From positions 3,846,896-3,910,895 of the forward strand of contig OY282377.1 of assembly GCA_958295785.1 (NCBI GenBank): a DNA stretch of 64,000 bases. Reading direction: 5' to 3'. Both the position numbers and the translations under genes were made by a program. The DNA comes from an uncultured Latescibacterota bacterium. GTDB taxonomy: Bacteria > Latescibacterota > UBA2968. Below the pieces are notes generated by a model, which worked only from the letters and a program-made list of their open reading frames with translations, was not told where the DNA came from and did no database searches. This document shows, piece after piece, positions 1 through 64,000 of the stretch (position 1 is the first letter of the stretch; each line of letters opens with the position of its first letter).

Positions 1-307
1 CATATTTTTCATTGCAAATGCTCTCCTTGGACGAATCTGCGGAACGGGTACAACTGGTCGTTTCGCCGTTGCGCGTTGTACTGTACAAAATACAAAACGC
101 CACAGCACGCCAGAATATAGAAAGGGAACCCTCCGGAAACAACAGCGACGTCTAGGCCGCACGCCATCCCCCAATCCCCGTTGCAGTTTTGAGACAACTT
201 CTCAAATTGGTTTGTTCTTGACAAAGCCAAAATTCCTGTTTTATTCTTCACGACAAGATGTGGTCATTTTGCTTTGCCCGCTATCGACGTTTTGACAGGA
301 GATTCCT
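1..307. other. Left-edge stretch without a supported gene
   Basis: I see no convincing gene here. A minus-strand reading frame of about 80 codons (9-251) has no clear family resemblance and a mixed hydrophobic/polar composition, so I do not call it. The last 15 bases before position 308 hold the ribosome-binding site AGGAG of the following lipoprotein gene. Confidence 0.4.
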
Positions 308-817
308 ATGGTTCGCACATCTATCACACTCATTTTTTGCGCCTTGCTGATCGGTTGCAGCGACGATACCCAATACCAAGCCGAACTTCGCGGAACCTGG
401 TTTTTGGAATCGCGCAAAATCGCCCCGGATGAAATCGTCCAGAGTCCCAAAATCAGCGGCCTCATCGAATGGTTTCCAACAGCGCCCAACCAAGCGCAAG
501 TCCATCTTTCCGTGACGGACAACAGACAGAGCATTCGGGTTATCGACCGCAGGTATGATCTTCAGGACGCGGCATTTACCTATCAATCCAAACTCAGAAT
601 TGGATCCGTGTCAGAGCAGATCTCCGATGACATGTACGACACGACACCTCAAGAAGGCACCGGGCAAATCACCTCTGACGATGCGCGCGTCACCCTCACC
701 CACGACAATGGAACGCAGTTTGAATTTATCGGCCCGCAACTCACTGTCACCTATCCAAATGGCGTGGTCGATACGTGGAAACTCAACAAAGACCAGAAAG
801 GCGTGTTGGCAAAATAA
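308..817 (+). CDS. Small putative lipoprotein of unknown function
   Basis: A 169-residue protein that begins with a short hydrophobic segment ending in the lipobox-like LLIGC (Cys at about residue 17). This predicts a lipid-anchored envelope protein. The rest is polar and beta-rich in character (repeated T/V/Y alternation) and ends in an NGVVDTWKL-like stretch typical of small lipocalin/META-like folds, but I cannot assign a family. The start is supported by AGGAGATTCCT just upstream of the ATG. It lies 231 bases upstream of the solute-binding gene cluster in the same direction. That gap holds no complete gene. Confidence 0.6.
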   Translation: MVRTSITLIFCALLIGCSDDTQYQAELRGTWFLESRKIAPDEIVQSPKISGLIEWFPTAPNQAQVHLSVTDNRQSIRVIDRRYDLQDAAFTYQSKLRIGSVSEQISDDMYDTTPQEGTGQITSDDARVTLTHDNGTQFEFIGPQLTVTYPNGVVDTWKLNKDQKGVLAK

Positions 818-1048
818 AACGGGAGATCACTTTCTCAACGCGATTCAAACCGCGCCAGCGCGCATGCCCATGAACCCCTTCAAAAGGAGCAAACAATGGC
901 AACATTCTCGACGCCGTCAATCTGAACAACCTCGATGACTGGACGGCGTTTCGCGCCCAACTGAAAAGCCAAACAGTCGTCTATTTCGATCAAAATCTCA
1001 GAATGCACATTCTCTATTCTGGGATTTTTTTAAGCAAAGGAGATTGTA

Positions 1049-3583
1049 ATGTTGCAAAATATTCGCAGTATCTTCGTTCTCACCCTCGCCGCGGGCCTGA
1101 TGTGGCATTGCGGCGGCGAGCGCGTGACCCAATCGCAGACCGAGACGACAGGCCCCCCGCTGGGCAAATTGACCGCACGCGGCGCATCCCAAGCCGCGGT
1201 CGTGGTCAACCTGTCGCAAGATGGCGCGCCCGTGAGCGGTGCGACAGTAGCGTTCTCGCGCTCCATTGCCGGTCAGACCGCGTCGTATCAGTGGTCTGGA
1301 ACGACGGATGAAATGGGGCGTGCGCGTGTGGAAATCGCGTCGGCCAATGTGACGGGCTACTATCTCGCCCGCGCCATGCAAGCCGGGAGCGAGATCGGTT
1401 CGTGGTCGAGCATCCCGATCAACAGCGGCTACGAGGTGATGCTCAATTTGCCTATCGGCGGAAAGGCGCGCGTGACCGCATCATCAAAAATCACGAGCGA
1501 GACCCCCATTGGCCTCGTGGTGCCGCTGACGGGCAGCCTGGCTTCGACGGGCATGACAGTAAAAAACGGCTTTGAACTCGCACGCGAGGAAATCAACCGT
1601 TCACCCCTGCTCAACGGGACAACCCTCAAATTTATCATCGAGGACGACCAGAGCACCGCAGCGGGGGCCGTTGCCGCTTACACAAAGTTGATCGATCAAG
1701 ATGGCGTGTCTGCCATCCTCGGCCCTTTTACCTCGAGCATGACCCGAGCGGCCTTTCCCATCGCCCAAGAAAACGAGGTCGTGGCGATCAGTCCCACCTC
1801 TGCCGCGCGTGGCCTCAGCGCGATAGGCGCTTACGTCTTCCGCGCCAGCCTCACTGTAGATAGGCTCATCCCCAGCGGCGTCAAAACGACCCAAGCGGCC
1901 TTGGGCTATCGGCGCGTGGCAACCATATACGACAGTGACGACGTCTTTTCCCAAAGCAGCGATGCGGTGCTCAAGGAAGCATTTATGGACAATGGCGTGG
2001 AGGTGCTGACCACCGAGACCATCCAAACCGGCGATACGGACTTTTCCGCGCAACTCATGCGGATAAATGAGCTGAATCCCGACGCCATCTTCGTCTCTGC
2101 GTTGCCCACAGAGGCGACCAATATTTTGATCCAAGGTCGGCAACTGGGTATTCCCACCAAAGTACCCTTTATCGCGAACCTGACCTTGACCCCCAGCGAA
2201 ATCCAGCGCGCGGGGGCCGCCGCCGAGGGGGCGATTGCGTTTACCGCCTGGAGCAGCACGGCGGATACCCCGGGCAATCGCGCTTTTGTCGAAAATTACC
2301 GCGCAAAATTCGGCAGTGACCCCGATGCGTTCGCCGCGCAAGCCTATACCGCGGTCCACATCTTGGCGCGCGCCATCGCCACTGCCTCATCGACCGATGC
2401 GAGCGCGATTCGGGACGCGCTGGCAAAAATCGGGAATATGGACACGGTTTTGGGTTCGTTCTCATTTGACGACAATGGCGATGGGGTTTACGATCCGGCT
2501 GTCCTGATCGTCAAGGATGGCGAACTCGAGGTTTTCAAGCCGTCGCCCAGCGTGATTTCCATTGGCCTCGTCCCGCATCTGACGGGGCCATTCGCCGAGA
2601 CCGATTTGCAAAACGCTGCGGAACTGGCTCTCGCCGAGATCGACAAGTTGCACGACAAGGCCATATTCAAGTTCATCGTCGAAGACAGCCGGAGTACCCC
2701 AGCGGGCGCGATTGCGGCTTACGACAAACTGATCGCCCAAGGCGTGCAGGCCATCCTCGGCCCTCGTAACTCAACGGTGTTCCGCGGGGCTCTTGCAGTC
2801 GCGCAAGAAAATGGGGTCGTGGCGATCAGCCCCACCTCTGCCGCGCGTGGCCTCAGCGCGATGGGGGATTATATCTTCCGCACCAGTCTGACGGTGGACC
2901 GGCTCATCCCCAGCGGCGTACAGACCACGCAAAAGGCCCTCGGCTATCGGCGCGTGGCGACAATATTCGACAGCGGGGATGCCTTTTCCCAAAGCAGCGA
3001 TGCGGTGCTCAAGGAAGCATTTATGGACAATGGCGTGGAGGTGCTGACCACCGAGACCTTCCAAACGGGCGATACCGATTTATCCGCGCAATTGACGCGC
3101 ATAAAGGAGATGAATCCCGATGCCATTTTTGTCTCGGCCCAAGCGACGGAAATGACGGAGGTTCTGATCCAGGGGCGGCAACTGGGCATTCCCAGTGAGG
3201 TGCGTTTTATTGCAAATCTGATCCTGACCCCCGAGCAAATCCAAAGCGCGGGTGCCGCCGCCGAGGAGGTAATCGTATTTACCGCATGGAGCAGCACGGC
3301 GGATACGCCGGGCAATCGCGCCTTCGTCGAGAATTACCGCGCGAAATACGGCGGCGAACCCAATGTGTTTGCCGCGCAATCTTATGCCGCGGTCTATATT
3401 CTCGCAAAGGCCCTGGGCACTGCCTCATCGACAGATGCGAGCGCGATTCGGGACGCCTTGGCGGCGACAATGGATTTGGACACAGTCTTGGGCAAATTCT
3501 CTTTTGACGCCAATGGCGACGGGATATACGACCCGACGATACTGATCGTCAAAAATGGCAGACTCGAGGTTTTCAAGCCGTAA
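1049..3583 (+). CDS. Double-domain periplasmic ligand-binding protein (branched-chain amino-acid type)
   Basis: An 844-residue exported protein. Residues 1-24 form a signal sequence ending at Cys in LMWHCGG, an unusual lipobox. Residues about 25-145 form an Ig-like or carboxypeptidase-regulatory-like beta module (DGAPVSGATVAFSRS). Two complete leucine/isoleucine/valine-binding-type domains (Peripla_BP_6) follow at about 146-490 and 497-844. Each starts with an (I)GLV..LTG strand and contains ISPTSAARGLS, the ligand-site loop of this family. The two domains are nearly identical over long stretches, for example around 1947-2022 and 2983-3059, which indicates recent internal duplication or gene conversion. 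AAAGGAGATTGTA precedes the ATG. No ABC permease or ATPase is adjacent, so a role as orphan receptor or sensor is as likely as transport. Confidence 0.8.
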   Translation: MLQNIRSIFVLTLAAGLMWHCGGERVTQSQTETTGPPLGKLTARGASQAAVVVNLSQDGAPVSGATVAFSRSIAGQTASYQWSGTTDEMGRARVEIASANVTGYYLARAMQAGSEIGSWSSIPINSGYEVMLNLPIGGKARVTASSKITSETPIGLVVPLTGSLASTGMTVKNGFELAREEINRSPLLNGTTLKFIIEDDQSTAAGAVAAYTKLIDQDGVSAILGPFTSSMTRAAFPIAQENEVVAISPTSAARGLSAIGAYVFRASLTVDRLIPSGVKTTQAALGYRRVATIYDSDDVFSQSSDAVLKEAFMDNGVEVLTTETIQTGDTDFSAQLMRINELNPDAIFVSALPTEATNILIQGRQLGIPTKVPFIANLTLTPSEIQRAGAAAEGAIAFTAWSSTADTPGNRAFVENYRAKFGSDPDAFAAQAYTAVHILARAIATASSTDASAIRDALAKIGNMDTVLGSFSFDDNGDGVYDPAVLIVKDGELEVFKPSPSVISIGLVPHLTGPFAETDLQNAAELALAEIDKLHDKAIFKFIVEDSRSTPAGAIAAYDKLIAQGVQAILGPRNSTVFRGALAVAQENGVVAISPTSAARGLSAMGDYIFRTSLTVDRLIPSGVQTTQKALGYRRVATIFDSGDAFSQSSDAVLKEAFMDNGVEVLTTETFQTGDTDLSAQLTRIKEMNPDAIFVSAQATEMTEVLIQGRQLGIPSEVRFIANLILTPEQIQSAGAAAEEVIVFTAWSSTADTPGNRAFVENYRAKYGGEPNVFAAQSYAAVYILAKALGTASSTDASAIRDALAATMDLDTVLGKFSFDANGDGIYDPTILIVKNGRLEVFKP

Positions 3584-3609
3584 ACAGGGGCAGTTGATAA
3601 GAGGTCGCC

Positions 3610-5130
3610 ATGTTGAAAAGCATTCGCAATATCGCTGTCATCGCCCTCGCCGCGGGCCTGATGTGGCACTGTGGCGGCGAGCGCGTGACCCAATCGCAGA
3701 CCGAGACGACAGGCCCCCCGCTGGGCAAATTGACCGCGAGCGATTCCGCATCGCAAGCCGTGGCGATGGTCAATCTGACGCGAGATGGCGCGCCCGTAAG
3801 CGGTGCTATCGTGGAGTTCTCGCGCTCTATCGCCGGGCGGTCAGCCTCATATCAGTGGTCCGGAATAACCGATGCGATGGGGCGTGCGCGGGTGGAGATC
3901 GCGTCGGCCAATGTGACGGGCTACTATCGGGCGCGTGCCTTACAAGACAGGAGACCGGCCGGATTGGGCGGGAGCATTAGCCGGATCGGTTCGTGGTCGA
4001 GCATCCCGATCAACAGCGGCTACGAGGTGATGCTCAATTTGCCTATCGGCGGAAAGGCGCGCGTGACCGCATCATCAAAAATCATGAGCGAGATCCCCAT
4101 TGGCCTCGTCGTATCGCTGACGGGTAGCCTTACTTCGACGGGCATTCCGATAAACAATGGCTTTGAACTCGCGCGCGAAGAAGTCAACCGCTCATCCCTG
4201 CTCAACGGGCCGCGCATCCGATTCATCATTGAGGACGACCAGAGCACCGCAGAGGGGGCAATCGCGGCTTTCAACAAGTTGATCGATCAAAACGTGTCTG
4301 TGGTCCTCGGCCCTTTTACCTCGACTATGGCCGCCGCGATTTTTCCCATCGCGCAAGAACATAGGGTGGTGGCGATCAGCCCGACCTCTAACGCGCCCGG
4401 CCTCAGCGCGATAGGCGATTTTGTCTTTCGCACCAGCCTGCCAGTGGATCGGCTTTTGCCCAATGGGATTGCGACCACGCAACAGGCCCTCGGCTATCGG
4501 CGCGTGGCAACAATACACGACAAAGACGATGTCTTTTCCCAAGGTAGCGACGCGGCGTTCAAAAAAGCATTCAGAGATAACGGCGTCGAGGTGCTGATCT
4601 CGGAAACCTTTCAAACGGGCGATACCGACTTTTCCGCGCAACTGACGCGCATAAAAGCGGCGAACCCAGACGCCATCTCCATCTCGGCTTTGCCCACCGA
4701 GATACCCGAAATTATGATCCAAGGCCGCCAACTCGGTATTCCCTTTGAGATTCCCTTTATTTGTCCCACCCTGGTCATGGGCGAAGTGCAACGCGCAGGT
4801 GACGCCGCCGAGGGGGCAATTACCATCGCGCTTTGGAGCGAAAAGGCCGATACCCCGGGCAATCGCGCCTTCATCGACAATTATCGCGCGAAATTCGACG
4901 GCGAACCCGATGCGTTTACCGCACAGGCTTATACCGCTGTCCATCTTCTAGGCAAGGCCATTGCCGATGCCCAATCGACGGAGGCGAGCGCGATTCGAGA
5001 CGCCCTATCCGCGATCCGCGATGTCCCCACGGTTTTGGGCAACTTCTCTTTCGACGATGGTGGCGACGGGATTCACAACGCGATCACCCTGACCGTCAAG
5101 AATGGCAAATTCGAGGTTTTCGATCCATAA
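3610..5130 (+). CDS. Single-domain periplasmic ligand-binding protein, paralogue of the neighbours
   Basis: A 506-residue paralogue. The first about 160 residues (signal sequence, Cys in LMWHCGG, Ig-like module) are almost identical to the genes on either side, apart from a 10-residue insertion (around DRRPAGLGGS) in the linker. One Peripla_BP_6 domain follows, with ISPTSNAPGLS at the usual ligand loop; it is more diverged than the two domains of the preceding gene. The gap to the upstream gene is 26 bases, and 13 bases separate its stop from the next ATG, so the three are probably one operon. The start has GAGGTCGCC upstream. Confidence 0.8.
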   Translation: MLKSIRNIAVIALAAGLMWHCGGERVTQSQTETTGPPLGKLTASDSASQAVAMVNLTRDGAPVSGAIVEFSRSIAGRSASYQWSGITDAMGRARVEIASANVTGYYRARALQDRRPAGLGGSISRIGSWSSIPINSGYEVMLNLPIGGKARVTASSKIMSEIPIGLVVSLTGSLTSTGIPINNGFELAREEVNRSSLLNGPRIRFIIEDDQSTAEGAIAAFNKLIDQNVSVVLGPFTSTMAAAIFPIAQEHRVVAISPTSNAPGLSAIGDFVFRTSLPVDRLLPNGIATTQQALGYRRVATIHDKDDVFSQGSDAAFKKAFRDNGVEVLISETFQTGDTDFSAQLTRIKAANPDAISISALPTEIPEIMIQGRQLGIPFEIPFICPTLVMGEVQRAGDAAEGAITIALWSEKADTPGNRAFIDNYRAKFDGEPDAFTAQAYTAVHLLGKAIADAQSTEASAIRDALSAIRDVPTVLGNFSFDDGGDGIHNAITLTVKNGKFEVFDP

Positions 5131-5143
5131 ACAGGAGGCAGTT

Positions 5144-7573
5144 ATGTTGAGCAACATTCGCAGTATCCTCGTTCTCACCCTCGCCGCGGGCCTGATGTGG
5201 CACTGCGGCGGCGAGCGCGTGACCCAATCGCAGACCGAGACGACAGGCCCCCCGCTGGGCAAATTGACCGCACGCGGCGCATCCCAAGCCGCGGTCGTGG
5301 TCAATCTCTCGCAAGATGGCGCGCCCGTAAGCGGTGCGACAGTAGCGTTCTCGCGCTCCATTGCCGGGCGGGCAGCGTCCTATCAGTGGTCTGGAACGAC
5401 GGATGAGAACGGGCATGCGCGTGTGGAGATCGCGTCGGCCAATGTGACGGGCTACTATCTCGCCCGCGCCATGCAAGCCGGGAGCGAGATCGGTTCGTGG
5501 TCGAGCATCCCGATCAACAGCGGCTACGAGGTGATGCTCAATTTGCCTATCGGCGGAAAGGCGCGCGTGACCGCATCATCAGAAATCATGAGCGAAATTC
5601 CCATTGGCCTCGTCATGTCCTTGACGGGACGAATAGCCGCGACCGGGACGACCATGAAAAATGGCCTTGAAATGGCCCTCGAAGAAATCAATCGCTCGGG
5701 CATGCTCGGCGGGACAACCCTCAAATTCATCATCGAAGACGACGGGGGCACGATAGAGGGTGCGGTTGCCGCTTACACAAAGTTGATCGAGCAAGATGAC
5801 GTGTCCGTGGTCATCGGTCCCTTTAGCTCAAGCGCGACCAAAGCGGCCTTTCCCATCGCCCAAGAAAATGGAGTGGTGGCGATCAGCCCGACCTCTGCGG
5901 CGCGTGGCCTCAGCGCGCTCGGGGATTATCTCTTCCGCATCAGCCTCACTGTTGACGCGCTGTTGCCCGGCGGCGTTGCAACAACGCAAAAGGCCCTCGG
6001 CTATCAACGGGTGGCGACCATCATCCAAGCTGCCGATGCCTTTTCCCTCAGCAGCGACGAGGTGTTCAAAGACGCCCTTCGCGCAAACGGCGTGGAGGTG
6101 CTGACCACCGAGAGCTTCCAACCGGATGGGGTCGACGACTTGTCCGCGCAATTGACGCGCATCAAAGCCCTGAATCCCGACGCCATCTTTATCTCGTCCC
6201 AGCCGCCCGGGCGGGTTCAAATTCCGATTCAAGCCCGGCAACTCGGCATTTCCAAGGACATTCCCTTCCTCGTCACCCTGATGACCATAGACGACGTCCT
6301 GCAAGCAGATCCGGCGGCCGAGGGTTCAATTAGTTTTACGACCTGGTCCAACAAAGCCGACCCACCGGGCAACCGCGCTTTTGTTGCGAAGTTCCGGGAG
6401 AAATACGGCTATGAACCCGCCGCGTTCACGGCGCAATCCTATGCCTCGCTCTACATTCTGGCGCAGGCCATTGCCGATGCCAAATCCACCGATGCCCACG
6501 CCATTCGAGCCGCGCTGACCGCGATTGATCTATCGACCGTTTTGGGCCAATTCTCGTTTGATGCCAATGGCGACGCGGTTTATGACCCGATCATCCTGAC
6601 CGTCGAGAACAGTAAATTTGAGGTTTTTGATCCGCAGATGAGCACGGGCGAAAAACGCCTGCTCAATATGGGCTTCTACGCCTTTTTCGAGCCGCTCAGT
6701 TACAGCGCAAATCCCGACCCGATGGCCCCTGGATTTAAGGAACACCGCGGCTATGAAGCGGATCTGTTGACCGCGCTCGAAGCGATGAAAGGCGAGAATT
6801 TGGCTTTTGTTCGACACCCGATAGCCGAGTGGCCCAATATCTGGTTGAAACCCACGGAACCACAATACGATCTGGTCGGCGGCGGGATCACGATTCTCGA
6901 TTCTCGAACCCGAGACGCCATGGGCAACCAAGTGATCACCTTTACGTCGGGCCATATCACCTTTCGCCAGTCGCTTCTGGTGCGCGCCGACGATGCACAA
7001 CGCCTTGCCAGCCATAGCGATTTGACCAGCGATGTGCGCGTGGGGGTTCTCGCCGGCACCACGGGAGAGGCCCGCCTGCTGGAACTGACGGGTCTCGTCA
7101 ATGACATGGGCATGCTGGCCGCCGGTGTGCGCGTGGAAACCGCGCAGGACACTGTGGTTGCCGATGGCAGCGCGGATTACGTCATTACCTCTGCGGGGGC
7201 ATCTCCTGTGTTGATGGGGCGTCGCCTCCTTCACCCACCTTCGGAAACCATGCCGCAAGTGGTTTATTTGGGCGACGAGACCGGCGAAACCGCGTTGCTC
7301 AACGCCCTGCGCGATGGCAACATAGACGCCGTCGCCCGAGGCGAGATTGGCAACCGCACCGCCGTTCAAAATTTCGGCAACGCCTTTGCGGTGACAGCCC
7401 TTGACCCTCAAATTGAACTCGGTGGATTTGCAGTGTCAGCGGAAAATACCGCGCTGCTCACCTTCCTCAATGAGCGGATCAACTATCTGACGGACAATCG
7501 CCGCATCGGCTATGCAGAATGGCTGGCCGATCCCACGGTGTTCACGCGCCGCGCCGAGATGTGGCCGCGTTAG
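5144..7573 (+). CDS. Hybrid ligand-binding protein: Peripla_BP_6 domain plus SBP family-3-like domain
   Basis: An 809-residue exported protein. I place the start at the ATG at 5144, which follows ACAGGAGGCAGTT and matches the N-termini of both paralogues; an in-frame ATG at 5102 would only add residues overlapping the previous gene. The order is signal/LMWHCGG, Ig-like module, Peripla_BP_6 domain (to about residue 490), then a C-terminal domain of about 310 residues. That last domain resembles extracellular solute-binding protein family 3: an N-terminal strand with a GYEADLL helix, a central VGVLAGTTGE hinge, and a terminal NERINYLTDNRRIGYAEWL helix. The third paralogue has thus replaced the second Peripla_BP_6 unit with an unrelated binding fold. 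A strong terminator follows. Confidence 0.8.
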   Translation: MLSNIRSILVLTLAAGLMWHCGGERVTQSQTETTGPPLGKLTARGASQAAVVVNLSQDGAPVSGATVAFSRSIAGRAASYQWSGTTDENGHARVEIASANVTGYYLARAMQAGSEIGSWSSIPINSGYEVMLNLPIGGKARVTASSEIMSEIPIGLVMSLTGRIAATGTTMKNGLEMALEEINRSGMLGGTTLKFIIEDDGGTIEGAVAAYTKLIEQDDVSVVIGPFSSSATKAAFPIAQENGVVAISPTSAARGLSALGDYLFRISLTVDALLPGGVATTQKALGYQRVATIIQAADAFSLSSDEVFKDALRANGVEVLTTESFQPDGVDDLSAQLTRIKALNPDAIFISSQPPGRVQIPIQARQLGISKDIPFLVTLMTIDDVLQADPAAEGSISFTTWSNKADPPGNRAFVAKFREKYGYEPAAFTAQSYASLYILAQAIADAKSTDAHAIRAALTAIDLSTVLGQFSFDANGDAVYDPIILTVENSKFEVFDPQMSTGEKRLLNMGFYAFFEPLSYSANPDPMAPGFKEHRGYEADLLTALEAMKGENLAFVRHPIAEWPNIWLKPTEPQYDLVGGGITILDSRTRDAMGNQVITFTSGHITFRQSLLVRADDAQRLASHSDLTSDVRVGVLAGTTGEARLLELTGLVNDMGMLAAGVRVETAQDTVVADGSADYVITSAGASPVLMGRRLLHPPSETMPQVVYLGDETGETALLNALRDGNIDAVARGEIGNRTAVQNFGNAFAVTALDPQIELGGFAVSAENTALLTFLNERINYLTDNRRIGYAEWLADPTVFTRRAEMWPR

Positions 7574-7621
7574 CCCCTTAAAAGCTGATGCCTGATGTAG
7601 CATCGGCACTTGCCATACAAA

Positions 7622-7659
7622 AAGCCCGGGTTCATAGTGAACTCGGGCTTGATTTTTTT
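7622..7659 (+). terminator. Rho-independent terminator after the binding-protein cluster
   Basis: A 13-base stem (AAGCCCGGGTTCA paired with TGAACTCGGGCTT, one mismatch) with loop TAG, followed by GA and a run of seven T. It closes the plus-strand cluster 49 bases after its last stop codon and may also act on the convergent mcr operon. Confidence 0.85.
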
Positions 7660-7677
7660 GGATGACCTTTCCTCCGC

Positions 7678-7710
7678 GCCATCCGCGTCCTCTGCTCAAT
7701 CCGCGATCCG
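7678..7710. repeat. Dispersed 'ATCCGCG' repeat
   Basis: A short run of ATCCGCG-containing units (CCATCCGCGTCC, CAATCCGCGATCC). The same motif occurs near 25363-25385, 48133-48172 and 56348-56384, mostly between genes and beside the GC-rich palindromic repeats. I read it as one of two interspersed repeat families of this genome. Confidence 0.5.
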
Positions 7711-8946
7711 TCAGAGATGTTTCAAAATGTCTTTAACGCTACCTTTGGGATCGGTGACATCAAATGGAAAGCAAGACAAAGACAAGTCCTCATCAAACTC
7801 GTACCGCAACATCTCTCGAAATTGCGCTGTCTTGGGATAGACGAGCGCGACCTGTTTGCAGCGATACTTTTTGCCATAAGCGAACAACTGGTACACATCG
7901 GCTTGGTTAATGCCGTGCTTGCTGTCATTGCCGTTTTCGTTAACGCGCTTCCATTTGGTGTCGAGGATAAATTTTGTTTTGCCATCGGACATCAGGCTGA
8001 TATCCGGTTTCATAAAAAAAACATCGTTGCCCCGAATGCGGGCTAACGGTTCTTTCGGCCCCTGCTCGCGCACGGAAAACTGTCGCTGATACCGCCGAAA
8101 ACACGTTGCGACAAAATCCTCAAACACATCCTCCATCGGAAACAACAAGGTCTGGTTGACGTGTTTGCCGGCAAACGTGGTCAGGCCGCGACCAAACAGA
8201 AACAGCCCGACCCACTGCATCACCGCGTCGTAATGGGACATCGAGCGATCTACCCGGTGCTGTTGCCAGTCGCTTTCAAGTTGGGTTGACGTGGGAATAT
8301 CGGCAAAACAGATACGCAACTGATGGAGCAACTGTTGATTTCTCGACTGTCGTGCGAAACCGATCAGTTTTTGGATGGTGCTGTGAATCAGGCGATTGGC
8401 CGGGCGGTTGGCGGTGAACTCGTCATAGCCGACGTAAAACCGCGCACGGTTGACCGCATTTTCACGAATGTGCTGCGGAAACAGGATCCGCCCGCGCAGG
8501 CAAGGCAGGTTGTCTTCCACCGGTTGATAATTGCGGGCCAGGCCGCGTTGCGTCAGCAGAACGAGGTTGTTCAAAAACAGGTGGACAAACACTTCCAGCA
8601 TATTGAAACGGCGCACGGCGTTGATGTGACTCGCGTTGAACTGCGCCATTTTCTTGAACCCGCGCCAAGTCCGCAGCATGTTGAAGAATACTTTTTTGCT
8701 TTCTTCCTCGTCTTTGGCAAAATCTACCTTCGGCAGAATTTCGAGCACGGTTCCCTTGCGCGTTTCGATAATGCCGACGTAGTTTTGTGCGTGTAGCCCG
8801 TTGTTTTTCAACACCAAAACAGGTCGGTGGTTGCCCTGTCCATCCGTCTGATTGGCAAGGGCAAAGTCCTTCAGATCCCTCAATTCATCTCGGGCGAGAC
8901 CCGCCAGTTGTTCATATTCTTTGACTTTGATAACGGACATCGTCAA
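7711..8946 (-). CDS. mcrC: McrC, nuclease subunit of a McrBC-type modification-dependent restriction system
   Basis: About 410 residues, the usual length for McrC/McrBC family proteins. The C-terminal half carries the PD-(D/E)xK nuclease signature: KPDISL followed by FILDTKWK (Asp ... Asp-x-Lys). McrC is known to join an McrB ring and cut DNA near methylcytosine. The annotated start is a TTG whose last bases overlap the TGA of mcrB (TTGA); an ATG six bases further in is an equally good start. Either way the two genes are translationally coupled. No frameshift is visible, so this copy is probably functional. Confidence 0.9.
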   Translation of the reverse strand: MTMSVIKVKEYEQLAGLARDELRDLKDFALANQTDGQGNHRPVLVLKNNGLHAQNYVGIIETRKGTVLEILPKVDFAKDEEESKKVFFNMLRTWRGFKKMAQFNASHINAVRRFNMLEVFVHLFLNNLVLLTQRGLARNYQPVEDNLPCLRGRILFPQHIRENAVNRARFYVGYDEFTANRPANRLIHSTIQKLIGFARQSRNQQLLHQLRICFADIPTSTQLESDWQQHRVDRSMSHYDAVMQWVGLFLFGRGLTTFAGKHVNQTLLFPMEDVFEDFVATCFRRYQRQFSVREQGPKEPLARIRGNDVFFMKPDISLMSDGKTKFILDTKWKRVNENGNDSKHGINQADVYQLFAYGKKYRCKQVALVYPKTAQFREMLRYEFDEDLSLSCFPFDVTDPKGSVKDILKHL

Positions 8947-11063
8947 GCGTCCTGTTCGGTTTTATCGGCGTCGCCTTGTTCATCTTTTTCGTAGATCGCA
9001 CGGTAACTTTTGGGGTCTTGCCATTTGTCAGAATCAGCCAGCAATTCATAAAAGTTGCGATCCTGATCCATCAAGTCGGATTCCAATAGCAAATTTTCAG
9101 GGGAGACTTTTGAAATAAATCCGTTCTCATTCAAAACCAGCTTGATTTTCTCATAGTTATCGTAAAAGTATTCCTGCAACAGCGGGATGATTTTGGTCTT
9201 GAACGCTTTCTCCAGATCATCCACGCTGTCAACATTGATGAAATACGTGTGTCCGATCTGATGCTCCCGATCAAATAGGAAACGGATGCGGTCATTCATT
9301 GTAGCGAGCAGTTCCTGACAATTCACGCCTTCAACATTCTCACTGATACATTCATGGTTTGAATTCGGCATCATCTCGACGAACTCAAACCGCCGCCTCA
9401 GTGCGGTATCCAACAGGGCGATAGAGCGGTCGGCGGTATTCATCGTGCCGATGAGGTACAGGTTGTCCGGGATGCCGAATAACTTTTTGGAATAGGACAG
9501 CGTAACGGTTGCTTCGTCCTCTCCGCCGAGCCGTTTGGAGGGTTCAATCAGCGTGATCAACTCGCCGAAAATTTTGGCGATGTTGCCGCGATTGATCTCG
9601 TCAATGATCAGGACATAATTTTGATCCTCGTTTTTATCGGCCCGATCAGCGATTCGCTTGAAAACACCCGCTGACAATTCGTATTCAACATTTTTGTTTT
9701 CATCCGACAGAACAGGTCTGATGCCCTCAATAAAATCCTCGTAAGCAAAGTTTTGATGAAACGTCACCATTTCAATCTGGCCTTGCTCTTTCAATTCATC
9801 AAACCGTCCCTTTACATCTTCACGGCCTTCGCGTTCAATCTCCGCCAAAGCCTTGCCCTCGATAATCGCCAGCGCGTGATAGACGGTGTTCCAAGTTTTA
9901 CCGGTTCCCGGCGGGCCGAAAAGAATTTGGTTCAAAGGATGATTCTCAGGTTCAGGGCCGTTTTCTATGGAATTTCTTGTCAGTTTTTTTGTCAAGTCAA
10001 ACGAAGGCTTGTAGCCCTCCATTTTTTCAAAAGCCGAATACGTTCCGCTACCGGCCTCATTAAAACCTAGCGAATCCGTTAGGCCATCCAATTGACTTGT
10101 CGATTTGTTTATCCACAAGACATGAATTGCACCATTTTTGTCAAATCCACCTACTTCGGCATAGTCATTTTTTTTCACTATACCAATCCCTCTTCCTTTT
10201 TGCTTTCCTGTTCTAACTAGAATAACATCCCCTGGCTTGGGTTCTGTCAGGGGATATTTTTTTTTGTTTCCTTCTCCTCCAGTATAAACTTTGTTATTGT
10301 TTTTGAAATCATCCCAATAATCGGTTCCCTTGTTATATACATTAGTGCTTATCTGAAAAAAATTACTGCTCACTTCAGATTTTTGATCAAATTGCAATCC
10401 TAAAAACATATTGATTTCATAAGGCTGACACCCCGGGAACGCCTTCTTAAGTTTTTCCAAAATAGACAGATACTCCCCATAACCACCATCTTTTTTTAGC
10501 CTTTTTATTTTACTCGACAGTGTCGAATCCGGCAGATACTCTGATACAGTCTCAGTTAACGTATCCACGGGAAGGAAATATGTCGGGTTTATCAAAAACA
10601 GAACTTGTGTCAATTTCGGAACGGCAACGTTTGGTATATCCAAAACTTTCTTAAAATCACTTGGATCAATTGTCGGCTTATCCTTTACTGCCTGCCGGAA
10701 CAAACGCCAAAGCAAATCAGGATGAAAGATTTTCTGATTATGAAAAAGAACTGAAGCATCCGACCGGGGAGTGGGAAAGACATAGTAATCATCTATACTG
10801 GCATTCGGGAGCGGACTTTCAATCTCAAATACATCTTGAATATCGTCGTACACTGGTTTCCTTTGGTTACTAGTGCTCTTTTGAGCCAAAAAATAAAAGA
10901 ACGACAAGGGATCAATATTCTCATCGCCATATTGAAGCAAAGGGGGATTTTCATTTTTCCAGTCCATTTGCTTTGCCTTGTTAACCAGATATTCTTTGCC
11001 TTTTGTCTCAATTTTTTTTCCCAACTCTTGAAACCAAGGTACCCAGCTATAAATTTCTTTCAT
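8943..11063 (-). CDS. mcrB: McrB-type AAA+ GTPase, long form
   Basis: A 706-residue protein. Its AAA+ domain holds Walker A GPPGTGKT at about residue 383, Walker B/DEINR in LIIDEINRGNIAKIF, and MNTADRS, the McrB-type guanine-recognition motif. The 380-residue N-terminal region is specific to this copy and contains a GDVILVRTGKQKGRGIGIV segment that looks like a small beta-barrel target-recognition domain; I cannot name it. The ATG follows GGAGATAGTCAA. It forms an operon with mcrC. Its AAA domain is nearly identical to that of the second mcrB at 11386-12810, while the N-terminal parts are unrelated. Confidence 0.9.
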   Translation of the reverse strand: MKEIYSWVPWFQELGKKIETKGKEYLVNKAKQMDWKNENPPLLQYGDENIDPLSFFYFLAQKSTSNQRKPVYDDIQDVFEIESPLPNASIDDYYVFPTPRSDASVLFHNQKIFHPDLLWRLFRQAVKDKPTIDPSDFKKVLDIPNVAVPKLTQVLFLINPTYFLPVDTLTETVSEYLPDSTLSSKIKRLKKDGGYGEYLSILEKLKKAFPGCQPYEINMFLGLQFDQKSEVSSNFFQISTNVYNKGTDYWDDFKNNNKVYTGGEGNKKKYPLTEPKPGDVILVRTGKQKGRGIGIVKKNDYAEVGGFDKNGAIHVLWINKSTSQLDGLTDSLGFNEAGSGTYSAFEKMEGYKPSFDLTKKLTRNSIENGPEPENHPLNQILFGPPGTGKTWNTVYHALAIIEGKALAEIEREGREDVKGRFDELKEQGQIEMVTFHQNFAYEDFIEGIRPVLSDENKNVEYELSAGVFKRIADRADKNEDQNYVLIIDEINRGNIAKIFGELITLIEPSKRLGGEDEATVTLSYSKKLFGIPDNLYLIGTMNTADRSIALLDTALRRRFEFVEMMPNSNHECISENVEGVNCQELLATMNDRIRFLFDREHQIGHTYFINVDSVDDLEKAFKTKIIPLLQEYFYDNYEKIKLVLNENGFISKVSPENLLLESDLMDQDRNFYELLADSDKWQDPKSYRAIYEKDEQGDADKTEQDA

Positions 11064-11091
11064 TTGACTATCTCCGTTTGTGGTGGTCGCG

Positions 11092-11295
11092 CCGCCCTCT
11101 CTGCGGTTGATGCTAACTTAGCGAAGGAGACGCCATGCAATGAATGTGGCAAAAAGATAAATAGGTGGTATGACAAGGGATGTCGTAGGTGATCGAATTT
11201 TTTCAAAAATTCAGATTTTTTTTTGTTCAATGCAACCAATCGTCCGCGAGGCCCATGGCGTTGAGCCAAGCGTCTGAATTGCGTTTGCGCGTTTC
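11092..11295 (-). repeat. Copy 1 of the 'ankyrin-tail plus leader' duplicated block
   Basis: About 200 bases that recur at 12836-13085 and 13813-14050. They contain the last codons of the ankyrin gene (reading ...DAWLNAMGLADD then stop), an A/T-rich hairpin (GAATTTTT/AAAAATTC) and about 100 bases ending CCGCAGAGAGG. The block sits just upstream of a different gene each time: here before the long mcrB. At its far edge it joins abruptly to an mcrC fragment. Confidence 0.8.
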
Positions 11296-11389
11296 GATAA
11301 TGCCGACGTAGTTTTGTGCGCGTAGCCCGTTGTTTTTCAACACCCGCCAGTTGTTCATATTCTTTGACTTTGATAACGGACATCGTCAA
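11296..11389 (-). pseudogene. mcrC scar: first codons plus an internal fragment
   Basis: Bases 11343-11389 repeat the first codons of mcrC (SVIKVKEYEQLAG). Bases 11296-11345 repeat an internal piece of mcrC (around its codons 45-62, LKNNGL.AQNYVGIIETR). The 87 bases between them in the intact gene are missing, which changes the frame, and everything downstream is replaced by the ankyrin-tail block. The TTGA overlap with the upstream mcrB stop is preserved, so this was once a complete mcrBC pair. Confidence 0.85.
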
Positions 11390-12810
11390 GAGTCCTGTTC
11401 GGTTTTATCGGCGTCGCCTTGGTCATCTCTTTCGTAGATCGCACGGTAACTTTTGGGGTCTTGCCATTTGTCAGAATCAGCCAGCAATTCATAAACTGAC
11501 CGCTGTTCATCAATCAAATCCGAGTTTTTGAACAAAGTGGTATCAAAGCCTCTTTCTTTGATAAATCCATTCCCATTCAAAACCAGCTTGATTTTCTCAT
11601 AGTTATCGTAAAAGTACTCCTGCAACAGCGGGATGATTTTGGTTTTGAACGTTTTCTCCAAATCATCCACGCTGTCAACATTGATGAAATACGTGTGTCC
11701 GATCTGATGCTCCCGATCAAATAGGAAACGGATGCGGTCATTCATTGTAGCGAGCAGTTTCCGGCAATTCACGCCTTCAATATCCGTACTGATACATTCA
11801 TGGTTTGAATTCGGCATCATCTCGACGAACTCAAACCGCCGCCTCAATGCGGTATCCAACAGGGCGATAGAGCGGTCGGCGGTATTCATCGTGCCGATGA
11901 GGTACAGGTTGTCCGGGATGCCGAATGGCTCTTTGGAATAGGACAGCGTAACGGTTGCTTGGTCATCTCCGCCAAGCCGTTTGGAGGGTTCAATCAGCGT
12001 GATCAACTCGCCGAAAATTTTGGCGATGTTGCCGCGATTGATCTCGTCGATGATCAGGACGTAATTTTGATTCTTTTTATCGGCCCGATCAGCGATTCGC
12101 TTGAAAACACCCGCGGACAATTCGTATTCAACATTTTTGTTTTCATCCGACAGAACAGGTCTGATGCCCTCAATGAAATCCTCGTAAGCAAAGTTCTGAT
12201 GAAACGTCACCATTTCAATCTGGCCTTGCTCTTTCAATCCATCAAACCGTCCCTTGACCTCTTCACGGTCTTCGCGTTCAATCTCCGCCAAAGCCTTGCC
12301 CTCTATAATCGCCAGCGCGTGATAGACGGTGTTCCAAGTCTTACCGGTTCCCGGCGGGCCGAAAAGAATTTGGTTCAAAGGATGTTTCAGGGGAGATGGC
12401 GGCGACTGACCATCTGCCTTCGGTTTAGGGTCGTTTTCTGGCAAAATTTTCCCACTATGGTCATAGTTGTAACGACACGGATTAGAGGCACTCTTTCTTT
12501 TATATTTATCAGGGATTCGTTTCCCCACATAAAGCTCTTGAATGTCAGAACTGGCTTCGCGTCCGATAAAATAGATACGCCCTGGGTCCTCCGCCGCCTG
12601 CCATTCATCAGCGATAAATGCCGCTTTAATTTCACCATGGAAAGTTGACAAAATGACCTCTGCCTTCTCGGCTCTCGATTTACTGATTCTCCAAGCGGAA
12701 CGGGTTGCCTCATACAACTCTTTCATCGATGCGCTTGTCTTGCCTTGCTGGTTAATTTTTATGAGCAGAACTCGATGGCGAAATTCAGCGACTTCGGTTT
12801 GTTTCTGCAT
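11386..12810 (-). CDS. Second McrB-type AAA+ GTPase, short form with a different N-terminal domain
   Basis: 474 residues from the ATG at 12810, which has the very good site CGAGGAGGAAAA upstream; a longer in-frame reading to 12948 runs through repeated non-coding sequence and is rejected. Walker A GPPGTGKT lies at about residue 151, followed by LIIDEINRGNIAKIF and MNTADRS. The first about 130 residues (YEATRSAWRIS...KAEVILS) form a compact domain I have seen at the front of other AAA or uncharacterised proteins but cannot name. From the Walker A region to the stop it is almost identical to the McrB at 8943-11063. Its own mcrC partner is reduced to a scar, so it probably shares the single intact McrC or is inactive. 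Confidence 0.85.
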   Translation of the reverse strand: MQKQTEVAEFRHRVLLIKINQQGKTSASMKELYEATRSAWRISKSRAEKAEVILSTFHGEIKAAFIADEWQAAEDPGRIYFIGREASSDIQELYVGKRIPDKYKRKSASNPCRYNYDHSGKILPENDPKPKADGQSPPSPLKHPLNQILFGPPGTGKTWNTVYHALAIIEGKALAEIEREDREEVKGRFDGLKEQGQIEMVTFHQNFAYEDFIEGIRPVLSDENKNVEYELSAGVFKRIADRADKKNQNYVLIIDEINRGNIAKIFGELITLIEPSKRLGGDDQATVTLSYSKEPFGIPDNLYLIGTMNTADRSIALLDTALRRRFEFVEMMPNSNHECISTDIEGVNCRKLLATMNDRIRFLFDREHQIGHTYFINVDSVDDLEKTFKTKIIPLLQEYFYDNYEKIKLVLNGNGFIKERGFDTTLFKNSDLIDEQRSVYELLADSDKWQDPKSYRAIYERDDQGDADKTEQDS

Positions 12811-12835
12811 TTTTCCTCCTCGAAAATGTCGCGCT

Positions 12836-13085
12836 ATCCTCTCTGCGGTTGATGCTAACTTAGCGAAGGAGACGCCATGCAATGAATGTGGCAAAAAGAT
12901 AAATAGGTGGTATGACAAGGGATGTCGTAGGTGATCGAATTTTTTCAAAAATTCAGATTTTTTTTGCTCAATGCAATCAATCGTCCGCGAGGCCCATGGC
13001 GTTGAGCCAAGCGTCTGAATTGCGTTTGCGCGTGGCGATGAGGCGCGGCGAGTGCCCGCAGCGATCTGTGTTATTGGGATTCGCC
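12836..13085 (-). repeat. Copy 2 of the 'ankyrin-tail plus leader' duplicated block
   Basis: The longest of the two partial copies. It reproduces the last about 35 codons of the ankyrin gene with several substitutions, its stop, the A/T-rich hairpin and the about 100-base leader. Here it precedes the short mcrB. Similarity to the intact gene fades near 13085, just beyond the stop of the PIN toxin gene. Confidence 0.8.
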
Positions 13086-13105
13086 CGTCATCTCGGAACT
13101 CATTG

Positions 13106-13513
13106 TTAGACCGGCGATTTTAGGAACTCGGCGGGCGTCAGAATCTGCACACCGCGAAATGGGTTCAGAACGAGCAAGTCGGCATCGCCTGTAATGATCA
13201 ATTCGGCATTCCCACTGATGGCTAATTCCAAGATTCGGTCGTCTTTGGGATCGCGGCAGACTTGGACTGATTCGGTAATTTCTATCAGGTCCGATTCGCG
13301 GATCAAAGTTTCGAGAAATCCGTCGCGCTCTTCACGGGAAACGTACCGGTCAAACTTATCCCGATTAAGCACATCGTCGAGTTCTCTGATCAATGAGCCA
13401 GAAATCAATATGGACCCATGATTCAAAGCTCTAATGAACGCCTGACTCGGCACAGAATTGTCAAAGAGTACCGCGCTAACAATGACGTTGGTGTCAAAAA
13501 CGAAGCGGGTCAT
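13106..13513 (-). CDS. PIN-domain toxin of the COG1569 type
   Basis: 135 residues. The acidic residues of the PIN RNase active site are visible: VFDTNVIVSA near the N-terminus, SLIRELDDVL, CRDPKDDRILELA and ITGDADLL. This is the layout of the 'putative toxin-antitoxin system toxin component, PIN family'. The ATG overlaps the stop of the upstream 74-codon gene by four bases (ATGA), the classic antitoxin-toxin arrangement. Target RNA unknown. Confidence 0.85.
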   Translation of the reverse strand: MTRFVFDTNVIVSAVLFDNSVPSQAFIRALNHGSILISGSLIRELDDVLNRDKFDRYVSREERDGFLETLIRESDLIEITESVQVCRDPKDDRILELAISGNAELIITGDADLLVLNPFRGVQILTPAEFLKSPV

Positions 13514-13734
13514 TCCTCATCCAATATGGACTGCAAAATTTCTGGCGTCAGACCCCGCTGTTGCGCGTTGCGGCTGATTTCCAACATGACCTCACGCAGT
13601 GATTTCTCGGACGCTGTCGCATCGCGCAAACGCAAATTGATGAGCAAATCCAGTTTGCGACGCTCACTGTCCGAAGCCGAACGATAGGCATTGGCCACGT
13701 CGGAATCAACCGACACAGTTATTAGATCTGCCAT
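13510..13734 (-). CDS. Putative antitoxin partner of the PIN toxin
   Basis: 74 residues from the ATG at 13734, preceded by CGAGGAACAGAA. The protein is short, charged and helical (SASDSERRKLDLLINLRLRDA), beginning with a short beta-like strand (LITVSVDSDV). This fits the small antitoxins found next to COG1569 PIN toxins. Stop and toxin start overlap (ATGA). Function is inferred mainly from position. Confidence 0.7.
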   Translation of the reverse strand: MADLITVSVDSDVANAYRSASDSERRKLDLLINLRLRDATASEKSLREVMLEISRNAQQRGLTPEILQSILDEE

Positions 13735-13812
13735 TTCTGTTCCTCGAAAGTAAATGACTTCAATCATCACCCCGCACACAATTGCCAACATGGTACATAG
13801 TATGATCGCGCC

Positions 13813-14050
13813 ACCCTCTCTGCTGTTGATGCTAACTTAGCAAAGGAGACGCCATTGCAATGAATGTGTCTGAAAGATAAATAGGTGGTATGACAAGGGA
13901 TGTCGTAGGTGATCGAATTTTTTCAAAAATTCAGTTTTTTTTTAATGCAATCAATCGTCCGCGAGGCCCATGGCCTTGAGCCAAGCGTCTGCATGGCGTT
14001 TGCGCGTGGCGATGGATCGCGGCGAGTGCCCGCGGCGATCTGGGCTGTCG
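13813..14050 (-). repeat. Copy 3 of the 'ankyrin-tail plus leader' block (parental copy)
   Basis: This copy is continuous with the intact ankyrin gene, so it is the likely source of the two others. It comprises the ankyrin 3' end, its stop at 13951-13953, an A/T-rich hairpin just after the stop and a leader of about 100 bases that lies upstream of the antitoxin-toxin pair. Confidence 0.75.
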
Positions 14051-15063
14051 GGGTTCGCGCCCGCGGCTATGAGGAGGCGAATGACTTCGCGGAGGTTGTC
14101 CTGATTTTTGATGGTTGAGCGCGAGGCGGTCATAAGCGGGGATTGGCCCTCATGGTCTTTCAAATCGACTTCGGCACCGCGTTTGAGGAGCAGCGAAACA
14201 ATAGCGACAAAGCCCGCCTTGGCCGCGCAGTGCAACGCGGTTTGTCCTTTGTGGTTGCGCGCGTTCACATCTGCGCCGCGTGCTATCAGGTCGCGGATGC
14301 GTGCGACACTGCCGCCGCGGTCGCCGCGAGATTGGAAGACGATGGGCGGCCAGCCATCCTCGGCGCGGTTTGGATCGCAGATGATGCCGTGGCGTGCGAG
14401 CAGGGCGATGATGGCGGGATTGGTGAGGCCGGATCGCGGCGGTTCAGCGGTTGCCGGGTCGAGCCCGGCGTCGAGCAACACCTTCAGAATGTCCGCCCTA
14501 TCCCGCCAGATGCAGAACCGCACCAGCCAATAGGCATAAGGCCGCGGATCTGCGCCGCGCTCGAGCAGCGATGCGACAATGTCCAAGTGCCCTGCGCTGA
14601 CCGCGTAGTGCAACGCCGTGGCGCGCATATTGGAATCGCGCTGTGCCCGCTCTGCCGTGGCGAGATTCGGATCTCGGCGCAAGCACTCGGCGACCGAGGC
14701 ACCATCGCCGAGATAGGCAAACGTGTAGATATCCGCGCTCGCCCCCCGCGCTCGCAACGCATCGGCGACCGCGTCGTGTTTCTTAAACCGCGCCGCGCAA
14801 TAGGGCGAAATATCCACCAACAGCGGCGTGAAATGACAACCCCATGCGTGGATGTCTGCGCCTCGGTCGAGTAGCATTTCGACTATCGGCAACCGCCCCC
14901 GATACGCGGCTTCCCAAAGCATCGTGCGCCCGTGCGACCCGACGCGCAACAACCAATCCGGCCTTTCCGACAGCACGCCTCGCACGGTTTCCAAATCGCC
15001 GCGACCCGCAGCCGCAACGCCGATCTTCAAAAAGTCGCTGACTTTGCCAGTGAGAAGCGACAT
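13951..15063 (-). CDS. Ankyrin-repeat protein
   Basis: 370 residues built almost wholly of about 33-residue ankyrin units, for example GRTMLWEAAYRGRLPIVEML and GQTALHCAAKAGFVAIVSLL (consensus G.T.LH.AA..G...IV..LL..GA). There is no signal peptide or enzymatic domain. I choose the ATG at 15063 because AAAAGGAGAATCC precedes it; an earlier in-frame start would lie inside the truncated gene upstream. The gene overlaps the end of that truncated gene's reading frame, so it seems to have been joined there by rearrangement. A protein-protein interaction role is all that can be inferred. Confidence 0.85.
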   Translation of the reverse strand: MSLLTGKVSDFLKIGVAAAGRGDLETVRGVLSERPDWLLRVGSHGRTMLWEAAYRGRLPIVEMLLDRGADIHAWGCHFTPLLVDISPYCAARFKKHDAVADALRARGASADIYTFAYLGDGASVAECLRRDPNLATAERAQRDSNMRATALHYAVSAGHLDIVASLLERGADPRPYAYWLVRFCIWRDRADILKVLLDAGLDPATAEPPRSGLTNPAIIALLARHGIICDPNRAEDGWPPIVFQSRGDRGGSVARIRDLIARGADVNARNHKGQTALHCAAKAGFVAIVSLLLKRGAEVDLKDHEGQSPLMTASRSTIKNQDNLREVIRLLIAAGANPDSPDRRGHSPRSIATRKRHADAWLKAMGLADD

Positions 15064-15227
15064 GGATTCTCCTTTTCGGATTTCTCGACCAACTGACTGC
15101 GATTGCGCCGAATCGGTCTGCCAACAGTTATCTCCCAAGACTTCGCTTCCGCGATCAAACGCCGCAACAGCACCGGCACCGCTTCGACCTCGCCGTGGCC
15201 TTCTACAATCGGTTGGATATTTTTCAC
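15027..15227 (-). pseudogene. Truncated DUF4276 (TOPRIM-like) gene, N-terminal part only
   Basis: The first about 48 residues (IQPIVEGHGEVEAVPVLLRR then VGRPIRRNRSQLV) match the start of the DUF4276 family, including the acidic VEGHGE motif of its TOPRIM-like fold. Complete members are about 200 residues, so about three quarters are missing; the frame runs on only to the start of the ankyrin gene. Its ATG overlaps the stop of the AAA ATPase gene (ATGA), showing that ATPase and DUF4276 were once a coupled pair. Confidence 0.75.
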
Positions 15228-16423
15228 CCGAGACCTTCCTCGAACAACGCGATTTTAGGCGGATCGGACGCAGAAAAATCGGCAGCCGTCAACGCATTGG
15301 ATCGCATCAATTCACCCGCACCCATCAGATGTTCTCTGAGTGCGATACGCGAGGCTTCAGAGACTGGGGCAATACGCGTCGCGCCCGCTTTCCAGTTCAC
15401 GATCCGCAGGTGGCCTTCCCCAATCCACGAGGCGTCGAGAATATCGGGGCTGTGGGTCGTCACGACCACCTGCATGAAGCGACCCGCGTGTCTCAACAGG
15501 TCGAGAATCGCGCCAAGTGCCCCCGGATGTATTGTGGCTTCTGGCTCCTCAATCACCAGAACCGAAGGCGACAGGGGCTGGAAAACAGCCGCGAGTAGCC
15601 CCAATGCCCGCAACGTTCCATCGGACATGTTGCGCGCCTCAAACGCCACTTGTTTCGCATCTGCCCCTTTCTGTGTCAATTCCAGCGACCACTTGTCGCC
15701 GTACACCTTTGGTCTTATGTCGATCACGCCAGGAACAATTTCTTTTACAAGATCGCGGATCATCTGCCAGTTATCTGGCGATCCCCACTCGATCTCGCGC
15801 CATACGTTGGCCGCGTTGCGCCCATCGGAACGCAATTGAACCCCGATACTCAGATCTTGCATTTCTCGTAGCACAGCCGGCTCAATCCGGTACACCCGCA
15901 TCATCGTCAAGAACCGAAAAACCGAAAAAAATCGCTTATCGCCTCCGACCAACGGAAGTGCCAAGGCATTTGCCTCTAAAGCCGGTTGTAGGGAATCTGT
16001 ATTGCTTCGAAATACGCCGTGGGAACGATCAAACCAGTTACATGACCCGTCGCGTCGCCTCACCGAGCACTGCTCGCGCACGACTTCAAAGCCATAGCTC
16101 TTCAGGCCGCGCAACTCAAAGGCATACGTGGCTCGGCGCGTTTCCCCGTCCAAATTTTCCAATTCAACCCTCAGTCCCATGTTGGATGGTTGCTTCCTCG
16201 AAGCCCTTTGATGTCCAACCGAGTCAAGGCCACCGCGGCTATCGAATACGGCCATCAATGGCGAGGCCATTGCTTCGGAAAGAAAAGAGAACGCATCGAC
16301 AATATTGCTCTTGCCCGCGCCGTTCTGACCGACCAAGAAAGTCGGATTGTCGAACTCGAGCACTGCCGATGAAAGACTCCGAAAATCCTTGAGCGACAGG
16401 TTGCAAAGCATGGGCATCGTCAT
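15224..16423 (-). CDS. AAA_21-type ATPase of an ATPase/DUF4276 pair
   Basis: 399 residues. Walker A is GQNGAGKS at residues 32-39 after the RecF/SMC-like start LKDFRSLSSAVLEF. ABC-like signature and Walker B appear in NMSDGTLRALG and VLVIEEPEATIHPGAL, followed by a VVTTHSPDIL switch segment. Such ABC-type ATPases occur beside TOPRIM or other nuclease partners in anti-phage loci. The start overlaps the stop of the OLD-like gene (ATGA) and its own stop overlaps the truncated DUF4276 start, so three genes were translationally coupled. Confidence 0.85.
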   Translation of the reverse strand: MTMPMLCNLSLKDFRSLSSAVLEFDNPTFLVGQNGAGKSNIVDAFSFLSEAMASPLMAVFDSRGGLDSVGHQRASRKQPSNMGLRVELENLDGETRRATYAFELRGLKSYGFEVVREQCSVRRRDGSCNWFDRSHGVFRSNTDSLQPALEANALALPLVGGDKRFFSVFRFLTMMRVYRIEPAVLREMQDLSIGVQLRSDGRNAANVWREIEWGSPDNWQMIRDLVKEIVPGVIDIRPKVYGDKWSLELTQKGADAKQVAFEARNMSDGTLRALGLLAAVFQPLSPSVLVIEEPEATIHPGALGAILDLLRHAGRFMQVVVTTHSPDILDASWIGEGHLRIVNWKAGATRIAPVSEASRIALREHLMGAGELMRSNALTAADFSASDPPKIALFEEGLG

Positions 16424-18177
16424 GGAAGTTCCTCGTCGGTTACGGGTGTCGCGCGTTTCGCCACATCTAAGATGGCATCCAACACAGTGGATATCTCGGG
16501 CTCGATCTGGCCTTCTGGCACATATCGGGCGAGGGTGTGGTAGTTCGTCTTGTGCATGAGATTGGGCATGCCGAGTTTTTTGAAAAAACTGTCAAAAAGC
16601 GGATCGAGAAACTCATCGCTGACCTTTGTGTTCGGATCCCACGGCGACCCCTTGCCAAGGGTTTTGAGTGCCTGCCCAATTTCGGCGATGGTTTCTTCCA
16701 TCTTGGCCTTCCACGCACGGGCAAACAGAGGCCCCTTTTGTTGCTCGCCCATGTCTTCTGCCCATGCGATGAGCACCTCTCTTTGACACAGATAATTTTC
16801 GATTTCGCGCTGTTTCCACATGTACGTCCGCAGTTCAGAGTGATTTTGGAGTTGCCGATCCAGATGGTCGAAGAGTCCAAACCCGATCAAATCCGGTTTT
16901 GCCTCTCTCAGCCCGTAGAAATGGTCCCGCGCTTTCTGGGGTTGGTTTTCAACATAATGTACAAAAGGGCGTTCCAAAACATCTCGCGCTGGATGATTGA
17001 GTTTCTCCGAGTATGCCCGCAAAATCGCGAGGTCGGTCGCGCCCTCAAGGTAGAGCACCCAGCCCGTTTGTTCTGCCTGATAGTATTGCTCGAAGCCAAT
17101 GGATTTGAGGGATTTTAGGAGTTGGCTTCCGCGGTCATCAATGCGATGCGGCTCGCCGAGGAAGGCGACCACGACATCGCGTGCGGCGGCCTCATTTAAA
17201 ATGACCTCAGAATGGCTGGCGGCGATAATCTGGCTGTTTTGTTGGGCGGCAAACTCGGTGAGAAGTTGGTAAATCTGTCGCTGCCTGAGAATTTCGAGAT
17301 GGGCATCGGGTTCATCTAAAAGGAGCACGGACTCGGGATGTGCTGCGAGATAGGCAAAGAGAAGCAATGTTTGCTGCAACCCCCGTCCCGACGAGGCGAG
17401 ATCCAAACGACTCTTAGAGCGGTCTCGATAGGTCATCTCAATCTCGCCGCGCTCTGGGATGTAAATTGGATCATCGAGCGCGACGCCAAACAGGTCGTGG
17501 ATTTTCTCGCAGATGGTGTCCCATGCCTGTGCCGAAGGGCTTTTATTTTTTATTTGTTTTTCGCTCGCGAGTCGGTGGCAAAGATTGCGGAGGACCTCGG
17601 CGGTGCGGCCTTCTCCAATGCGGACATTGATGGCGCCGGGATCGAGCCGGGTTTCATTCGCCGCAAGCCCGGACATCGGTGGCAAAAACGCGATGCGGAT
17701 ATTCTCTATCCCCTCGGGTATTGGCATGCGTTCGGAATTTTTCCCTTCGGTCAATCGGAGCGGACGGCAGTAAAAGGACTCCTGATTGGCATAATCAAAC
17801 TCGAGGCCGCACGCCCACGCCTGTCCCCGAGTCACGCCCTTCACGAGAATATCTATCCGAATATTCTGAGTTCGTTGCCGGCCATTGACCGTCTGAACAT
17901 CGCGCACATGCAAATTTTGCCAGAGTAGATTCGCATGGGAAACGGGAATGGCGATCAGGTCCCGCCTGTTGATCGCCACGCCCGGACGCTGTTCCGGTTT
18001 CGTCCGGCCCTTGTACTTTTCCCGCCAACGCTTGAGGCCCGTATCCCAAAGGGCGAGAGCTTGAAGCGCGGCTGTTTTGCCGGAGTTGTTCGGTCCAATA
18101 AAAACAACGGGATTGCCGAGCTCTATTTCGACATCCCCAAAACATTTGAATTTTCTACAGATCAATTTCGTCAGCAT
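16420..18177 (-). CDS. OLD-family ATPase-nuclease with TOPRIM domain
   Basis: 585 residues. N-terminal ABC-type ATPase: Walker A GPNNSGKT near residue 30, signature region around ASSGRGLQQTLLLFAYL, Walker B VLLLDEPDAHLE near residue 283 and the H-loop IIAASHSEVIL. A TOPRIM domain follows with VLYLEGATDLAIL at about residue 370 (catalytic Glu) and an acidic GFGLFDHLD. This is the domain order of OLD (overcoming lysogenization defect) nucleases. The ATG follows GAGGGCAC. The gene heads an operon with a second ATPase and the DUF4276 remnant, an arrangement I do not recognise as a named system. Confidence 0.85.
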   Translation of the reverse strand: MLTKLICRKFKCFGDVEIELGNPVVFIGPNNSGKTAALQALALWDTGLKRWREKYKGRTKPEQRPGVAINRRDLIAIPVSHANLLWQNLHVRDVQTVNGRQRTQNIRIDILVKGVTRGQAWACGLEFDYANQESFYCRPLRLTEGKNSERMPIPEGIENIRIAFLPPMSGLAANETRLDPGAINVRIGEGRTAEVLRNLCHRLASEKQIKNKSPSAQAWDTICEKIHDLFGVALDDPIYIPERGEIEMTYRDRSKSRLDLASSGRGLQQTLLLFAYLAAHPESVLLLDEPDAHLEILRQRQIYQLLTEFAAQQNSQIIAASHSEVILNEAAARDVVVAFLGEPHRIDDRGSQLLKSLKSIGFEQYYQAEQTGWVLYLEGATDLAILRAYSEKLNHPARDVLERPFVHYVENQPQKARDHFYGLREAKPDLIGFGLFDHLDRQLQNHSELRTYMWKQREIENYLCQREVLIAWAEDMGEQQKGPLFARAWKAKMEETIAEIGQALKTLGKGSPWDPNTKVSDEFLDPLFDSFFKKLGMPNLMHKTNYHTLARYVPEGQIEPEISTVLDAILDVAKRATPVTDEELP

Positions 18178-18231
18178 GTGCCCTCGTCTCCATACTGGGA
18201 ATGCGGAGCGTCATTTCTTCGCGGCGGAAGA

Positions 18232-18831
18232 TCAATTCACCGGGCGATGGCTGGCTGAAAGGGACAGGGCGCGGGCGCGCTCGTTGCGGTACTCGGCGAG
18301 GGACAAAAAACCGCTCGCGTGCAAATCGGACAGGAGAGCGTCTCGGCGATGGAGCGCGGCGATGGGATCGTGCATCGGCAGATGACCCGCTGGCGCGGTT
18401 GTACCCCGCTTCGCACCTTGCGCGAGATCGCACAGCAACAGAATCTCGCCCGCCGTGAGTTTGGAATAGGGAACGCCAAAATGGTATTGGGCTGCCCGGG
18501 CGAGACCGCGCACAGGGCCAAATTGCGCGTGGTGCAAATACGCGGCGGCTTGTTTTTTTAATGGCGTGAACCCGAGGAACACGGCAAAAACCAAACCGCG
18601 AATGGGTTGCCCGGGGGCGAGTGATCTGGACAGGGCGCGCGTCAGCCCCGGCGTTTCATCAAGTTCGTGATAGGCCGCTATCAAACGGGATATGCCCGCG
18701 GCGTCGCGCGAAACGGGCGGCACGGCAAGGGCATGGTGAAATGCGTTGTGATATTCGATGCCAACAAAAACACAGACAATCAGCAAAACAGCGGCGACCA
18801 ATCCAAAGATATGTCGGACAGAGCGGGTCAT
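18232..18831 (-). CDS. Membrane-anchored, truncated GT51-like (transglycosylase-related) protein
   Basis: 199 residues from the ATG at 18831, which overlaps the stop of the metallophosphoesterase gene (ATGA). One membrane segment at about residues 5-28 (HIFGLVAAVLLIVCVF). The C-terminal half (AAQYHFGVPYSKLTAGEILLL, then a block like DPIAALHRRDALLSDLHASG) resembles the end of the peptidoglycan glycosyltransferase domain of class A penicillin-binding proteins. The N-terminal catalytic Glu motifs of that domain are not evident, so it is probably not an active polymerase. It may be a pseudo-enzyme. Confidence 0.55.
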   Translation of the reverse strand: MTRSVRHIFGLVAAVLLIVCVFVGIEYHNAFHHALAVPPVSRDAAGISRLIAAYHELDETPGLTRALSRSLAPGQPIRGLVFAVFLGFTPLKKQAAAYLHHAQFGPVRGLARAAQYHFGVPYSKLTAGEILLLCDLAQGAKRGTTAPAGHLPMHDPIAALHRRDALLSDLHASGFLSLAEYRNERARALSLSASHRPVN

Positions 18832-19553
18832 ACGCGCTCCGGTCGCAAGATGTAGTCGGTCTGCGTGATATGCGCGTCTGTCACCGCGTACACGCAATAG
18901 GGATGGGGCGGATCGCGAAAGGCGCGGGCCGTGGCAAAGTAGATGTGGTCTTCTGCCATGAGCGATATGCCCTCGTGATAATGCCCGCTGAGGACGAGTT
19001 TGGGGCGCGAATCCGCGAGCAGCGCGGCTTTCAATTCGGCGGCATTGCCGTAGTTAAACGGATAATCCCCACCGTAGTCGGGCGCGATCAGATAGTGTTG
19101 CAAGTGAATTTGCGGACGCGGGTCTTTGTCTGACAACACGGCATTGAACCGAGCCAGTTCTGCCCCCTCGCGCTGCGGGACATTGTTCTCTCCTTCGTCG
19201 TCTAAAAACGCGATCACGCGAAAGCCATGGACATCAAACTCAAAGGGCTGGTCGGAAAAAATGCGGCGAAAAGACGCGGGATGATCGTGGTTGCCATACA
19301 CATAAGCGACGGGACAGGCGAGGCAAGCGAAGCATTCGCGCACGAGGCAGAGATCCTTTTCTCCCAACGCGACCGTAGCCGAGTCGTCCAATGCGTCGAG
19401 GGGATAGTGGATCAAATCACCCGTCACAACGACCAAATCGGGCGCGTGCGCGGCAAGTTGGCGTGCGGCTTCAGCAATGAGGTGGGGCATCTCGCCATTG
19501 CCATCGGGGAGATGGTGGCGGAGATGGAAGTCGGAGATGTGTGCGATTTTCAT
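18828..19553 (-). CDS. Calcineurin-like metallophosphoesterase
   Basis: 241 residues. All metal-binding motifs of the family are visible: D-x-H in ISDFHL near the start, GD in VVTGDLIHY, GNHD in YVYGNHDH and the final GHxH-like SGHYHEG. Substrate unknown; the length and order fit small cytoplasmic phosphohydrolases. It is coupled by a four-base overlap to the GT51-like gene downstream. Upstream a GC-rich dispersed repeat separates it from the GOLPH3-like gene. Confidence 0.88.
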   Translation of the reverse strand: MKIAHISDFHLRHHLPDGNGEMPHLIAEAARQLAAHAPDLVVVTGDLIHYPLDALDDSATVALGEKDLCLVRECFACLACPVAYVYGNHDHPASFRRIFSDQPFEFDVHGFRVIAFLDDEGENNVPQREGAELARFNAVLSDKDPRPQIHLQHYLIAPDYGGDYPFNYGNAAELKAALLADSRPKLVLSGHYHEGISLMAEDHIYFATARAFRDPPHPYCVYAVTDAHITQTDYILRPERV

Positions 19554-19601
19554 AAGGCAGTGGTCGGGGGTTAGGGTGAGAGGTAATATTACATCTCATT
19601 T

Positions 19602-19629
19602 GGGCGAGCACGGGGGCATCGCCCCTACG
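19602..19629 (-). repeat. Dispersed GC-rich palindromic repeat
   Basis: One copy of a family with consensus GTAGGGGCGATGCCCCCGTG, extended by CTCGCCC, here in reverse orientation. Internal complementarity (GGGGC/GCCCC) allows a hairpin. At least eleven further copies lie between genes of this window. Confidence 0.75.
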
Positions 19630-19652
19630 TTTCTATCCTCGCATCTTCCCTC

Positions 19653-20306
19653 TCACGGCATCATTTGCACCGCGAGGGCGAGGGACAGTTCGATGTCTGA
19701 GATCGCTTGCGACATGGCTTGGCCGATCAAATCGAGCTTTTGGACTTGGTCGATGCGTTCGGAAACGCGCGCCAGTTCGCGGGCGGACAAAATTTCCTTA
19801 AACAGGTCGCAGGCGTGTGCCAGGCCGATGATCACCACGTCGCGCGGGTCGGGGATTTGGTCGCTGAACAGCACCTCCATGATCCTGAGCTTGACCTCGC
19901 GCTGGGGGGTGTCGTCAAGGGCCGGATAACGCCGCGATTGAAAGACCCACAGAAATCGGTCTTCCTCCTGTTTGAGAATGCCCTTTTTGACGAGCCGATA
20001 GAGGGCCTCTTCGCGGATACCGTCTGCGCGGAGGGCAGTGCGCTCCACCCAGAAACGCGCATCCCGGGTATCGGTCGCCTCAGCAATGTCGGCCAGCGTG
20101 GGGTCGAGCAGGCTGTCTTGCACCGGCGTGGAATCGACGAGGATCAGTTGTTTGAGATCCGTGTCAATGCGGTTCTCCAGCGCCAAATCCATCAGCACCC
20201 CACCGGCGAGCGCGTAGCGCATGAGGCGATCTGGCACGCGGGCGAATTTTCCGTTCTCATCGTCGAGGATGAGCAGCATGAGTTCTTCGGCGAATCGCAA
20301 CATCAT
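19653..20306 (-). CDS. GPP34/GOLPH3-family protein
   Basis: 217 residues from the ATG at 20306 (GAAAGGAACGA upstream). The order of motifs fits the GOLPH3/GPP34 family: FAEELMLLILDDENG at the start, then a YALAGGVLMDLAL helix, and later LVKKGILKQEEDRFLWVF. In eukaryotes GOLPH3 binds PI4P; bacterial members are of unknown function, often in actinobacteria and environmental phyla. It stands alone between the metallophosphoesterase and the ThuA gene. Confidence 0.85.
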   Translation of the reverse strand: MMLRFAEELMLLILDDENGKFARVPDRLMRYALAGGVLMDLALENRIDTDLKQLILVDSTPVQDSLLDPTLADIAEATDTRDARFWVERTALRADGIREEALYRLVKKGILKQEEDRFLWVFQSRRYPALDDTPQREVKLRIMEVLFSDQIPDPRDVVIIGLAHACDLFKEILSARELARVSERIDQVQKLDLIGQAMSQAISDIELSLALAVQMMP

Positions 20307-20355
20307 TTCGTTCCTTTCATTGAGGGTCGGCAGCACCAACCCGTTTGGTCAAACC

Positions 20356-21000
20356 TCAGTTTCTCCCGGCCCATCTCACGGCTCGCGCGACCAATTGTTG
20401 CATCGCCGCCCGCTCGAATGTGCCGGGGCCATGTCCCAGCGTCGTATAAAATACCCGTCCGGCGCCGTAGGGCTTGACCCACGCCATGGGGTGCTGCTTG
20501 TCGCTCCAAGTCGCCGTTGCCAAGATGTGAATGGCGGGATCCCATGCCGACATGTAAATCTCGTCTTCCACTTCAAAATCGCCGATGCCCCGTGTGATGG
20601 GGTGCGCGTCATCCGCGATCTGCACGGTGAAAGTCGCGCCCGGCGGGTGCCAGTTTGCGTGTCCGCCGATCAAATCTATGGCCTTGCCGCCGATCCACCA
20701 AGCCGTGCCGTGAATGCCCACCAGGCCCTTGCCTCCGGCCACAAAATCGAAAATCCCGTTTTCTTGCGCGGGCGTCAAATCCGGCACGCGATTCACGCTG
20801 CCATCTGCCCCGCGCTCGGTGCGCGTGAAGCCCGTGCCATGCACCAACACGTCAAAATCATTCAGCGCGCTCGCGGTCAACACATCCTTATCGGTCTCAA
20901 GCGCGACCGACAAATCGGCCCGAGCACCCAAAAACCCGTTGATGACCTCGGCACTTGCATCAAACCGATGGTTCTCTCCGGACAAAATCAGCACGTTCAT
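20356..21000 (-). CDS. ThuA-domain protein
   Basis: 214 residues; the ATG at 21000 is preceded by GAGGAGGAGAAC. It has the class-I-glutamine-amidotransferase-like fold of ThuA: VLILSGEN at the start, FDFVAGGKGLVGIHG in the centre, then GGHANWHPPG and a late WVKPYGAGRVFYTTLGHG. ThuA domains are linked to sugar utilisation (trehalose/glycoside metabolism) and are abundant in planctomycete-like genomes. The catalytic cysteine of amidotransferases is absent, as usual in this family. Confidence 0.85.
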   Translation of the reverse strand: MNVLILSGENHRFDASAEVINGFLGARADLSVALETDKDVLTASALNDFDVLVHGTGFTRTERGADGSVNRVPDLTPAQENGIFDFVAGGKGLVGIHGTAWWIGGKAIDLIGGHANWHPPGATFTVQIADDAHPITRGIGDFEVEDEIYMSAWDPAIHILATATWSDKQHPMAWVKPYGAGRVFYTTLGHGPGTFERAAMQQLVARAVRWAGRN

Positions 21001-21142
21001 GTTCTCCTCCTCTGTGTGGTCGTCTCCAACTCGCATCGGCGTAGATAATACACGCCTAAAACGCGGTCAAGTGCTTTCTCAAAATTGGCGGCAGGCATCG
21101 CGACGGCGTTTCACCCGGTAGATGGTGACAACTCGTGCGCGA

Positions 21143-22000
21143 TCATCTATGTCGTTTGAAGCGTGCGATAGCTTTATCGATATCTCCCATATCTTCAATA
21201 TCTTCTCCGCGAGCGGCTTTGAGATGGAGATTCAGGGCGTATTTGCAACACTGTGCAACATAGGCGATAAACTCGGTCAAATCCTCGGTTCTATCGGCAC
21301 GCGCCAAGGTGTCGATATATCGATCTCTTTCCTCATTGGGGATTAGGGCCACTGTGTAGCCGTGCGCGATCAAAATCATATTCATCAAAAGCCGCGCCAT
21401 GCGCCCGTTCCCATCGTCGAAAGGATGGATGCGGACAAAGCGATAGTGAAACGCGGCGGCGATGACAATGGGATGTTCGCCCTCGTTCTCTTTCCTTCTG
21501 TACCAATCCAACAGATCGCTCATCGCGGGTTTCACTTGCTCGGGCGGGGAAAAATAATACGTCTCGCCGGTAGCGGTTCGCACATTATTGGGCCGAGTTT
21601 TGTACTCGCCAATGGCAATGCGTCGCTTCACGCGCTGCCCATCGGGCGTTATCGCGTCGTTTTCGTACGGCTCTTTCAACAACACTTTATGGAGATTGCG
21701 GATGAAAACTTCGGTGAGTGCCTCATTTTTTTTTGCGGCTTCCTCTATGGCCTTGACCGCATCGTCGTGCCCTTCAATATCCAGATGATCGCGCATGGGT
21801 TTGCCCTGTGCCGTGAGGCCATGCAGGATCAGACTTCTCGTTTCCCCGAGGGTCAGGCTGTTGCCTTCTACGGCATTGGAGTGATAATTCGACTCGATCC
21901 TGAGCTTTTGCTCTATGCGGGCAAGGGCATTGGAACACAAGGGTCGCAAAGCGTCCAACTGCTTTTTCAACCGATCAATTTCTTCAATGAGGTCGCTCAT
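21143..22000 (-). CDS. Fic-domain AMP-transferase with N-terminal inhibitory helix
   Basis: 285 residues from the ATG at 22000. The Fic core HPFDDGNGR lies near residue 190, matching the catalytic HxFx(D/E)GNGR. The autoinhibitory motif (S/T)xxxE(G/N) appears as SNAVEG at residues 41-46, so this is a class II Fic protein that blocks its own ATP site. Such enzymes transfer AMP to target proteins. Upstream in the same direction are two genes of unknown function that were probably co-transcribed before an IS landed between them. Confidence 0.9.
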   Translation of the reverse strand: MSDLIEEIDRLKKQLDALRPLCSNALARIEQKLRIESNYHSNAVEGNSLTLGETRSLILHGLTAQGKPMRDHLDIEGHDDAVKAIEEAAKKNEALTEVFIRNLHKVLLKEPYENDAITPDGQRVKRRIAIGEYKTRPNNVRTATGETYYFSPPEQVKPAMSDLLDWYRRKENEGEHPIVIAAAFHYRFVRIHPFDDGNGRMARLLMNMILIAHGYTVALIPNEERDRYIDTLARADRTEDLTEFIAYVAQCCKYALNLHLKAARGEDIEDMGDIDKAIARFKRHR

Positions 22001-22050
22001 AACGTGTTCCCGCAATGATTTCACACAAAAACATAAGGGTGCGATAGACG

Positions 22051-22623
22051 TCAGTCTATGATTGACTGTGCGATTTTCTTCGCCCATTCCTCTCCCTCGG
22101 ACATATCCTTCTCGGTCATAGCAGGAAGGTCGCGGAAAACGATCTGTGAGACGCGCTTCTTCGTTCCACTAGCAGAACGCTCATACCCGATGACCCAGCG
22201 AAAGATGCTGCCGGGACACAGCCGTTTGAGATCGTCCTCTGAAATCTCATCCAGAGGAATGACGGCTTCCTCCTCCTGCCTGGAACCAGCGGTCAAATCC
22301 AACAGCCGTGCAGTAAATTCTTTCTTGTCGTGTTCAAGAACATAGCCCTCCCACTCTTGAAGTGCGTGAAAGATGACCTGTGGTCGAGTTTGTGAAATGC
22401 CAGACAAGTCGGGGAAATCAATGATCTGAGGGGCATCGTAGTTGACCTCGGTTGTCATTGGAGAATCACCGTCGTACACTGTCATTTCGGGAGCGTGTTT
22501 TAGGGCAACTTCGACGCGTTCCGCGTGTCTTTCTCGAAACCGCTGGTAAAAAGGATCAGGTGCGGTCCCTCCCTCATCATTCTGAAAGTTATTGTTTGCA
22601 AAAGCGAATGCAGTCTCCGACAT
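22051..22623 (-). CDS. Unrecognised protein linked to Fic gene
   Basis: 190 residues from the ATG at 22623; GAGGAG lies at suitable distance for this ATG but directly abuts the alternative ATG six bases upstream. Acidic and rich in charged residues, no membrane segment. The second half (LDEISEDDLKRLCPGSIFRW, then RVSQIVFRDLP) looks like a compact beta domain. I do not recognise a family. The gap to fic is 50 bases, and before the IS insertion its ribosome-binding site overlapped the end of the gene now at 23741-24406, so the three genes look like one operon. Confidence 0.6.
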   Translation of the reverse strand: MSETAFAFANNNFQNDEGGTAPDPFYQRFRERHAERVEVALKHAPEMTVYDGDSPMTTEVNYDAPQIIDFPDLSGISQTRPQVIFHALQEWEGYVLEHDKKEFTARLLDLTAGSRQEEEAVIPLDEISEDDLKRLCPGSIFRWVIGYERSASGTKKRVSQIVFRDLPAMTEKDMSEGEEWAKKIAQSIID

Positions 22624-22651
22624 GCTCATCTCCTCGTTAATGACATAATAT

Positions 22652-23743
22652 TAGGACTTACGCATGCTAAGTTAAAAAAGGGTGCAATTCCGTAAAATTT
22701 ATCACTTTGAGGAGGTGTCAATGCGCCAACCGACGCGTTTGGATTACTGTCAGTATCTGCTTAGCAGTCCCCTCAACTATACCCTGACCCATTTCGCCGA
22801 CCATAGCGAAGGGTTCAGTCATGATATGATCAACCGCTATCTCGCCGGTGATCGTATCCCACCCCGCTTGGTGTGGGAACACGTCAAAGACCACATCGCG
22901 CTGACGCCTAAAGGCGATGTGATCTTTGATGACACGGTTTTAGACAAGCGACACGCGCGCAAGATCGCGTGAGTGCGTCGTCAATATAGCGGCAACGCCC
23001 AAGGCGTCATCAATGGCATTGGGGTGGTCACATGTGTCTATGTCAATCCGCAACAGGATCGGTTCTGGCTGATTGACTATCGGATTTATGACCCGCAAGG
23101 CGATGGCAAAACCAAATGGGATCCTCTCAAGGACATGCTCTCTGGGTTGGTCTATCAGAAGGACCTTCCTTTTACCGGGGTCTTGATGGACAGTTGGTAT
23201 GCGACCAAAACGGTCATGCGACACATAGAGCAGATGCAAAAAACCTATTATTGTCCCCTCAAGACAAACCGGCGCGTGGACGATTAGGCAGGCACAATCC
23301 CCTACCAGCGCGTAGATAGCTTAACTTGGACGAAAGCGCAACGCAAACAAGGCAAGTCAATTAAAATCAGAGGGTTTCCCAAAGACCACAAAGTGAAATT
23401 ATTCCGGGTGGCGTCTTCTGATAGACGCACGGCGTATGTCGTGACTAACGACCATGCTCAAAACGATTCTTCAGGGGTACAACAGGTGTGTCACCAAAGA
23501 TGGAAAATTGAGCCATTTCACCGCGAAGTCAAACAGGTGACCGGGCTTGAAAAGTGTCAATGTCGATTGGCACGCATTGTACGAAATCATATTGGGTGTG
23601 CGATGTTAGTTTGGATAAGACTTGAGCAAGTGGCCTATCAAACAGGACAAACCATTTATCAAGTCAAATACCGGGGGGTGGCTGACTTCTTGAGACAACA
23701 ACTCAAAGCACCTGATATTCCAATGGTGATTGCGTAAGTCCTA
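22652..23743 (+). mobile_element. Insertion sequence, copy 1 (IS4/IS701-like), 1092 bp
   Basis: Ends are the inverted repeats TAGGACTTACGCA and TGCGTAAGTCCTA. A 5-bp target duplication AATAT flanks it (22647-22651 and 23744-23748). A copy of identical length is at 33846-34937 in the opposite direction. It was inserted between the 3' end of an unknown gene and the next gene of the same operon. Confidence 0.9.
22721..23737 (+). pseudogene. DDE transposase of IS copy 1, interrupted by two stop codons
   Basis: The reading frame from the ATG at 22721 (GAGGAGGTGTCA upstream) codes for an about 338-residue DDE transposase: VIFDDTVLDK (first Asp), FTGVLMDSWYA (second Asp) and CHQRWKIEPFHREVKQ (Glu region). 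It is cut by TGA at 22970-22972 (after HARKIA) and TAG at 23285-23287, with the frame otherwise intact. The TGA is also in the second copy, so that mutation predates at least one of the two insertions; the TAG is private to this copy. Confidence 0.85.
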
Positions 23744-24406
23744 AATATGATCGATAATTTGATCCGCACGCCGAAGGGATTCATCAAAATTTTTCTCCAG
23801 CAACGCGACGATTTCACGATTTGCCATCTGGCTGTCCAAGTTCTCAATGGTATAGTGGTCGTTGACTCTAACTGATATGCCGAAACGGCCTTGTCCCCCC
23901 TGGTTTAACGGTTCTACCGTCACATTTATCGCTCCGCCCGGCGGTCTGCCTTCCAAATTCAATTGGGTCATGGTAAGGGAAGTCATGCCGCCTAGTTTGA
24001 GTTTCTCTCCCCAATCGCCCCATGGCGCGACAGGGGCCAACAGTCTGCTGAGTTTATTGCACTCGGCAAAGTTCTGCACGGAAAAGTGTACTTCCCGGTT
24101 GATCCCTAGGACCGCAAGAGGCGTATGGGGAAGGTGTTCCCGAAAAATACGGACAGCCAGATCCTGCAAACGAACAAAGGGCGACTGGGTCGTACTGATC
24201 GCAAAGCGTTCTGGCTGGACGATCAAGTTGAGCCAATCCGCACCGAACATCGTAATCTGGGGATGGGCGATTTTCAGATCTGCAATATTGACTACCTTTT
24301 CGGGAAGAATCCCATGCTAGGCGAACCACTGAGGGGTAAAAATGGAAGGATTGAAATGACCGAGCATGACGAGCGAGACATTGGCGTTTTCAGGTTCAAT
24401 TCTCAT
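23741..24406 (-). pseudogene. Unrecognised Fic-operon gene, broken by an amber codon and an IS
   Basis: The true start is probably the ATG at 24406, with GGAGGAATTCACC upstream. The frame runs 29 codons (MRIEPENANVSLVML...) to a TAG at 24317-24319, then continues in the same frame for 192 more codons. The IS provides the present stop (TAG at 23741). Removing the IS and one target repeat restores six further codons ending MSLTRR, and the original TGA would fall inside the ribosome-binding region of the gene at 22051-22623. I do not recognise the family; it has LGINREVHF and APWGDWGEKL motifs. Translation could restart at the ATG at 24250, giving a shortened protein. Confidence 0.75.
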
Positions 24407-24519
24407 TGGTGAATTCCTCCTGCGCGAATGGTCTATTGGTCGTTGCACTGCGATTTGGGCGTCAACGCCCGCAATAGGTATGTGTGAAATTGAAGATCGT
24501 CAAGGGAAACGGGGCCGCG

Positions 24520-25272
24520 CTATCTCCGCAGTTGGAACCCCTGCGCGGTCAAAAATTCGTCCAGTTCTTCTCGAGCGTGAAATTGCCCGGTGCGTTCGGC
24601 CATCACTTTGGTCCAACGCTGATCGCCTGTGTGCATCCCCTGTGACGCATAAAATTCGACCATCGTCTGGTCGTAATCCGCTAAAATCGCTCGGTGCTTC
24701 TCATCGTCTAAATAATGCTCCCGATGCAACACCGCATCGAGTGGCAAGCGCGGTTTCACTTCTGGCGCTTGCGCGGGATAGCCAATGCAAAATCCCGCCA
24801 CGGCAACGACATGCGACGGCAAGCCGAGCAACGCGCCCACGGCCTTGGGGTTGTTCCGCATCGCGCCGATCATGCAAATGCCCAATCCCATAGCCTCTGC
24901 GGCTATCGCCACATTTTGCATCATCAGCGCGACATCCACAGTCGCGATCATCAACGCCTCGACATAATCCCCGTCAAACCGCTCGGCCTCGTGCATCTGA
25001 TTTGCCATCCAGTCCCGGTGCAGATCCGCGCAAAAAGCCAAAAATGCCGCGCTCTGGTGAATCTGCGCTTGATCCGCACACAACTCGGCCAGTCGCTTTT
25101 TGCGCTCGGGATCGGTCACATGAATCGCGGTATAAGCCTGCAAATTGCTCGACGTGCTCGCCTGCTGCCCACACCGAATCAGGGTCTCCAACACCCCATC
25201 GGGCAACGGGCGATCTTCAAACCGCCGAATACTCCTGTGCGACATCAACAAATCAATCGTGGGATTTGACAT
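24520..25272 (-). CDS. Nitroreductase-family NAD(P)H:flavin oxidoreductase (NfsA/FRP type)
   Basis: 250 residues. The N-terminal SHRSIRRFEDRPLP and QQASTSSNLQAYTAI are the FMN-binding signatures of the nitroreductase fold (R-S-x-R at the N-terminus), followed by GLGICMIGAMRNNP and GFCIGYPAQ in the second half. Length and the tail of about 60 residues after GYP fit the NfsA/FRP branch. These are dimeric FMN enzymes that reduce nitro-compounds or flavins with NADPH. It is monocistronic, with a dispersed repeat upstream. Confidence 0.9.
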   Translation of the reverse strand: MSNPTIDLLMSHRSIRRFEDRPLPDGVLETLIRCGQQASTSSNLQAYTAIHVTDPERKKRLAELCADQAQIHQSAAFLAFCADLHRDWMANQMHEAERFDGDYVEALMIATVDVALMMQNVAIAAEAMGLGICMIGAMRNNPKAVGALLGLPSHVVAVAGFCIGYPAQAPEVKPRLPLDAVLHREHYLDDEKHRAILADYDQTMVEFYASQGMHTGDQRWTKVMAERTGQFHAREELDEFLTAQGFQLRR

Positions 25273-25302
25273 GATGATCCTTTCTGAAAGGCGAGCAGTG
25301 TG

Positions 25303-25385
25303 CGTAGGCGCGATGCCCCCGTGCTCGCCCGCAGTATGCGGAGCCCAGTAATGTTGTGATTTTAATCCGCGACCATCCGCGATTC
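25303..25385 (+). repeat. Dispersed palindromic repeat followed by 'ATCCGCG' repeat
   Basis: 25303-25330 is a slightly diverged copy of the GTAGGGGCGATGCCCCCGTG family, and 25363-25385 holds two ATCCGCG units. They fill the gap between the nitroreductase start and the BNR-repeat gene. Confidence 0.65.
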
Positions 25386-25514
25386 AGATAGGTGGGCTGA
25401 CCCTAAAAATGAACCCATACCCCCACTTTGTCAAGCGACCAAATCGAACTTGACGCGGATTTCTTTTTTCGTTTCTTTCCTGCGTCCAACCACAACGCGA
25501 CACGGGGGAAAACC

Positions 25515-26945
25515 ATGCGCCTCACCTTGAACCAAAAAGACACGGGCTATCGCGGGATATGGTATTACAACCAGCCATCCGGCGATGAGTACGCGTACAA
25601 ATACAGCGGCGGCTTGGGCACGTATTGCGCCAAACACCGCCCGTTTGCCGCGTACCGTCCCGAAGTCGATAAGACCTTTTTCTGTTACGGCGGCACGCCG
25701 GTTGATGCACACCGCAAACACAGCGCAGCAGACCTCCGCGGGGACGGTGCCTTTTCCCGGGACCGCGCGGGATTTTTGTTGCACATGGTCTCCTATTTCG
25801 ACCACAAAACCCGGCAGGTGCCCCGCCCGACCATTTTGCTCGACAAGAACACGGCGGATGCCCACGACAATCCCGTCATCTCCATCGACGACGCTGGGTA
25901 CATCTGGATCTTCTCCACTTCGCACGGCTTGTCGCGTCCCTCGTACATCCACCGCAGCGTGCGGCCCTACGCCATAGATGCGTTTGAACGGGTCGACGCG
26001 ACCTACCGCTTCGAGGGCAGTGAACGGGACATGGACAACTTTTCCTACATGCAGGCGTGGCACTTGCCGGGGCGCGGCTTCATCAATTTTGTCACGCGCT
26101 ACAAAGACCCGGCGGACCGCACCCTGTTTTTTACGACCAGCGCGGACGGCGTCAAGTGGTCGGAATGGACGCGCTTGGCGGCCATAGAAAAAGGACATTA
26201 CCAAATCAGTGCGTGTTCTCAGCACAAAGCCGTCACGGCGTTTAACTACCATCCATCGCCGCAGGGCCTCAACTGGCGCACCAACCTCTACTATCTCGAA
26301 ACCCCGGATTTTGGACGCACATGGCAAAACGCCGCCGGTGAGCGCGTTGCCCTGCCGCTCACGACGCCAAATAACAAGGCTTTGGTATGCGATTACGAGG
26401 CCCGTGGCTTGAAAGTCTATCTCAAAGACATCCGCCTCGACCCGCGGGGCAATCCCGCCATCCTCGTCATCACCAGCAAGGGCTATGCGTCAGGCCCTGA
26501 AAACGGCCCGCGCACATGGACGCTGTTGCAATGGACGGGCAGCGATTGGCACAGCCAACCCATCACCACGTCCGACAGCAATTACGACATGGGGTCGCTC
26601 TACCTCGAAGCGGACGGCGTGCAACGCATCATCGCGCCCACAGAACCGGGGCCGCAGCCCTACAACCCCGGCGGCGAAATGGCGATGTGGGAAAGCAGAG
26701 GACGGGCGTGGCAGCGCGTCAGACAACTCACGCAACACAGCAGGCGCAACCACACGTACGCCCGAAGGCCGGTGCAGGCACATCCCGACTTCTACGCGCT
26801 TTGGGCCGATGGGCATGCGCGACAGGCGTCCAAATCCCGCCTCTATTTTTGCGATCAAAAAGGCCAGGTTTATCGCCTTCCCGAAACCATGACCGACGAG
26901 TTTGAGCAACCGCGCAAACTGACGGCTCATAAGAAGCCATCTTAA
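25515..26945 (+). CDS. BNR_4-repeat (sialidase-fold) protein
   Basis: 476 residues from the ATG at 25515, where GGGGGAAAACC precedes it; an upstream in-frame start reads through non-coding bases. No signal peptide is visible. The chain shows the repeating strands of a beta-propeller: NPVISIDDAGYIWIFSTSHG, TRYKDPADRTLFFTTSADG (with an Asp-box-like SxDG), and NPAILVITSKGYASG. This fits the BNR_4 family found in glycan-degradation loci of planctomycetes and relatives. Enzyme activity cannot be stated; polysaccharide lyase or glycoside binding are possible. Orphan gene. Confidence 0.75.
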   Translation: MRLTLNQKDTGYRGIWYYNQPSGDEYAYKYSGGLGTYCAKHRPFAAYRPEVDKTFFCYGGTPVDAHRKHSAADLRGDGAFSRDRAGFLLHMVSYFDHKTRQVPRPTILLDKNTADAHDNPVISIDDAGYIWIFSTSHGLSRPSYIHRSVRPYAIDAFERVDATYRFEGSERDMDNFSYMQAWHLPGRGFINFVTRYKDPADRTLFFTTSADGVKWSEWTRLAAIEKGHYQISACSQHKAVTAFNYHPSPQGLNWRTNLYYLETPDFGRTWQNAAGERVALPLTTPNNKALVCDYEARGLKVYLKDIRLDPRGNPAILVITSKGYASGPENGPRTWTLLQWTGSDWHSQPITTSDSNYDMGSLYLEADGVQRIIAPTEPGPQPYNPGGEMAMWESRGRAWQRVRQLTQHSRRNHTYARRPVQAHPDFYALWADGHARQASKSRLYFCDQKGQVYRLPETMTDEFEQPRKLTAHKKPS

Positions 26946-26954
26946 AATTATCGG

Positions 26955-27120
26955 GACCTACCCCCCTAACCCCCGTTATTCGCTCCGCTCATTGTAGGCT
27001 CCGCCTGTGCCTACGAGGAAGGGAGGAATCCAAGACCTCCCTACAAAAAAGGTGGCAGAACATCTCCCCTCCCCGTTGCGGGGAGGGGTCATCTTTCGTT
27101 TTAAGACAGCTTCTAAGGAA
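26955..27120. repeat. Degenerate dispersed element with strong hairpin
   Basis: Contains CCTACGAGGAAGGGAGG, a perfect 9-bp hairpin at 27066-27088 (CCCCTCCCC/GGGGAGGGG) and ends TTTTAAGACAGCTTCTAAGG. A diverged relative lies at about 30075-30195 (CCTACGAGGAAGGAGGGG ... TCTTAAAACAGGTTCTAAG). It may act as a terminator of the BNR gene. Confidence 0.5.
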
Positions 27121-27127
27121 ACGCCAA

Positions 27128-27416
27128 TATGAAAATTGACCTCGCCACCGCGCCAGTTTCCTGGGCATCGTGCTGAAAGACACGCCTTTTGGACGAAATG
27201 CGCGACGCCGGTTATACGGGCACGGAACTCGGCCCTTAAGGGTATTTGCCGCTGGATCGAGTTCAAACGAACTGGACAGTTGTTCACAAAACGCTCGGGG
27301 AGATCGGTTTTGCGGGTTGGGCGGTTATTGAACGGGATATTCTTCCGGACAGCGGGATCCACGCGCTTGAATGCGCCCGTCACAATCTGGCTTATTTGAA
27401 AAATTTGGGTTGGTAA
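27128..27416 (+). pseudogene. Remnant of a sugar-phosphate isomerase/epimerase gene
   Basis: The first codons read MKIDLATAPVSWG, then after a frame change VLDEMRDAGYTGTELGP, the standard N-terminus of xylose-isomerase-like TIM-barrel proteins (IolE/IolH type). The last about 45 codons read VHKTLGEIGFAGWAVIERD and HALECARHNLAYLKNLGW, the usual C-terminus of the same family. About 200 internal codons are missing, and frame shifts separate the pieces. Confidence 0.7.
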
Positions 27417-27459
27417 AAAAAGTTTGAATTGTCTGTCCAAATGCCTTAAATTTGTCGTC

Positions 27460-27540
27460 CATCCAGTGCAACTGGCGGAAATGTGGAAACAACCACAGGG
27501 GAGCACTGAAAGATGCACATGCCGACCGCCTGGGCTGAAA
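27460..27540 (+). promoter_or_regulatory. ZTP (pfl) riboswitch upstream of folD
   Basis: The conserved core of the pfl motif is visible: ACTGGCGGAA at 27470, GTGGAAACAACCAC forming the first hairpin, AGGGGAGC, a variable hairpin, then CCGCCTGGGC at about 27525-27534, whose CCGCC pairs with GGCGG. Known ZTP riboswitches sense ZTP/AICAR-type purine intermediates and switch on folate one-carbon genes. It lies 60 bases before the folD ATG, with a possible switching hairpin (GCCCGGGCGCG...CGGGC at 27552-27578) in between. Confidence 0.88.
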
Positions 27541-27595
27541 ACAATCACATGGCCCGGGCGCGTTTTGTTTCGGGCTTTCACCGGAGAAAGTCAGC

Positions 27596-28477
27596 ATGGC
27601 ACATATCATCAGCGGTACAGCCCTGTCCAAAACCATGCGCGCTGAAATGGCCGCAGAAGTCGAGCACCTCAAGGAATCGCACGCGCTCACGCCCGGCCTT
27701 GCGGTGGTGCGCGTTGGGAACGACCCGGCATCCATAAGCTATATCAAGGGCAAGCGCGAAGCATGTGCAGGCATCGGCATTTACACCACAGAACACATCT
27801 TGACCGCGGATCGGCCCGAAGCCGACCTGCTCGACGTCATTGAACAACTCAACGACGACCCCGCCATTCACGGCATCCTCGTGCAACTGCCCCTGCCCGA
27901 TGGGTTTGACGAACAAACAGCCCTCAACAGCCTCTCGCCCTACAAAGACGTGGATGGCCTGCACCCGGTCAACCTCGGCCGCCTCGTGCGCGGTGAAAAA
28001 GGCTTTTTGCCCTGCACGCCGCACGGCGTTCAACAAATGCTCGAGCGCGGCAAGTTTGACGTGGCGGGCAAACACGTCGTCATCGTGGGGCGCAGCACTT
28101 TGGTGGGCCGCCCGCTCGCCAACATCCTGTCGCAAAAAGCCACCAATGCCACCGTCACCTTGTGCCATACCGGCACGCGCGACCTCGGCTCTTTTACTCG
28201 TCAGGCCGACATTCTCATTGTGGTGACTGGGCATCCCAACACGGTCACGGCGGATATGGTAAAAAAAGACGCCATTGTCATCGACATTGGCGTCAACCGC
28301 GTGCGCGATCCCTCCAAAAAATCGGGGTATCGCCTCGTGGGCGATGTGGACTACCCTCGCATAAAAAACAAAGTCCGCGCCATCACCCCCGTGCCGGGTG
28401 GCGTTGGCCCAATGACCATTACCATGCTCTTGCACAACACCATAAAATCCGCCAAACGCCTGCGCGGGATCGGATAA
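27596..28477 (+). CDS. folD: Bifunctional methylenetetrahydrofolate dehydrogenase / methenyl-THF cyclohydrolase
   Basis: 293 residues, the standard FolD size. Family signatures are complete: PGLAVVRVGNDPASISYIKGK (catalytic Lys in YxxxK), QLPLPDGFD, KDVDGLHPVNLG, CTPHGVQQML, VIVGRSTLVGRPLANIL (NADP-binding) and a final TPVPGGVGPMTI. It interconverts 5,10-methylene- and 10-formyl-THF, feeding purine and formyl-methionine synthesis. The start follows CCGGAGAAAGTCAGC. Control is most likely through the ZTP riboswitch just upstream. Confidence 0.96.
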   Translation: MAHIISGTALSKTMRAEMAAEVEHLKESHALTPGLAVVRVGNDPASISYIKGKREACAGIGIYTTEHILTADRPEADLLDVIEQLNDDPAIHGILVQLPLPDGFDEQTALNSLSPYKDVDGLHPVNLGRLVRGEKGFLPCTPHGVQQMLERGKFDVAGKHVVIVGRSTLVGRPLANILSQKATNATVTLCHTGTRDLGSFTRQADILIVVTGHPNTVTADMVKKDAIVIDIGVNRVRDPSKKSGYRLVGDVDYPRIKNKVRAITPVPGGVGPMTITMLLHNTIKSAKRLRGIG

Positions 28478-29168
28478 GAGATAAGATGCGATATGCTACC
28501 AGCCATTGATCCTCTTGACGTTCCGCAGTCATTCAGAAAAGCCATTGCAAAAATGCCATCCCAAAAGACCATCAGACAAAACCATCACGCACAGCGCGCA
28601 AGGCCGTCTCGCAACCCACCTCCCGCTTGCAACCCACTTTGCAGGCCAACGCATGTCGTGCTGTTACAAAAGCGATTTGCGCTGTGCAAGCCTCTCGGCG
28701 CATGAGAGCGGCATTTTTGAACTGCTGGGGCAGTTGTACCCCGCTCGCCTACTTTTTTTTGCTGTTGAAAAAAAGTCGGTCGCCGCACGCCGTAGGCACA
28801 GGCGTAGCCAACGCATCAAAGGCAACCCACAAGGAAGCAGAATCAAACGCTTTAAGTAAGAAGCCCTAACAAAAAGGAATCAAGCATCTGAAACAGATGA
28901 GTGAACACCCGCAGGAACGCCTCAAAGTCGGCCTCTCACAAATCCATGCCAACGCTTTTTGTTAGGGCTTCTAAGTCTGTTCCTCATTCCTCATTCCTCC
29001 CTGATGGGAGGCAGAATACGGACAACTTGAAAGCAAATTGGTATAAGAGACAAGATGCGAAATGCAACCAGCTTTCAACTTTACTAACGTTGGGATCCTC
29101 GTGCAGTCCCTGCCCATCTGCCCAAAACCACTGCGCGCTTTGAATCGCCGATTCACAGAAAGCATGCG
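28478..29168. other. Long intergenic stretch with repeats
   Basis: No supported gene. The stretch contains a MITE (28859-28973) and two similar segments, GGATAAGAGATAAGATGCG near 28474 and GTATAAGAGACAAGATGCG near 29041, each followed by ATGC-ACCAGC and a run toward TTGACGTT/TAACGTT. The paired segments suggest an old insertion or duplication between them. Confidence 0.5.
28859..28973 (+). mobile_element. MITE-like element derived from the IS5-type element at 52790
   Basis: About 115 bp with terminal inverted repeats GAAGCCCTAACAAAAAG / CTTTTTGTTAGGGCTTC. Its left about 45 bases (AATCAAGCATCTGAAACAGA) and right about 40 bases (TCACAAATCCATGCCAACG) match the two ends of the IS at 52790-53451, with the transposase deleted. 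A second copy, inverted, is at 62082-62195. Confidence 0.8.
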
Positions 29169-30047
29169 ATGCCTCCGATTGTCGTTTCCACATGGCGTTT
29201 TGGTCTCGCTGCCAATCAACCCGCATGGAAAATTTTGAAGCAGGGCGGTTCCGCGCTCGATGCGGTCATTCAGGGGGTGGAAGTTGCCGAACGCGACCCG
29301 GCGGTCAAGAGCGTTGGGTACGGCGGATATCCCAATGCCGAGGGCGAGGTCGAAGTCGATGCCGCGGTTGTTGACGGGCGCTCGCTCGGCTATGGCGCGG
29401 TCGCAGGGTTAAAAAATATTGCCACGCCCACTGCGGTGGCGCGGCGGGTGATGGAGAAAACCGACCATGTGTTTCTCGTGGGCGAGGGCGCGTTGCAATT
29501 TGCACGCACACAAGGCTTTCAAGCATGCGAGATGCTTACCGAGGACGGGCGAAAAGCATGGGAAGCGTGGAAAAACGGGCAGACAGACGCCCCCGCGGAT
29601 GTCCACGATACCATTGGCATGATTGCCCTTGACCAACGCGGAAATCTCGCGGCGGCGTGTACCACCAGCGGCGCGGCCTTTAAATTGCCCGGTCGCGTGG
29701 GGGACTCGCCGCTGATTGGGTCGGGCCTATATGCGGATAATGACGCAGGTGCCGCAGCGGCCACGGGACGCGGCGAGGAAATCGCCCGCACCTGCGGGTC
29801 GTATGCCATCGTTGAACACATGCGACAAGGCAAGTCGCCCCAAGCGGCATGTGAAGCGGTTGTACAACATCTCGTTGCGCGCGTGCCCAAGGCGCAACCC
29901 CATCAAATGGCCTATATCGCCCTTGACAAACGCGGCAATTGGGGTGCTGTGGCAACCCGTTCTGGTTTTTTGGCGGCTGTGACGAGCAACGCGGAAAATC
30001 ACCTTTGCGAAAGCCGATATTTCATTGATCGCGGCGGGGTTGTCTGA
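29169..30047 (+). CDS. Glycosylasparaginase / isoaspartyl peptidase-like Ntn hydrolase
   Basis: 292 residues. The catalytic Thr is in HDTIGMIALD at about residue 147, the autoprocessing site of the asparaginase-2/aspartylglucosaminidase family. Upstream, GSALDAVIQGVEVAE and SVGYGGYPNAEGEVEVDAA are the conserved N-terminal motifs; after the Thr, TTSGAAFKLPGRVGDSPLIG and GSGLYADNDAGAAAATGRGE form the substrate pocket. It is expected to self-cleave into alpha and beta chains and hydrolyse GlcNAc-Asn or beta-aspartyl bonds. No signal peptide, so it probably acts in the cytoplasm. Confidence 0.9.
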   Translation: MPPIVVSTWRFGLAANQPAWKILKQGGSALDAVIQGVEVAERDPAVKSVGYGGYPNAEGEVEVDAAVVDGRSLGYGAVAGLKNIATPTAVARRVMEKTDHVFLVGEGALQFARTQGFQACEMLTEDGRKAWEAWKNGQTDAPADVHDTIGMIALDQRGNLAAACTTSGAAFKLPGRVGDSPLIGSGLYADNDAGAAAATGRGEEIARTCGSYAIVEHMRQGKSPQAACEAVVQHLVARVPKAQPHQMAYIALDKRGNWGAVATRSGFLAAVTSNAENHLCESRYFIDRGGVV

Positions 30048-31042
30048 TGGCATTGTGTCTCCATCTGCTACGAAGTTGTTTTAAGTTGATTGGAACCCAT
30101 CCCCGTAACCTTCCTACCTACGAGGAAGGAGGGGATCGAGTCTCCCGGCCCCGTTTTGGGGCGGGGGCCAAATTTGTCTTAAAACAGGTTCTAAGCATCA
30201 TTTTCACGGTATGCGCGTTCATGGTGCCCGTTTCTGGCGCGACTCCCGATTCCACGGCCGTCCAACCCGGTGTTTCCGTGCCCGTCAATGCTGTGCCTGT
30301 CGATCTTTCGACAACCCTCGCAATAACAGATCCCTCTCAACCGCCTGCCCATTGGGTTACGCCTTTCGGGGACTCCACCTGTGTTCTTGAGTCCTTTGAC
30401 TATCCTCGGTTTTTGAATACCTATCCCGACAAAATTTGGGAAGGACGCTCGGGCTGGCGATATAGCAAAACGAGAAAATCAGAGGTTTATTATCGGATTT
30501 TGATAGAAGGCGATAATTATTATCTCAGCGCGGAAACCCAAGGAGGGGCCGTGAACTTTGGCAGAGCAACCCAACTCCTTTATCGCGGCAAAAAAATCAA
30601 AGCCAATTTGCGTTTGTTCCAAAAATTGCGCTGGCGCTGGCGGGTACACAGGTTGCCGGAGGGATCCGATGAAACCGACAGCGGCAAAAACGACAGCGCC
30701 GCTGCCGTGCGTCTGCTTTTTGGAACCGGTGCTTTTTCAGGCAAATCACTGAAATATATCTGGAGTGCAACCCTTCCCGTAGGCACGGTCATTGAGAGCA
30801 GCCGTCAATATGTCGTTGTTTTGCGTAGCGGTACTGACGATTTGGGCAAATGGGTTTGGGAAGAAGTGAATGCGTACAAAGATTATCGGCGTCTTTTCGG
30901 CGGTGATCCCCGTCCGGCAGATGCGTTGGGCCTGCTCACTGATTCAAATAATACAGGGACAGTTGTCGGCGCGGATTACGACGACATCATTTTTCTTATC
31001 CCGAGGCCCACTGTTGAGGCGATCCCCGAGAATCCCGAATGA
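30047..31042 (+). CDS. DUF3047-family exported protein
   Basis: The C-terminal about 230 residues resemble DUF3047: LRLFQKLRWRWRVHRLPEGS with an acidic DSGKNDSAAAVRLLFG, then YIWSATLPVGTVIES and GDPRPADALGLLTDSNNT. A hydrophobic export signal (VLSIIFTVCAFMVPVSGA) lies near residues 50-67. The true start is unclear: the upstream 130 bases belong to a degenerate dispersed element and no ATG with a good ribosome-binding site precedes the signal sequence. The reading frame starts by overlapping the previous stop (TGATGG). The 5' end may therefore be a repeat-derived fusion. Confidence 0.7.
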   Translation: MALCLHLLRSCFKLIGTHPRNLPTYEEGGDRVSRPRFGAGAKFVLKQVLSIIFTVCAFMVPVSGATPDSTAVQPGVSVPVNAVPVDLSTTLAITDPSQPPAHWVTPFGDSTCVLESFDYPRFLNTYPDKIWEGRSGWRYSKTRKSEVYYRILIEGDNYYLSAETQGGAVNFGRATQLLYRGKKIKANLRLFQKLRWRWRVHRLPEGSDETDSGKNDSAAAVRLLFGTGAFSGKSLKYIWSATLPVGTVIESSRQYVVVLRSGTDDLGKWVWEEVNAYKDYRRLFGGDPRPADALGLLTDSNNTGTVVGADYDDIIFLIPRPTVEAIPENPE

Positions 31043-31360
31043 AATAACCCGCGTGCGACGCCAGAATACACGACAAAAAGGGCGGAGCGAAGTACAAGAC
31101 GAACCCTGCCCAACCGCCGCTCCCAAGTGGTCAGAGGTCAGTCCCCGCCCCACCCCTAAACCGTTGCGAACTTCAACGGACTGTTGACGCAGTTATATAC
31201 CCCGTTCCATAGATGAACTGGCCTGAAAAACGGCCAGTTATACCCCGTTCCGTAGATTTGCTTGTTGGCTGTGTCTGGCGCGTTTTGTCGCGTACTGTGG
31301 TGCAGCCCTACAACGAGTGCGTATCCCTAGGGATGGACACTGACACGCCGGAGGCTACCC
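31043..31360. other. Intergenic stretch with a duplicated motif around a hairpin
   Basis: 31216-31239 forms a perfect 8-bp hairpin (AACTGGCC/GGCCAGTT, loop TGAAAAAC). It is flanked by two direct copies of ATACCCCGTTCC(A/G)TAGAT at about 31197 and 31241. A half-copy (GATAAACTGGCCTGAGAAT) lies at 42051-42069 just before the RNase P RNA. No gene is seen. Confidence 0.45.
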
Positions 31361-32548
31361 GTGAATGCACAACGCAAAATTTCGCGTCCATTGTCGATAC
31401 TTGCCCGCTGTATGCTTCTAGCACTGTTGGGTGCAGCATCGGCAGAGGCGCAAAATGTTTCGGTTACCGACTACAAGGTGCCCGTGAGCCGGACGGACAA
31501 CCTGCGTATTAATGCCTTGAGTTTTAATTTTACGACTGTGGATGATGAGATTGTCACCGAAGAGGGCAATGTTGGGCTCGTGTACAAAAAGTTTTACAGT
31601 TCTCTGCCCTTTGCATACTCTATTGACGCGGTCGGTTCAGCCTCGTACTTCCGCAAAATAGCGGGCGACCGCGATGGCACGTATGACTTTTCAATCGATA
31701 CGCGGGTTCAGAAGTATTTTCGGGAGACCAACGAGTTTTTTTATTCTATCAGCCCCGAAATTTTGGATCGCAGAGGCTTTGATCGACCGCAGATAGATGT
31801 CGTTGTCGGGCTTGGGTACGGTCGCTTTATCAATGCCACCGCCCTGCGTAAAGCCGTGCGTATCGAAGAATTTTTGTTTAGAGAAGGCGTGATTAGCGAC
31901 CGCATGCCCAAAGACACGATGATCGCTTTGGGACAAATGATTGAAAAAGAAGCTGAGTATCGCGATCTCTACGGGGATCGTTCCTATCAGAACTACTGGT
32001 ATGAAGACATGACCAATGAGATCAACAAAACCGGTTTGGTGACCGGAGGTGGGAATATCGGCCCTATTGGCATCTTACGCATGCGCGAAGTGCTCACGCA
32101 AGAGCAGATCAGCGACCGCTTTTTTGGTTGGGATACCAATGTGGGGATCCAGTATCAAATCCTGACCCGAGCGAAAGAAATAGAACGCCCCCCCCTTGCC
32201 CTCGCCGTCAATTTGCGGTATTCCCGCCCCATCAGTTGGCGGATGCAAATTAACACCCGTTTCACATTTGATACCCCATTCAGTGATTTTGGTCGCGCGT
32301 ATAACGCCCGGCAGAATGTTGACTTTATCTACGAAATTACGAACAGAATTGCCTTTGTCACATCCAATACATTTCATATCACGAAAAAGAAACAGGAAAA
32401 AGTTAGGATGGGGTATGTTTCAAATATCAGTTTCACATTTTTTGTTGAAAATAAAATCAGTTTGTCGATTATTGAGCAACTTTCTAAGAATGAAGGGGCA
32501 CCGTTTAGACAGAGTTTTCATCTCGGTCTGAGCTATCGCATTTTTTGA
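31361..32548 (+). CDS. Putative outer-membrane beta-barrel protein
   Basis: 395 residues with a clear signal peptide (LSILARCMLLALLGAASAEA, cleavage near residue 30). The mature chain is dominated by alternating strands ending in aromatic residues (NVGIQYQIL, LALAVNLRYSRPISW, SNISFTFFVENKISLSII) and closes with LGLSYRIF, a terminal Phe typical of barrels recognised by the BAM complex. I know no named family. Position upstream of infA, with its own start after GGAGGCTACCC, suggests an independent unit. Confidence 0.65.
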   Translation: MNAQRKISRPLSILARCMLLALLGAASAEAQNVSVTDYKVPVSRTDNLRINALSFNFTTVDDEIVTEEGNVGLVYKKFYSSLPFAYSIDAVGSASYFRKIAGDRDGTYDFSIDTRVQKYFRETNEFFYSISPEILDRRGFDRPQIDVVVGLGYGRFINATALRKAVRIEEFLFREGVISDRMPKDTMIALGQMIEKEAEYRDLYGDRSYQNYWYEDMTNEINKTGLVTGGGNIGPIGILRMREVLTQEQISDRFFGWDTNVGIQYQILTRAKEIERPPLALAVNLRYSRPISWRMQINTRFTFDTPFSDFGRAYNARQNVDFIYEITNRIAFVTSNTFHITKKKQEKVRMGYVSNISFTFFVENKISLSIIEQLSKNEGAPFRQSFHLGLSYRIF

Positions 32549-32684
32549 GGCGCGGCGCGCGTGTTAAAAAGACTTGTGAACACAAAATTTCTCTCCTATT
32601 TTAGCTTTGTTCCTCGGCTCGCGTGCATCCCAAATTGCGTATTGGGATAGGAGCCGGTTTGTTCATCCAATTGTTGGAGGCTTC

Positions 32685-32984
32685 ATGGCAAAAGAAGAAA
32701 AAGTGGTGCTGGAAGGAAAGATTGTCGATATTTTGCCCGATGGGCAATACAGGGTCGAGATCGAGGGGGGGCATCAGATTCTCGGTTATACATCGGGCAG
32801 GATGCGCCGTTTTAATATTCGCATTGTGGTCGGCGATACCGTGACGATTGAGACCTCGCCTTATGACCTGAACCGAGGGCGCATTACGTTCCGCGATTCC
32901 GGAACAGACGCGCCGCCGAGCGCGCAATCGGGCGGGAACCGACGCTCCGGGCGCGGGGGGCGCAGGCCGCGTCGGCGGCGTTAA
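32685..32984 (+). CDS. infA: Translation initiation factor IF-1 with Arg-rich tail
   Basis: 99 residues from the ATG at 32685 (TTGGAGGCTTC upstream). Residues 1-72 are the S1/OB fold of IF-1: VVLEGKIVDILPDGQYRVEI, then HQILGYTSGRMRRFNIRI and VVGDTVTIETSPYDLNRGRI. It binds the ribosomal A site during initiation. The C-terminal tail of about 25 residues (GGNRRSGRGGRRPRRRR) goes beyond the common 72-residue form. A terminator follows immediately, and the gene is not in the usual ribosomal-protein operon. Confidence 0.93.
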   Translation: MAKEEKVVLEGKIVDILPDGQYRVEIEGGHQILGYTSGRMRRFNIRIVVGDTVTIETSPYDLNRGRITFRDSGTDAPPSAQSGGNRRSGRGGRRPRRRR

Positions 32985-33011
32985 AGACGCACATGTAGCC
33001 ATCGCAAACGA

Positions 33012-33039
33012 CCACCCGCCAAGCGGGTGGCTTTTTTTT
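33012..33039 (+). terminator. Rho-independent terminator of infA
   Basis: An 8-bp stem (CCACCCGC/GCGGGTGG) with loop CAA and a run of eight T directly after, 27 bases downstream of the infA stop. Confidence 0.9.
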
Positions 33040-33077
33040 GGGATATGGAGGCCCCCCGCTCACCCACCCAACGCATC

Positions 33078-33104
33078 GTAGGGGCGGTGCCCCCGCGTCT
33101 GTCC
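33078..33104 (+). repeat. Dispersed GC-rich palindromic repeat
   Basis: A copy of the GTAGGGGCGGTGCCCCCG family followed by the common AAAGATACAAG tail. It lies between the infA terminator and the YihY-like gene. Confidence 0.7.
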
Positions 33105-33845
33105 AAAGATACAAGTGGCGAGTGGTTCACTCGTCACTATAACGCGGATTTTCTCGTGCCCGATAGAACCTGCTTATCCACACTAACAGAGGGGTCGCTA
33201 TGACTATCCAAGCGAAGAATTTGCTACCCAACGCCAGTAAGGGCGTGATGAAAGCAAAAGAGCTCCTCAAAAAATGGGAAAAAGTCTCTGTTCAGGACTT
33301 TGTCGAACTGACAAAAAAAGTCTTTGTGCCGGACTTTTACTTACTAACTATATATGCCGCCAGCTTGGTTTATACGACCTTATTGGGGCTGGTGCCTCTG
33401 TTGGCACTCGTCTTCGCCTTATTACCAACATTTGGACTGTTGGATCAACTGGAGCCGGTGCTCCTTGAGTCGCTCGATCCTTTGGGAAATAAAAAACACG
33501 AGATCATTCGCTATATCGTCAAATTTGTAGAAGAACTGCACTTGGACACGCCGGTCATTCTCGTCTCCTTGCTGGCAACCTATCTTCTTTTGACCCTCAA
33601 GATAGAGAAAGTATTTAATGCGCTCTGGCACATCTCGAACACACGCAACCTTCGACAAAAAGTTACCAACTATATTGTTGCCATCTTGGTCGGCCCGGTA
33701 TTGATTTTTGCCAGTCTGGATCTAGCGGATACTGTCATGCAGTGGCTTTCTTCGGTTGAGCTATTTAAAATTGTCCTGTTTTACGACATAATCCCACCCG
33801 CGCGTTATCTTCTGATTCTGGTGGCTTTTGTGTTTTTATATACAT

Positions 33846-34937
33846 TAGGACTTACGCAATCACCATTGGAATATGAGGTACTTTGAGTTGTTGTCTCAAG
33901 AAGTCAGCCACCCCCCGGTATTTGACTTGATAAATGGTTTGTCCTGTTTGATAGGCCACCTGCTCGAGTCTTATCCAAACGAACATCGCACACCCAATAT
34001 GATTTCGTACAATGCGTGCCAATCGACATTGACACTTTTCAAGCCCGGTCACTTGTTTGACTTCGCGGTGAAATTGCTCAATTTTCCATCTTTGGTGACA
34101 CACCTGTTGTACCACTGAAGAATCGTTTTGAGCATGGTCGTTCGTTACGACATACGCCGTGCGTCTATCAGAAGACGCCACCCGGAATAATTTCACTTTG
34201 TGGTCTTTGGGGAACCCTCTGATTTTAATTAGCTTGCCTTGTTTGCGCTCCGCTTGAGTCCAAGTTAAGCTATCTACGCGCTGATAGGGGGTTGTGCCTG
34301 CCGAATCGTCCACGCGCCGGTTCGTCTTGAGGGGACAGTAATAGGTTTTTTGCATCTGCTCTATGTGTAGCATGACCGTTTTGGTCGCATACCAACTGTC
34401 CATCAAGACCCCGGTAAAAGGGAGGCGCTTCTGATAGACCAACCCAGAGAGCATGTCCTTGAGATGATCCAATTTGGTTTTGCCATCGCCTTGCGGGTCA
34501 TAAATCCGATAGTCAATCAGCCAGAACCGATCCTCTTGCGGATTGACATAGACACATGTGACCACCCCAATGCCATTGATGACGCCTTGGGCGTTGCCGC
34601 TCTATTGACGACGCACTCACGCGATCTTGCGCGCGTGTCGCTTGTCTAAAACCGTGTCATCAAAGATCACATAGCCTTCAGGCGTCAACGCGATGTGGTC
34701 TTTGACGTGTTCCCACACCAAGCGGGGTGGGATACGATCACCGGCGAGATAGCGGTTGATCATATCATGACTGAACCCTTCGCTATGGTCGGCAAAATGG
34801 GTCAGGGTATCGTTGAGGGGACGGCTAAGCAGATACTGACAGTAATCCAAACGCGTCGGTCGGTCCATTGACACCTCCTCAAAGTGATTCATTTTACGGA
34901 ATTGCACCCTTTTTTAACTCAGCATGCGTAAGTCCTA
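33846..34937 (-). mobile_element. Insertion sequence, copy 2 (IS4/IS701-like), 1092 bp
   Basis: Same inverted repeats as copy 1 (TAGGACTTACGCA / TGCGTAAGTCCTA), same length, opposite orientation, 5-bp target duplication TACAT at 33841-33845 and 34938-34942. It interrupts the YihY-like gene. Confidence 0.93.
33852..34868 (-). pseudogene. DDE transposase of IS copy 2, interrupted near codon 84
   Basis: Starts at the ATG at 34868 after GAGGAGGTGTCA. The frame carries the same TGA after HARKIA as copy 1 and a second stop (TAG) seven codons later, where copy 1 has TAT. Downstream the frame is intact to the end: FTGVLMDSWYA and CHQRWKIEQFHREVKQ. No single open frame covers the transposase, so transposition in trans is likely unless the stops are read through. 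Confidence 0.85.
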
Positions 34938-35841
34938 TACATATATGCCGAACATCAAAGTGAAGTTGAGTTCTGCATTTGTCGGGAGTCTTTTTGCTTG
35001 CGTGTTGTGGTTAATCGTCAAAGGAATATTCCTCAATCTAATCGTCAATTCACCTAGGTATGGAATCTACAGTGGTTTTGCCGGTGCCGTGCTATTCATT
35101 TTTTGGGTTTATTTGGGATGGTTAATTATATTGCTTGGCGCGAAAATCGCATTTTATTGGCAACATCGAAAGCAGTTGTCCGCGCTTATGGAACCTCTCA
35201 GCAGTCGTGAACGTGAAGAAGTTGCGTTAGAGTTGGTGGTCCGGATCGCCCGATACAATGCTCCTCCCAAAAAGAAAAAATTGAATTTTGATGATCTGGT
35301 TGAAACGCAACCGAGACTTCTACCGGACAAATTGCGCGAACTAGTGGGTCTTCTAAAGCAAAAAAAAATTATTATCGAAAGCAATGGGCGTTTTAATTTG
35401 GTTCGCGATACCGACGCAATCAAGGTAAAAGACATTTTGGCCTCAGTGCGCGGATGTGATACTATTGAGAGTAGCCCTTCTGTGGATAAGCTGATGAATC
35501 AAATTGATAAGAAAAGAGATAGCGTTGTGGGTGGTATGACTTTGGCAGACTTGATCGAAGATGAAGACGATGACCGAGAAGGCGACGGATAAGGGATGTG
35601 ATTCACAAGCGTTTCTCGACGCCATTTCCAACAGCGGACAGGTTGCCGTGATTCCTCCTCGGTCTAATCGAAAGACCCCGCGTTGCTATGATAGGCACGA
35701 GCAACGCAATTTGACGAGCGGTTCTTCAAAAAAATGAAGCCGTATCGCAGGTTATTCTCTCGGTTTGAGAAACGGGGTACGAGTTATCAAGGCTTTCTCT
35801 GTTGCTACTCTCATCGCATCAAAACAAAGGGAATTATATAC

Positions 35842-35869
35842 TTGACAACCTAAACTTTCTTGTTATATT
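35842..35869 (+). promoter_or_regulatory. Promoter inside the left end of the IS1595 element
   Basis: TTGACA and TATATT separated by 16 bases, placed in and just inside the terminal repeat and about 40 bases before the transposase ATG. A good sigma-70-type match. Confidence 0.65.
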
Positions 35870-35908
35870 TATACAAGTTACAAGTTACGAATTAACAAGG
35901 GGGTTATG

Positions 35909-36847
35909 ATGGCAAAGCAGCTTAGTTTCGTCGCGTTCACACAGAAGTTTGCCACGCCTGAAGCGTGTATTTTGCACCTTGAAAAGATCCGCTTTAAGGA
36001 TGGCGAGTATTGTCCGCATTGTGGGCGTATGGGAAAAATCTATCGTCGTTCTGATTTGGCGTATAGGTGCTCGGATTGTGGGCGTAATTTTCATATGATT
36101 TAAGGAACGATGTTTGGCAAGTCTAAAATCAAGATGTTGCCTAAATGGTTCGCCGCCATATGGATTGAAACGAACCACTCAAAAGGTATTTCAAGCGTTC
36201 AGTTGGCTAAAATGATCGGTACAACGCAAAAGACCGCTTGGTTTATGCTTCAAAGAATACGAAACGCTTTTGGCAACAAAGACGATGATGATGATTTTCT
36301 GTCTGGTATCGTTGAAATTGATGAAACCTACATCGGTGGCAAAGAAAAGAACAAACATAAATCCAAAAAGTTGAATGCGGGTCGCGGAACAGTAGGTAAA
36401 TCGGTTGCTTTCGGAATGCGGGAAAAAGGTGAAGATGGTGAGGCAATGGCGGTTCATGTACAGGACGCAAAAGGGGCAACATTACACGAGAAGATGTTGA
36501 ACCGGGTCTTGACGGGCGCAACTATTCATGCAGACGAGAACAGCGCATACGGCGCATTGAGGGATGATTACGAAGTGGAACAAATCAATCATTCTGCCGA
36601 CGAATATGAACGTGATGGTGTCCATACGAACTCCATTGAGAGTTTGTGGGCACTGGTTAAGCGTGTCTATATGGGTATTCATCACCACTGGTCAGACAAA
36701 CACATGCAAAAGGACCTGAATGCTTGCGTGTTTCGCATCAATCGAAAAAAGGTTGATACCTTAAGTCGTGTTGATGAGATGTTGAATATGGCGATGGGCG
36801 CACGGTTGACTTACAAGCAACTTATAGCCAGTGAGGGGGTTGCATGA
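35909..36847 (+). pseudogene. IS1595-family transposase with one in-frame TAA
   Basis: Zinc-ribbon N-terminal part (YCPHCGRMGKIYR ... YRCSDCGRNF) ending at TAA 36101-36103. The frame then continues without shift into the DDE-like part: IVEIDETYIGGKEKNKH (first Asp), TIHADENSAYGAL (second Asp) and VHTNSIESLWALVKR (N/E region). AAGGGGGTT precedes the start. Only one nonsense codon breaks the protein (about 312 residues). Translation could restart at the ATG at 36110, giving a protein without the zinc ribbon. Confidence 0.88.
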
Positions 36848-36999
36848 ACAACCTTTATGGCACAAGTCCACGCATGCAAATGTTATCCGTTCCTGAAAGA
36901 CGCGAAGGAAAACGTTTTGAAACGCCAGATGTTAGGGGCAGGCATGCCCAAAATCAGAGGTCGCTTGCATTCAACACCAAAAACCCGGGATTACTTTAA
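36844..36999 (+). CDS. 51-codon passenger frame in the IS1595 element
   Basis: The ATG overlaps the transposase stop (ATGA), and the frame runs 51 codons to TAA at 36997-36999 just inside the right inverted repeat. The product is basic (MQMLSVPERREGKRFE) and matches nothing I know. It may be chance, but the tight coupling fits a small accessory protein. Confidence 0.3.
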   Translation: MNNLYGTSPRMQMLSVPERREGKRFETPDVRGRHAQNQRSLAFNTKNPGLL

Positions 37000-37061
37000 C
37001 AAGAAGATTTAGGTTGTCAAGTATATAATTCCCAAAACAAAATACAACCCATCCAACGCAT

Positions 37062-37172
37062 TTTAGAGGCGGTGCCCCCGTGCCCGCCCGAATGGATGAA
37101 TCAACGAATAGACGGATCGAGAAACCCCATCCCATCCAACGCATTGTAGGGGCGGCACCCCCGTGCCCGCCC
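37062..37172 (+). repeat. Two tandem copies of the dispersed palindromic repeat
   Basis: Copies at 37062-37089 and 37146-37172, each preceded by ATCCAACGCATT and followed by CGCCCGAA. The 8-bp duplication of the IS1595 element abuts the first copy's flank. Confidence 0.7.
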
Positions 37173-37213
37173 GAAAATACAGGCGATTCGCCGATTCGCA
37201 CCCCGGAGGAAAT

Positions 37214-38626
37214 ATGCCGGAAGAAGCCAAAGATGCACAACCGTCAGATAAAAAAAATGAAAACCCCGATCTCTACGCGCTGGATCCGCGGGCGGTTCGG
37301 CAACCGCCACACGGGCTTGTGGGCACGCTGAAGTTTCTCGGGCCGGGGCTGATTCTCGTGGGGTCTGTCGTGGGGTCTGGCGAGATTATTTTGACGACCA
37401 ATCTCGGTTCTCTCGTCGGGTTTTCCATGCTGTGGTTCGTACTGTTGAGTTGCTGGAGCAAGAATATCGTGCAGGCCGAGTTGGCGCGTTTTTCAGTGGC
37501 ATCTGGCGAACCCTTTTTGCACGCTTTTAACCGCTTGCCCGGAAAATTGCCGGCGTTTCGCGGGCAAAAGGTGTCGTGGTACATCTATTTTTGGTTGATC
37601 TGGATCATTCCCGGCCAGTTGATCAGCGGGGGGATTTACGGGGGCGCGGGGCAGGCGATTCACACGGCACTGCCCGTTCTCGGTTCGCAATGGTGGACGG
37701 TCATTCTCGCGGGTGTGGCGTCTGTGATCGTGCTGACCGGGACGTATCGCTTTCTCGAAAGGTTGATGACGGTTTTGGTGGTCGTGTTTACGTTTATCAC
37801 GATTGCGTGTGCTGTTTTGCTACAACTGACCGAATACGCGATTACCTGGGACGAGGTGCGCGGCGGGCTGGCGTTTGGGTTTCCGGCGTTTGCGGTGCTG
37901 GCCGCGCTGGCGATGTACGGGGGCACGGGGGTCGGTTCGGGCGAACAGATCGCCTATACGTATTGGTGCGTGGAAAAGGGCTATGCGCGGTTTTCAGGGC
38001 GCGCGGATCAATCCGATGCGTGGGTGCAGCGCGCAAGGGGTTGGGTGCGCGTGATGCAGACCGATGTGCTGTTGACCTTGGGCTTGCTCACCTGTGCGAC
38101 AATTCCGTTTTATATGCTGGGCGCGGGGGTGCTCTATCGGCTGGACAAACACCCCGATGGCCTCGAGACCATTCCCGTGTTGTCCAATATGTACACGCAA
38201 ACCCTGGGCGAATGGGCGTTTTGGCTGTTTATGGTGGGGGCTTTTTTCGTGTTGTATTCCACGGCGATATCCGGCCTGGGCGGCGGGGTGCGCGTTTTTG
38301 CCGATGGCATGTCCGTGATGGGGTTGATCAAACGCAATGATTACGAGACCCGCGTTCGCATTTTGCGCGTTTGGGCCGTGGTGTCGCCGCTGGTGACGTC
38401 GATGGCGTATTTCTTTTTTCAAAATCCCGTTTGGATGCTGACGATGGGACATCTGTTTGGGGCGATTAAATTTCCCCTGATCGCCGGGGGCACGCTGTAT
38501 TTGCGCTACAAACATCTCGACCCGCGGTTGAGACCGTCTTTGAAGACCGATCTGCTGTTGTGGTTCTGCTTTTTGCTGATGATCGGGCTGGCTGTTTATA
38601 TTTTATATACGCGCTATTTTTCATAA
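37214..38626 (+). CDS. Nramp-related membrane transporter
   Basis: 470 residues from the ATG at 37214 (CCCGGAGGAAAT upstream). About eleven membrane segments. The first one (LGPGLILVGSVVGSGEIIL) aligns with TM1 of Nramp transporters, but the metal-binding DPGN is replaced by VGSGE, and no MPH motif is seen in the TM6 region (FPAFAVLAALAMYGGTGVGS). It belongs to the Nramp/LeuT-fold superfamily but metal selectivity cannot be claimed; divergent Nramp-related proteins with altered TM1 sites exist. The next gene starts 12 bases after its stop, so the two are co-transcribed. Confidence 0.8.
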   Translation: MPEEAKDAQPSDKKNENPDLYALDPRAVRQPPHGLVGTLKFLGPGLILVGSVVGSGEIILTTNLGSLVGFSMLWFVLLSCWSKNIVQAELARFSVASGEPFLHAFNRLPGKLPAFRGQKVSWYIYFWLIWIIPGQLISGGIYGGAGQAIHTALPVLGSQWWTVILAGVASVIVLTGTYRFLERLMTVLVVVFTFITIACAVLLQLTEYAITWDEVRGGLAFGFPAFAVLAALAMYGGTGVGSGEQIAYTYWCVEKGYARFSGRADQSDAWVQRARGWVRVMQTDVLLTLGLLTCATIPFYMLGAGVLYRLDKHPDGLETIPVLSNMYTQTLGEWAFWLFMVGAFFVLYSTAISGLGGGVRVFADGMSVMGLIKRNDYETRVRILRVWAVVSPLVTSMAYFFFQNPVWMLTMGHLFGAIKFPLIAGGTLYLRYKHLDPRLRPSLKTDLLLWFCFLLMIGLAVYILYTRYFS

Positions 38627-38637
38627 GGGAGACGACT

Positions 38638-39729
38638 ATGGCACTTCCCACCTATCAATCCATTGGCGTGCGCCCGCTGATCAACTGCCGCGGGACCTAT
38701 ACGATCATCAGTGGTTCGCTGATGTTGCCCGAAGTGTGCGAGGCGATGATGGAAGCGGCAAAGGCGTATGTGCATTTGGACGAGTTGATGGATGCCGTGG
38801 GCGCGCGCATTGCCGAGGTGATGCAGTGCGACTGGGGGTTGGTGACAAATGGCTGTGCCGCGGCGTTGACGCAGGTGACGTCCGGGTGCGTGGCAGGTGC
38901 TGATCCAAAAAAGATCGCGCAGTTGCCGGATACGACCGGGATGAAGGACCGCGTGTTGTACCAGCCGGGGCATTTGCACGGTTATACGCACGCGATTCGG
39001 GCCGTGGGCGTAGAGATGGTGGAGGTGGAAGATCACGACGCGCTCGCTTCGGCGATTGATGATCGCACGGCGATGTTTGCGTTTTTTGGGGATCGCGCCG
39101 ATGACAGTGCCATCCCGCTCGAAGATGTGGCGGCGCTTTGCCACCGCAAGGCCGTGCCCGTGTTTGTCGATGCCGCAGCCGAGCGACCCGATGTGCCCAA
39201 TGCGTATTTGCAGGCGGGCGCGGATGTGGTGGCGTATAGCGGGGGCAAGTGCTTGCGCGGGCCGCAGTCGTCTGGCCTGGTGCTCGGGCGCAAGGATATT
39301 TTGCAAGCGGCGTTTGCCAATGGCGCGCCGCATCATTCGCTGGGGCGGGCGATGAAAGCGGGCAAGGAAGAGGTGATGGGCTTGCTGTCAGCGGTGGAGC
39401 AATGGGTGTTGCGCGACCACGATGCCGAGTGGGCAGAGTGGGAAGGATGGTTGCAGGTGATCGCCGATGCGGTTGCGGATTTGCCGTCTGTGACGACTCG
39501 GGTTCGCATGCCCGGGCGGTCGAATGTGGCGCCGATTTTGGAAATTCACTGGGCGTGCGCGTCTTTGCCGATAGTGCCGGATGAGGCGCGACAGCAGTTG
39601 TCGGACAGTGACCCGCGCATCGAATTGTTCACCCATGAAAATGGCGTGGAAGTGATGCCCTATATGATGCAGCCTGGCGAGGCCGCAATCGTCGCCCGGC
39701 GATTGCGCGAGGTGCTCTTTGGGGATTAG
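38638..39729 (+). CDS. SelA-like PLP-dependent enzyme
   Basis: 363 residues; ATG at 38638 after AAGGGAGACGACT. Features of the SelA/DgaE-like fold-type I family: INCRGTYTIISGSLMLPEV at the start, a substrate segment LVTNGCAAALTQVTSGCVAG, VPVFVDAAAERPDVPN and the PLP-Lys motif VAYSGGKCLRGPQSSGL. In many bacteria such proteins are not selenocysteine synthases but act on amino-sugar acids or similar substrates; no tRNA-Sec or selB is seen here. It is coupled to the Nramp-like transporter. Its last about 15 codons are duplicated downstream at 40768-40823. Confidence 0.85.
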   Translation: MALPTYQSIGVRPLINCRGTYTIISGSLMLPEVCEAMMEAAKAYVHLDELMDAVGARIAEVMQCDWGLVTNGCAAALTQVTSGCVAGADPKKIAQLPDTTGMKDRVLYQPGHLHGYTHAIRAVGVEMVEVEDHDALASAIDDRTAMFAFFGDRADDSAIPLEDVAALCHRKAVPVFVDAAAERPDVPNAYLQAGADVVAYSGGKCLRGPQSSGLVLGRKDILQAAFANGAPHHSLGRAMKAGKEEVMGLLSAVEQWVLRDHDAEWAEWEGWLQVIADAVADLPSVTTRVRMPGRSNVAPILEIHWACASLPIVPDEARQQLSDSDPRIELFTHENGVEVMPYMMQPGEAAIVARRLREVLFGD

Positions 39730-39850
39730 ACTTTTTCACAAAAAGTGGAGATAAACATGAAACGCATTATTTCGGATCCAGATATTTTGGGCGGCAAACC
39801 AGTTGTTGATGGCACGCGGTTGAGTGTTGAACATATCTTGGGCATGTTGT
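39676..39850 (+). repeat. Direct repeat unit A (SelA-like 3' end plus DUF433 5' end)
   Basis: About 175 bases that recur almost exactly at 40768-40943. They include the end of the SelA-like gene, its 27-base spacer and the first 31 codons of a DUF433 gene. A shorter piece (GCGCGAGGTGCTCTT then GGGATTAGAC) appears a third time at 41880-41907. Confidence 0.9.
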
Positions 39851-39852
39851 AG
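39757..39852 (+). pseudogene. DUF433 antitoxin fragment (first 31 codons)
   Basis: MKRIISDPDILGGKPVVDGT and the following SVEHILGML are identical to the start of the complete gene at 40849-41082, then a TAG stops the frame where the sequence changes. The remaining 46 codons are gone. It marks the point where the cassette at 39853-40767 entered or where the locus was duplicated. Confidence 0.88.
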
Positions 39853-39891
39853 AGGTTTATCCCACATTAACGGTTGAAAAGGAGCGAGACA

Positions 39892-40290
39892 ATGGCACAG
39901 GTCAATATTTCGTCAGGCGCGACAACAGTGGGCGATTTAACAGTTGATGAGTTTCAGAAGCTCGTTCGAGAAGTGGTCGTGCAAACGCTCTCGGACATGC
40001 TGGGCGATCCCGATGAAGGGCTGGCGTTGCGAGAGGACTTCATCGAAGAACTCCAGCATTCCCTCGCTACTGTGGAAGCAGGCGGCAAAACCATACCCGT
40101 GGAGAAAGTCGCCGAAAAATTGGGGATTTCGCTGTCGAAAAAACATAACAGTACGCAGCTATGTGATGAGGAGTTCGATGCCCTGGCCGATCAGTTGGCT
40201 AACGAATTTATGGCGTGCGTCGGCCCTGACTGCCCACCGTTATCCGATTGCACAATCAGCCGCGAAGGATTGTATGAGGATCATCTATAG
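39892..40290 (+). CDS. Chimeric antitoxin-like protein (two antitoxin ends fused)
   Basis: 132 residues; ATG at 39892 after AAAAGGAGCGAGACA. Residues 1-80 (TVDEFQKLVREVVVQTLSDM ... GGKTIPVEKVAEKLGI) resemble small helical antitoxins that precede RelE/HigB-like toxins. Residues about 92-132 (EEFDALADQLANEFMACVG ... SREGLYEDHL) resemble another small antitoxin group found before PIN toxins. The second part's DNA is repeated at 41800-41882 at the end of the nucleotidyltransferase gene. The stop lies two bases before the PIN toxin start, so the fused protein may still act as its antitoxin. Confidence 0.65.
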   Translation: MAQVNISSGATTVGDLTVDEFQKLVREVVVQTLSDMLGDPDEGLALREDFIEELQHSLATVEAGGKTIPVEKVAEKLGISLSKKHNSTQLCDEEFDALADQLANEFMACVGPDCPPLSDCTISREGLYEDHL

Positions 40291-40292
40291 TC

Positions 40293-40736
40293 GTGATCTA
40301 TCTAACCGATACCAATGTTTTGTTGCGGTTTTTACATCGCAACGATCCGCGTTATCCAATCGCTCGAGCGGCTGTGCGTACACTGCGGGCAAATGGTCAT
40401 CAATGCCGAGCCACATCGCAAAATTTCATGGAATTTTGGAATGTGTCAACCCGCCCCATAAACCGAAACGGTTTTGGGCTTACGCCATTGGAAACAGATC
40501 GACTCTTGCGACGCGCAGAACGGCTTTTTCTCGTGCTTCCGGATTTGCCTGCCGCGTATTCCAAATGGAGACAACTTGTCGTGACTTACGGTGTATCTGG
40601 CGTTCAAGTTCACGATGCGCGATTGGTTGCGACGATTATTTCTCATGGCGTAACGCATGTCCTGACCTTCAACACGGCAGACTTTGTTCGTTACGCACCT
40701 GAGGGAATTGTGGCTGTTGATCCAGCCACGGTTTAG
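40293..40736 (+). CDS. VapC-like PIN-domain toxin
   Basis: 147 residues with GTG start, two bases after the upstream stop. PIN acidic residues are present: IYLTDTNVLLRFL, NFMEFWNVSTRP, SGVQVHDARLVATI and LTFNTADFVRY. This is the COG2402/VapC type of PIN RNase. The upstream frame ends with an antitoxin-like tail, so they form a toxin-antitoxin pair. A duplicated DNA block begins 32 bases downstream. Confidence 0.85.
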   Translation: MIYLTDTNVLLRFLHRNDPRYPIARAAVRTLRANGHQCRATSQNFMEFWNVSTRPINRNGFGLTPLETDRLLRRAERLFLVLPDLPAAYSKWRQLVVTYGVSGVQVHDARLVATIISHGVTHVLTFNTADFVRYAPEGIVAVDPATV

Positions 40737-40767
40737 GTGACTATGCGGATGGTCGTCGAGATTTTTT

Positions 40768-40943
40768 GGCGAGGCCGCAATCGTCGCCCGGCGATTGCGC
40801 GAGGTGCTCTTTGGGGATTAGACTTTTTCACAAAAAGTGGAGATAAACATGAAACGCATTATTTCGGATCCAGATATTTTGGGCGGCAAACCAGTTGTTG
40901 ATGGCACGCGGTTGAGTGTTGAACATATCTTGGGCATGTTGTC
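40768..40943 (+). repeat. Direct repeat unit A, second copy
   Basis: Near-identical to 39676-39850. Here the DUF433 gene is complete and the SelA-like end is only a fragment. The two copies frame a 917-base cassette holding the chimeric antitoxin and PIN toxin. Confidence 0.9.
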
Positions 40944-41082
40944 AAACAACATGTCACATCAAGAGGTTGTGGCGGCGTATCCCGTCTTAACGATTGAAGA
41001 TGTGAATGGCGTTTTGGAATACGCTGCAAGGGCATTGCGAAACGACATTGTGATTGATGTCGATACAACTTCGGGAGTCTAA
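40849..41082 (+). CDS. DUF433 antitoxin
   Basis: 77 residues; ATG at 40849 after AAAGTGGAGATAAAC. Typical DUF433 (VapB45-like, winged helix) sequence: ISDPDILGGKPVVDGTRLSV, then MSHQEVVAAYPVLTIEDVNG and VLEYAARALRNDI. It is followed two bases later by a DUF5615 toxin, the standard pairing for this family. Confidence 0.9.
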   Translation: MKRIISDPDILGGKPVVDGTRLSVEHILGMLSNNMSHQEVVAAYPVLTIEDVNGVLEYAARALRNDIVIDVDTTSGV

Positions 41083-41084
41083 GC

Positions 41085-41444
41085 ATGTTGCCACCTCTTG
41101 TGGCGGATATGGATATCGGGATTCCTGTTATTCAGTTTCTGCGTGAAAATGGCATTGATATTGTGTCTTCTGTGGAAGAGCATTGGGGGCATCTAAGCGA
41201 CGAACAAATATTGGCTTGCGCCCATAAAATGAATCGGTTTATTCTGACGCACGATTCCGATTTTGGGACATTAGCTGTTTTTTATGGCAATCCCATAACA
41301 GGTATTATTTATTTGAGACCTGGAGGACGTCAGCCTTCTGAAGTGATTGCCGATTTGCGTGCTATCATGGCGGCCTCTATTGATTGGACACCTCCCATGA
41401 TTGTTGTTTACCGTTCTGGTCGTTTACGGATTCGGAGATTTTGA
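41085..41444 (+). CDS. DUF5615 PIN-like toxin
   Basis: 119 residues. The Mut7-C/PIN-like DUF5615 layout is visible: LVADMDIGIPVIQFLRENGI (with the first acidic residue), LSDEQILACAHKMNRFILTH and HDSDFGTLAVF (second acidic cluster), then GIIYLRPGG. It is the toxin partner of the upstream DUF433 protein. It appears intact. Confidence 0.9.
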   Translation: MLPPLVADMDIGIPVIQFLRENGIDIVSSVEEHWGHLSDEQILACAHKMNRFILTHDSDFGTLAVFYGNPITGIIYLRPGGRQPSEVIADLRAIMAASIDWTPPMIVVYRSGRLRIRRF

Positions 41445-41459
41445 ACGATAGGAATTGTC

Positions 41460-41897
41460 ATGACATCTCGTTCTCATTCCGGCTGGAGATATGGCCTGTA
41501 GGGATTGACCATCCAAAAGATCTGCGCTGTTTTTGGCCGCTATCCGCAAGTGGAAAAAGCGATTCTATACGGCTCGCGTGCCAAGGGCACATATAAGAAC
41601 GGTTCGGATATTGATCTAACCCTCTGCGGCGGTTCCGACCTGACGCTGAATACGCTGTGCCGAATCCGCGATGAGTTGGACGATTTGCTCCTGCCTTATA
41701 CGATTGACGTGTCCATTTTCCACGACATCGGCGATCCCGCTGTGGTCGCTCACATCCAGCGCGTCGGTCTGCCGATGTACGAAAAGGGTTTATTGGATGA
41801 TGAGTTCGATGCCCTGGCCGATCAGTTGGCTAACGAATTTATGGCATGCGTCGGCCCTGACTGCCCACCGTTATCCGATTGCGCGAGGTGCTCTTAG
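41460..41897 (+). pseudogene. MNT-type nucleotidyltransferase with nonsense codon and foreign C-terminus
   Basis: A frame from the ATG at 41460 is stopped by TAG at 41499-41501 and continues in frame with IQKICAVFGRYPQVEKAILY and GSRAKGTYKNGSDIDLTLCG, the GSRA(K)G...D(I)D active site of minimal nucleotidyltransferases (MntA-like antitoxins of HEPN toxins). A TTG at 41505 could serve as start, giving 130 residues. After MYEKG the natural end is replaced by the antitoxin-tail block (DEFDALADQLANEFMACVG). No HEPN toxin partner follows, so the system is probably dead. Confidence 0.75.
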
Positions 41898-41907
41898 GGA
41901 ATTAGAC
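41800..41907 (+). repeat. Repeat of the antitoxin tail plus SelA-like end
   Basis: 41800-41882 repeats 40165-40253 (antitoxin tail), and 41880-41907 repeats the end of the SelA-like gene (GCGCGAGGTGCTCTT). Two unrelated duplicated pieces are thus joined here. Confidence 0.85.
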
Positions 41908-41949
41908 AGCAGCAACGTTTTGAAGATGAAAGATGGGAGGATAGAAACG

Positions 41950-41974
41950 CAGGGGCGGTGCCTCGTGCCCGCCC
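41950..41974 (+). repeat. Dispersed palindromic repeat, diverged copy
   Basis: CAGGGGCGGTGCCTCGTGCC with the usual CGCCCGAATGG tail. It lies about 100 bases before the RNase P RNA. Confidence 0.55.
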
Positions 41975-42079
41975 GAATGGACGAATAGACAAATAGACGA
42001 ATCTCGCCCATTCACCAACCCCAAAACCACTGTGAATTTCGTAGATGCGTAGATAAACTGGCCTGAGAATTCATTTCAC

Positions 42080-42447
42080 AAGCGGGCCGGATGGTCGCGT
42101 CCCTTTTGGGATGAGGAAAGTCCGAGCTCCACAGGGCAAAATGCTGGGTAACGCCCAGGCGGGGCGACCCGATGGAAAGTGCCACAGAGAACAGACCGCC
42201 AGCGGGCGCGATGATTCGCGCAGCGGGCAAGGGTGAAACGGTGGGGTAAGAGCCCACCGCGCGCCTCGGCGACGAGCGCGGCACGGTAAACCCCATTTGG
42301 AGCAAGGCCGAATAGGAGCGGAGAGATGGCCCGTCTCGCTATCACGCTCGGGTAGGCTGCACGAGGCGTCGGGTAACCGGCGTCCCAGATAAATGACCAT
42401 CCGTTTGGCAACCGCCAAACGACAGAACTCGGCTTACAGGCCCGCTT
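42080..42447 (+). ncRNA. rnpB: RNase P RNA, class A
   Basis: About 368 bases with the P1 helix formed by AAGCGGGCC and GGCCCGCTT at the two ends. The conserved core is present: GAGGAAAGTCCGAGCTCC near 42111, ACAGGGCA, AGGGTGAAACGGTGGGGTAA in the middle and ACAGAACTCGGCTTACAGG near the 3' end. It is the catalytic RNA that matures tRNA 5' ends. A half-copy of a small intergenic repeat lies just upstream. Confidence 0.97.
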
Positions 42448-42513
42448 GTTTTAGCGCGTGTGCAATGGCGGATTTTCGATTGGGAATCCGCCATTTTATC
42501 ACGGGAGATGTGC

Positions 42514-43335
42514 ATGTCCTTTTTAGCCAAATACGACAACGCAGTGCAGCGCAACGACAGCTTTGTATGCGTGGGCCTCGACCCGGACATGACAAAATTG
42601 CCCGAACACTTATTGGGAACGCCCAATCCCATGCGCGCTTTTCTCACAGACATTGTCGCCGCCACGCGGGATATCGCCTGCGCGTACAAACCCAATTTTG
42701 CATTTTTTGGCGCGCAGGGCCTCGCCGGATGGGAAGCCCTTCAAGGCACGATTGACGCCATTCCCCAAGACCTGCCCATTGTGCTCGACTTCAAAGCGGG
42801 CGACATTGGCAACACTGCCGAACACTATGCGGCGATGGCCTATCGACAACTCGGCGTGGACGCTGTGACTGTCAATCCGCTGATGGGTACAGATGCCATC
42901 GCCCCGTTTTTGGCCTATCAAAACGGCTGTGCCTTTCTCTTGTGCCTCACGTCCAATCCAGGATCGGCTGATGTTTTGCGCCTCAACACAGAGCGCGGCG
43001 CGCTGTATGAGGTGCTCGCGCAACAAGCCGTGCATTGGTCGCAAACAGGCCCTTGCGGCTTGGTCGTGGGCGCGACGCATCCCGACGATTTATCGACCAT
43101 TCGCGCCATCGCGCCCGACCTTCCCATCCTTTTGCCCGGCATCGGGGCGCAAGGCGGGGAAATCCGCACGGTCATCCAAAATGGTCTAAACAGAAATGGC
43201 AGCGGCATTCTCGTCAATGCCTCGCGCAGCATCCTCTACGCCTCGCGCGGTGCCGACTTTGCAGAAGCCGCCCGACAAGCCGCAGAAACCCTGCGTCAAA
43301 TGCTGAACAGCGCAAGAGAGAAGATGCGAAAATAA
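42514..43335 (+). CDS. pyrF: Orotidine-5'-phosphate decarboxylase, type 2
   Basis: 273 residues; ATG at 42514 with CGGGAGATGTGC upstream. Motifs of the longer bacterial/mycobacterial-type OMP decarboxylase: FVCVGLDPDMTKLP, YKPNFAFFGAQG, the catalytic segment VLDFKAGDIGNTAEHYA (Asp-Lys-x-x-Asp type) and VVGATHPDDLSTIR, then LLPGIGAQGG at the phosphate site. It makes UMP in pyrimidine synthesis. It starts 66 bases after rnpB. Confidence 0.95.
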   Translation: MSFLAKYDNAVQRNDSFVCVGLDPDMTKLPEHLLGTPNPMRAFLTDIVAATRDIACAYKPNFAFFGAQGLAGWEALQGTIDAIPQDLPIVLDFKAGDIGNTAEHYAAMAYRQLGVDAVTVNPLMGTDAIAPFLAYQNGCAFLLCLTSNPGSADVLRLNTERGALYEVLAQQAVHWSQTGPCGLVVGATHPDDLSTIRAIAPDLPILLPGIGAQGGEIRTVIQNGLNRNGSGILVNASRSILYASRGADFAEAARQAAETLRQMLNSAREKMRK

Positions 43336-43339
43336 AAAC

Positions 43340-43420
43340 GTAGGGGGCGATGCCTCCGTGCTCGCCCAAAGATACACAAGACGGGAGACGTGAAAAGCAA
43401 CCGCAGATGAACGCAGATGA
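43340..43420 (+). repeat. Dispersed palindromic repeat plus 'CAACCGCAGATGAACGC' repeat
   Basis: 43340-43367 is a GTAGGGGGCGATGCCTCCGTG copy followed by AAAGATACA; 43398-43416 (GCAACCGCAGATGAACGCA) recurs at about 48250-48266. The remaining stretch to 43659 holds no gene that I can support. Confidence 0.6.
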
Positions 43421-43659
43421 AAAGCGAGAGGCGAGGCGTGAGAATGCAGGAACGTGGCTCCTGTGCCATTTGTTCCAAATAGGTCGTATTGATATTTGGG
43501 ATATTTGCATTATCTTGGGTTTATGTCAAAAATTACCATCCCTTTGAAAAATAAACGCTTCGCGCAATGATTGTATATACTGGAGAACACTGCTTCTGCC
43601 AGGATTTACTGACTGCTGAGATCTTGTTTCCCCAACCACTCAAACAAAAGGAGTCAACC

Positions 43660-44514
43660 ATGTTGACGCAAGAACAGATCGCGTTTTATCGCGAGCACGG
43701 GTATCTCGGTGTGGAGAACGTGTTGAACGAGGGCGAGGGCGATGACTTGCGGCGCGTTACCGATGTGTTTGTGGAGAAGTCGCGGGGGGTCACGGAACAC
43801 ACCGGCGCGTTCGATCTCGAGCCGGGGCACACGCCCGAGAATCCCAAATTGAGACGCTTGAAGAGTCCGATTGAGCTGCATGAAGTGTATCGCAAGACCC
43901 TGCACCACGAAAAAATTTTGACGATGGTGTCGCAGTTGATCGGCTACGGTCTGCGGTGCAATGGCAACAAGTTGAATATGAAGCAACCCGGCTACGGTAG
44001 CCCGGTCGAATGGCATCAGGATTGGGCGTTTTATCCGCATACCAACGACGATTTGCTGGCCGTGGGCGTGGTGCTCGACGATATGACAAAAGAAAATGGG
44101 CCGTTGCTGGTGATTCCAGGGTCGCACAAAGGGCCGGTGTACGATCACCACCTCGACGGGCATTTTTGCGGCGCAGTCACGGACCCGACGTTTAGCGACA
44201 AGGGGACGACGCCCGTGATGGTGAAAGCCGGCGGCATTACCATTCACCACGTCCGCATGCTGCACGGTTCCGTGTCCAACACGTCTGACAAACCCAGACG
44301 CCTGCTGCTGTTTCAATATTGCGCGATAGATACGTTTCCCCTGGGCGGTATCGTGAACTGGGATGCGTTTAATGCGACCATTGTGCGCGGCGAGCCGAGC
44401 AATATCCCGCGCGTCGAACCCGTGCCCGTGCGAATGCCATACCCGGGCGCGCTCCGAACCGGATCCATTTACGAATCGCAGACCGTGCTGAAAAAATCGA
44501 CCTTTGGGAAATGA
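43660..44514 (+). CDS. Phytanoyl-CoA dioxygenase (PhyH) family protein
   Basis: 284 residues; ATG at 43660 after AAAAGGAGTCAACC. Fe(II)/2-oxoglutarate dioxygenase signs: EWHQDWAFYPHTNDD (HxD iron ligands), NGPLLVIPGSHKGPV and the distal iron-binding His in ITIHHVRMLHGS followed by the Arg of DKPRRLLLFQY, which would bind 2-oxoglutarate. Substrate unknown; PhyH families are greatly expanded in Poribacteria and similar genomes. A second PhyH gene, only distantly similar, is at 58742-59587. Confidence 0.9.
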   Translation: MLTQEQIAFYREHGYLGVENVLNEGEGDDLRRVTDVFVEKSRGVTEHTGAFDLEPGHTPENPKLRRLKSPIELHEVYRKTLHHEKILTMVSQLIGYGLRCNGNKLNMKQPGYGSPVEWHQDWAFYPHTNDDLLAVGVVLDDMTKENGPLLVIPGSHKGPVYDHHLDGHFCGAVTDPTFSDKGTTPVMVKAGGITIHHVRMLHGSVSNTSDKPRRLLLFQYCAIDTFPLGGIVNWDAFNATIVRGEPSNIPRVEPVPVRMPYPGALRTGSIYESQTVLKKSTFGK

Positions 44515-44637
44515 GTACCGCCACGAGTGGGGTAACTGGCGATAGCCCGAACCAAGCGGTGAGTGCGATCCCCGTGCTCGCCCATCAGTAAGATACGAGA
44601 AGCGATAATCGGGATGATTGCAAAACCCTTGGACGTC

Positions 44638-44790
44638 AAGCGCGTTTGTAGAGCCGGGCTTTTTGGTCTCCTTTGGTGATCAAGGCGGTCAAAGTATCTC
44701 GGTCTGTGGGGGTGAGTTGGACGTGTTGTTTGGGCATGCGAACGCCTCCTTGAAACAATTGAAATTCCAAATTATTTAATTTACGGAGTA
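44638..44790 (-). mobile_element. Solo end of an IS630 element (partial second copy)
   Basis: 153 bases matching 45838-45990 with about two changes. They comprise the right inverted repeat and the first about 35 codons of the transposase. They sit directly beside the complete element, separated only by TTAAA, the same five bases found on its other side. Confidence 0.88.
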
Positions 44791-44795
44791 TTAAA

Positions 44796-45990
44796 TACTC
44801 TGTAAATTAAGTTATTCTAAGTTTTGAATTGTCTGGATAAACGCGTTGATAATGGGTATTCATCTTGTCTCTGGCCTTGGGCAAAGTGAACTGCCAATTC
44901 AAGGGGATACCCTTGGCCTCCCGCTCCTGAAAGAAGGCCAAAACTTCCCGGCGCAGTTCCGCCTGCGTCGCGATGCGCCTATTCAAACATCCTCGCGCCA
45001 GAGCCGAAAATTCGATCTCGATCATGTTGAGCCAACTCGCCGACTTGGGAGTAAAGAAGAACTCAAACTTCTGCGCGAGGGCAAACGCCTCATCGGCCGG
45101 CAAGTAACGATAGAAGGCATGGCGGGTATGCGTATTGAGATTGTCTTGCACCAAGCGGATTTTCTCCGCCTGTGGCCAATGCTGTGTCAGCGCCTGACAA
45201 AAGTGGGTGTATTCCTTCATCGTGCGCCGGGGATAGATTTCGGCAAGCCGTTTGCCGGTTAAAGGCTCAATGGCAGCCAACAGCGCACGCGAGCCGTGTT
45301 TGGTATAGGCATCATGTTCTTTGGTCACTTGGCCTGTTGTCAGGGGCAAGGGATCCAGGACTTGTCCGATGAGAAAACAAGGCCGTTCATCAAAGCAGAC
45401 CACAGGAACGTTGGGATCATAAGGTTGGTCATACAGCCAAAGCAAGGCTTCCATGCGTGCGAGAAAGGACGCATCCACTTTGCGGATGCACCATGTTCTC
45501 TTCAAGTGGGGCTTCAATTCGTTTTTTTTAGAATCGTCTTGACATGCGTGTGTGAGAGATGCTCACAATAGCCCAATTCCACGCACTGATCCGCCAAGAG
45601 GCGCAACGTCCATCTGCCATGGCCTGCCGGGGGGGGTTGAACAGGCCAAGGCGGTGATTTGGGCCCGTTGCTTGCCGGTCATCTCCACCGGGCGTCCTGG
45701 CCGCGGGGCATCTTTGAGGCCATCCAAGCCGAGGGTGCGGTATTTCTTTGCCCAATTGCTCAGGGTCTGCCCGGTCATGCCGAGGGTTTGAGCCACTTGG
45801 GTGTAGGTTTTGCCTCGGTCAAGTTCAAGCAAGCCCAAAGCGCGTTTGTAGATTCGGGCTTTTTGGTCTCCTTTGGTGATCAAGGCGGTCAAAGTATCTC
45901 GGTCTGTGGGGGTGAGTTGGACGTGTTGTTTGGGCATGCGAACGCCTCCTTGAAACAATTGAAATTCCAAATTATTTAATTTACGGAGTA
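44796..45990 (-). mobile_element. IS630-family insertion sequence, 1195 bp
   Basis: Terminal inverted repeats TACTCTGTAAATTAA and TTAATTTACGGAGTA (14 of 15 match). TTAAA occurs at both flanks (44791-44795 and 45991-45995), containing the TA target expected for IS630. The right end lies eight bases before the GalE-GalT start codon and supplies GGAG at ribosome-binding distance. Confidence 0.88.
44807..45928 (-). pseudogene. IS630 transposase with two homopolymer frame changes
   Basis: Begins MPKQHVQLTPTDRDTLTALI (good site AAGGAGGCGTTCGC upstream). N-terminal HTH part: TYTQVAQTLGMTGQTLSNW. The frame is lost at a run of eight C (minus strand; about 45639-45646) and regained at a run of eight A (45522-45529), so the middle (GHGRWTLRLLADQCVELGYC ... 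HLSHTHVKTIL) is read in a shifted frame. The DDE part follows: VVCFDERPCFLIG, RLVQDNLNTHT and SWLNMIEIEFSALARG. It is either doubly mutated or uses frameshifting. Confidence 0.8.
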
Positions 45991-45997
45991 TTAAAGT

Positions 45998-48157
45998 ATG
46001 GAAACTGCTGTTTTAGTAACGGGTGGCGCGGGCTATATTGGCAGCCATGTGGTTCGGCGTCTGTTGGAAGACCATCGCCGGGTCGTGGTGCTGGACGACT
46101 TGTCGACGGGCAACCGGGAAGCGATCACCTTGTTTGAACAAGTGTATGGGCCAAAGCAATTTTGTTTCGAGCACGTCAGTTTGCTCGACCGCGATGCTCT
46201 GGCCTCTGTTTTTGATCGCCACGATTTTTGCGGCATCATTGACTTGGCCGCCAAAACCCTGACAGGGGAATCTCAGAAAATGCCCTGCCGGTATTTTGCA
46301 AATAATGTGATTGCTTTTCAAAACTTGTTGGACATTGGGTTGCCCATTGTGAAATCGTCAACCGCTGCAATTTACGGCGAACCCCGCGCAGAACACATCC
46401 CATTGAAAGAGGATTATCCGCAAAAATGGATCGCAGACGGGGGCTTTGAACACAGCCAGTTGATGCCCGCCGCGGTCGATTTTGAGACCCTTTTGCAGTG
46501 GTATGAAAAGCACATCGCGTTCAAATTGCGCGAAGGAGATATCGCCCTGCTGAAAATGCCCCTGAATGTCTATGGCATCACAAAAATGATGGGTGAACGC
46601 ATGTTGTTCTATGCCGAGCGACAAGGCGGCGCGCCTTATGTGGTGTTGCGCTATTTTAATGCCGCGGGCGCGGACCCCTCGCGTTTGATCGGCGAAGACC
46701 ACACACCAGAGACGCACCTGATCCCCCGGGTTTTACAAGTGGCACTGGGGCAACGCGACAAAATCGCCTTGTTTGGCGACGATTACGCGACGCCCGACGG
46801 CACGGCTGTGCGCGATTATCTTTCTGTGGTGGAATTGGCCGATGCCCATATCATGTGTTTGGATAGGTTGTTGCAAGGCGGGCAGTCTGCAACTTACAAT
46901 CTCGGCAGGGGCTATGGCTGGAGCGTTGGGGAGATTGTGCAAGCCGCACGCGACGTGACCGGCCATGCGATCCCCACAGCGATTGGCGCGCGTCGAAGGG
47001 GCGACCCGGCAACGCTGATTGCGGCCCCGAGTCGCATTCGGCGCGAACTGGGATGGGTTGCGCGGGAATCGATCCATGAAATTTTGGAATCCGCATGGCA
47101 CTGGCATCGGCTTCACCCAAATGGGTATCGGATTGTGCAAGAGGAACGATTCAATCCATTTTGGAACAGGTGGGTCAATATCGCGGCCCATCGCCGAAAT
47201 CGCCCCTGGCGCGGGGAAATACAGCAGATGGACGATTCTGCTGATCGCGCATATCATCCCGCCTGCTATCTCTGCCCCGGCAACACGCGCGCCCGCGGCG
47301 ATGTGAACCCCGATTACAACGGCGTGTGGACATTTGAAAACGATTTCCCCACGCTGGAATTGGATGCCTATCAAACGCAAGAACAGTTGGGGCCCTATGC
47401 GTCGCGCACTGCTCGGGGCACATGCGAGGTCGTGGTCTATAACCGCGATCACTCGCAACGGTTATCTACCCTGCCGTTAGACGCACTCGTCCGCGTGATG
47501 GACGCATGGGCAAATATTTACGAGCGGTTGGGGAAAAAGGCCGAGATCGCTTATCCCCTAATTTTTGAGAATCGCGGCGCGGTGATGGGCAATTCACAGC
47601 CGCATCCGCACGGGCAGGTCTATGCTTATGGCGCCCTTCCCGACCTGATGGTGAAGCCGCAACTGGCGCAGTTCGCGTCCCACCGCGAGAAAACCGGCCG
47701 CTGTTTTGTCTGCGACGCCAACAGCGTTGAATCCCAAGATGGATGGCGCGTTTTGTTTGATCGCCCGCATGCACTGGGTTATGTTCCGTTTGCCGCGCAA
47801 TTTCCCTACGATGTGATCATCATACCCAAGGCGCACGCGGCGAGTCTGTTGGATTTGCAAGCGGCACAACGACGCGACTTGGCAACGGGTTTGCGCGATG
47901 TCCTCGTCGGTTTAGACCACTTGTTTGCCGCGCCCTATCACTACACCTTGGCCCTGATGCAAGCCCCCACAGATGGCGTGGATTACGGTTATCACATGCA
48001 AATCCACATCGCGTCCTTCCTGCGCGGGCCTGGCCTGCGAAAACATGTGGTGGGCACAGATATTTTTGGCAATCTCATCAATCCCTCGGATCCAAATGTG
48101 ACAGCAGAAGAAATCCGATGGGCGATGAGAAAGGCGGATCGCGGATTAAGCAGATGA
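45998..48157 (+). CDS. Fused UDP-glucose 4-epimerase / galactose-1-phosphate uridylyltransferase
   Basis: 719 residues with two complete enzymes. Residues 1-375 are GalE: NAD-binding GGAGYIG at 9-15, KSSTAAIYGEP (Ser/Thr at 120-122), catalytic YGITK with Tyr at 192 and Lys at 196, FNAAGADPS and GTAVRDYLSVVELADAH. About 45 extra residues lie between the Ser/Thr and Tyr motifs compared with ordinary GalE (normally about 25 apart). Residues about 380-719 are GalT: FNPFWNRWVNIAAHR, Zn-site CYLCPGN, IFENRGAVMGNSQPHPHGQ with the catalytic His of HPHGQ at 536-540. The chain performs two Leloir steps; galK follows. The last codons lie in a dispersed repeat. Confidence 0.93.
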   Translation: METAVLVTGGAGYIGSHVVRRLLEDHRRVVVLDDLSTGNREAITLFEQVYGPKQFCFEHVSLLDRDALASVFDRHDFCGIIDLAAKTLTGESQKMPCRYFANNVIAFQNLLDIGLPIVKSSTAAIYGEPRAEHIPLKEDYPQKWIADGGFEHSQLMPAAVDFETLLQWYEKHIAFKLREGDIALLKMPLNVYGITKMMGERMLFYAERQGGAPYVVLRYFNAAGADPSRLIGEDHTPETHLIPRVLQVALGQRDKIALFGDDYATPDGTAVRDYLSVVELADAHIMCLDRLLQGGQSATYNLGRGYGWSVGEIVQAARDVTGHAIPTAIGARRRGDPATLIAAPSRIRRELGWVARESIHEILESAWHWHRLHPNGYRIVQEERFNPFWNRWVNIAAHRRNRPWRGEIQQMDDSADRAYHPACYLCPGNTRARGDVNPDYNGVWTFENDFPTLELDAYQTQEQLGPYASRTARGTCEVVVYNRDHSQRLSTLPLDALVRVMDAWANIYERLGKKAEIAYPLIFENRGAVMGNSQPHPHGQVYAYGALPDLMVKPQLAQFASHREKTGRCFVCDANSVESQDGWRVLFDRPHALGYVPFAAQFPYDVIIIPKAHAASLLDLQAAQRRDLATGLRDVLVGLDHLFAAPYHYTLALMQAPTDGVDYGYHMQIHIASFLRGPGLRKHVVGTDIFGNLINPSDPNVTAEEIRWAMRKADRGLSR

Positions 48158-48339
48158 CGCGGATTACACGGATGAAAGGCAAAGGCAAGAGGCGAGGATA
48201 AAATAAAAACGTAGGGGCGATGCCCCCGTGCTCGCCCAAAGATACAAGAAGCAACCGCAGATGAACGTAGGGACAGTGCCCCCGTGCCTGTCCGAATGCG
48301 AAGGATAGGAACGTAGGGACAGTGCCCCCGTGCCTGTCC
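48130..48339 (+). repeat. Cluster of dispersed repeats in the gal operon
   Basis: Contains an ATCCGCG-type block (GCGGATTAAGCAGATGACGC at about 48139, which overlaps the GalT stop), a GTAGGGGCGATGCCCCCGTG copy at 48211-48237, and two near-identical GTAGGGACAGTGCCCCCGTG copies at 48267-48293 and 48313-48339. The galK ribosome-binding site lies just after the last one. Confidence 0.8.
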
Positions 48340-48354
48340 GAAAAGGAGCGAATT

Positions 48355-49518
48355 TTGCATCCCATTGTCACACGCGCACAACGCGCTTTTGAATCGGTTT
48401 TTGAGGGGCAGGCAGATGTCCTCGTGCAGGCGCCGGGGCGCGTCAATTTGATCGGAGAGCACACAGACTACAATGAGGGCTTTGTGTTTCCCGCGGCGAT
48501 TGACCGCTATGTGGTTGTCGCTGCGCGGTCGAGAACCGATCATCGCGTGCGGATTTACTCGGCGATGTACGACGAGATGGCCGAATTTCAGGTCGATAAT
48601 ATCTCAGAGGCACAGGGCAATTGGGCAGATTATCCCAAAGGGGTCGTGCGCGAGTTTTATCAACTCGGGCATCGGCTGTGCGGTTTGGATGCGGCGATGG
48701 TGGGCAATGTGCCCATCTGCGCGGGGTTGGGCAGTTCTGCGGCTGTCGAGATGGCGATGGGTGCGGCAGTCGCCTCGTTGAACAATATTGCGATCTGCAA
48801 ACCCGATTTGGCCCTTTTGGGACAGCGCGCGGAAAATCGCTATGTGGGCGTCAATTGCGGGATCATGGATCAATTTGTCTCGGCCAATGCGCGGGCCGGT
48901 CACGCACTGTTTCTCGATTGCCGGGATCTCTCTTTTGAACTCGTCCCCCTGTTTGACGACAGTATTCGCATCGCGATTTGCAACTCGGGCGTGACGCGCG
49001 GGTTGACGGATTCCGCGTACAATGATCGACGCGCCGCCTGCGAAACCGGGGTGTCGCATCTCGCGCGGGCGATGGGAACAAAGATAGGGGCACTGCGCGA
49101 TGTATCGCTGGCAATGCTCAACACATATCGCGGCGCGCTATCGGAAACGGTTTTGAAGCGATGCCGCCATGTGATCGCGGAAAATGACCGCACGCAACGA
49201 GCGGTTGCATTGCTCAAAGCGGGCGACCTATCGGGCTTTGGGCAGTTGATGGTCGCATCCCACGAGAGTTTGAGAGACGATTACGAGGTCAGCGGTGAGG
49301 AACTCGACCTGTTGGTCGAAATCGCGCTGCGCGTGCCGGGCGTGTTCGGCGCACGAATAACGGGCGCGGGTTTTGGCGGGTGTACTGTCAATTTGGTTAA
49401 ACGCGATGCCGTGGCAACACTGACCGATGCGATAAACGCAACGTATCCCCAAAAGACCGGGTTGACCCCTGGGATTTACGTTTGTTCAGCGGTCAATGGC
49501 GCAGCACAGGTGGCGTGA
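48355..49518 (+). CDS. galK: Galactokinase
   Basis: 387 residues from a TTG start at 48355, supported by AAAAGGAGCGAATT; the in-frame ATG at 48322 lies inside a dispersed repeat. GHMP-kinase motifs: APGRVNLIGEHTDYNEGFVF (galactose signature), ICAGLGSSAAVEMAMG (phosphate loop), NCGIMDQFVS with the catalytic Asp region, and GARITGAGFGGCTVNLV near the C-terminus. It phosphorylates galactose to galactose-1-phosphate, the substrate of the GalT half of the upstream gene, so the two genes cover the Leloir pathway. Confidence 0.94.
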   Translation: MHPIVTRAQRAFESVFEGQADVLVQAPGRVNLIGEHTDYNEGFVFPAAIDRYVVVAARSRTDHRVRIYSAMYDEMAEFQVDNISEAQGNWADYPKGVVREFYQLGHRLCGLDAAMVGNVPICAGLGSSAAVEMAMGAAVASLNNIAICKPDLALLGQRAENRYVGVNCGIMDQFVSANARAGHALFLDCRDLSFELVPLFDDSIRIAICNSGVTRGLTDSAYNDRRAACETGVSHLARAMGTKIGALRDVSLAMLNTYRGALSETVLKRCRHVIAENDRTQRAVALLKAGDLSGFGQLMVASHESLRDDYEVSGEELDLLVEIALRVPGVFGARITGAGFGGCTVNLVKRDAVATLTDAINATYPQKTGLTPGIYVCSAVNGAAQVA

Positions 49519-49539
49519 GATGTGTAAAAGGGTTTATTG

Positions 49540-50307
49540 TCAAAGCCGGTGCATGTGGAATCCACCGTCAACTGGAATGGCCGCGCCGGTTGTGAAATCG
49601 AAATATCCAAGCCCAATGGCCGCGACAGCTTTGCCGATATCTTCGGGTTGTCCCCACCTGCGAATGGGGGTCAGGCCATCGGCGATCAGGGCGTCGTATT
49701 TTTTTTTGACTGGCCCTGTCATATCGGTCTGAATAATCCCCGGTTGAATTTCATTGACGGGAATGCCGTGTTCTGCGAGCCGGACGGCGAACAAGCGCGT
49801 CATCATGCTCAGTCCTGCTTTCGAGACGCAGTATTCGCCGCGCGCTGTTGACGCAGTATAAGCCGATATGGACGTGATGACGACAATGCGCGGCGCCTGA
49901 ATTTTCCCTTGTTCTTTGAGGGCGATCATGTGATTTGCCGCATATTGGGTCAAAAAATAAGGGCCTTTGAGGTTGGTATCCATCACTTCTGCATAGCTTT
50001 CGGGCGTGGCTTCGAGAATGTCGGCGCGTACCCGTGGGGCAATGCCGGCGTTGTTGACGAGCATATCGAGGCGGCCAAAGGCGGTGAGCGTTGTATCCAC
50101 GAGGCGTTTGCCGTCTTCGATGCGGGTTATATCGCCCTGACAAATCCGGACTTTTCGCCCGCGTTCCCGAATGCCGCCCGCGGTTTCTTCTGCGGCCACT
50201 CGGTTGCCCGCGTAGTTGACCAAAATGTCGTAGCCCACATCGGCGAGGCAAAACGCAATGCCCCTGCCAATCCCCCTGCTGGATCCCGTAACGAGTGCTG
50301 CTGGCAT
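49540..50307 (-). CDS. SDR-family oxidoreductase (3-oxoacyl-ACP-reductase-like)
   Basis: 255 residues; ATG at 50307 after AAAGGGAGGGCAC. Classical SDR motifs: TGSSRGIGRGIA (cofactor loop), NNAG in MLVNNAGIAPR, catalytic Ser in ITSISAYTAS and YCVSK (Tyr-x-x-x-Lys), then IQPGIIQTDMT. The Arg in the first loop and usual FabG similarity suggest NADPH. Substrate uncertain, since FabG-like SDRs act on many sugars and acids. It faces galK convergently with 21 bases between stops. Confidence 0.9.
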   Translation of the reverse strand: MPAALVTGSSRGIGRGIAFCLADVGYDILVNYAGNRVAAEETAGGIRERGRKVRICQGDITRIEDGKRLVDTTLTAFGRLDMLVNNAGIAPRVRADILEATPESYAEVMDTNLKGPYFLTQYAANHMIALKEQGKIQAPRIVVITSISAYTASTARGEYCVSKAGLSMMTRLFAVRLAEHGIPVNEIQPGIIQTDMTGPVKKKYDALIADGLTPIRRWGQPEDIGKAVAAIGLGYFDFTTGAAIPVDGGFHMHRL

Positions 50308-50531
50308 GTGCCCTCCCTTTGCTGTTTGTCCAAACGTTCTCCCCATAAAATACCACATTTAGCGACAAGTGCAAAGTAGAGGCATGCCTTTTGCATTTCG
50401 CCGATTCGGTTGACAAACGGGCTTCCCGCGATTATACATGTGCTATCGCCCTTTTTATCGCAATAATGCTTGTAACCTATCGCATGCTCGCCGAAGAATC
50501 CATTGGGGATTCCTTTTGAGAGGAGAAGATC

Positions 50532-52322
50532 ATGGGACTCGATTCAGACCGAAAACGGCTATCGCAAGCCAAGATGCCCGCATGGTTGCAGCGCGATCTT
50601 CAAATGAACGAGATGATCACGGTGTACCACCTATCGGATCGAGAAGGCACCCCCGCTTACGACGTCTATTGTGCTCTGATTCCATCGGACCAAATTGAAC
50701 GAGTACTTTCTGATCCAAACTGGGACCTTTCGCTCCGCGATGGTATTCCCTGTGCGAATGTGTGCTACGAGGGCGGAGAGGAGCACGCGGAATATCTCCG
50801 CTACGGCGTTAAAAACGGAATTGAGCCTTTGATCATGAACCGTAGCTTCTATGAAATGCGGGATGGCTACCGAGAAATATCCGAGGAGTTTCGCCTTTTC
50901 CACAATCTATATCACGATAGAAAGACGGATAAATACATCAAAATTGATGACGCGGGTCATGAAAATGTAGTGGCTGTCGTCGAGCCGAACCGCGTTCAGA
51001 TAAGGCTCAAGGAGATTCGCCAGTTCTTGGCGATCAAAGAAATGTACCTATCCATCCAATTCAATCGTCTGGAACGCTCGAGGCACTCGCTAAAAGAACT
51101 CGGGCTTAAGACAGGTGAACGCGATCATCGGGACGATCTCAGGTATTGGAGACACCACTATGGCGACTTTGACAGTTTGGGCAACGCTCAAGCATTTAGC
51201 CGACTGTGGGGAAAGCGACTCATCAAACCCCTGCCAAAGTCCAAAAGCGGCATGGGGGGATTTGCCGAAGAACCCGAGCAAAAGCATGTAGAATTTATCA
51301 TTGGCGTCGATGAGAATGGAGATGAAATAACCTATACCTCCGATCCTGATGCGCTGGCAAATTATTTTGACGCCAATCCCTCTGCCCCCCATCACCTCAC
51401 CCCTGTACATTTTCGCAAACAGGTGTTAGACAAATACGACCAACAGCCCAGTAAATACACAGTAGAGGATGCGTTTCTGCGCTGTGGCTCCCTTTGGGGT
51501 ATGGATATTGACAACCACCACGCCGACAGCGTCTGCGCGTGGCTGGGCGATCTGGGGCGAGATCTCCCCTATGCGGAACAACTGCACTGGCGGGCGCACA
51601 ATATCCCCCCCGCCGGTGGTGTGAGTCAGATCCACTTGAAGCGTCAGATCTTGGCTGAGTCAGCAAATTCAGCGCAACCGGATCACTTGTTTAAGCAACG
51701 TTATCGGGATTTACAAGCGGCCTGTAAGGAATCGCTTGGTTGGCATTTATTGTTGCCGCTAGATATTGGCGACGAGTACCACTTCAAAAGTTTGAGGCTT
51801 CCGGCCGCTGATGAACCGCGCGATTTTGATGAATTGGTTTTGAGCCTCGCAAAAATACTCATCGATTCCCTAAACGAGAGACGTCTAAATACGCTAATTC
51901 CCGATGAGCAGAAAGCGGAACTCAAAGGCAGTATTGCACGTCTCGACGCGGTCCTCAGTTCCCGCGCTGCTGAAGGTGCCGCCGATCATATCGTTTTTCT
52001 GCGAAAACTACAGAGCCTGCGTTCCAGTAGTGTAGCCCATCGCAAAGGTCGCAACTATCAAAAAATTGCTAGGGACTTCGGCATTGAAAGTCAGAGCTTA
52101 CGCGATGTGTTCACCCAAATTGTCCGGCGGGCTTTAGGCGTTTTGGATTACTTCATTCTTCTCGTGCGGAGCGGCCAAATTGACCCTGAAATCATTAAAC
52201 GAAATAGCGTAAAAGAAGGATACGCGATTCTCAACGAGATGGTTGGATTCTGCGAATCGGACCAAACTGATGGCTCTGTCAATCACGATGAAGTCATTTA
52301 TGAACTTCGGTCAAAACCATGA
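50532..52322 (+). CDS. Large unrecognised protein with a C-terminal HEPN-like motif
   Basis: 596 residues, ATG at 50532 after GAGAGGAGAAGATC. No membrane segment or ATP-binding motif. The N-terminal 290 residues are polar and beta/alpha mixed (ITVYHLSDREGTPAYDVYCA); residues 140-200 look helical. The C-terminal about 200 residues are helical and contain RSSSVAH (Arg 497, His 503), fitting the Rx4-6H pattern of HEPN RNases, followed by DVFTQIVRRALGVLDYFILL. I know no family name. The gene overlaps the next ATG (ATGA) of a PIN-domain gene, so the two were translated together. HEPN function is a hypothesis from motif and context. Confidence 0.55.
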   Translation: MGLDSDRKRLSQAKMPAWLQRDLQMNEMITVYHLSDREGTPAYDVYCALIPSDQIERVLSDPNWDLSLRDGIPCANVCYEGGEEHAEYLRYGVKNGIEPLIMNRSFYEMRDGYREISEEFRLFHNLYHDRKTDKYIKIDDAGHENVVAVVEPNRVQIRLKEIRQFLAIKEMYLSIQFNRLERSRHSLKELGLKTGERDHRDDLRYWRHHYGDFDSLGNAQAFSRLWGKRLIKPLPKSKSGMGGFAEEPEQKHVEFIIGVDENGDEITYTSDPDALANYFDANPSAPHHLTPVHFRKQVLDKYDQQPSKYTVEDAFLRCGSLWGMDIDNHHADSVCAWLGDLGRDLPYAEQLHWRAHNIPPAGGVSQIHLKRQILAESANSAQPDHLFKQRYRDLQAACKESLGWHLLLPLDIGDEYHFKSLRLPAADEPRDFDELVLSLAKILIDSLNERRLNTLIPDEQKAELKGSIARLDAVLSSRAAEGAADHIVFLRKLQSLRSSSVAHRKGRNYQKIARDFGIESQSLRDVFTQIVRRALGVLDYFILLVRSGQIDPEIIKRNSVKEGYAILNEMVGFCESDQTDGSVNHDEVIYELRSKP

Positions 52323-52729
52323 TTTTTGTCGATACCGGTGCATGGATCGCCCTTTCCAATTGAAGGGATCAACATCACGACAACGCTTCTGCGATTTATA
52401 GGACCTTAGCACAGCAGAACGCGCAACTCTTGACGACAGATTACGTGATTGATGAAACCATCACCCGGCTCAGATATGACGTGAGCCACGCAGTAGCAGT
52501 TCAGTTTCTCAACCACATTGAACGCGCTGAAGAAACAGGTGCTTTAACCGTCGTAACAGTTGATGGCCCTTTGTTTCAAGAAGCCAAGCGGCTTTTTCGC
52601 CAATACGATTCGGCAAGGTTGTCATTCACGGATTGCACCAGTTTTGCGGTCTGTCAGACGCACAACATCTCTGAGGCTTATGCCTTTGATCAACATTTTG
52701 CGATGATGGCGAGAACCTTGCTCAAGTAG
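52319..52729 (+). pseudogene. PIN-domain gene with a TGA at codon 15
   Basis: The ATG overlaps the stop of the 596-codon gene (ATGA). It reads MIFVDTGAWIALSN, then TGA (52361-52363), then in the same frame RDQHHDNASAIYRTLAQQNA and on to VTVDGPLFQEAKRLFRQYDS, LSFTDCTSFAV and AYAFDQHFAMM. These are the PIN acidic positions (D4 in VDTGAW, D in SFTDCTS, FDQHF). Only the one stop breaks it; a CGA-to-TGA change would explain it. Confidence 0.85.
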
Positions 52730-52761
52730 TTGGCTTTGCCCAACCCGCCATTGCAAGTGCG

Positions 52762-52789
52762 AACAGGCTCTTTGGTTGCCTCAAATTTT
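52762..52789 (+). repeat. 28-bp direct repeat, left copy
   Basis: AACAGGCTCTTTGGTTGCCT plus TCAAATTTT-type remainder; identical over 28 bases to 55433-55460. The two copies bound the IS5-type element and the glycosyltransferase gene. Confidence 0.9.
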
Positions 52790-53451
52790 GAAGCCCTAAC
52801 ATAAAGAAATCAAGCGTCTGAAACAGATGAGAGAACAGCCGATGGACAGGAATGCCTCATGGATGTCCGCTCTGCGCTCGTCGCGCACCCGCAGTCTGCG
52901 GAACTGGCGGAGCCAGGCTAGAGTCCGCTCAACCACCCACCGGTACACGCCCAACCCGCTGCCATGCTCTGTACCCCGCCGGGCGATCACCGGCGAGATG
53001 TGGCGCGCACGCAGGGAGGCACTGTCCACGCAGGCACGAGACCCGTCCAGGCCGTCGGCCGCTCGCAGTTTGGACAACAGCAGATGATGAAGCCGCTCCC
53101 ACACGCCGGCGTCATGCCATGCCTTCAGACGACGCCAGCAGGTCATCCCGGAACCACACCCCATCTCTTGGGGCAACTGCTCCCACGGGATGCCGCTCTT
53201 CAGGACGAATAGAATGCCGGTCAACGCCTTGCGGTCGTCAATGCGCTTGCGTCCGGGGTAGCGGAATCGTCTCGGCTTGGGAACCGGCAAAAAGGGTTGG
53301 ACCTTTTCCCAGAGTTCATCGCTTACGAGTGGTTTGGTCATCTGTTCCTCCTCGCCCGGTTGCAGATGCCGGGCATGGACGTTGTAAGGGTTGGGCTGAG
53401 AAGAAAATCGGCCTTTCACAAATCCATGTCAACTCTTTATGTTAGGACTTC
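52790..53451 (-). mobile_element. Internally deleted IS5-family element, 662 bp
   Basis: Inverted repeats GAAGCCCTAACATAAAGA and TCTTTATGTTAGGACTTC (one mismatch, pairing extends a few bases outward into TTT/AAA). The transposase gene lacks its centre. The ends are the parents of the two MITEs at 28859-28973 and 62082-62195. Confidence 0.85.
52796..53341 (-). pseudogene. IS5-family transposase with internal deletion
   Basis: 181 codons from the ATG at 53341 (GAGGAGGAACAG upstream). The start is normal (LVSDELWEKVQPFLPVPKPR, then GILFVLKSGIPWEQLPQEMG, RRLKAWHDAGVWERLHHLLL). After CVDSASLRARH the frame jumps to IARRGTEHGSGLGVYRWVVE and LAWLRQFRRLRVRDERR. The stretch that should contain the second catalytic Asp is missing: about 80 codons compared with normal members of about 260 residues. 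The frame is preserved, but the enzyme cannot be active. Confidence 0.85.
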
Positions 53452-55357
53452 AAAGTCTGGTTCCCTGCTTGGGCGGCAGACCGGTGGCCCGACCCGCTTC
53501 ATCCTGCTCGTCGCGGCAGCCGCGCTGGGCACTGGTCTCGTGCTCCTGCGGCAAGCCAGTTATGGACCGGGGTTGGGGTGGGATGGGGTCAACTACATCA
53601 CGGTTGCACGCAATCTCCTGGCGGGCGATGGCTTTGTCGATCTGTATCATGAACCTATGGTGCTCTGGCCGCCGCTGTATCCGGCGATGCTCGCCGGTGG
53701 GGGATTGTTCGGGATCGACCCGTACTCTGTCGCCGGGCCGCTCAACGCCGTCATCTTCGGGCTGACCGTTCTGGTTGCGGGTTGGTGGCTGAGGCACTAT
53801 CTGCGATCCCGGCTCCTGTGGCTGTGGGGTTGCTTCTCTATCGCGCTTGCCCTTCCGCTCGTCGAAATGGCGTCCCAAATTATGAGCGAGGCGGCTTTCA
53901 TTCTGTTCGTAACGCTCTCGCTGACGCAGATCGACGCCCACTTGAAGGGCGGCAGCCGCGCATCCCTGATACGAGCGGCGGCGTTCAGCGCGCTTGCCTG
54001 CCTGACTCGCTACATGGGCGCATCCGTGATCCTGGCGGCACTCCCGATGCTACTTGTAGGGCGGGGGGGGGGCGCGCCGGAGAAGATGAAGCGTATCGCT
54101 GTCTATGGGCTGATTGCAGCAGCACCGGTGTGTCTGTGGATGCTGCGGAACTTTCTGGTTGCCGGCTCCACGACCGGCGGCAGAGACCGGGCTTTCTACT
54201 CATTTTCCTTCATTGTGGACGAGGTTTTGCGACTCGCGGTTGAGGACTGGTGGCTCGTGGGGTTGACCGCCCCGGTTCTGTTGGCGCTCGTGATTGCCGC
54301 CTGCCATGCGTTCCGCCGCCGCTCAGACCGGAAAAGTGACGCTCCTTCGGATGTTGCATGGCGTCCGTGGTGTGTATTGGTCGGTTTTGCGCTGGCGTAC
54401 CTGACACTGCTCGTCGTCGCGATGATGTCGGGAAGCACCTGGAATGGATTGCAGTGGAGATTCCTCGTTCCGGTGTATGTTCCGCTCCTGTTCGCGGCGC
54501 TGCTGCTGATGGACGGCGTCCTCCGGTATGCGGGAATCGTTCTGCGCCGGCGGGGAGTTCGAGCGATAGCGAGGAGAACTCTTGCAGTTGTCCTGATGTT
54601 GGTGCTGTCCCTGCAAGTGGCTTGGCTGGTTACGCTGAATGGGCGCGAGCTACAGGCTTGGAATGCCGGCGAGAAACAAAAGTATGCCGCACCATGGTGG
54701 AGGAATTCGGAGAGCACACAGTACATTTCGGAGGCGGCTCTAACCGGCACGATCCTGAACAATGCCCAGGCCTTCACGAGTTTCTACGCCGCCGGTCCGG
54801 CACGCCATCACGAACTACCGTGTGAACCGGATAGGCTGCGCTCCGCATTGGCGAACGCAACTGGCTGGGGTGGAGAGGTGCATGTCCTCTATTACTTCGA
54901 TGGCTGGCAGAGGAACTCATGCTCTCCGCAACAGTACGACGACATCGGAAGTGCTTTGTCTCGGGAGCCCTTGCTGGAGTTGGTGGTGGAACTGGCGAAC
55001 GGCAAGTTGTATCGCCTGCGCGAACGCGAATCCCTGGAATCCCGGCCCGCTATGTTCCTCAGTTCCAATGCTCCGGTGGTAGGCAAGTCGTTCGGCGCCT
55101 TTTTCAACAAGTCCCACGGCCGGCGGCTGTCCCGGTGGCGGTGGGAGAAAGGCGGCGATGCCGATGGCTGGACGAGCCTCCCGGTTCAACGGCCCACCTA
55201 CAAGTACACCCCCACGGCTGCCGATGTCGGGCATCGCCTGCGCGCTTCGGTGTACTACGCAGACCACCTCGGCAACCGAGTGAAAGCGTTTACCAGGCCA
55301 TCCGAACCCGTACAGCCGGACATCCCGAAAGTGATCTTGACGCCGCCTAAAAGATAA
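53426..55357 (+). CDS. GT39-like membrane glycosyltransferase with C-terminal Ig-like domain
   Basis: About 643 residues if started at the ATG at 53426, which lies inside the right end of the IS5-type element; the native start was probably removed by that insertion. Multiple membrane segments. After TM1 comes GWDGVNYITVARNLLAGDGF, the Asp-containing first loop of the PMT/ArnT GT-C fold, then EPMVLWPPLYPAMLAGGG. A soluble tail from about residue 420 ends with RPTYKYTPTAADVGHRLRAS, an Ig-like beta-sandwich repeat motif seen in bacterial surface proteins. Codon use looks different from neighbours (more TCC/CTG/GGC, fewer CGCG runs), suggesting transfer. Confidence 0.75.
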   Translation: MSTLYVRTSKSGSLLGRQTGGPTRFILLVAAAALGTGLVLLRQASYGPGLGWDGVNYITVARNLLAGDGFVDLYHEPMVLWPPLYPAMLAGGGLFGIDPYSVAGPLNAVIFGLTVLVAGWWLRHYLRSRLLWLWGCFSIALALPLVEMASQIMSEAAFILFVTLSLTQIDAHLKGGSRASLIRAAAFSALACLTRYMGASVILAALPMLLVGRGGGAPEKMKRIAVYGLIAAAPVCLWMLRNFLVAGSTTGGRDRAFYSFSFIVDEVLRLAVEDWWLVGLTAPVLLALVIAACHAFRRRSDRKSDAPSDVAWRPWCVLVGFALAYLTLLVVAMMSGSTWNGLQWRFLVPVYVPLLFAALLLMDGVLRYAGIVLRRRGVRAIARRTLAVVLMLVLSLQVAWLVTLNGRELQAWNAGEKQKYAAPWWRNSESTQYISEAALTGTILNNAQAFTSFYAAGPARHHELPCEPDRLRSALANATGWGGEVHVLYYFDGWQRNSCSPQQYDDIGSALSREPLLELVVELANGKLYRLRERESLESRPAMFLSSNAPVVGKSFGAFFNKSHGRRLSRWRWEKGGDADGWTSLPVQRPTYKYTPTAADVGHRLRASVYYADHLGNRVKAFTRPSEPVQPDIPKVILTPPKR

Positions 55358-55432
55358 GACAGAAGGGGCGCGGCGAGCACTCCCGAAGCGGACCGCATTA
55401 TTACTTCCAAGTACGATGTGTACCTCCGCGGA

Positions 55433-55460
55433 AACAGGCTCTTTGGTTGCCTCAAATTTT
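55433..55460 (+). repeat. 28-bp direct repeat, right copy
   Basis: Second copy of the sequence at 52762-52789. It continues into the natural upstream region of the next gene (AATTGCGAAAGG). Confidence 0.9.
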
Positions 55461-55479
55461 AATTGCGAAAGGAAAACGG

Positions 55480-56223
55480 ATGCCTCGTGGTCGGTGTCAT
55501 TTCGCGCTGTTGCTCAAATTGCAGGCGCGTCTCGCGCACGAATTGCCCGAACTGGGTGCCTTAACCGCGCAGTATTTGCCGGACTTTCTGGGTGGTTCTA
55601 CGGCGCCCGATGCAATGCGTTCGCTGGGCAGTTTGGGCAAATACGGATCGCATTTTTACACGGAAGACCGCCGCGAGACCTGGGGCAAATCCGTGTCGGG
55701 CATGTTTGAAACGCATCCCGATCTGGCCGATTATCAGACATTGGCTGTACCTGACCGCGCGTTGCTGATGGGATACATTTCGCACCTGACGGCGGATGAA
55801 GCGTTTCGAGATGTGGTGACCATTCGCGTCCACGGCATTGAAGACTGGCGGCCCATTATCTGCGGGTTGTGGTCTTATGTGGATGAACTGCCCATCGATC
55901 ACCCAAACCTCGGCGGTGTGCTGGATCGATTTGATGGCCGCGGACAGGTGGGCTTTATCGACCGCAAAACAGCCGCTCTGTTTTTGAGCCGCGCCCGCGG
56001 TTGGGCCGAAAGCGCGGATCCCTTTGTTCACGAGCGGGTCTTTCTCGAGATGACGGGACAGGCCATGTCCGATGCGGATGTGAAAAAGCGTCTCGCTGAA
56101 AACCGAGCACTGGCAGAGGCGTTTTTCGATGCGCGTGTCAAATCGCGCTTTGTCGCTGAGGCCCTCGCACGCGCACATGATGAGATCGAGAAATTTGTCA
56201 ATCGGGCGTATGTCAAAAAATAG
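55480..56223 (+). CDS. Zinc-dependent phospholipase C family protein
   Basis: 247 residues; ATG at 55480 after GCGAAAGGAAAACGG. The N-terminal region fits the Zn_dep_PLPC family: LPDFLGGSTAPDAM, GKYGSHFYTED (metal-binding His), METHPDL-like FETHPDLADY and LLMGYISHLTADEAFRDVV (His/Asp ligands). No signal peptide is evident, so the role is probably intracellular or uncharacterised. It follows the right 28-bp repeat and ends before a repeat cluster. Confidence 0.75.
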   Translation: MPRGRCHFALLLKLQARLAHELPELGALTAQYLPDFLGGSTAPDAMRSLGSLGKYGSHFYTEDRRETWGKSVSGMFETHPDLADYQTLAVPDRALLMGYISHLTADEAFRDVVTIRVHGIEDWRPIICGLWSYVDELPIDHPNLGGVLDRFDGRGQVGFIDRKTAALFLSRARGWAESADPFVHERVFLEMTGQAMSDADVKKRLAENRALAEAFFDARVKSRFVAEALARAHDEIEKFVNRAYVKK

Positions 56224-56244
56224 ATCGCTTGCGACTATCCTGAC

Positions 56245-56384
56245 GGGCGAGCACAGGGGCATCGCTCCTACGGTCTCATGTCTCGATTTTGGGGTGGCTA
56301 GGCAGGGACGGACCATTGACCACCGCCTCTCCCATCTCTCGCTTTTCATCCGCGCAATCCGCGCAATCCGTTTAATCCGCGATC
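56245..56384. repeat. Dispersed repeats (palindromic and ATCCGCG types)
   Basis: 56245-56271 is a reverse copy of the GC-rich palindrome family, and 56348-56384 contains four CCGCG/AATCCG units. They fill the space between the phospholipase-like gene and the peptide-binding protein. Confidence 0.7.
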
Positions 56385-56399
56385 GCCTTTGGAGAATTG

Positions 56400-58457
56400 A
56401 TGATGATAAAATTGTGGATCGCACTATTGGGCGTATTCGCCGGGTTTGTGTTGCTGGTGCAGGCGATGGGATATGTCGCCTATTCCCTGTCGCCGCGCGA
56501 CCCGGCCGCCATACAGCGGGCATCGGAATTTGAGGCTGCGATGGGTCGCCTCGTGAACGCGCCCAAAGAGGGCATTGTGCCCCTGGCACCGGTCGAAATT
56601 CCCAATCGCCATCCCAAAGCGGTGGGTGCGGTACATCGGGTGGGCGAATGGTCGGGCGGGCGATTTGGCGAAGCCCCCCTGCTCGCCCAACGGGTGCGCG
56701 AGGGCCATTTGCCCGCGGTGTCAGAACGCCTGCCCGAAAATCCCTTGGTCATCATCCCTCCGCAACAAAACGGGCCTTATGGCGGAACGTGGACGCGGTT
56801 TGCCACAGGGCCGCGCGATGTGGGCATTGTCGAAGCCCGATTTGCGTATGAAGGCCTGGCGCGGTGGGATGCCATGGGGCAAAACGTGATCCCCAATCTG
56901 GCCGTGCGGTGGGAAATCGCCGATGGGGGTCGCAGCTTTACATTCTATTTACGCAAAGGGGTCAGGTGGTCAGACGGGCATCCCTTCACGGTTGACGATT
57001 TGCTGTTCTGGTATGAGGACGTGTTGCAAAACGAGGAACTCACCCCAGTGGTGCCCCGAGATTTTAAGCGGCAGGGCCGGGTGATGGGGTTGGAGAAAAT
57101 CGACGATTACACGGTGCGGTTCACCTTTCTCGAACCCAATGGGTTGTTTCTCAAGAAACTGGCCTCCGGGCGCGGGTATGAAATGTTGCGCTACCCGGCC
57201 CATTACATGAAGCAATTTCACCCGCGATACGCGGGGTTGGCAAAACTCGAGGCCATGACTGAAAACGCGGGTTTTGAGTTGTGGAAGCAGCTTTTTGAAG
57301 ACATGCGCGATTGGCGCAACCCGGATATCCCGCGGTTGTGGCCGTGGATTGTGGTCGCGCCGCCGCCTGCGCGCCCCGCCGTGCTGGAGCGCAATCCCTA
57401 TTATTGGAAAGTCGATCCCGACGGGAATCAACTGCCCTACATCGACCGCATGACCTTTGAAATTTTCGACGCCGAGACCATCAACCTCAAGGCGATCAAC
57501 GGCGAGATGGGCATGCAGGGCCGGCATCTCCAGTTTCAAAATTATCCCCTGTTTATGGAGGGCCAAAAAAAGGGGGACTATCGGATCGTGCATTGGATCA
57601 ATGGGTCCGCGGGCGCGAACATCTTGGCGTTGAACTTGAACCACCGCGATCCCGTGCTCAAAAAAGTGATCGAGGACCACCGGTTTAGGAAGGCCCTGTC
57701 GCACGCGCTCAACCGCGAGGAATTGAACGAAGCGGATTACTTTGGCATTGGCAAACCCCGACAAGTGTGCCCGCCGCCCTCGTCGCCGTTTTACGATGCG
57801 GAGTACGAACGCGCCTATATCGAATACGACCCGGACCGCGCAAACGACTTGCTCGATCAGATAGGCCTCACGCGCAGAGAAGATGGCCTGCGGTTGCGAC
57901 CCGATGGCGCGCCGATCAAACTCTATATTGAGACGACCTCGTTGAACAATCGCATTTTGGAACTCGTGGCGAGCTATTGGACTGCGGTGGGGGTGCAGAC
58001 AGAAATCAAGGAGGAAGCGCGGCAGTTGTTTTACGAGCGCAAAAAGGGATTGTTGCACGATGTGGGTGTGTGGGGCGGTGCAGACGAGCAAATCGCGGTT
58101 TTGGACCCGCGCTGGCTCATTCCATTTAGCGATGAATCCGTCCACGCGGTGGATTACGCGCGGTGGTATCGCACGGGAAAAAAACGCGGCGAAGAACCCC
58201 CGAAGGATATGCGGCGGTGCATTGAACTGTTTTGGCAAATTGAAAAGACCATCGACGAAGCCGAACAGATTCGGCTGATGAAGGAAATTATCGCACTGAA
58301 CCGCAAGAATCTGTGGGTCATCGGCACCGTGGGCGCGTTGCCCTCGTTTTATCTGGTCAAAAATTCATTTCGCAATGTGCCCGAAGTCGCCATGACCGGC
58401 TGGGCCTTCCGCACCCCCGGCAACACGGCGGTCGAATGTTACGCGATTGAGAAATGA
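56400..58457 (+). CDS. Peptide/nickel-type ABC transporter substrate-binding protein (SBP family 5)
   Basis: 685 residues from the ATG at 56400 (TTTGGAGAATTG upstream). A membrane-anchor or uncleaved signal covers residues 4-26 ([20 protein letters not shown]). The SBP_bac_5 body begins near residue 115: GGTWTRF, EGLARWD, then [20 protein letters not shown] and [19 protein letters not shown], the signature of this family. Later come [13 protein letters not shown] and [17 protein letters not shown]. This type captures oligopeptides or other solutes for ABC importers. No permease or ATPase genes are adjacent, so it may feed a distant system or be a sensor. Confidence 0.9.
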
Positions 58458-58461
58458 GGAG

Positions 58462-58701
58462 GAATGGCCGCGTTTGGATTTATCCGATAGAACATATATG
58501 TGCCATTTTTGTGGTTTGGTGATGGATAGAGATTTGAATGCGGCTCTCAACATCAAAGACGCGGCAAGCCCTGCCGAGTCTCTAAATGGACGGGGAGACT
58601 TCGTAAGACGCGGTGCAGGAAGTCCACGCAAGGTCATGGAAGCGTCAATCAATTCGCCGCACCTATCGTTGGCATTCGCTCGATGCGATTTTATACGATA
58701 G
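58462..58701 (+). pseudogene. TnpB C-terminal remnant (IS200/IS605 type)
   Basis: The reading frame holds [29 protein letters not shown], in pieces: [18 protein letters not shown] and [10 protein letters not shown]. This is the second half of the TnpB zinc ribbon with the last RuvC Asp (D-R-D-L-N-A-A-x-N). The first CxxC and all upstream catalytic parts are missing. The following bases (GGAGACTTCGTAAGACGCGG) resemble the 3' tail region where guide (omega) RNAs of such elements are encoded. Confidence 0.8.
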
Positions 58702-58741
58702 GATGCGATACTATGCGATTTGAAGGAGCGGAAGGCAGGCA

Positions 58742-59587
58742 TCACCTTCCCCTTTTTGTTTTATTTTTGTTCTGCGGCTCTCGCGGGAGCAACACTTGCG
58801 GTTGGACGATGCGGCGGCGTTGGGGCGTGAGGCGATGGAGCAATTCCGGCGAGGGCTGGTACCCGTGCCGGAAATTTCCCCACGAAGGGCCGTAGCGATA
58901 CACGACAATGCGCCGCGTACCCGCATTGATTCGCATGGCCGATCCATGGGAAATCCCATCAACAAAAACGAGGGCATCGCCCGTTTTCATAAACACTTCA
59001 ATCGCGCCTATTGTGCCATCTACGGACCTGTGCTTTCCCATCCGTTGCTTGTCGAAATGCGGATGCTTGAAATTCGATTTGTGGCTGCCCGGAATCAGCA
59101 TCGTTCCCCCATCGCCCGGCCCAATGTCTGTGAGGGCGATCAGCACGTTGACCTGCCCGCACATAAACCGCCCGCCGCGATAGCGAAACTGATTTCTGTG
59201 AATGGGCGGAAACCCGCCCGAATGCAGGCCAATGGCCTCGCCCTGCCCGCGAAAATTGGCAAAACACTCGTCGATAAACACGGGGCCGTGATGGTGATCA
59301 AAGGTGCCTTCCGCGCCGATGAACAGTTTGACGTGCTCAAACCAAGACGGGTGATCGATTAGCTTTTCATAAGGCTTGCCCGCCTCGTAAATCTGCTGAT
59401 AGTTGATTCCCGATGTCGCATCGCCATACGCATGACCGTGAACATAACCATACCATTCCCCCGGCGCGAGTGCGGGAATCTCGTCCAAACAATCGTTTAA
59501 TGCCCGCACTTCATCTGCGGTCAGCGCGCCTTCCATAAGCAGGTACCCGCGCAAGTCAAACAGGTAGATATCGAGATCCGAAACCAT
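58742..59587 (-). CDS. Phytanoyl-CoA dioxygenase (PhyH) family protein, second gene
   Basis: 281 residues; ATG at 59587 chosen because AAGGAGG lies seven bases upstream, while the ATG at 59593 would abut it. PhyH traits: FDLRGYLLMEGALTADEV start, then IGLHSGGFPPIHRNQ in the iron-site region (HxG rather than the usual HxD), GDGGTMLIPGSHKSNFKH, a distal DGISHGSAMRINAGTRRIVV with His and Arg ligands. The missing Asp in the first iron motif makes activity uncertain. It is transcribed away from the HAD gene. Confidence 0.85.
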   Translation of the reverse strand: MVSDLDIYLFDLRGYLLMEGALTADEVRALNDCLDEIPALAPGEWYGYVHGHAYGDATSGINYQQIYEAGKPYEKLIDHPSWFEHVKLFIGAEGTFDHHHGPVFIDECFANFRGQGEAIGLHSGGFPPIHRNQFRYRGGRFMCGQVNVLIALTDIGPGDGGTMLIPGSHKSNFKHPHFDKQRMGKHRSVDGTIGAIEVFMKTGDALVFVDGISHGSAMRINAGTRRIVVYRYGPSWGNFRHGYQPSPELLHRLTPQRRRIVQPQVLLPREPQNKNKTKRGR

Positions 59588-59675
59588 GGTCATCCTCCTT
59601 TTTCGCATTATTCCCATCAATATGGAAAATGTATGATAATTTCTGATTCTGTGAAAATCCACATCATTTCTTCGG

Positions 59676-59700
59676 GTGGGCACGGGGACCGCATCCCTAC
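59676..59700 (-). repeat. Dispersed palindromic repeat, diverged copy
   Basis: GGTGGGCACGGGGACCGCATCCCTAC matches the family in reverse orientation with several changes. It lies in the divergent promoter region of the PhyH and HAD genes. Confidence 0.5.
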
Positions 59701-59791
59701 ATCTCGCCATCTTCTCACTTGCTTCATTGTCATTCCCACCCTATACTTGGGAAACAAGCGGACATGCAACAGAGCGGTTCAGCGAGGCTAC

Positions 59792-60658
59792 ATGGAACAG
59801 CAAAGACCCCAAGATATGCGACAAAATCGGGCGCAGGCATTGCGCGCCTCTCAGACTCGTGAGGCACGCGGTGAACAAATCGAACGGGAATCGGTCACAG
59901 CGGCGGAAATGCGCGAAGCACAACCCCAACCCAAGGCGCGGCGGGCATTGACCTTGCAAAAGCCGCTCGGCATTTTGTTTGACATGGGCGACACGCTCTT
60001 GACGCACCTCGGTTTCGATCCAGAAGCGGGTATTGTAGCCACGCTTGAAATCGCCAACAACCCATCGGGCTACACGGTCGAAGACATTGGCAGACGCATT
60101 GAAAAAATGAACCGCGATCTCATTCCGCGCCGCGAAAAAGCGAAAGTTGAATTTCATCCGCATATTGTTCAACGTCACATTTATGAAGCCCTGCACATCG
60201 CCTTTGACTGCACGCCCGAAGAAGTCGAGCGCGTGTTTTGGCGCGCTGCCGTGGCGTGGCGGCCCGAACCGGGGGTGGAAGATGTCCTCAAAACTGTGAA
60301 AAAAAAACGCATTCCAATGGGCATTGTCAGCAATGCCGCGTTTTGCGGCAACACATTGTGGTGGGAAATAGAACGACAAGGGCTTGCGGATTATTTTGAT
60401 TTTCTCATGTCCAGCGCGGACTATTGGGTGCGTAAACCCCATCCTCTCATCTTGGAAACCGCCGCCGCCAAACTCAGGGTGAAACCCGCGGATGTGTGGT
60501 ACGTGGGCAACGCGCCGCAATACGATATTGCCGGCGCGCACAACGCGGGCATGGGGGCTGTTTGGTACAACCGGTTGGACGCGCCGCTCGATGGCCCGGA
60601 GCCACATGTCGAAATCAAAAATTGGCGCGAATTTCTGTTCCTGATCGAACAGTATTGA
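59792..60658 (+). CDS. HAD-superfamily hydrolase with charged N-terminal extension
   Basis: 288 residues from the ATG at 59792. The first about 60 residues are rich in Arg, Glu and Gln (coiled-coil-like, no known domain). The HAD core follows: FDMGDTLLTHLGF (motif I; nucleophile Asp), MGIVSNAAF (motif II), RKPHPLIL (motif III Lys) and VWYVGNAPQYDIAGAHNAG (motif IV). Motif IV has GNAPQYD, where GDxxxxD is usual, so the metal site is slightly altered. Likely a phosphatase or dehalogenase-like enzyme. It lies 52 bases before the uronate-isomerase-like gene, probably in one transcript. Confidence 0.82.
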   Translation: MEQQRPQDMRQNRAQALRASQTREARGEQIERESVTAAEMREAQPQPKARRALTLQKPLGILFDMGDTLLTHLGFDPEAGIVATLEIANNPSGYTVEDIGRRIEKMNRDLIPRREKAKVEFHPHIVQRHIYEALHIAFDCTPEEVERVFWRAAVAWRPEPGVEDVLKTVKKKRIPMGIVSNAAFCGNTLWWEIERQGLADYFDFLMSSADYWVRKPHPLILETAAAKLRVKPADVWYVGNAPQYDIAGAHNAGMGAVWYNRLDAPLDGPEPHVEIKNWREFLFLIEQY

Positions 60659-60710
60659 CCAAAAACGCCGCGGCATCGCATTCGCGCAAAACCACAAAGG
60701 AAAATGAATC

Positions 60711-61946
60711 ATGCCCGATTTTTCTATCGCAGAAGCCGTCGACAAGGCATTTCAAAACCACGCCATTGTCGATATTCACACGCATCTCTATCCCGCGTCT
60801 ATGGCCGCGCTTTATCTGGCTGGCCCCGACGAGTTGTTGACCTATCACTATCTCAAAGCCGAATGTTCGCGCATGTTGCCCGACGGCGTTTCGGTGGGCG
60901 CGTTTAACACCATGCCCGCCGCTGAACAGGCCGATATGATTTGGCAACAACTTTTCGTGGGCGACAGTTCGCCTATCTCCGAAGCGCAACTGGGCGTGGT
61001 CACTGTGATGAGCCGCTTGGGGCTGAATCCCCGCGCCAAAGACCTGTCCGAGTTTCGCGCATTTTACGCCTCCAAGACGCCCGAAGAATATACCGATATG
61101 GTGTTTGAAAAAGCCGGGGTCGCCTGTGTTTATATGACCAACGATCCGCTCGACGACACCGAAGGCGCGATGTGGCAACGGGGCGTCAATATCGACCCGC
61201 GCTTCAAGGCGGTCTTGCGCCTCGACAGCGCGCTGATGAACTGGCCGGCCCCTGCGGACAAACTCCGCGGTTTGGGTTATGGTGTCGAAGAGAAGTTGTC
61301 CGACAAAACCTTTGCGGAACTGCGCCGCTATCTCGCGGACTGGGTCGAAAAAATGGACGCGCGCTACATGGCGATCTCGCTTCCCCCAGATTTCGCATAT
61401 CCATCCGCAGACAGCATCGCCCTTATGATGGGCAACGTCGTGTATCCCACGGCGCGGGAACTCGGGATTCCCTCGGCGATGATGATCGGGGTGACGCGGC
61501 AGGTCAATCCCGTGCTCAAAGACGGGGGCGATAGCTTGGGCAAATGGGACATCGCCAACCTCGAGCGCATCGCCCGCGATTGGCCGGAGGTTGATTTTCT
61601 CATCACCCTGCTCTCGCGCGAAAACCAGCACGAACTCTGCGTCACGGGACGCAAATTTCCCAATGTGCATCCCTTTGGTTGCTGGTGGTTTTTGAACAAT
61701 CCGAGCATCATCCGAGAAATGACCGCCGAACGCCTCGAACTGCTCGGCACGAGTTTTGTCCCGCAACACTCCGACGCGCGCATCCTCGACCAGTTGCTCT
61801 ACAAATGGACGCATTCCATCCAGGTCATTGCCCCGGTTTTTGTCGAGAAATACGAATCGCTCCGCGCCGCGGGCTGGCCCCTTACCCAAGCCGACATCCA
61901 ACGCGACATCTCGACCATGTTCGGCGGGGGCAAATTGCTGGATTGA
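60711..61946 (+). CDS. Uronate-isomerase-like amidohydrolase-superfamily enzyme
   Basis: 411 residues; AAAGGAAAATGAATC precedes the ATG. IVDIHTHLYP at residues 19-28 gives the HxH metal pair. The C-terminal part has NVHPFGCWWFLNNPSIIREM and PQHSDARILDQLLYKWTHS, typical of the UxaC/glucuronate-isomerase branch, where the Asp of HSDAR is catalytic. True UxaC is about 470 residues, so this is a shorter homologue and the substrate is not certain (uronate or related sugar acid). It probably works in sugar-acid breakdown together with other carbohydrate genes of the genome. Confidence 0.8.
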   Translation: MPDFSIAEAVDKAFQNHAIVDIHTHLYPASMAALYLAGPDELLTYHYLKAECSRMLPDGVSVGAFNTMPAAEQADMIWQQLFVGDSSPISEAQLGVVTVMSRLGLNPRAKDLSEFRAFYASKTPEEYTDMVFEKAGVACVYMTNDPLDDTEGAMWQRGVNIDPRFKAVLRLDSALMNWPAPADKLRGLGYGVEEKLSDKTFAELRRYLADWVEKMDARYMAISLPPDFAYPSADSIALMMGNVVYPTARELGIPSAMMIGVTRQVNPVLKDGGDSLGKWDIANLERIARDWPEVDFLITLLSRENQHELCVTGRKFPNVHPFGCWWFLNNPSIIREMTAERLELLGTSFVPQHSDARILDQLLYKWTHSIQVIAPVFVEKYESLRAAGWPLTQADIQRDISTMFGGGKLLD

Positions 61947-62081
61947 GGATGCGATACACGGCAAAAATTCATTCTCCATTCTCGACATGTCTATACGGAA
62001 CCCGCTTTGAATAACGCCTTGACAATTCCTCCCAAAAGCAAAAACGCGCTCACACCGCCTGAAATCCTCGTTGAGCACTTA

Positions 62082-62195
62082 GAGTCCCTAACAAAAAGCG
62101 TTGACATGGATTTGTGAAAGGCCGACTTTGAGGCATTCCTGCGGGTGTTCACTCATCTGTTTCAGACGCTTGATTTCTTTATGTTAGGGCTTCTT
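62082..62195 (-). mobile_element. MITE-like element, second copy (inverted)
   Basis: About 114 bp, the reverse complement of the element at 28859-28973 with a few changes. Ends GTCCCTAACAAAAAGCG and TTTATGTTAGGGCTTCT. It lies between the uronate-isomerase-like gene and the restriction endonuclease gene. Confidence 0.82.
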
Positions 62196-62223
62196 AAGTG
62201 TACTGATCGGAACCTCATTTCCA

Positions 62224-63237
62224 TTGACAAGGAAAACGAGAACCGATGGCACCAATATGCGAAATTTGATCGCGGCAACACTCGAAAAACATCCTTTGCC
62301 GCCGCCATGTGATCGGGGTTCCTATACCGTCATTTCTCCAAAAAAGAAAGGTGTACCTCGGATTATTCGAGAATATATCGACACCTATATCGCTACGACT
62401 GGTGACGCGTACAATCTCCAAGTATGGAATCGAAATCCCGTAGGAGAAAGTATCCAAATTGAGTACGCTTTTGGGGAAAACTTGCATGAGCGAGATGTTA
62501 GATTTGTTATCGTGCGCGTCAATCCCCATACCTTCAAAGTGCGTTCCATTTTCCTCTTATCATCGGATTATATTGTAAAACATTTTGGAAAATTTAGCAG
62601 GCCCACAATCAAGCATCAGGTCATTATCAGTGATAAAACACGCAGGAAAATTTTGGAGACACATCCTCCCATTCTCTATTATCCAGACACCGCTAGAGTT
62701 GAGACAATGGTTTCGCAAATTTATGAAAGGCCACGCGCTTCTATGCGTGACAAGCCCAGACTGGGGCAAGTACTGGCACTGCGAATATTGCGAGAGAAAG
62801 TAGCTACCCGTCTGATAAATGCAACAATTGAGGGGGTTGCCACTAAAAACCGAGGGCAATTTCTCGAATTGCTCATTTCCCAGTATCTGGGATATATGCC
62901 GCGTGCGGATGAACCACTCAGGGGAAGCTATCCCGACTTGCCCAATCAAGCACTAGAAGCCAAAGTGCAAGATTCACCCACCATTGACTTGGGTAGGTAC
63001 ACTCCTCGTTTCGAGGAAGATGTTCCCGCATGTCCGGGGTTCACGACATCGGATATTCGATATCTGATTGCGTTGACAGACGAAAAAACAGGCGCCGTCA
63101 CAGGTGTTGTTTTGTGCCCTGGCGAAAAATTAGGCGAGCATTTCTCTTTCGTTGCCAATACGAGCTACAAATGCCAAAGGACGATTCCGATGCGCTTCTT
63201 TGACCAACATGAAGGCCGTGCTGTTCACGATCCCTAA
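62224..63237 (+). CDS. Putative type II restriction endonuclease (PD-(D/E)xK)
   Basis: 337 residues from TTG at 62224, or 326 from ATG at 62257; neither has a clear ribosome-binding site. The nuclease core is GSYPDLPNQALEAKVQDS: PD, six residues, then E-A-K, fitting the PD-(D/E)xK fold. A preceding helix (FLELLISQYLGYMPRADEP) resembles other restriction enzymes. A DNA methyltransferase gene lies convergently, with stop codons overlapping by four bases. The pair forms a type II restriction-modification system whose recognition site cannot be inferred. Confidence 0.75.
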   Translation: MTRKTRTDGTNMRNLIAATLEKHPLPPPCDRGSYTVISPKKKGVPRIIREYIDTYIATTGDAYNLQVWNRNPVGESIQIEYAFGENLHERDVRFVIVRVNPHTFKVRSIFLLSSDYIVKHFGKFSRPTIKHQVIISDKTRRKILETHPPILYYPDTARVETMVSQIYERPRASMRDKPRLGQVLALRILREKVATRLINATIEGVATKNRGQFLELLISQYLGYMPRADEPLRGSYPDLPNQALEAKVQDSPTIDLGRYTPRFEEDVPACPGFTTSDIRYLIALTDEKTGAVTGVVLCPGEKLGEHFSFVANTSYKCQRTIPMRFFDQHEGRAVHDP

Positions 63238-64000
63238 ATTTCGGACACGGGCTCTACACCAAAGGCACTTGCGACCACAATTTCCAATGCTCGTTCTTTT
63301 TGCTCACGCAATTTATCATCTGAGCGAGAAAATACCAACTCTTTGACCAGAGCGACAATCTGCTGTGCGTCGCGGGTGGTTGGATCGGGAAGCGGATACT
63401 TTTGAACGTATTGAGTCAAATATCGCCGCCGTCCAGCATAGAGCTTGTTGTTAAATGAAAGGTCGTGATAGCGCGTCATGAGTTTTGAATTTGCCACGCC
63501 TTGAAGCAAAAAAAGCACCTCTTCATCTACTCCATTTTCCAATGGAATCCAATAGCAGTTGCCATCGACGATATATCCATCTGCATCATAGAAAAATTTG
63601 GGTACCAAACTTATATCGGGAAAAACGATTTTGGGCAGTTTCCACAAATGGGGATTTTGAGGTACCCAGATCTCGTACCAATTGCGTTTCGCTTTCAAAA
63701 CGTATTTTCTGCCTTCCAAACGCTTTCGATACAGAGAGAGATATGCCTTGGCTTTTGGATATTCAGATAAATTAATCGCCTGGCGTTTGCCATTTTTTGC
63801 TTCATGAGTGTACAAGACTTGCTTAAGAGCCGCTTTCCTTGTTCGAGAACGCCAACGGGTTGCATCGCCATGAGACAGCACGTATTGAAGGAGTTTTTTT
63901 TCTGGCTTTAGCGTTTTAGAAAACGCATCCCAATTTTCTCTGATGAACACCTCATCCGCCGTGGTCTTAATACCCACTCGAACTTTCAAAATATCTCCAA
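63234..64000 (-). CDS. N-6 adenine DNA methyltransferase, C-terminal part (cut by window edge)
   Basis: At least 255 residues with no start in the window; the frame is open to 64000. The visible part is the target-recognition end of a gamma-class/Eco57I-like methylase: VRVGIKTTADEVFI, then LLQYVLSHGDATRWR, RNWYEIWVPQNPHLWKLPKI (aromatic strand), YWIPLENGVDEEVLFLLQGV and RRRYLTQYVQKYPLPDP, which is characteristic of this group. It would protect host DNA against the neighbouring endonuclease. Confidence 0.82.
   Translation of the reverse strand, partial: GDILKVRVGIKTTADEVFIRENWDAFSKTLKPEKKLLQYVLSHGDATRWRSRTRKAALKQVLYTHEAKNGKRQAINLSEYPKAKAYLSLYRKRLEGRKYVLKAKRNWYEIWVPQNPHLWKLPKIVFPDISLVPKFFYDADGYIVDGNCYWIPLENGVDEEVLFLLQGVANSKLMTRYHDLSFNNKLYAGRRRYLTQYVQKYPLPDPTTRDAQQIVALVKELVFSRSDDKLREQKERALEIVVASAFGVEPVSEI

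Follow-up and report, generated by a model that had tools for sequence, protein, structure and literature searches.

The best explanation for three tandem genes at the start of the analysed DNA, and one that we hold to be reasonably probable, is that they belong to a family in which a lineage-specific lipoprotein stem displays exchangeable heads working independently of a permease. The genes lie in a window (the whole 64,000-nucleotide stretch analysed here, C1:3846896-3910895) of a one-contig 5.66 Mb genome of an uncultured Latescibacterota bacterium. In the proposed mechanism, a leader and a conserved cysteine would anchor the protein in the envelope through a lipid, a loose linker of ~25 residues would lift it off the membrane, and a transthyretin-like sandwich would act as the spacer joining different heads. 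Most heads would be amino-acid/amide-type solute-binding domains that presumably bind ligands without the help of an ABC permease, the remainder being SBP_bac_3-like, Cache, spondin, lipocalin-like or enzyme domains, and a new member would arise whenever another head comes to stand behind the stem. At the window locus, one ancestral gene would have become three, gene conversion would have homogenised the stems from the start codon to the stem/head border, and the heads would have diverged under purifying selection.

An earlier note on this DNA had described three tandem open reading frames at 1049-3583, 3610-5130, and 5144-7573, and these coordinates were borne out (Table 1). Pfam likewise agreed with its account of what follows the shared front (~148 residues), namely two Peripla_BP_6 heads, one such head, or one plus an SBP_bac_3-like domain. 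Gene 1 has two Peripla_BP_6 matches (6.6e-119) and genes 2 and 3 have one each (3.9e-63 and 3e-64), at scores of 398, 214.6, and 218.3 bits that all exceed the curated cut-off of 31.7; C-terminal to this domain, gene 3 also matches SBP_bac_3 (2.9e-6; 27.5 bits, cut-off 26.4). The description of the fronts as nearly identical holds for genes 1 and 3 (95% protein identity) but is too strong for the pairs that include gene 2 (only 82-84%). Gene 3 most likely starts at 5144 and not at the 5102 ATG of the open reading frame list, because the shared front begins at 5144 and an AGGAGG stands just upstream. Among solved structures, the first head of gene 1 comes closest to the amino-acid binding proteins 4obb and 4nqr (E 1e-40). 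Of 71 aligned heads, 70 retain a serine in the first motif, and the second motif varies by clade; these positions would line the ligand site, as they do in LivJ-type structures. The structure of gene 3 predicted from its single sequence had a mean pLDDT of 34, and this model was set aside.

Table 1 Features of the three-gene locus (positions within the window).
Feature	Position	Strand
169-aa gene upstream of gene 1; marker of the same locus in 9 relatives	308..817	+
Gene 1: stem and two Peripla_BP_6 heads, 844 aa	1049..3583	+
Gene 1 stem, residues 1-148: leader 1-20, cysteine 21, loose linker to ~45, beta-sandwich ~49-147	1049..1492	+
Gene 1, first Peripla_BP_6 head	1505..2488	+
Gene 1, second Peripla_BP_6 head	2555..3520	+
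Gene 2: stem and one Peripla_BP_6 head, 506 aa	3610..5130	+
Gene 2 stem; nine-residue insertion relative to the stems of genes 1 and 3	3610..4083	+
Gene 2, Peripla_BP_6 head	4090..5106	+
Gene 3: stem, Peripla_BP_6 head, and SBP_bac_3-like domain, 809 aa from the 5144 start	5144..7573	+
Gene 3 stem; 95% identity to the gene 1 stem	5144..5587	+
Gene 3, Peripla_BP_6 head	5594..6589	+
Gene 3, SBP_bac_3-like domain; on a separate stem gene in relatives	6668..7504	+

The stem is built, in order, of a hydrophobic leader, the conserved cysteine, the loose linker, and the beta-sandwich. Every stem in two alignments (46 and 21 sequences) has the cysteine, which is usually followed directly by GGER. A canonical lipobox reads L-A/S-G/A-C; among 103 stems captured with a rough pattern, position -1 is G in 40, N in 26, S in 17, and H in 11, and position -2 is W in 74, which makes the lipobox atypical, and lipidation is something we infer. 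Judged from the leader and the cysteine, the stem is probably anchored by a lipid in the envelope. A structural model of the stem built from 7 sequences (mean pLDDT 79) places ~25 low-confidence residues after the cysteine, followed by eight high-confidence strands. The best structural match of this sandwich is transthyretin (Z 10.8 over 98 residues, rmsd 3.1), with Foldseek TM-scores against transthyretin of only 0.38-0.47 (normalised by query) and sub-threshold Pfam scores (at most 24.6 bits against 34.9 for Big_1, and at most 25.2 against 32.3 for CarboxypepD_reg). Since two Peripla_BP_6 proteins carry a stem-type leader and cysteine directly before the head, with no sandwich between them (L135:6779-7912 and L115:12753-14159), the sandwich looks like an optional spacer.

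The order of parts, i.e., lipid anchor, sandwich spacer, and binding head, is also that of the Bacteroidetes SusE/F and SGBP proteins; the heads are here solute-binding, sensor, or enzyme domains, and the likeness noted is one of arrangement. The short recurrent motif behind the cysteine (GGER) similarly resembles the Bacteroidetes lipoprotein export signal, but the strict WxCGGE motif is in this genome confined to stem genes. A role for GGER as a general export signal is unsupported: all seven matches of the strict WxCGGE DNA pattern in the genome are at stem genes, with a reversed control giving one match.

A search for the N-terminal module elsewhere in the genome, as the earlier note had suggested, recovered eight genes with the stem, including the three in the window. 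The other five carry Peripla_BP_6 heads (two in tandem and one single), an esterase (PHA-depolymerase-like), and a cytochrome c. Across the phylum, the front was matched in at least 30 of 64 genomes, and the full front in at least 18, all within two families of one order among the matches listed. The other matches in the class, among those listed or fetched, consisted of the sandwich part only, and families f5-f10 had no front match in any of their 17 genomes, among the matches listed. In several of the sandwich-only proteins, the sandwich adjoins a C-terminal FlgD_ig domain, often behind Cache domains.

We then considered 115 open reading frames with the module or its sandwich, drawn from the window and from fetched loci that represent part of the matches listed. 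For the 109 with ≥100 residues behind the module (the six shorter ones were omitted), the C-terminal parts formed nine unrelated clusters, to which head families were assigned from cluster representatives (Pfam/NCBIfam). The largest cluster includes 81 proteins with Peripla_BP_6 or SBP_bac_3 heads, which fall together because gene 3 carries both; SBP_bac_3 is the only one of the two in 7 of these 81. The others correspond to Cache (8 and 3 proteins), spondin (7), lipocalin-like (5, a weak match at 19.5 bits against a cut-off of 22.4), and NigD_C-like heads (2, also weak at 19.3 bits against 22.6), and to one protein each with a cytochrome c, an esterase, and an SGL head. A Cu/Zn superoxide dismutase (SOD) domain was detected in two tested Peripla_BP_6 proteins, and the same terminal motif was seen by eye in eight others. 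The earlier wording of a receptor set is thus too narrow, because esterase and cytochrome c heads also stand behind this front in the present genome, as do spondin, lipocalin-like, and SOD-bearing heads in relatives. Separately, three headless open frames of 174-175 aa with little beyond the stem were noted among the matches listed (G016:C14, G005:C161, and G001:C10).

Phylogenies were built from 104 of the 115 open reading frames in the larger tree set, and topology tests used 53 chosen rows. In a tree of 43 chosen heads, stem-bearing heads fell into three distant groups with stem-free heads interspersed, long branches being present. A single clade of stem-bearing Peripla_BP_6 heads was rejected (p-AU 1e-5; 43 chosen heads, group named after earlier trees, long branches). 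For a head type of 385 residues common to genera g1 and g6, heads group together and stems do not: a single clade of the corresponding stems from the two genera was rejected (p-AU 0.0005; group named after earlier trees, long branches), and a clade uniting the stems of the 385-residue type and of Cache proteins within genus g1 was compatible with the data (p 0.44).

The main rival to this reading, and a possible one, is signalling. Here, the Peripla_BP_6 members would be TorT-like sensory receptors signalling the presence of ligands to TorS-like kinases, and the stem would be a tether or docking part, a proposal that we regard as fairly unlikely. This proposal draws on a passage of PMC3795677 reporting that TorT binds TorS, on the presence of Cache, a sensor family, among the heads, and on sister-family genomes devoid of PF02653 permeases. 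It also draws on three genomes of genus g6 (G015, G016, and G017); in these, a TorS-like kinase, preceded by a stem-free Peripla_BP_6 gene and a SpoIIE-type response regulator, is followed ~75, 75, and 192 bp downstream, on its own strand, by a gene for a stem and a Peripla_BP_6 head. Against it, the stem gene at the kinase locus is decayed in a fourth genome (G018), and in this genome and four others (G001, G002, G004, and G008) the unit of TorS-like kinase, stem-free Peripla_BP_6, and SpoIIE-type response regulator includes no stem gene; in both of those tested, an ammonium transporter follows. A kinase match was obtained at only 5 of 79 stem loci, four being the g6 kinase locus and one being weak, with one kinase as the query so that others could be missed. 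No TorS-type kinase adjoins the window genes in the stretches searched, and the lone TorS-like kinase of this genome has a stem-free partner of its own next to it. Nor does a sensory role fit the esterase, cytochrome c, and SOD heads. The check for partner kinases or permeases proposed in the earlier note was positive for a kinase at one type of locus only, in genus g6, and negative for LivH/LivM permeases near the stem genes in the stretches searched.

The arrangement resembles TorT/TorS in that a kinase with a TorS sensor domain has an adjacent Peripla_BP_6 gene, the next gene encoding a stem protein in three genomes; it differs in that the majority of stem genes lie away from any such kinase and that the response regulator is of the SpoIIE type. 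TorS models match these kinases far below the equivalog cut-off. Taken together, the three g6 genomes point to a more specific role for the member beside the kinase. An extended proposal, in which the stem would be the constant part of a plug-in receptor repertoire, lipid-tethered, kept uniform by conversion, and docking to a shared envelope partner (possibly a TorS-like kinase), seems unlikely to us; if true, exchangeable heads would add senses without adding transporters. At a set of related loci (L121, L122, L114, L123, and L131-L134), we also observed a conserved group of a SpoIIE-type regulator, a small HATPase_c_2 gene, a Peripla_BP_6 gene, and a TorS-like kinase, with an ammonium transporter in those tested.

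A second rival is that these are ordinary binding proteins for ABC import that share an unlinked permease. By sequence, their head domains are like those of HAAT binding proteins (LivJ/UrtA-type, Peripla_BP_6), i.e., they match amino-acid and urea binding proteins, four PF02653 proteins are encoded in this genome, this genome and those of genus g1 have PF02653, and a binding protein can serve a permease encoded elsewhere. In contrast to HAAT proteins, however, a shared stem stands in front of the head, no LivH/LivM-type permease is near, and sister genomes are without PF02653. The transporter search was directed at PF02653 permeases of the LivH/LivM type and at one kind of ABC ATPase. It agreed with the earlier remark that no transporter genes are near: in this complete genome, no PF02653 match lies closer to the window genes than ~240 kb, and LivH, LivM, and ATPase queries had no match within the window's first 30 kb or up to 14.9 kb upstream, in searches with no LivH/LivM positive control. 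Cognate permease genes close by in related contigs, which according to the earlier note would mark these as ordinary transport proteins, were sought and not found, with LivH/LivM matched at 0 of 79 stem loci.

Two of the four PF02653 proteins, moreover, adjoin a stem-free binding protein beside urease that scores above the UrtA cut-off (576 bits against 477), while the window genes are far below the UrtA and LivJ-type equivalog cut-offs (best scores of 227.7 against 477 and 149.4 against 492.75 bits). For 10 of the 11 genomes in the genus, coordinates put a PF02653 permease no more than a few kb away from the top-scoring Peripla_BP_6 gene among the matches listed, and in 12 genomes, several with fragmented assemblies, none was within 50 kb of a stem on the same contig among the stems listed. 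Five sister-family genomes with stem proteins have no PF02653 match at all (0 of 5), and encode 13, 14, 15, 11, and 6 Peripla_BP_6 domains among the matches listed; import by the usual partner is thus unlikely in these genomes, and unsupported in the genome studied here. Overall, we consider the shared-permease explanation very unlikely. The ABC ATPase query gave 10 matches at the 79 stem loci, of which four were strong, all at SBP_bac_3-type loci. Judged by eye, these ATPases are probably exporters; Pfam returned nothing for the one neighbouring membrane protein tested beside them.

Solute-binding proteins are routinely annotated as parts of transport systems. In the stem family, the fold is kept where no LivH/LivM-type permease was found, so that permease-independent use becomes testable, and the stem offers a simple sequence marker for such proteins. 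We recognised no description of this family in the titles and opening abstract lines of papers on Latescibacter lipoproteins or sponge-symbiont genomes, orphan binding proteins, TorT/TorS, and conversion of lipoprotein fronts; term searches found no place in PMC12993501 and one in PMC7081726, on ABC transporter abundance.

Next, we evaluated the contrast between fronts and heads through synonymous changes, a check that the earlier note had proposed. Among genes 1-3, synonymous divergence (dS) was 0.10-0.31 in the front against 0.68-0.84 in the head. For pairs 1-3, 1-2, and 2-3, respectively, front dS was 0.10, 0.31, and 0.22 and first-head dS was 0.75, 0.68, and 0.84 (Fisher p = 5e-14, 0.0003, and 1e-8), corresponding to within-genome front/head ratios of 0.13-0.45. 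The step is located near codon 150-160. Genes 1 and 2 display patchy low-dS stretches (codons 1-40 and 121-160), hence conversion tracts fit better than a single fusion. As a control, 28 ortholog pairs from 8 relatives gave front/head dS ratios of 0.48-1.69, with p < 0.05 in two pairs, once in each direction, which indicates that the front is without synonymous constraint. In nine pairs of window genes with relatives, the ratio was at least 0.98, and the front was significantly more diverged in one. Since the dS gap disappears between genomes, we conclude that recombination within the genome homogenised the fronts, and these comparisons support gene conversion having kept the fronts of genes 1-3 alike while their heads diverged. 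The alternative that the fronts are alike merely through recent duplication and strong purifying selection on the front, with no gene conversion, is consistent with genes 2 and 3 having joined a locus at which 10 relatives have a single stem gene, but it is extremely improbable, as selection alone is ruled out by the step at synonymous sites (same Fisher tests) and by the front being synonymously unconstrained between genomes, and the low-dS stretches of genes 1 and 2 are patchy.

The earlier suggestion of a modular set whose front is kept uniform by conversion hence stands for the modular build and for recombination in genes 1-3, but uniform fronts are not a general rule. Within tandem arrays of g6, a genus of the sister family, stems mostly group with orthologs from other g6 genomes and not with their neighbours, from which it follows that homogenisation there is old or weak and that front uniformity does not extend across the lineage. 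The dS step combined with the between-genome control provides a clear natural case in which the constant and the variable part of one bacterial gene evolve separately.

Ten other genomes of the genus have a recognisable counterpart of the window locus, marked by an upstream dehydrogenase-like gene (in 10) and the 169-aa gene (in 9), the latter having no match in the Pfam search. In each of these relatives, the fetched stretch holds one stem gene at the locus, with two Peripla_BP_6 domains in five, one in four (one of which has a stop codon within the front), and a contig end cutting the remaining one. Gene 1 therefore corresponds by position to this single gene, and genes 2 and 3 were added. 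In seven relatives, a separate stem gene matches the SBP_bac_3-like portion of gene 3, and no such separate gene is among the eight stem genes of this genome. Within gene 1, identity between the two heads (1505-2488 and 2555-3520) rises from 42% in the first 40 codons to 88% in codons 121-160, and the second head groups with the head of a g6 stem and SOD protein in the tree of 43 heads. Conversion or shuffling may perhaps also have taken place inside gene 1, between its heads.

Several neighbouring observations are of separate interest. On the minus strand of the window (7711-12948), there are one gene for McrC and two for McrB-like AAA proteins, with 95% likeness over a 300-nt block and an McrC remnant in between; this region reads as a restriction system that was duplicated in tandem and has partly decayed. 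The cytochrome c stem gene is directly followed by five ATPase-like genes in tandem (~520 aa each), whose starts are very similar (L046:2334-10850). Finally, ~9 kb upstream of gene 1 (L050:5445-9455), a 1336-aa protein consisting largely of WD40 repeats is encoded, adjoining a 492-aa dockerin-bearing protein.

What the first reader, a model, noticed from the sequence alone, without database searches (positions are those of the whole stretch)
50532..52729. Candidate new two-gene RNase/defence module: 596-residue HEPN-like protein coupled to a PIN protein
The large protein has no family I recognise, but its C-terminal helical part carries RSSSVAH, an Rx4-6H motif like HEPN ribonucleases. Its stop overlaps the start of a PIN RNase gene (ATGA). 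Pairing a large HEPN-like protein with a PIN nuclease is unusual. The PIN half is now stopped by one TGA, and a mobile element entered just downstream, as in decaying defence islands.
Basis: partly seen in the sequence, partly recalled or inferred. Interest (0 to 1): 0.62.

Follow-up and report, generated by a model that had tools for sequence, protein, structure and literature searches.

The report
Defence protein carrying a toxin's antidote
A large, previously unclassified bacterial defence-type protein ends in a short tail that looks like the antidote of the RNA-cutting toxin encoded right behind it, and the same tail-plus-toxin unit is found attached to other defence enzymes, which suggests a way for cells to become addicted to keeping their defences.

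Summary
ORF 50532-52322 (596 aa) overlaps a PIN gene by ATGA (start 52319); the PIN frame has one TGA at codon 15. The protein belongs to a family with no Pfam or PDB match, found in many bacterial phyla and one archaeon: a beta-rich N-terminal part plus an HEPN-like helical domain (R497 invariant in 55/55, H503 in 53/55).

Residues ~553-596 are a separable tail. Among 65 relatives outside the window, 18 carry the tail and 17 of those have an intact PIN gene directly behind; none of 47 tail-less relatives has a PIN. The same tail, again followed by PIN or its remnant, ends a type ISP restriction enzyme, a DUF2806 protein and a free 76-aa gene; a related tail ends an Eco57I-type enzyme. It resembles the C-termini of ordinary antitoxins preceding PIN toxins; AlphaFold leaves its end disordered.

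Best reading: a VapBC-like toxin-antitoxin pair whose antitoxin is fused to a defence protein, probably making loss of the defence gene toxic. In this genome the toxin is dead and the tail kept. Binding and toxicity are untested. New variant of a known kind.

The parts
50532..52322 (+). 596-aa protein of an uncharacterised family: beta-rich part, HEPN-like domain and antitoxin-like tail
   Evidence: Intact ORF; no Pfam, NCBIfam, PADLOC or PDB sequence match; 65 relatives; AlphaFold2 pLDDT 87.7
50532..51662 (+). N-terminal beta-rich part, residues 1-377
   Evidence: Predicted secondary structure; invariant EEFRLFH and QIRLKEIRQFL stretches
51663..52187 (+). HEPN-like helical domain, residues 378-552
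   Evidence: Separate AlphaFold2 model pLDDT 90.7, pTM 0.88; HepT toxins are the most probable of the 50 listed PDB matches but with E 0.69 and above
52020..52040 (+). R497-SSSVA-H503 motif (Rx5H)
   Evidence: R in 55/55, H in 53/55; R at the end of helix 483-498, H in the loop after it
52188..52319 (+). C-terminal antitoxin-like tail, residues ~553-596, core DGSVNHDEVIYELRSK
   Evidence: On 18 of 65 relatives and on unrelated proteins, always just before PIN or PIN remnants; residues 572-596 disordered in the model
52319..52729 (+). PIN (VapC-like) toxin gene, frame stopped by TGA at 52361-52363
   Evidence: PF01850; nearest solved structure of the intact orthologue is VapC20, E 1.1e-11; intact in orthologues
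52796..53419 (-). IS4/5-type transposase gene inserted behind the module
   Evidence: PF13340 E 7.9e-26; absent from the orthologous loci
49540..50358 (-). Short-chain dehydrogenase gene, conserved left boundary of the locus
   Evidence: PF13561; same neighbour in G004, G005, G007 and at the empty sites of G006 and G008
55447..56223 (+). Conserved right-boundary gene (MPRGRCHF...)
   Evidence: Same neighbour in 14 of 15 family genomes; directly follows the left-flank genes at empty sites

Best explanation
This is a toxin-antitoxin pair of VapBC type in which the antitoxin is not a small DNA-binding protein but the last ~45 residues of a large HEPN-like defence-type protein. The disordered tail is made just before the PIN toxin from the overlapping reading frame, wraps the toxin and blocks it. 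If the large protein is lost or destroyed, for example by deletion or by a phage countermeasure, the tail disappears and the PIN RNase is freed to stop growth. So the tail-toxin cassette works as a guard or addiction lock on the defence gene it is fused to. Shown here: modularity of the tail, its strict coupling to PIN, its likeness to ordinary PIN antitoxins, and repeated loss of toxin with the tail kept. Inferred: binding, neutralisation, toxicity, a defence role for the body, and the guard function. In this genome the toxin is inactivated, so only the antitoxin-tailed protein remains.
For: 17 of 18 tail-bearing relatives have an intact PIN directly behind, 0 of 47 without tail (Fisher p 1e-14, not corrected for relatedness). 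A tail profile built only from the body tails gave 10 hits at E<=1 among 4,865 ORF pieces, 9 different ORFs, and every one lies on the ORF directly before a PIN (three of these are weak, E 0.44-0.89). The tail ends unrelated proteins: type ISP enzyme, DUF2806 protein, free 76-aa protein; a related tail ends an Eco57I-type enzyme in this genome. Alignment breakpoints fall at the body/tail junction. Small antitoxins before related PINs on plasmids overlap them in the same way and end in a similar HD..LYG. Toxin lost with tail kept in several cases, the reverse never seen. Tail end disordered in the model. Intact PINs under purifying selection, dN/dS 0.08-0.36.
Against: No binding, toxicity or phage assay exists. 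The tail-antitoxin likeness rests on a short stretch and is weak in sequence for ordinary antitoxins (E 0.4-0.9 or tiny search sets). The tail label needs only about 2 changes on the body tree, so the 17 cases are not independent events. None of 30 other type ISP loci had tail or PIN within the stretch held, so fusions to that enzyme are rare. The defence role of the body is from neighbourhood only.
Confidence: 0.7

Rival explanations
1. Plain toxin-antitoxin hitchhiker: the tail is a real antitoxin, but the fusion has no purpose for defence; the cassette just uses a well expressed host gene as carrier and stays by being addictive.
For: Carriers are varied; toxin often decays without visible harm to the carrier; most of the family lacks the cassette.
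Against: Carriers seen are mostly defence enzymes (type ISP, Eco57I-type, DUF2806 beside SIR2/NACHT genes), not random genes, though the sample is small.
Confidence: 0.4
2. Two-effector abortive infection system: the HEPN-like domain and the PIN are both RNases and the body senses infection and releases or activates PIN.
For: HEPN-like motif and fold; active-site acids of PIN conserved in intact copies; body relatives lie in defence settings.
Against: Most body relatives have no PIN; HEPN motif is degraded in truncated Poribacteria copies whose tail is kept, one with an intact PIN.
Confidence: 0.25
3. The tail is only a linker or a translational-coupling device and does not touch the toxin.
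For: The genes overlap by ATGA, which alone can couple translation.
Against: The tail is conserved at protein level across unrelated carriers and resembles antitoxin C-termini; in G004 the body and PIN do not overlap (TAATG) yet the tail is conserved.
Confidence: 0.08

Closest known systems
VapBC toxin-antitoxin systems (PIN toxin, nearest solved VapC20)
   Same: PIN toxin with the conserved acids, antitoxin-like gene directly upstream with a few bases of overlap, disordered C-terminal tail, toxin lost more easily than antitoxin
   Different: Antitoxin is a ~45-residue tail on a 596-aa protein rather than a small DNA-binding protein
HEPN superfamily proteins, especially ApeA (beta-rich N-terminus plus HEPN)
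   Same: Beta-rich N-terminal part followed by a helical domain with an R...H motif at the end of helix 3; an ApeA-family gene sits directly upstream of a relative in Actinokineospora
   Different: No significant profile match to ApeA or to any Pfam HEPN family; many members lack N, D or H after the arginine and have S
CreTA, the RNA toxin-antitoxin guard of CRISPR-Cas (reviewed in PMC12737573)
   Same: Loss of a defence component would free a toxin, so the defence is addictive
   Different: There the guard is RNA and controlled by Cascade; here it would be protein and fused in cis to the defence protein
Panacea and other promiscuous antitoxin domains (PMC10440598)
   Same: A toxin-neutralising element is shuffled among proteins
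   Different: Panacea is a folded domain paired with many toxins; here a linear tail stays with one toxin family and changes carriers

Membership tests
VapBC toxin-antitoxin | PIN toxin with four conserved acidic residues | tested here: met
   D5, E46, D105, D124 in intact orthologues; PF01850. The window copy is interrupted at codon 15
VapBC toxin-antitoxin | Antitoxin gene directly upstream in the same operon | tested here: met
   ATGA overlap in window and most relatives
VapBC toxin-antitoxin | Small antitoxin with an N-terminal DNA-binding domain | tested here: not met
   596-aa protein with beta-rich and HEPN-like parts, no DNA-binding family found
VapBC toxin-antitoxin | C-terminal antitoxin tail neutralises the toxin | not testable with these tools
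   Needs expression or binding assay; homology and coupling only
[quoted passage not shown]
   R497 at end of helix 483-498, H503 in loop; 55/55 and 53/55
HEPN superfamily | Four-helix up-and-down fold | tested here: inconclusive
   Model of good confidence; HepT the most probable of the listed PDB matches (prob 0.60, TMt 0.47) but E 0.69
HEPN superfamily | Significant profile match to a known HEPN family | tested here: not met
   No HEPN family among the hits of 55 members scanned against Pfam
HEPN superfamily | Metal-independent RNase activity | not testable with these tools
   Needs biochemistry
ApeA | ApeA_NTD1 domain (PF18862) plus ApeA HEPN | tested here: not met
   No Pfam hit; hhalign against 12 ApeA proteins aligns only the motif region, E 0.31
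Type ISP restriction-modification operon | Type ISP enzyme gene next to the body | tested here: not met
   None beside the window copy; present upstream in G004, G005 (fragment) and Caldilineaceae L095

The most novel reading that the evidence does not exclude
A mobile tail-plus-PIN cassette attaches itself to the 3' end of varied defence genes, turning each defence protein into the antitoxin of its own guard toxin, so that losing or disabling the defence kills or arrests the cell. This would be a protein-based, in-cis counterpart of CreTA that is not tied to one defence type.
Probability: 0.4. Interest if true: 0.8.

Novelty: new variant of a known kind. Interest (0 to 1): 0.64.

Why it matters
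Why defence genes persist when they are costly, and what most toxin-antitoxin pairs are for, are long-standing questions. If a defence protein carries the antidote of a neighbouring toxin, the two questions have one answer that can be tested directly: remove the tail or the carrier and see whether the toxin strikes. The finding also gives a simple sequence signal (antitoxin tail on a large ORF just before a PIN gene) with which other guarded defence genes can be searched for, and it brings to light a widespread protein family with an HEPN-like domain that has no entry in Pfam.

Tried and rejected
Recoded TGA: rejected because TGA ends the overlapping body gene and other broken PIN genes in the genome have TAG. 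Single-sequence scans of viral and genome contigs found nothing; only the alignment query reached the family. Viral structure library: nothing. PDB fold search with the whole protein: no match at E<=0.001; best is Avs3 (8dgc_B, E 0.056, prob 0.99) over 206 columns, not localised, so no claim is made. Membership of ApeA: not met. Phage records: no relative. Other type ISP loci: no tail or PIN in 30 loci, but most stretches held only about 1.5 kb of flank, so a tail one gene further on would be missed. A search for papers describing antitoxin tails fused to restriction enzymes found none in the open library; subscription journals and preprints are not covered.

Full report
What is there. The window holds an intact 596-aa ORF (50532-52322) whose stop overlaps the start of a PIN gene (ATGA, PIN start 52319). 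The PIN frame is interrupted once, by TGA at 52361-52363, and then continues to 52729. The part after the stop is a Pfam PIN domain. An IS4/5-type transposase gene follows on the other strand. The broken PIN aligns with the intact copies at its acidic residues, and its dN/dS against them is 0.18-0.29, the range seen among intact copies, so it broke recently or the stop is a sequencing error.

The family. The protein matches nothing in Pfam, NCBIfam, PADLOC or the sequences of the PDB. An alignment query of a collection of species genomes found 65 relatives, in Latescibacterota (apparently the phylum of the window), Poribacteria, Chloroflexota, Planctomycetota, Pseudomonadota, Cyanobacteriota, Actinomycetota, Bacillota and others, and in one Methanosaeta genome bin. 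AlphaFold2 gives a good model (pLDDT 87.7): a beta-rich N-terminal part, a helical domain, and a last stretch, 572-596, without structure.

The HEPN question. The helical domain modelled alone has pLDDT 90.7. R497 is invariant in 55 members and H503 is present in 53; R lies at the end of a helix and H in the loop after it, as described for HEPN domains in PMC3710099, and a near-invariant acid (D433) lies in the preceding core helix. The most probable PDB matches among the 50 listed are HepT toxins (prob 0.41-0.60), but the E-values are 0.69 and above and no Pfam HEPN model matches. A profile comparison with ApeA aligns only the motif, E 0.31. I therefore call the domain HEPN-like and not a proven member.

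The tail. Relatives fall into two sorts: some match the query to residue 596, others stop near 550. A profile of the last ~45 residues hits 18 of the 65, and 17 of these have an intact PIN gene directly behind; the eighteenth, L108, has a deletion remnant of PIN. None of the 47 tail-less relatives has a PIN in the DNA held, up to 8 kb on each side (Fisher p 1e-14, which ignores kinship). On a tree of the bodies the tail label needs about two changes, so the association is strong but rests on few events within this family.

The tail on other proteins. The same tail ends a type ISP restriction enzyme in G034, followed by an intact PIN; a DUF2806 protein in G002, followed by a PIN stub; and a free 76-aa protein in G031, followed by PIN. 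In the window's own genome a related tail ends an Eco57I-type enzyme followed by a PIN with one TGA, and a near-duplicate of that gene followed by a PIN stub. In Poribacteria three short ORFs keep only the HEPN-like part and the tail; one of them is followed by an intact PIN. Aligned to G004, the similarity of G002 and of G034 jumps from the type ISP gene to the tail region; in G002 it resumes at about residue 550 of the body, so the body is the piece that is exchanged or missing.

Likeness to antitoxins. A tail profile built only from the body tails was run against 4,865 ORF pieces, from PIN loci collected without regard to tails plus background sequence. All ten hits at E<=1 lie on ORFs directly in front of a PIN, including three weak hits (E 0.44-0.89) to ordinary small genes there. 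Small genes before related PINs on plasmids of Salinibacter and Microcystis overlap the PIN by four bases and end in a similar HD..LYG. The PIN itself is closest in the PDB to VapC20. These short matches are suggestive, and the strong ones belong to the tail family proper.

Asymmetry. Tail kept with toxin lost or broken: the window, two Eco57I-type genes in this genome, L108, G002, and L183/L184. Toxin kept with tail lost: none seen in this family. This is what one expects if the tail is the antitoxin.

Setting. The locus is a variable site. In G001, G006 and G008 the right-boundary gene directly follows the conserved left neighbour and the module is absent. In G004 and in Caldilineaceae L095 a type ISP gene lies directly upstream of the body; G005 has a fragment of one. 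In G002 the site holds type ISP, SIR2, NACHT and DUF2806 genes. Tail-less relatives sit in a type I restriction locus (L017), behind an ApeA-family gene in Actinokineospora, and as the first gene after gmtX in a gamma-mobile-trio island on a Pseudomonas plasmid. These are defence settings, though many relatives have no such neighbour.

Mechanism. The most likely reading is a VapBC-type pair with the antitoxin carried as a tail by a defence-type protein. Steps shown: modularity, coupling to PIN, likeness to antitoxin ends, asymmetry of loss. Steps inferred: binding, toxicity, defence role, guard effect. The nearest functional parallel I found is CreTA, which makes CRISPR-Cas addictive (PMC12737573). 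I found no report of this arrangement in the open library.

Verdict. Observation confirmed; interpretation partly supported; new variant of a known kind. The toxin in this particular genome is dead, which lowers the interest of the window copy but not of the family.

Noticed in passing
G000:C1:5289486-5290020 minus (L083, L163) and C1:1458312-1458425 plus (L165): Two near-duplicate genes of one Eco57I-type enzyme (the Pfam scan was run on the first) in the window's own genome, each with an antitoxin-like tail and a broken PIN gene behind; in the first the PIN has TGA where relatives have Trp.
   Followed up: partly
L142 and L137 (Actinokineospora): An ApeA-family gene lies directly upstream of the body relative in L142, and a similar one in L137, so the two may form a pair.
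   Followed up: partly
L166 (Pseudomonas syringae plasmid pPma4326F) 5881-7461: A 35% identical relative is the first gene after gmtX in a gamma-mobile-trio island.
   Followed up: no
L189-L195 (Poribacteria): Small ORFs with one or two DPLLALAGTL repeats and the second tail type, several with HsdS-like or HsdM-like genes beside them and some followed by PIN.
   Followed up: no
G002:C19 (L084) 1113-10641: A defence island of type ISP, SIR2-like, NACHT and DUF2806 genes at the site where relatives carry the 596-aa protein.
   Followed up: partly
G004, G005 and G007 loci, behind PIN; also G003 at a contig end: A 69-aa RelB/Phd-like gene (PF18506, E 1.3e-7) follows PIN and is missing in the window, where the IS and a 686-aa membrane-protein-like ORF lie instead.
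   Followed up: no
window 45998-48157: A 719-aa ORF that looks like a GalE-GalT fusion, followed by galK; recognised by eye, not tested.
   Followed up: no
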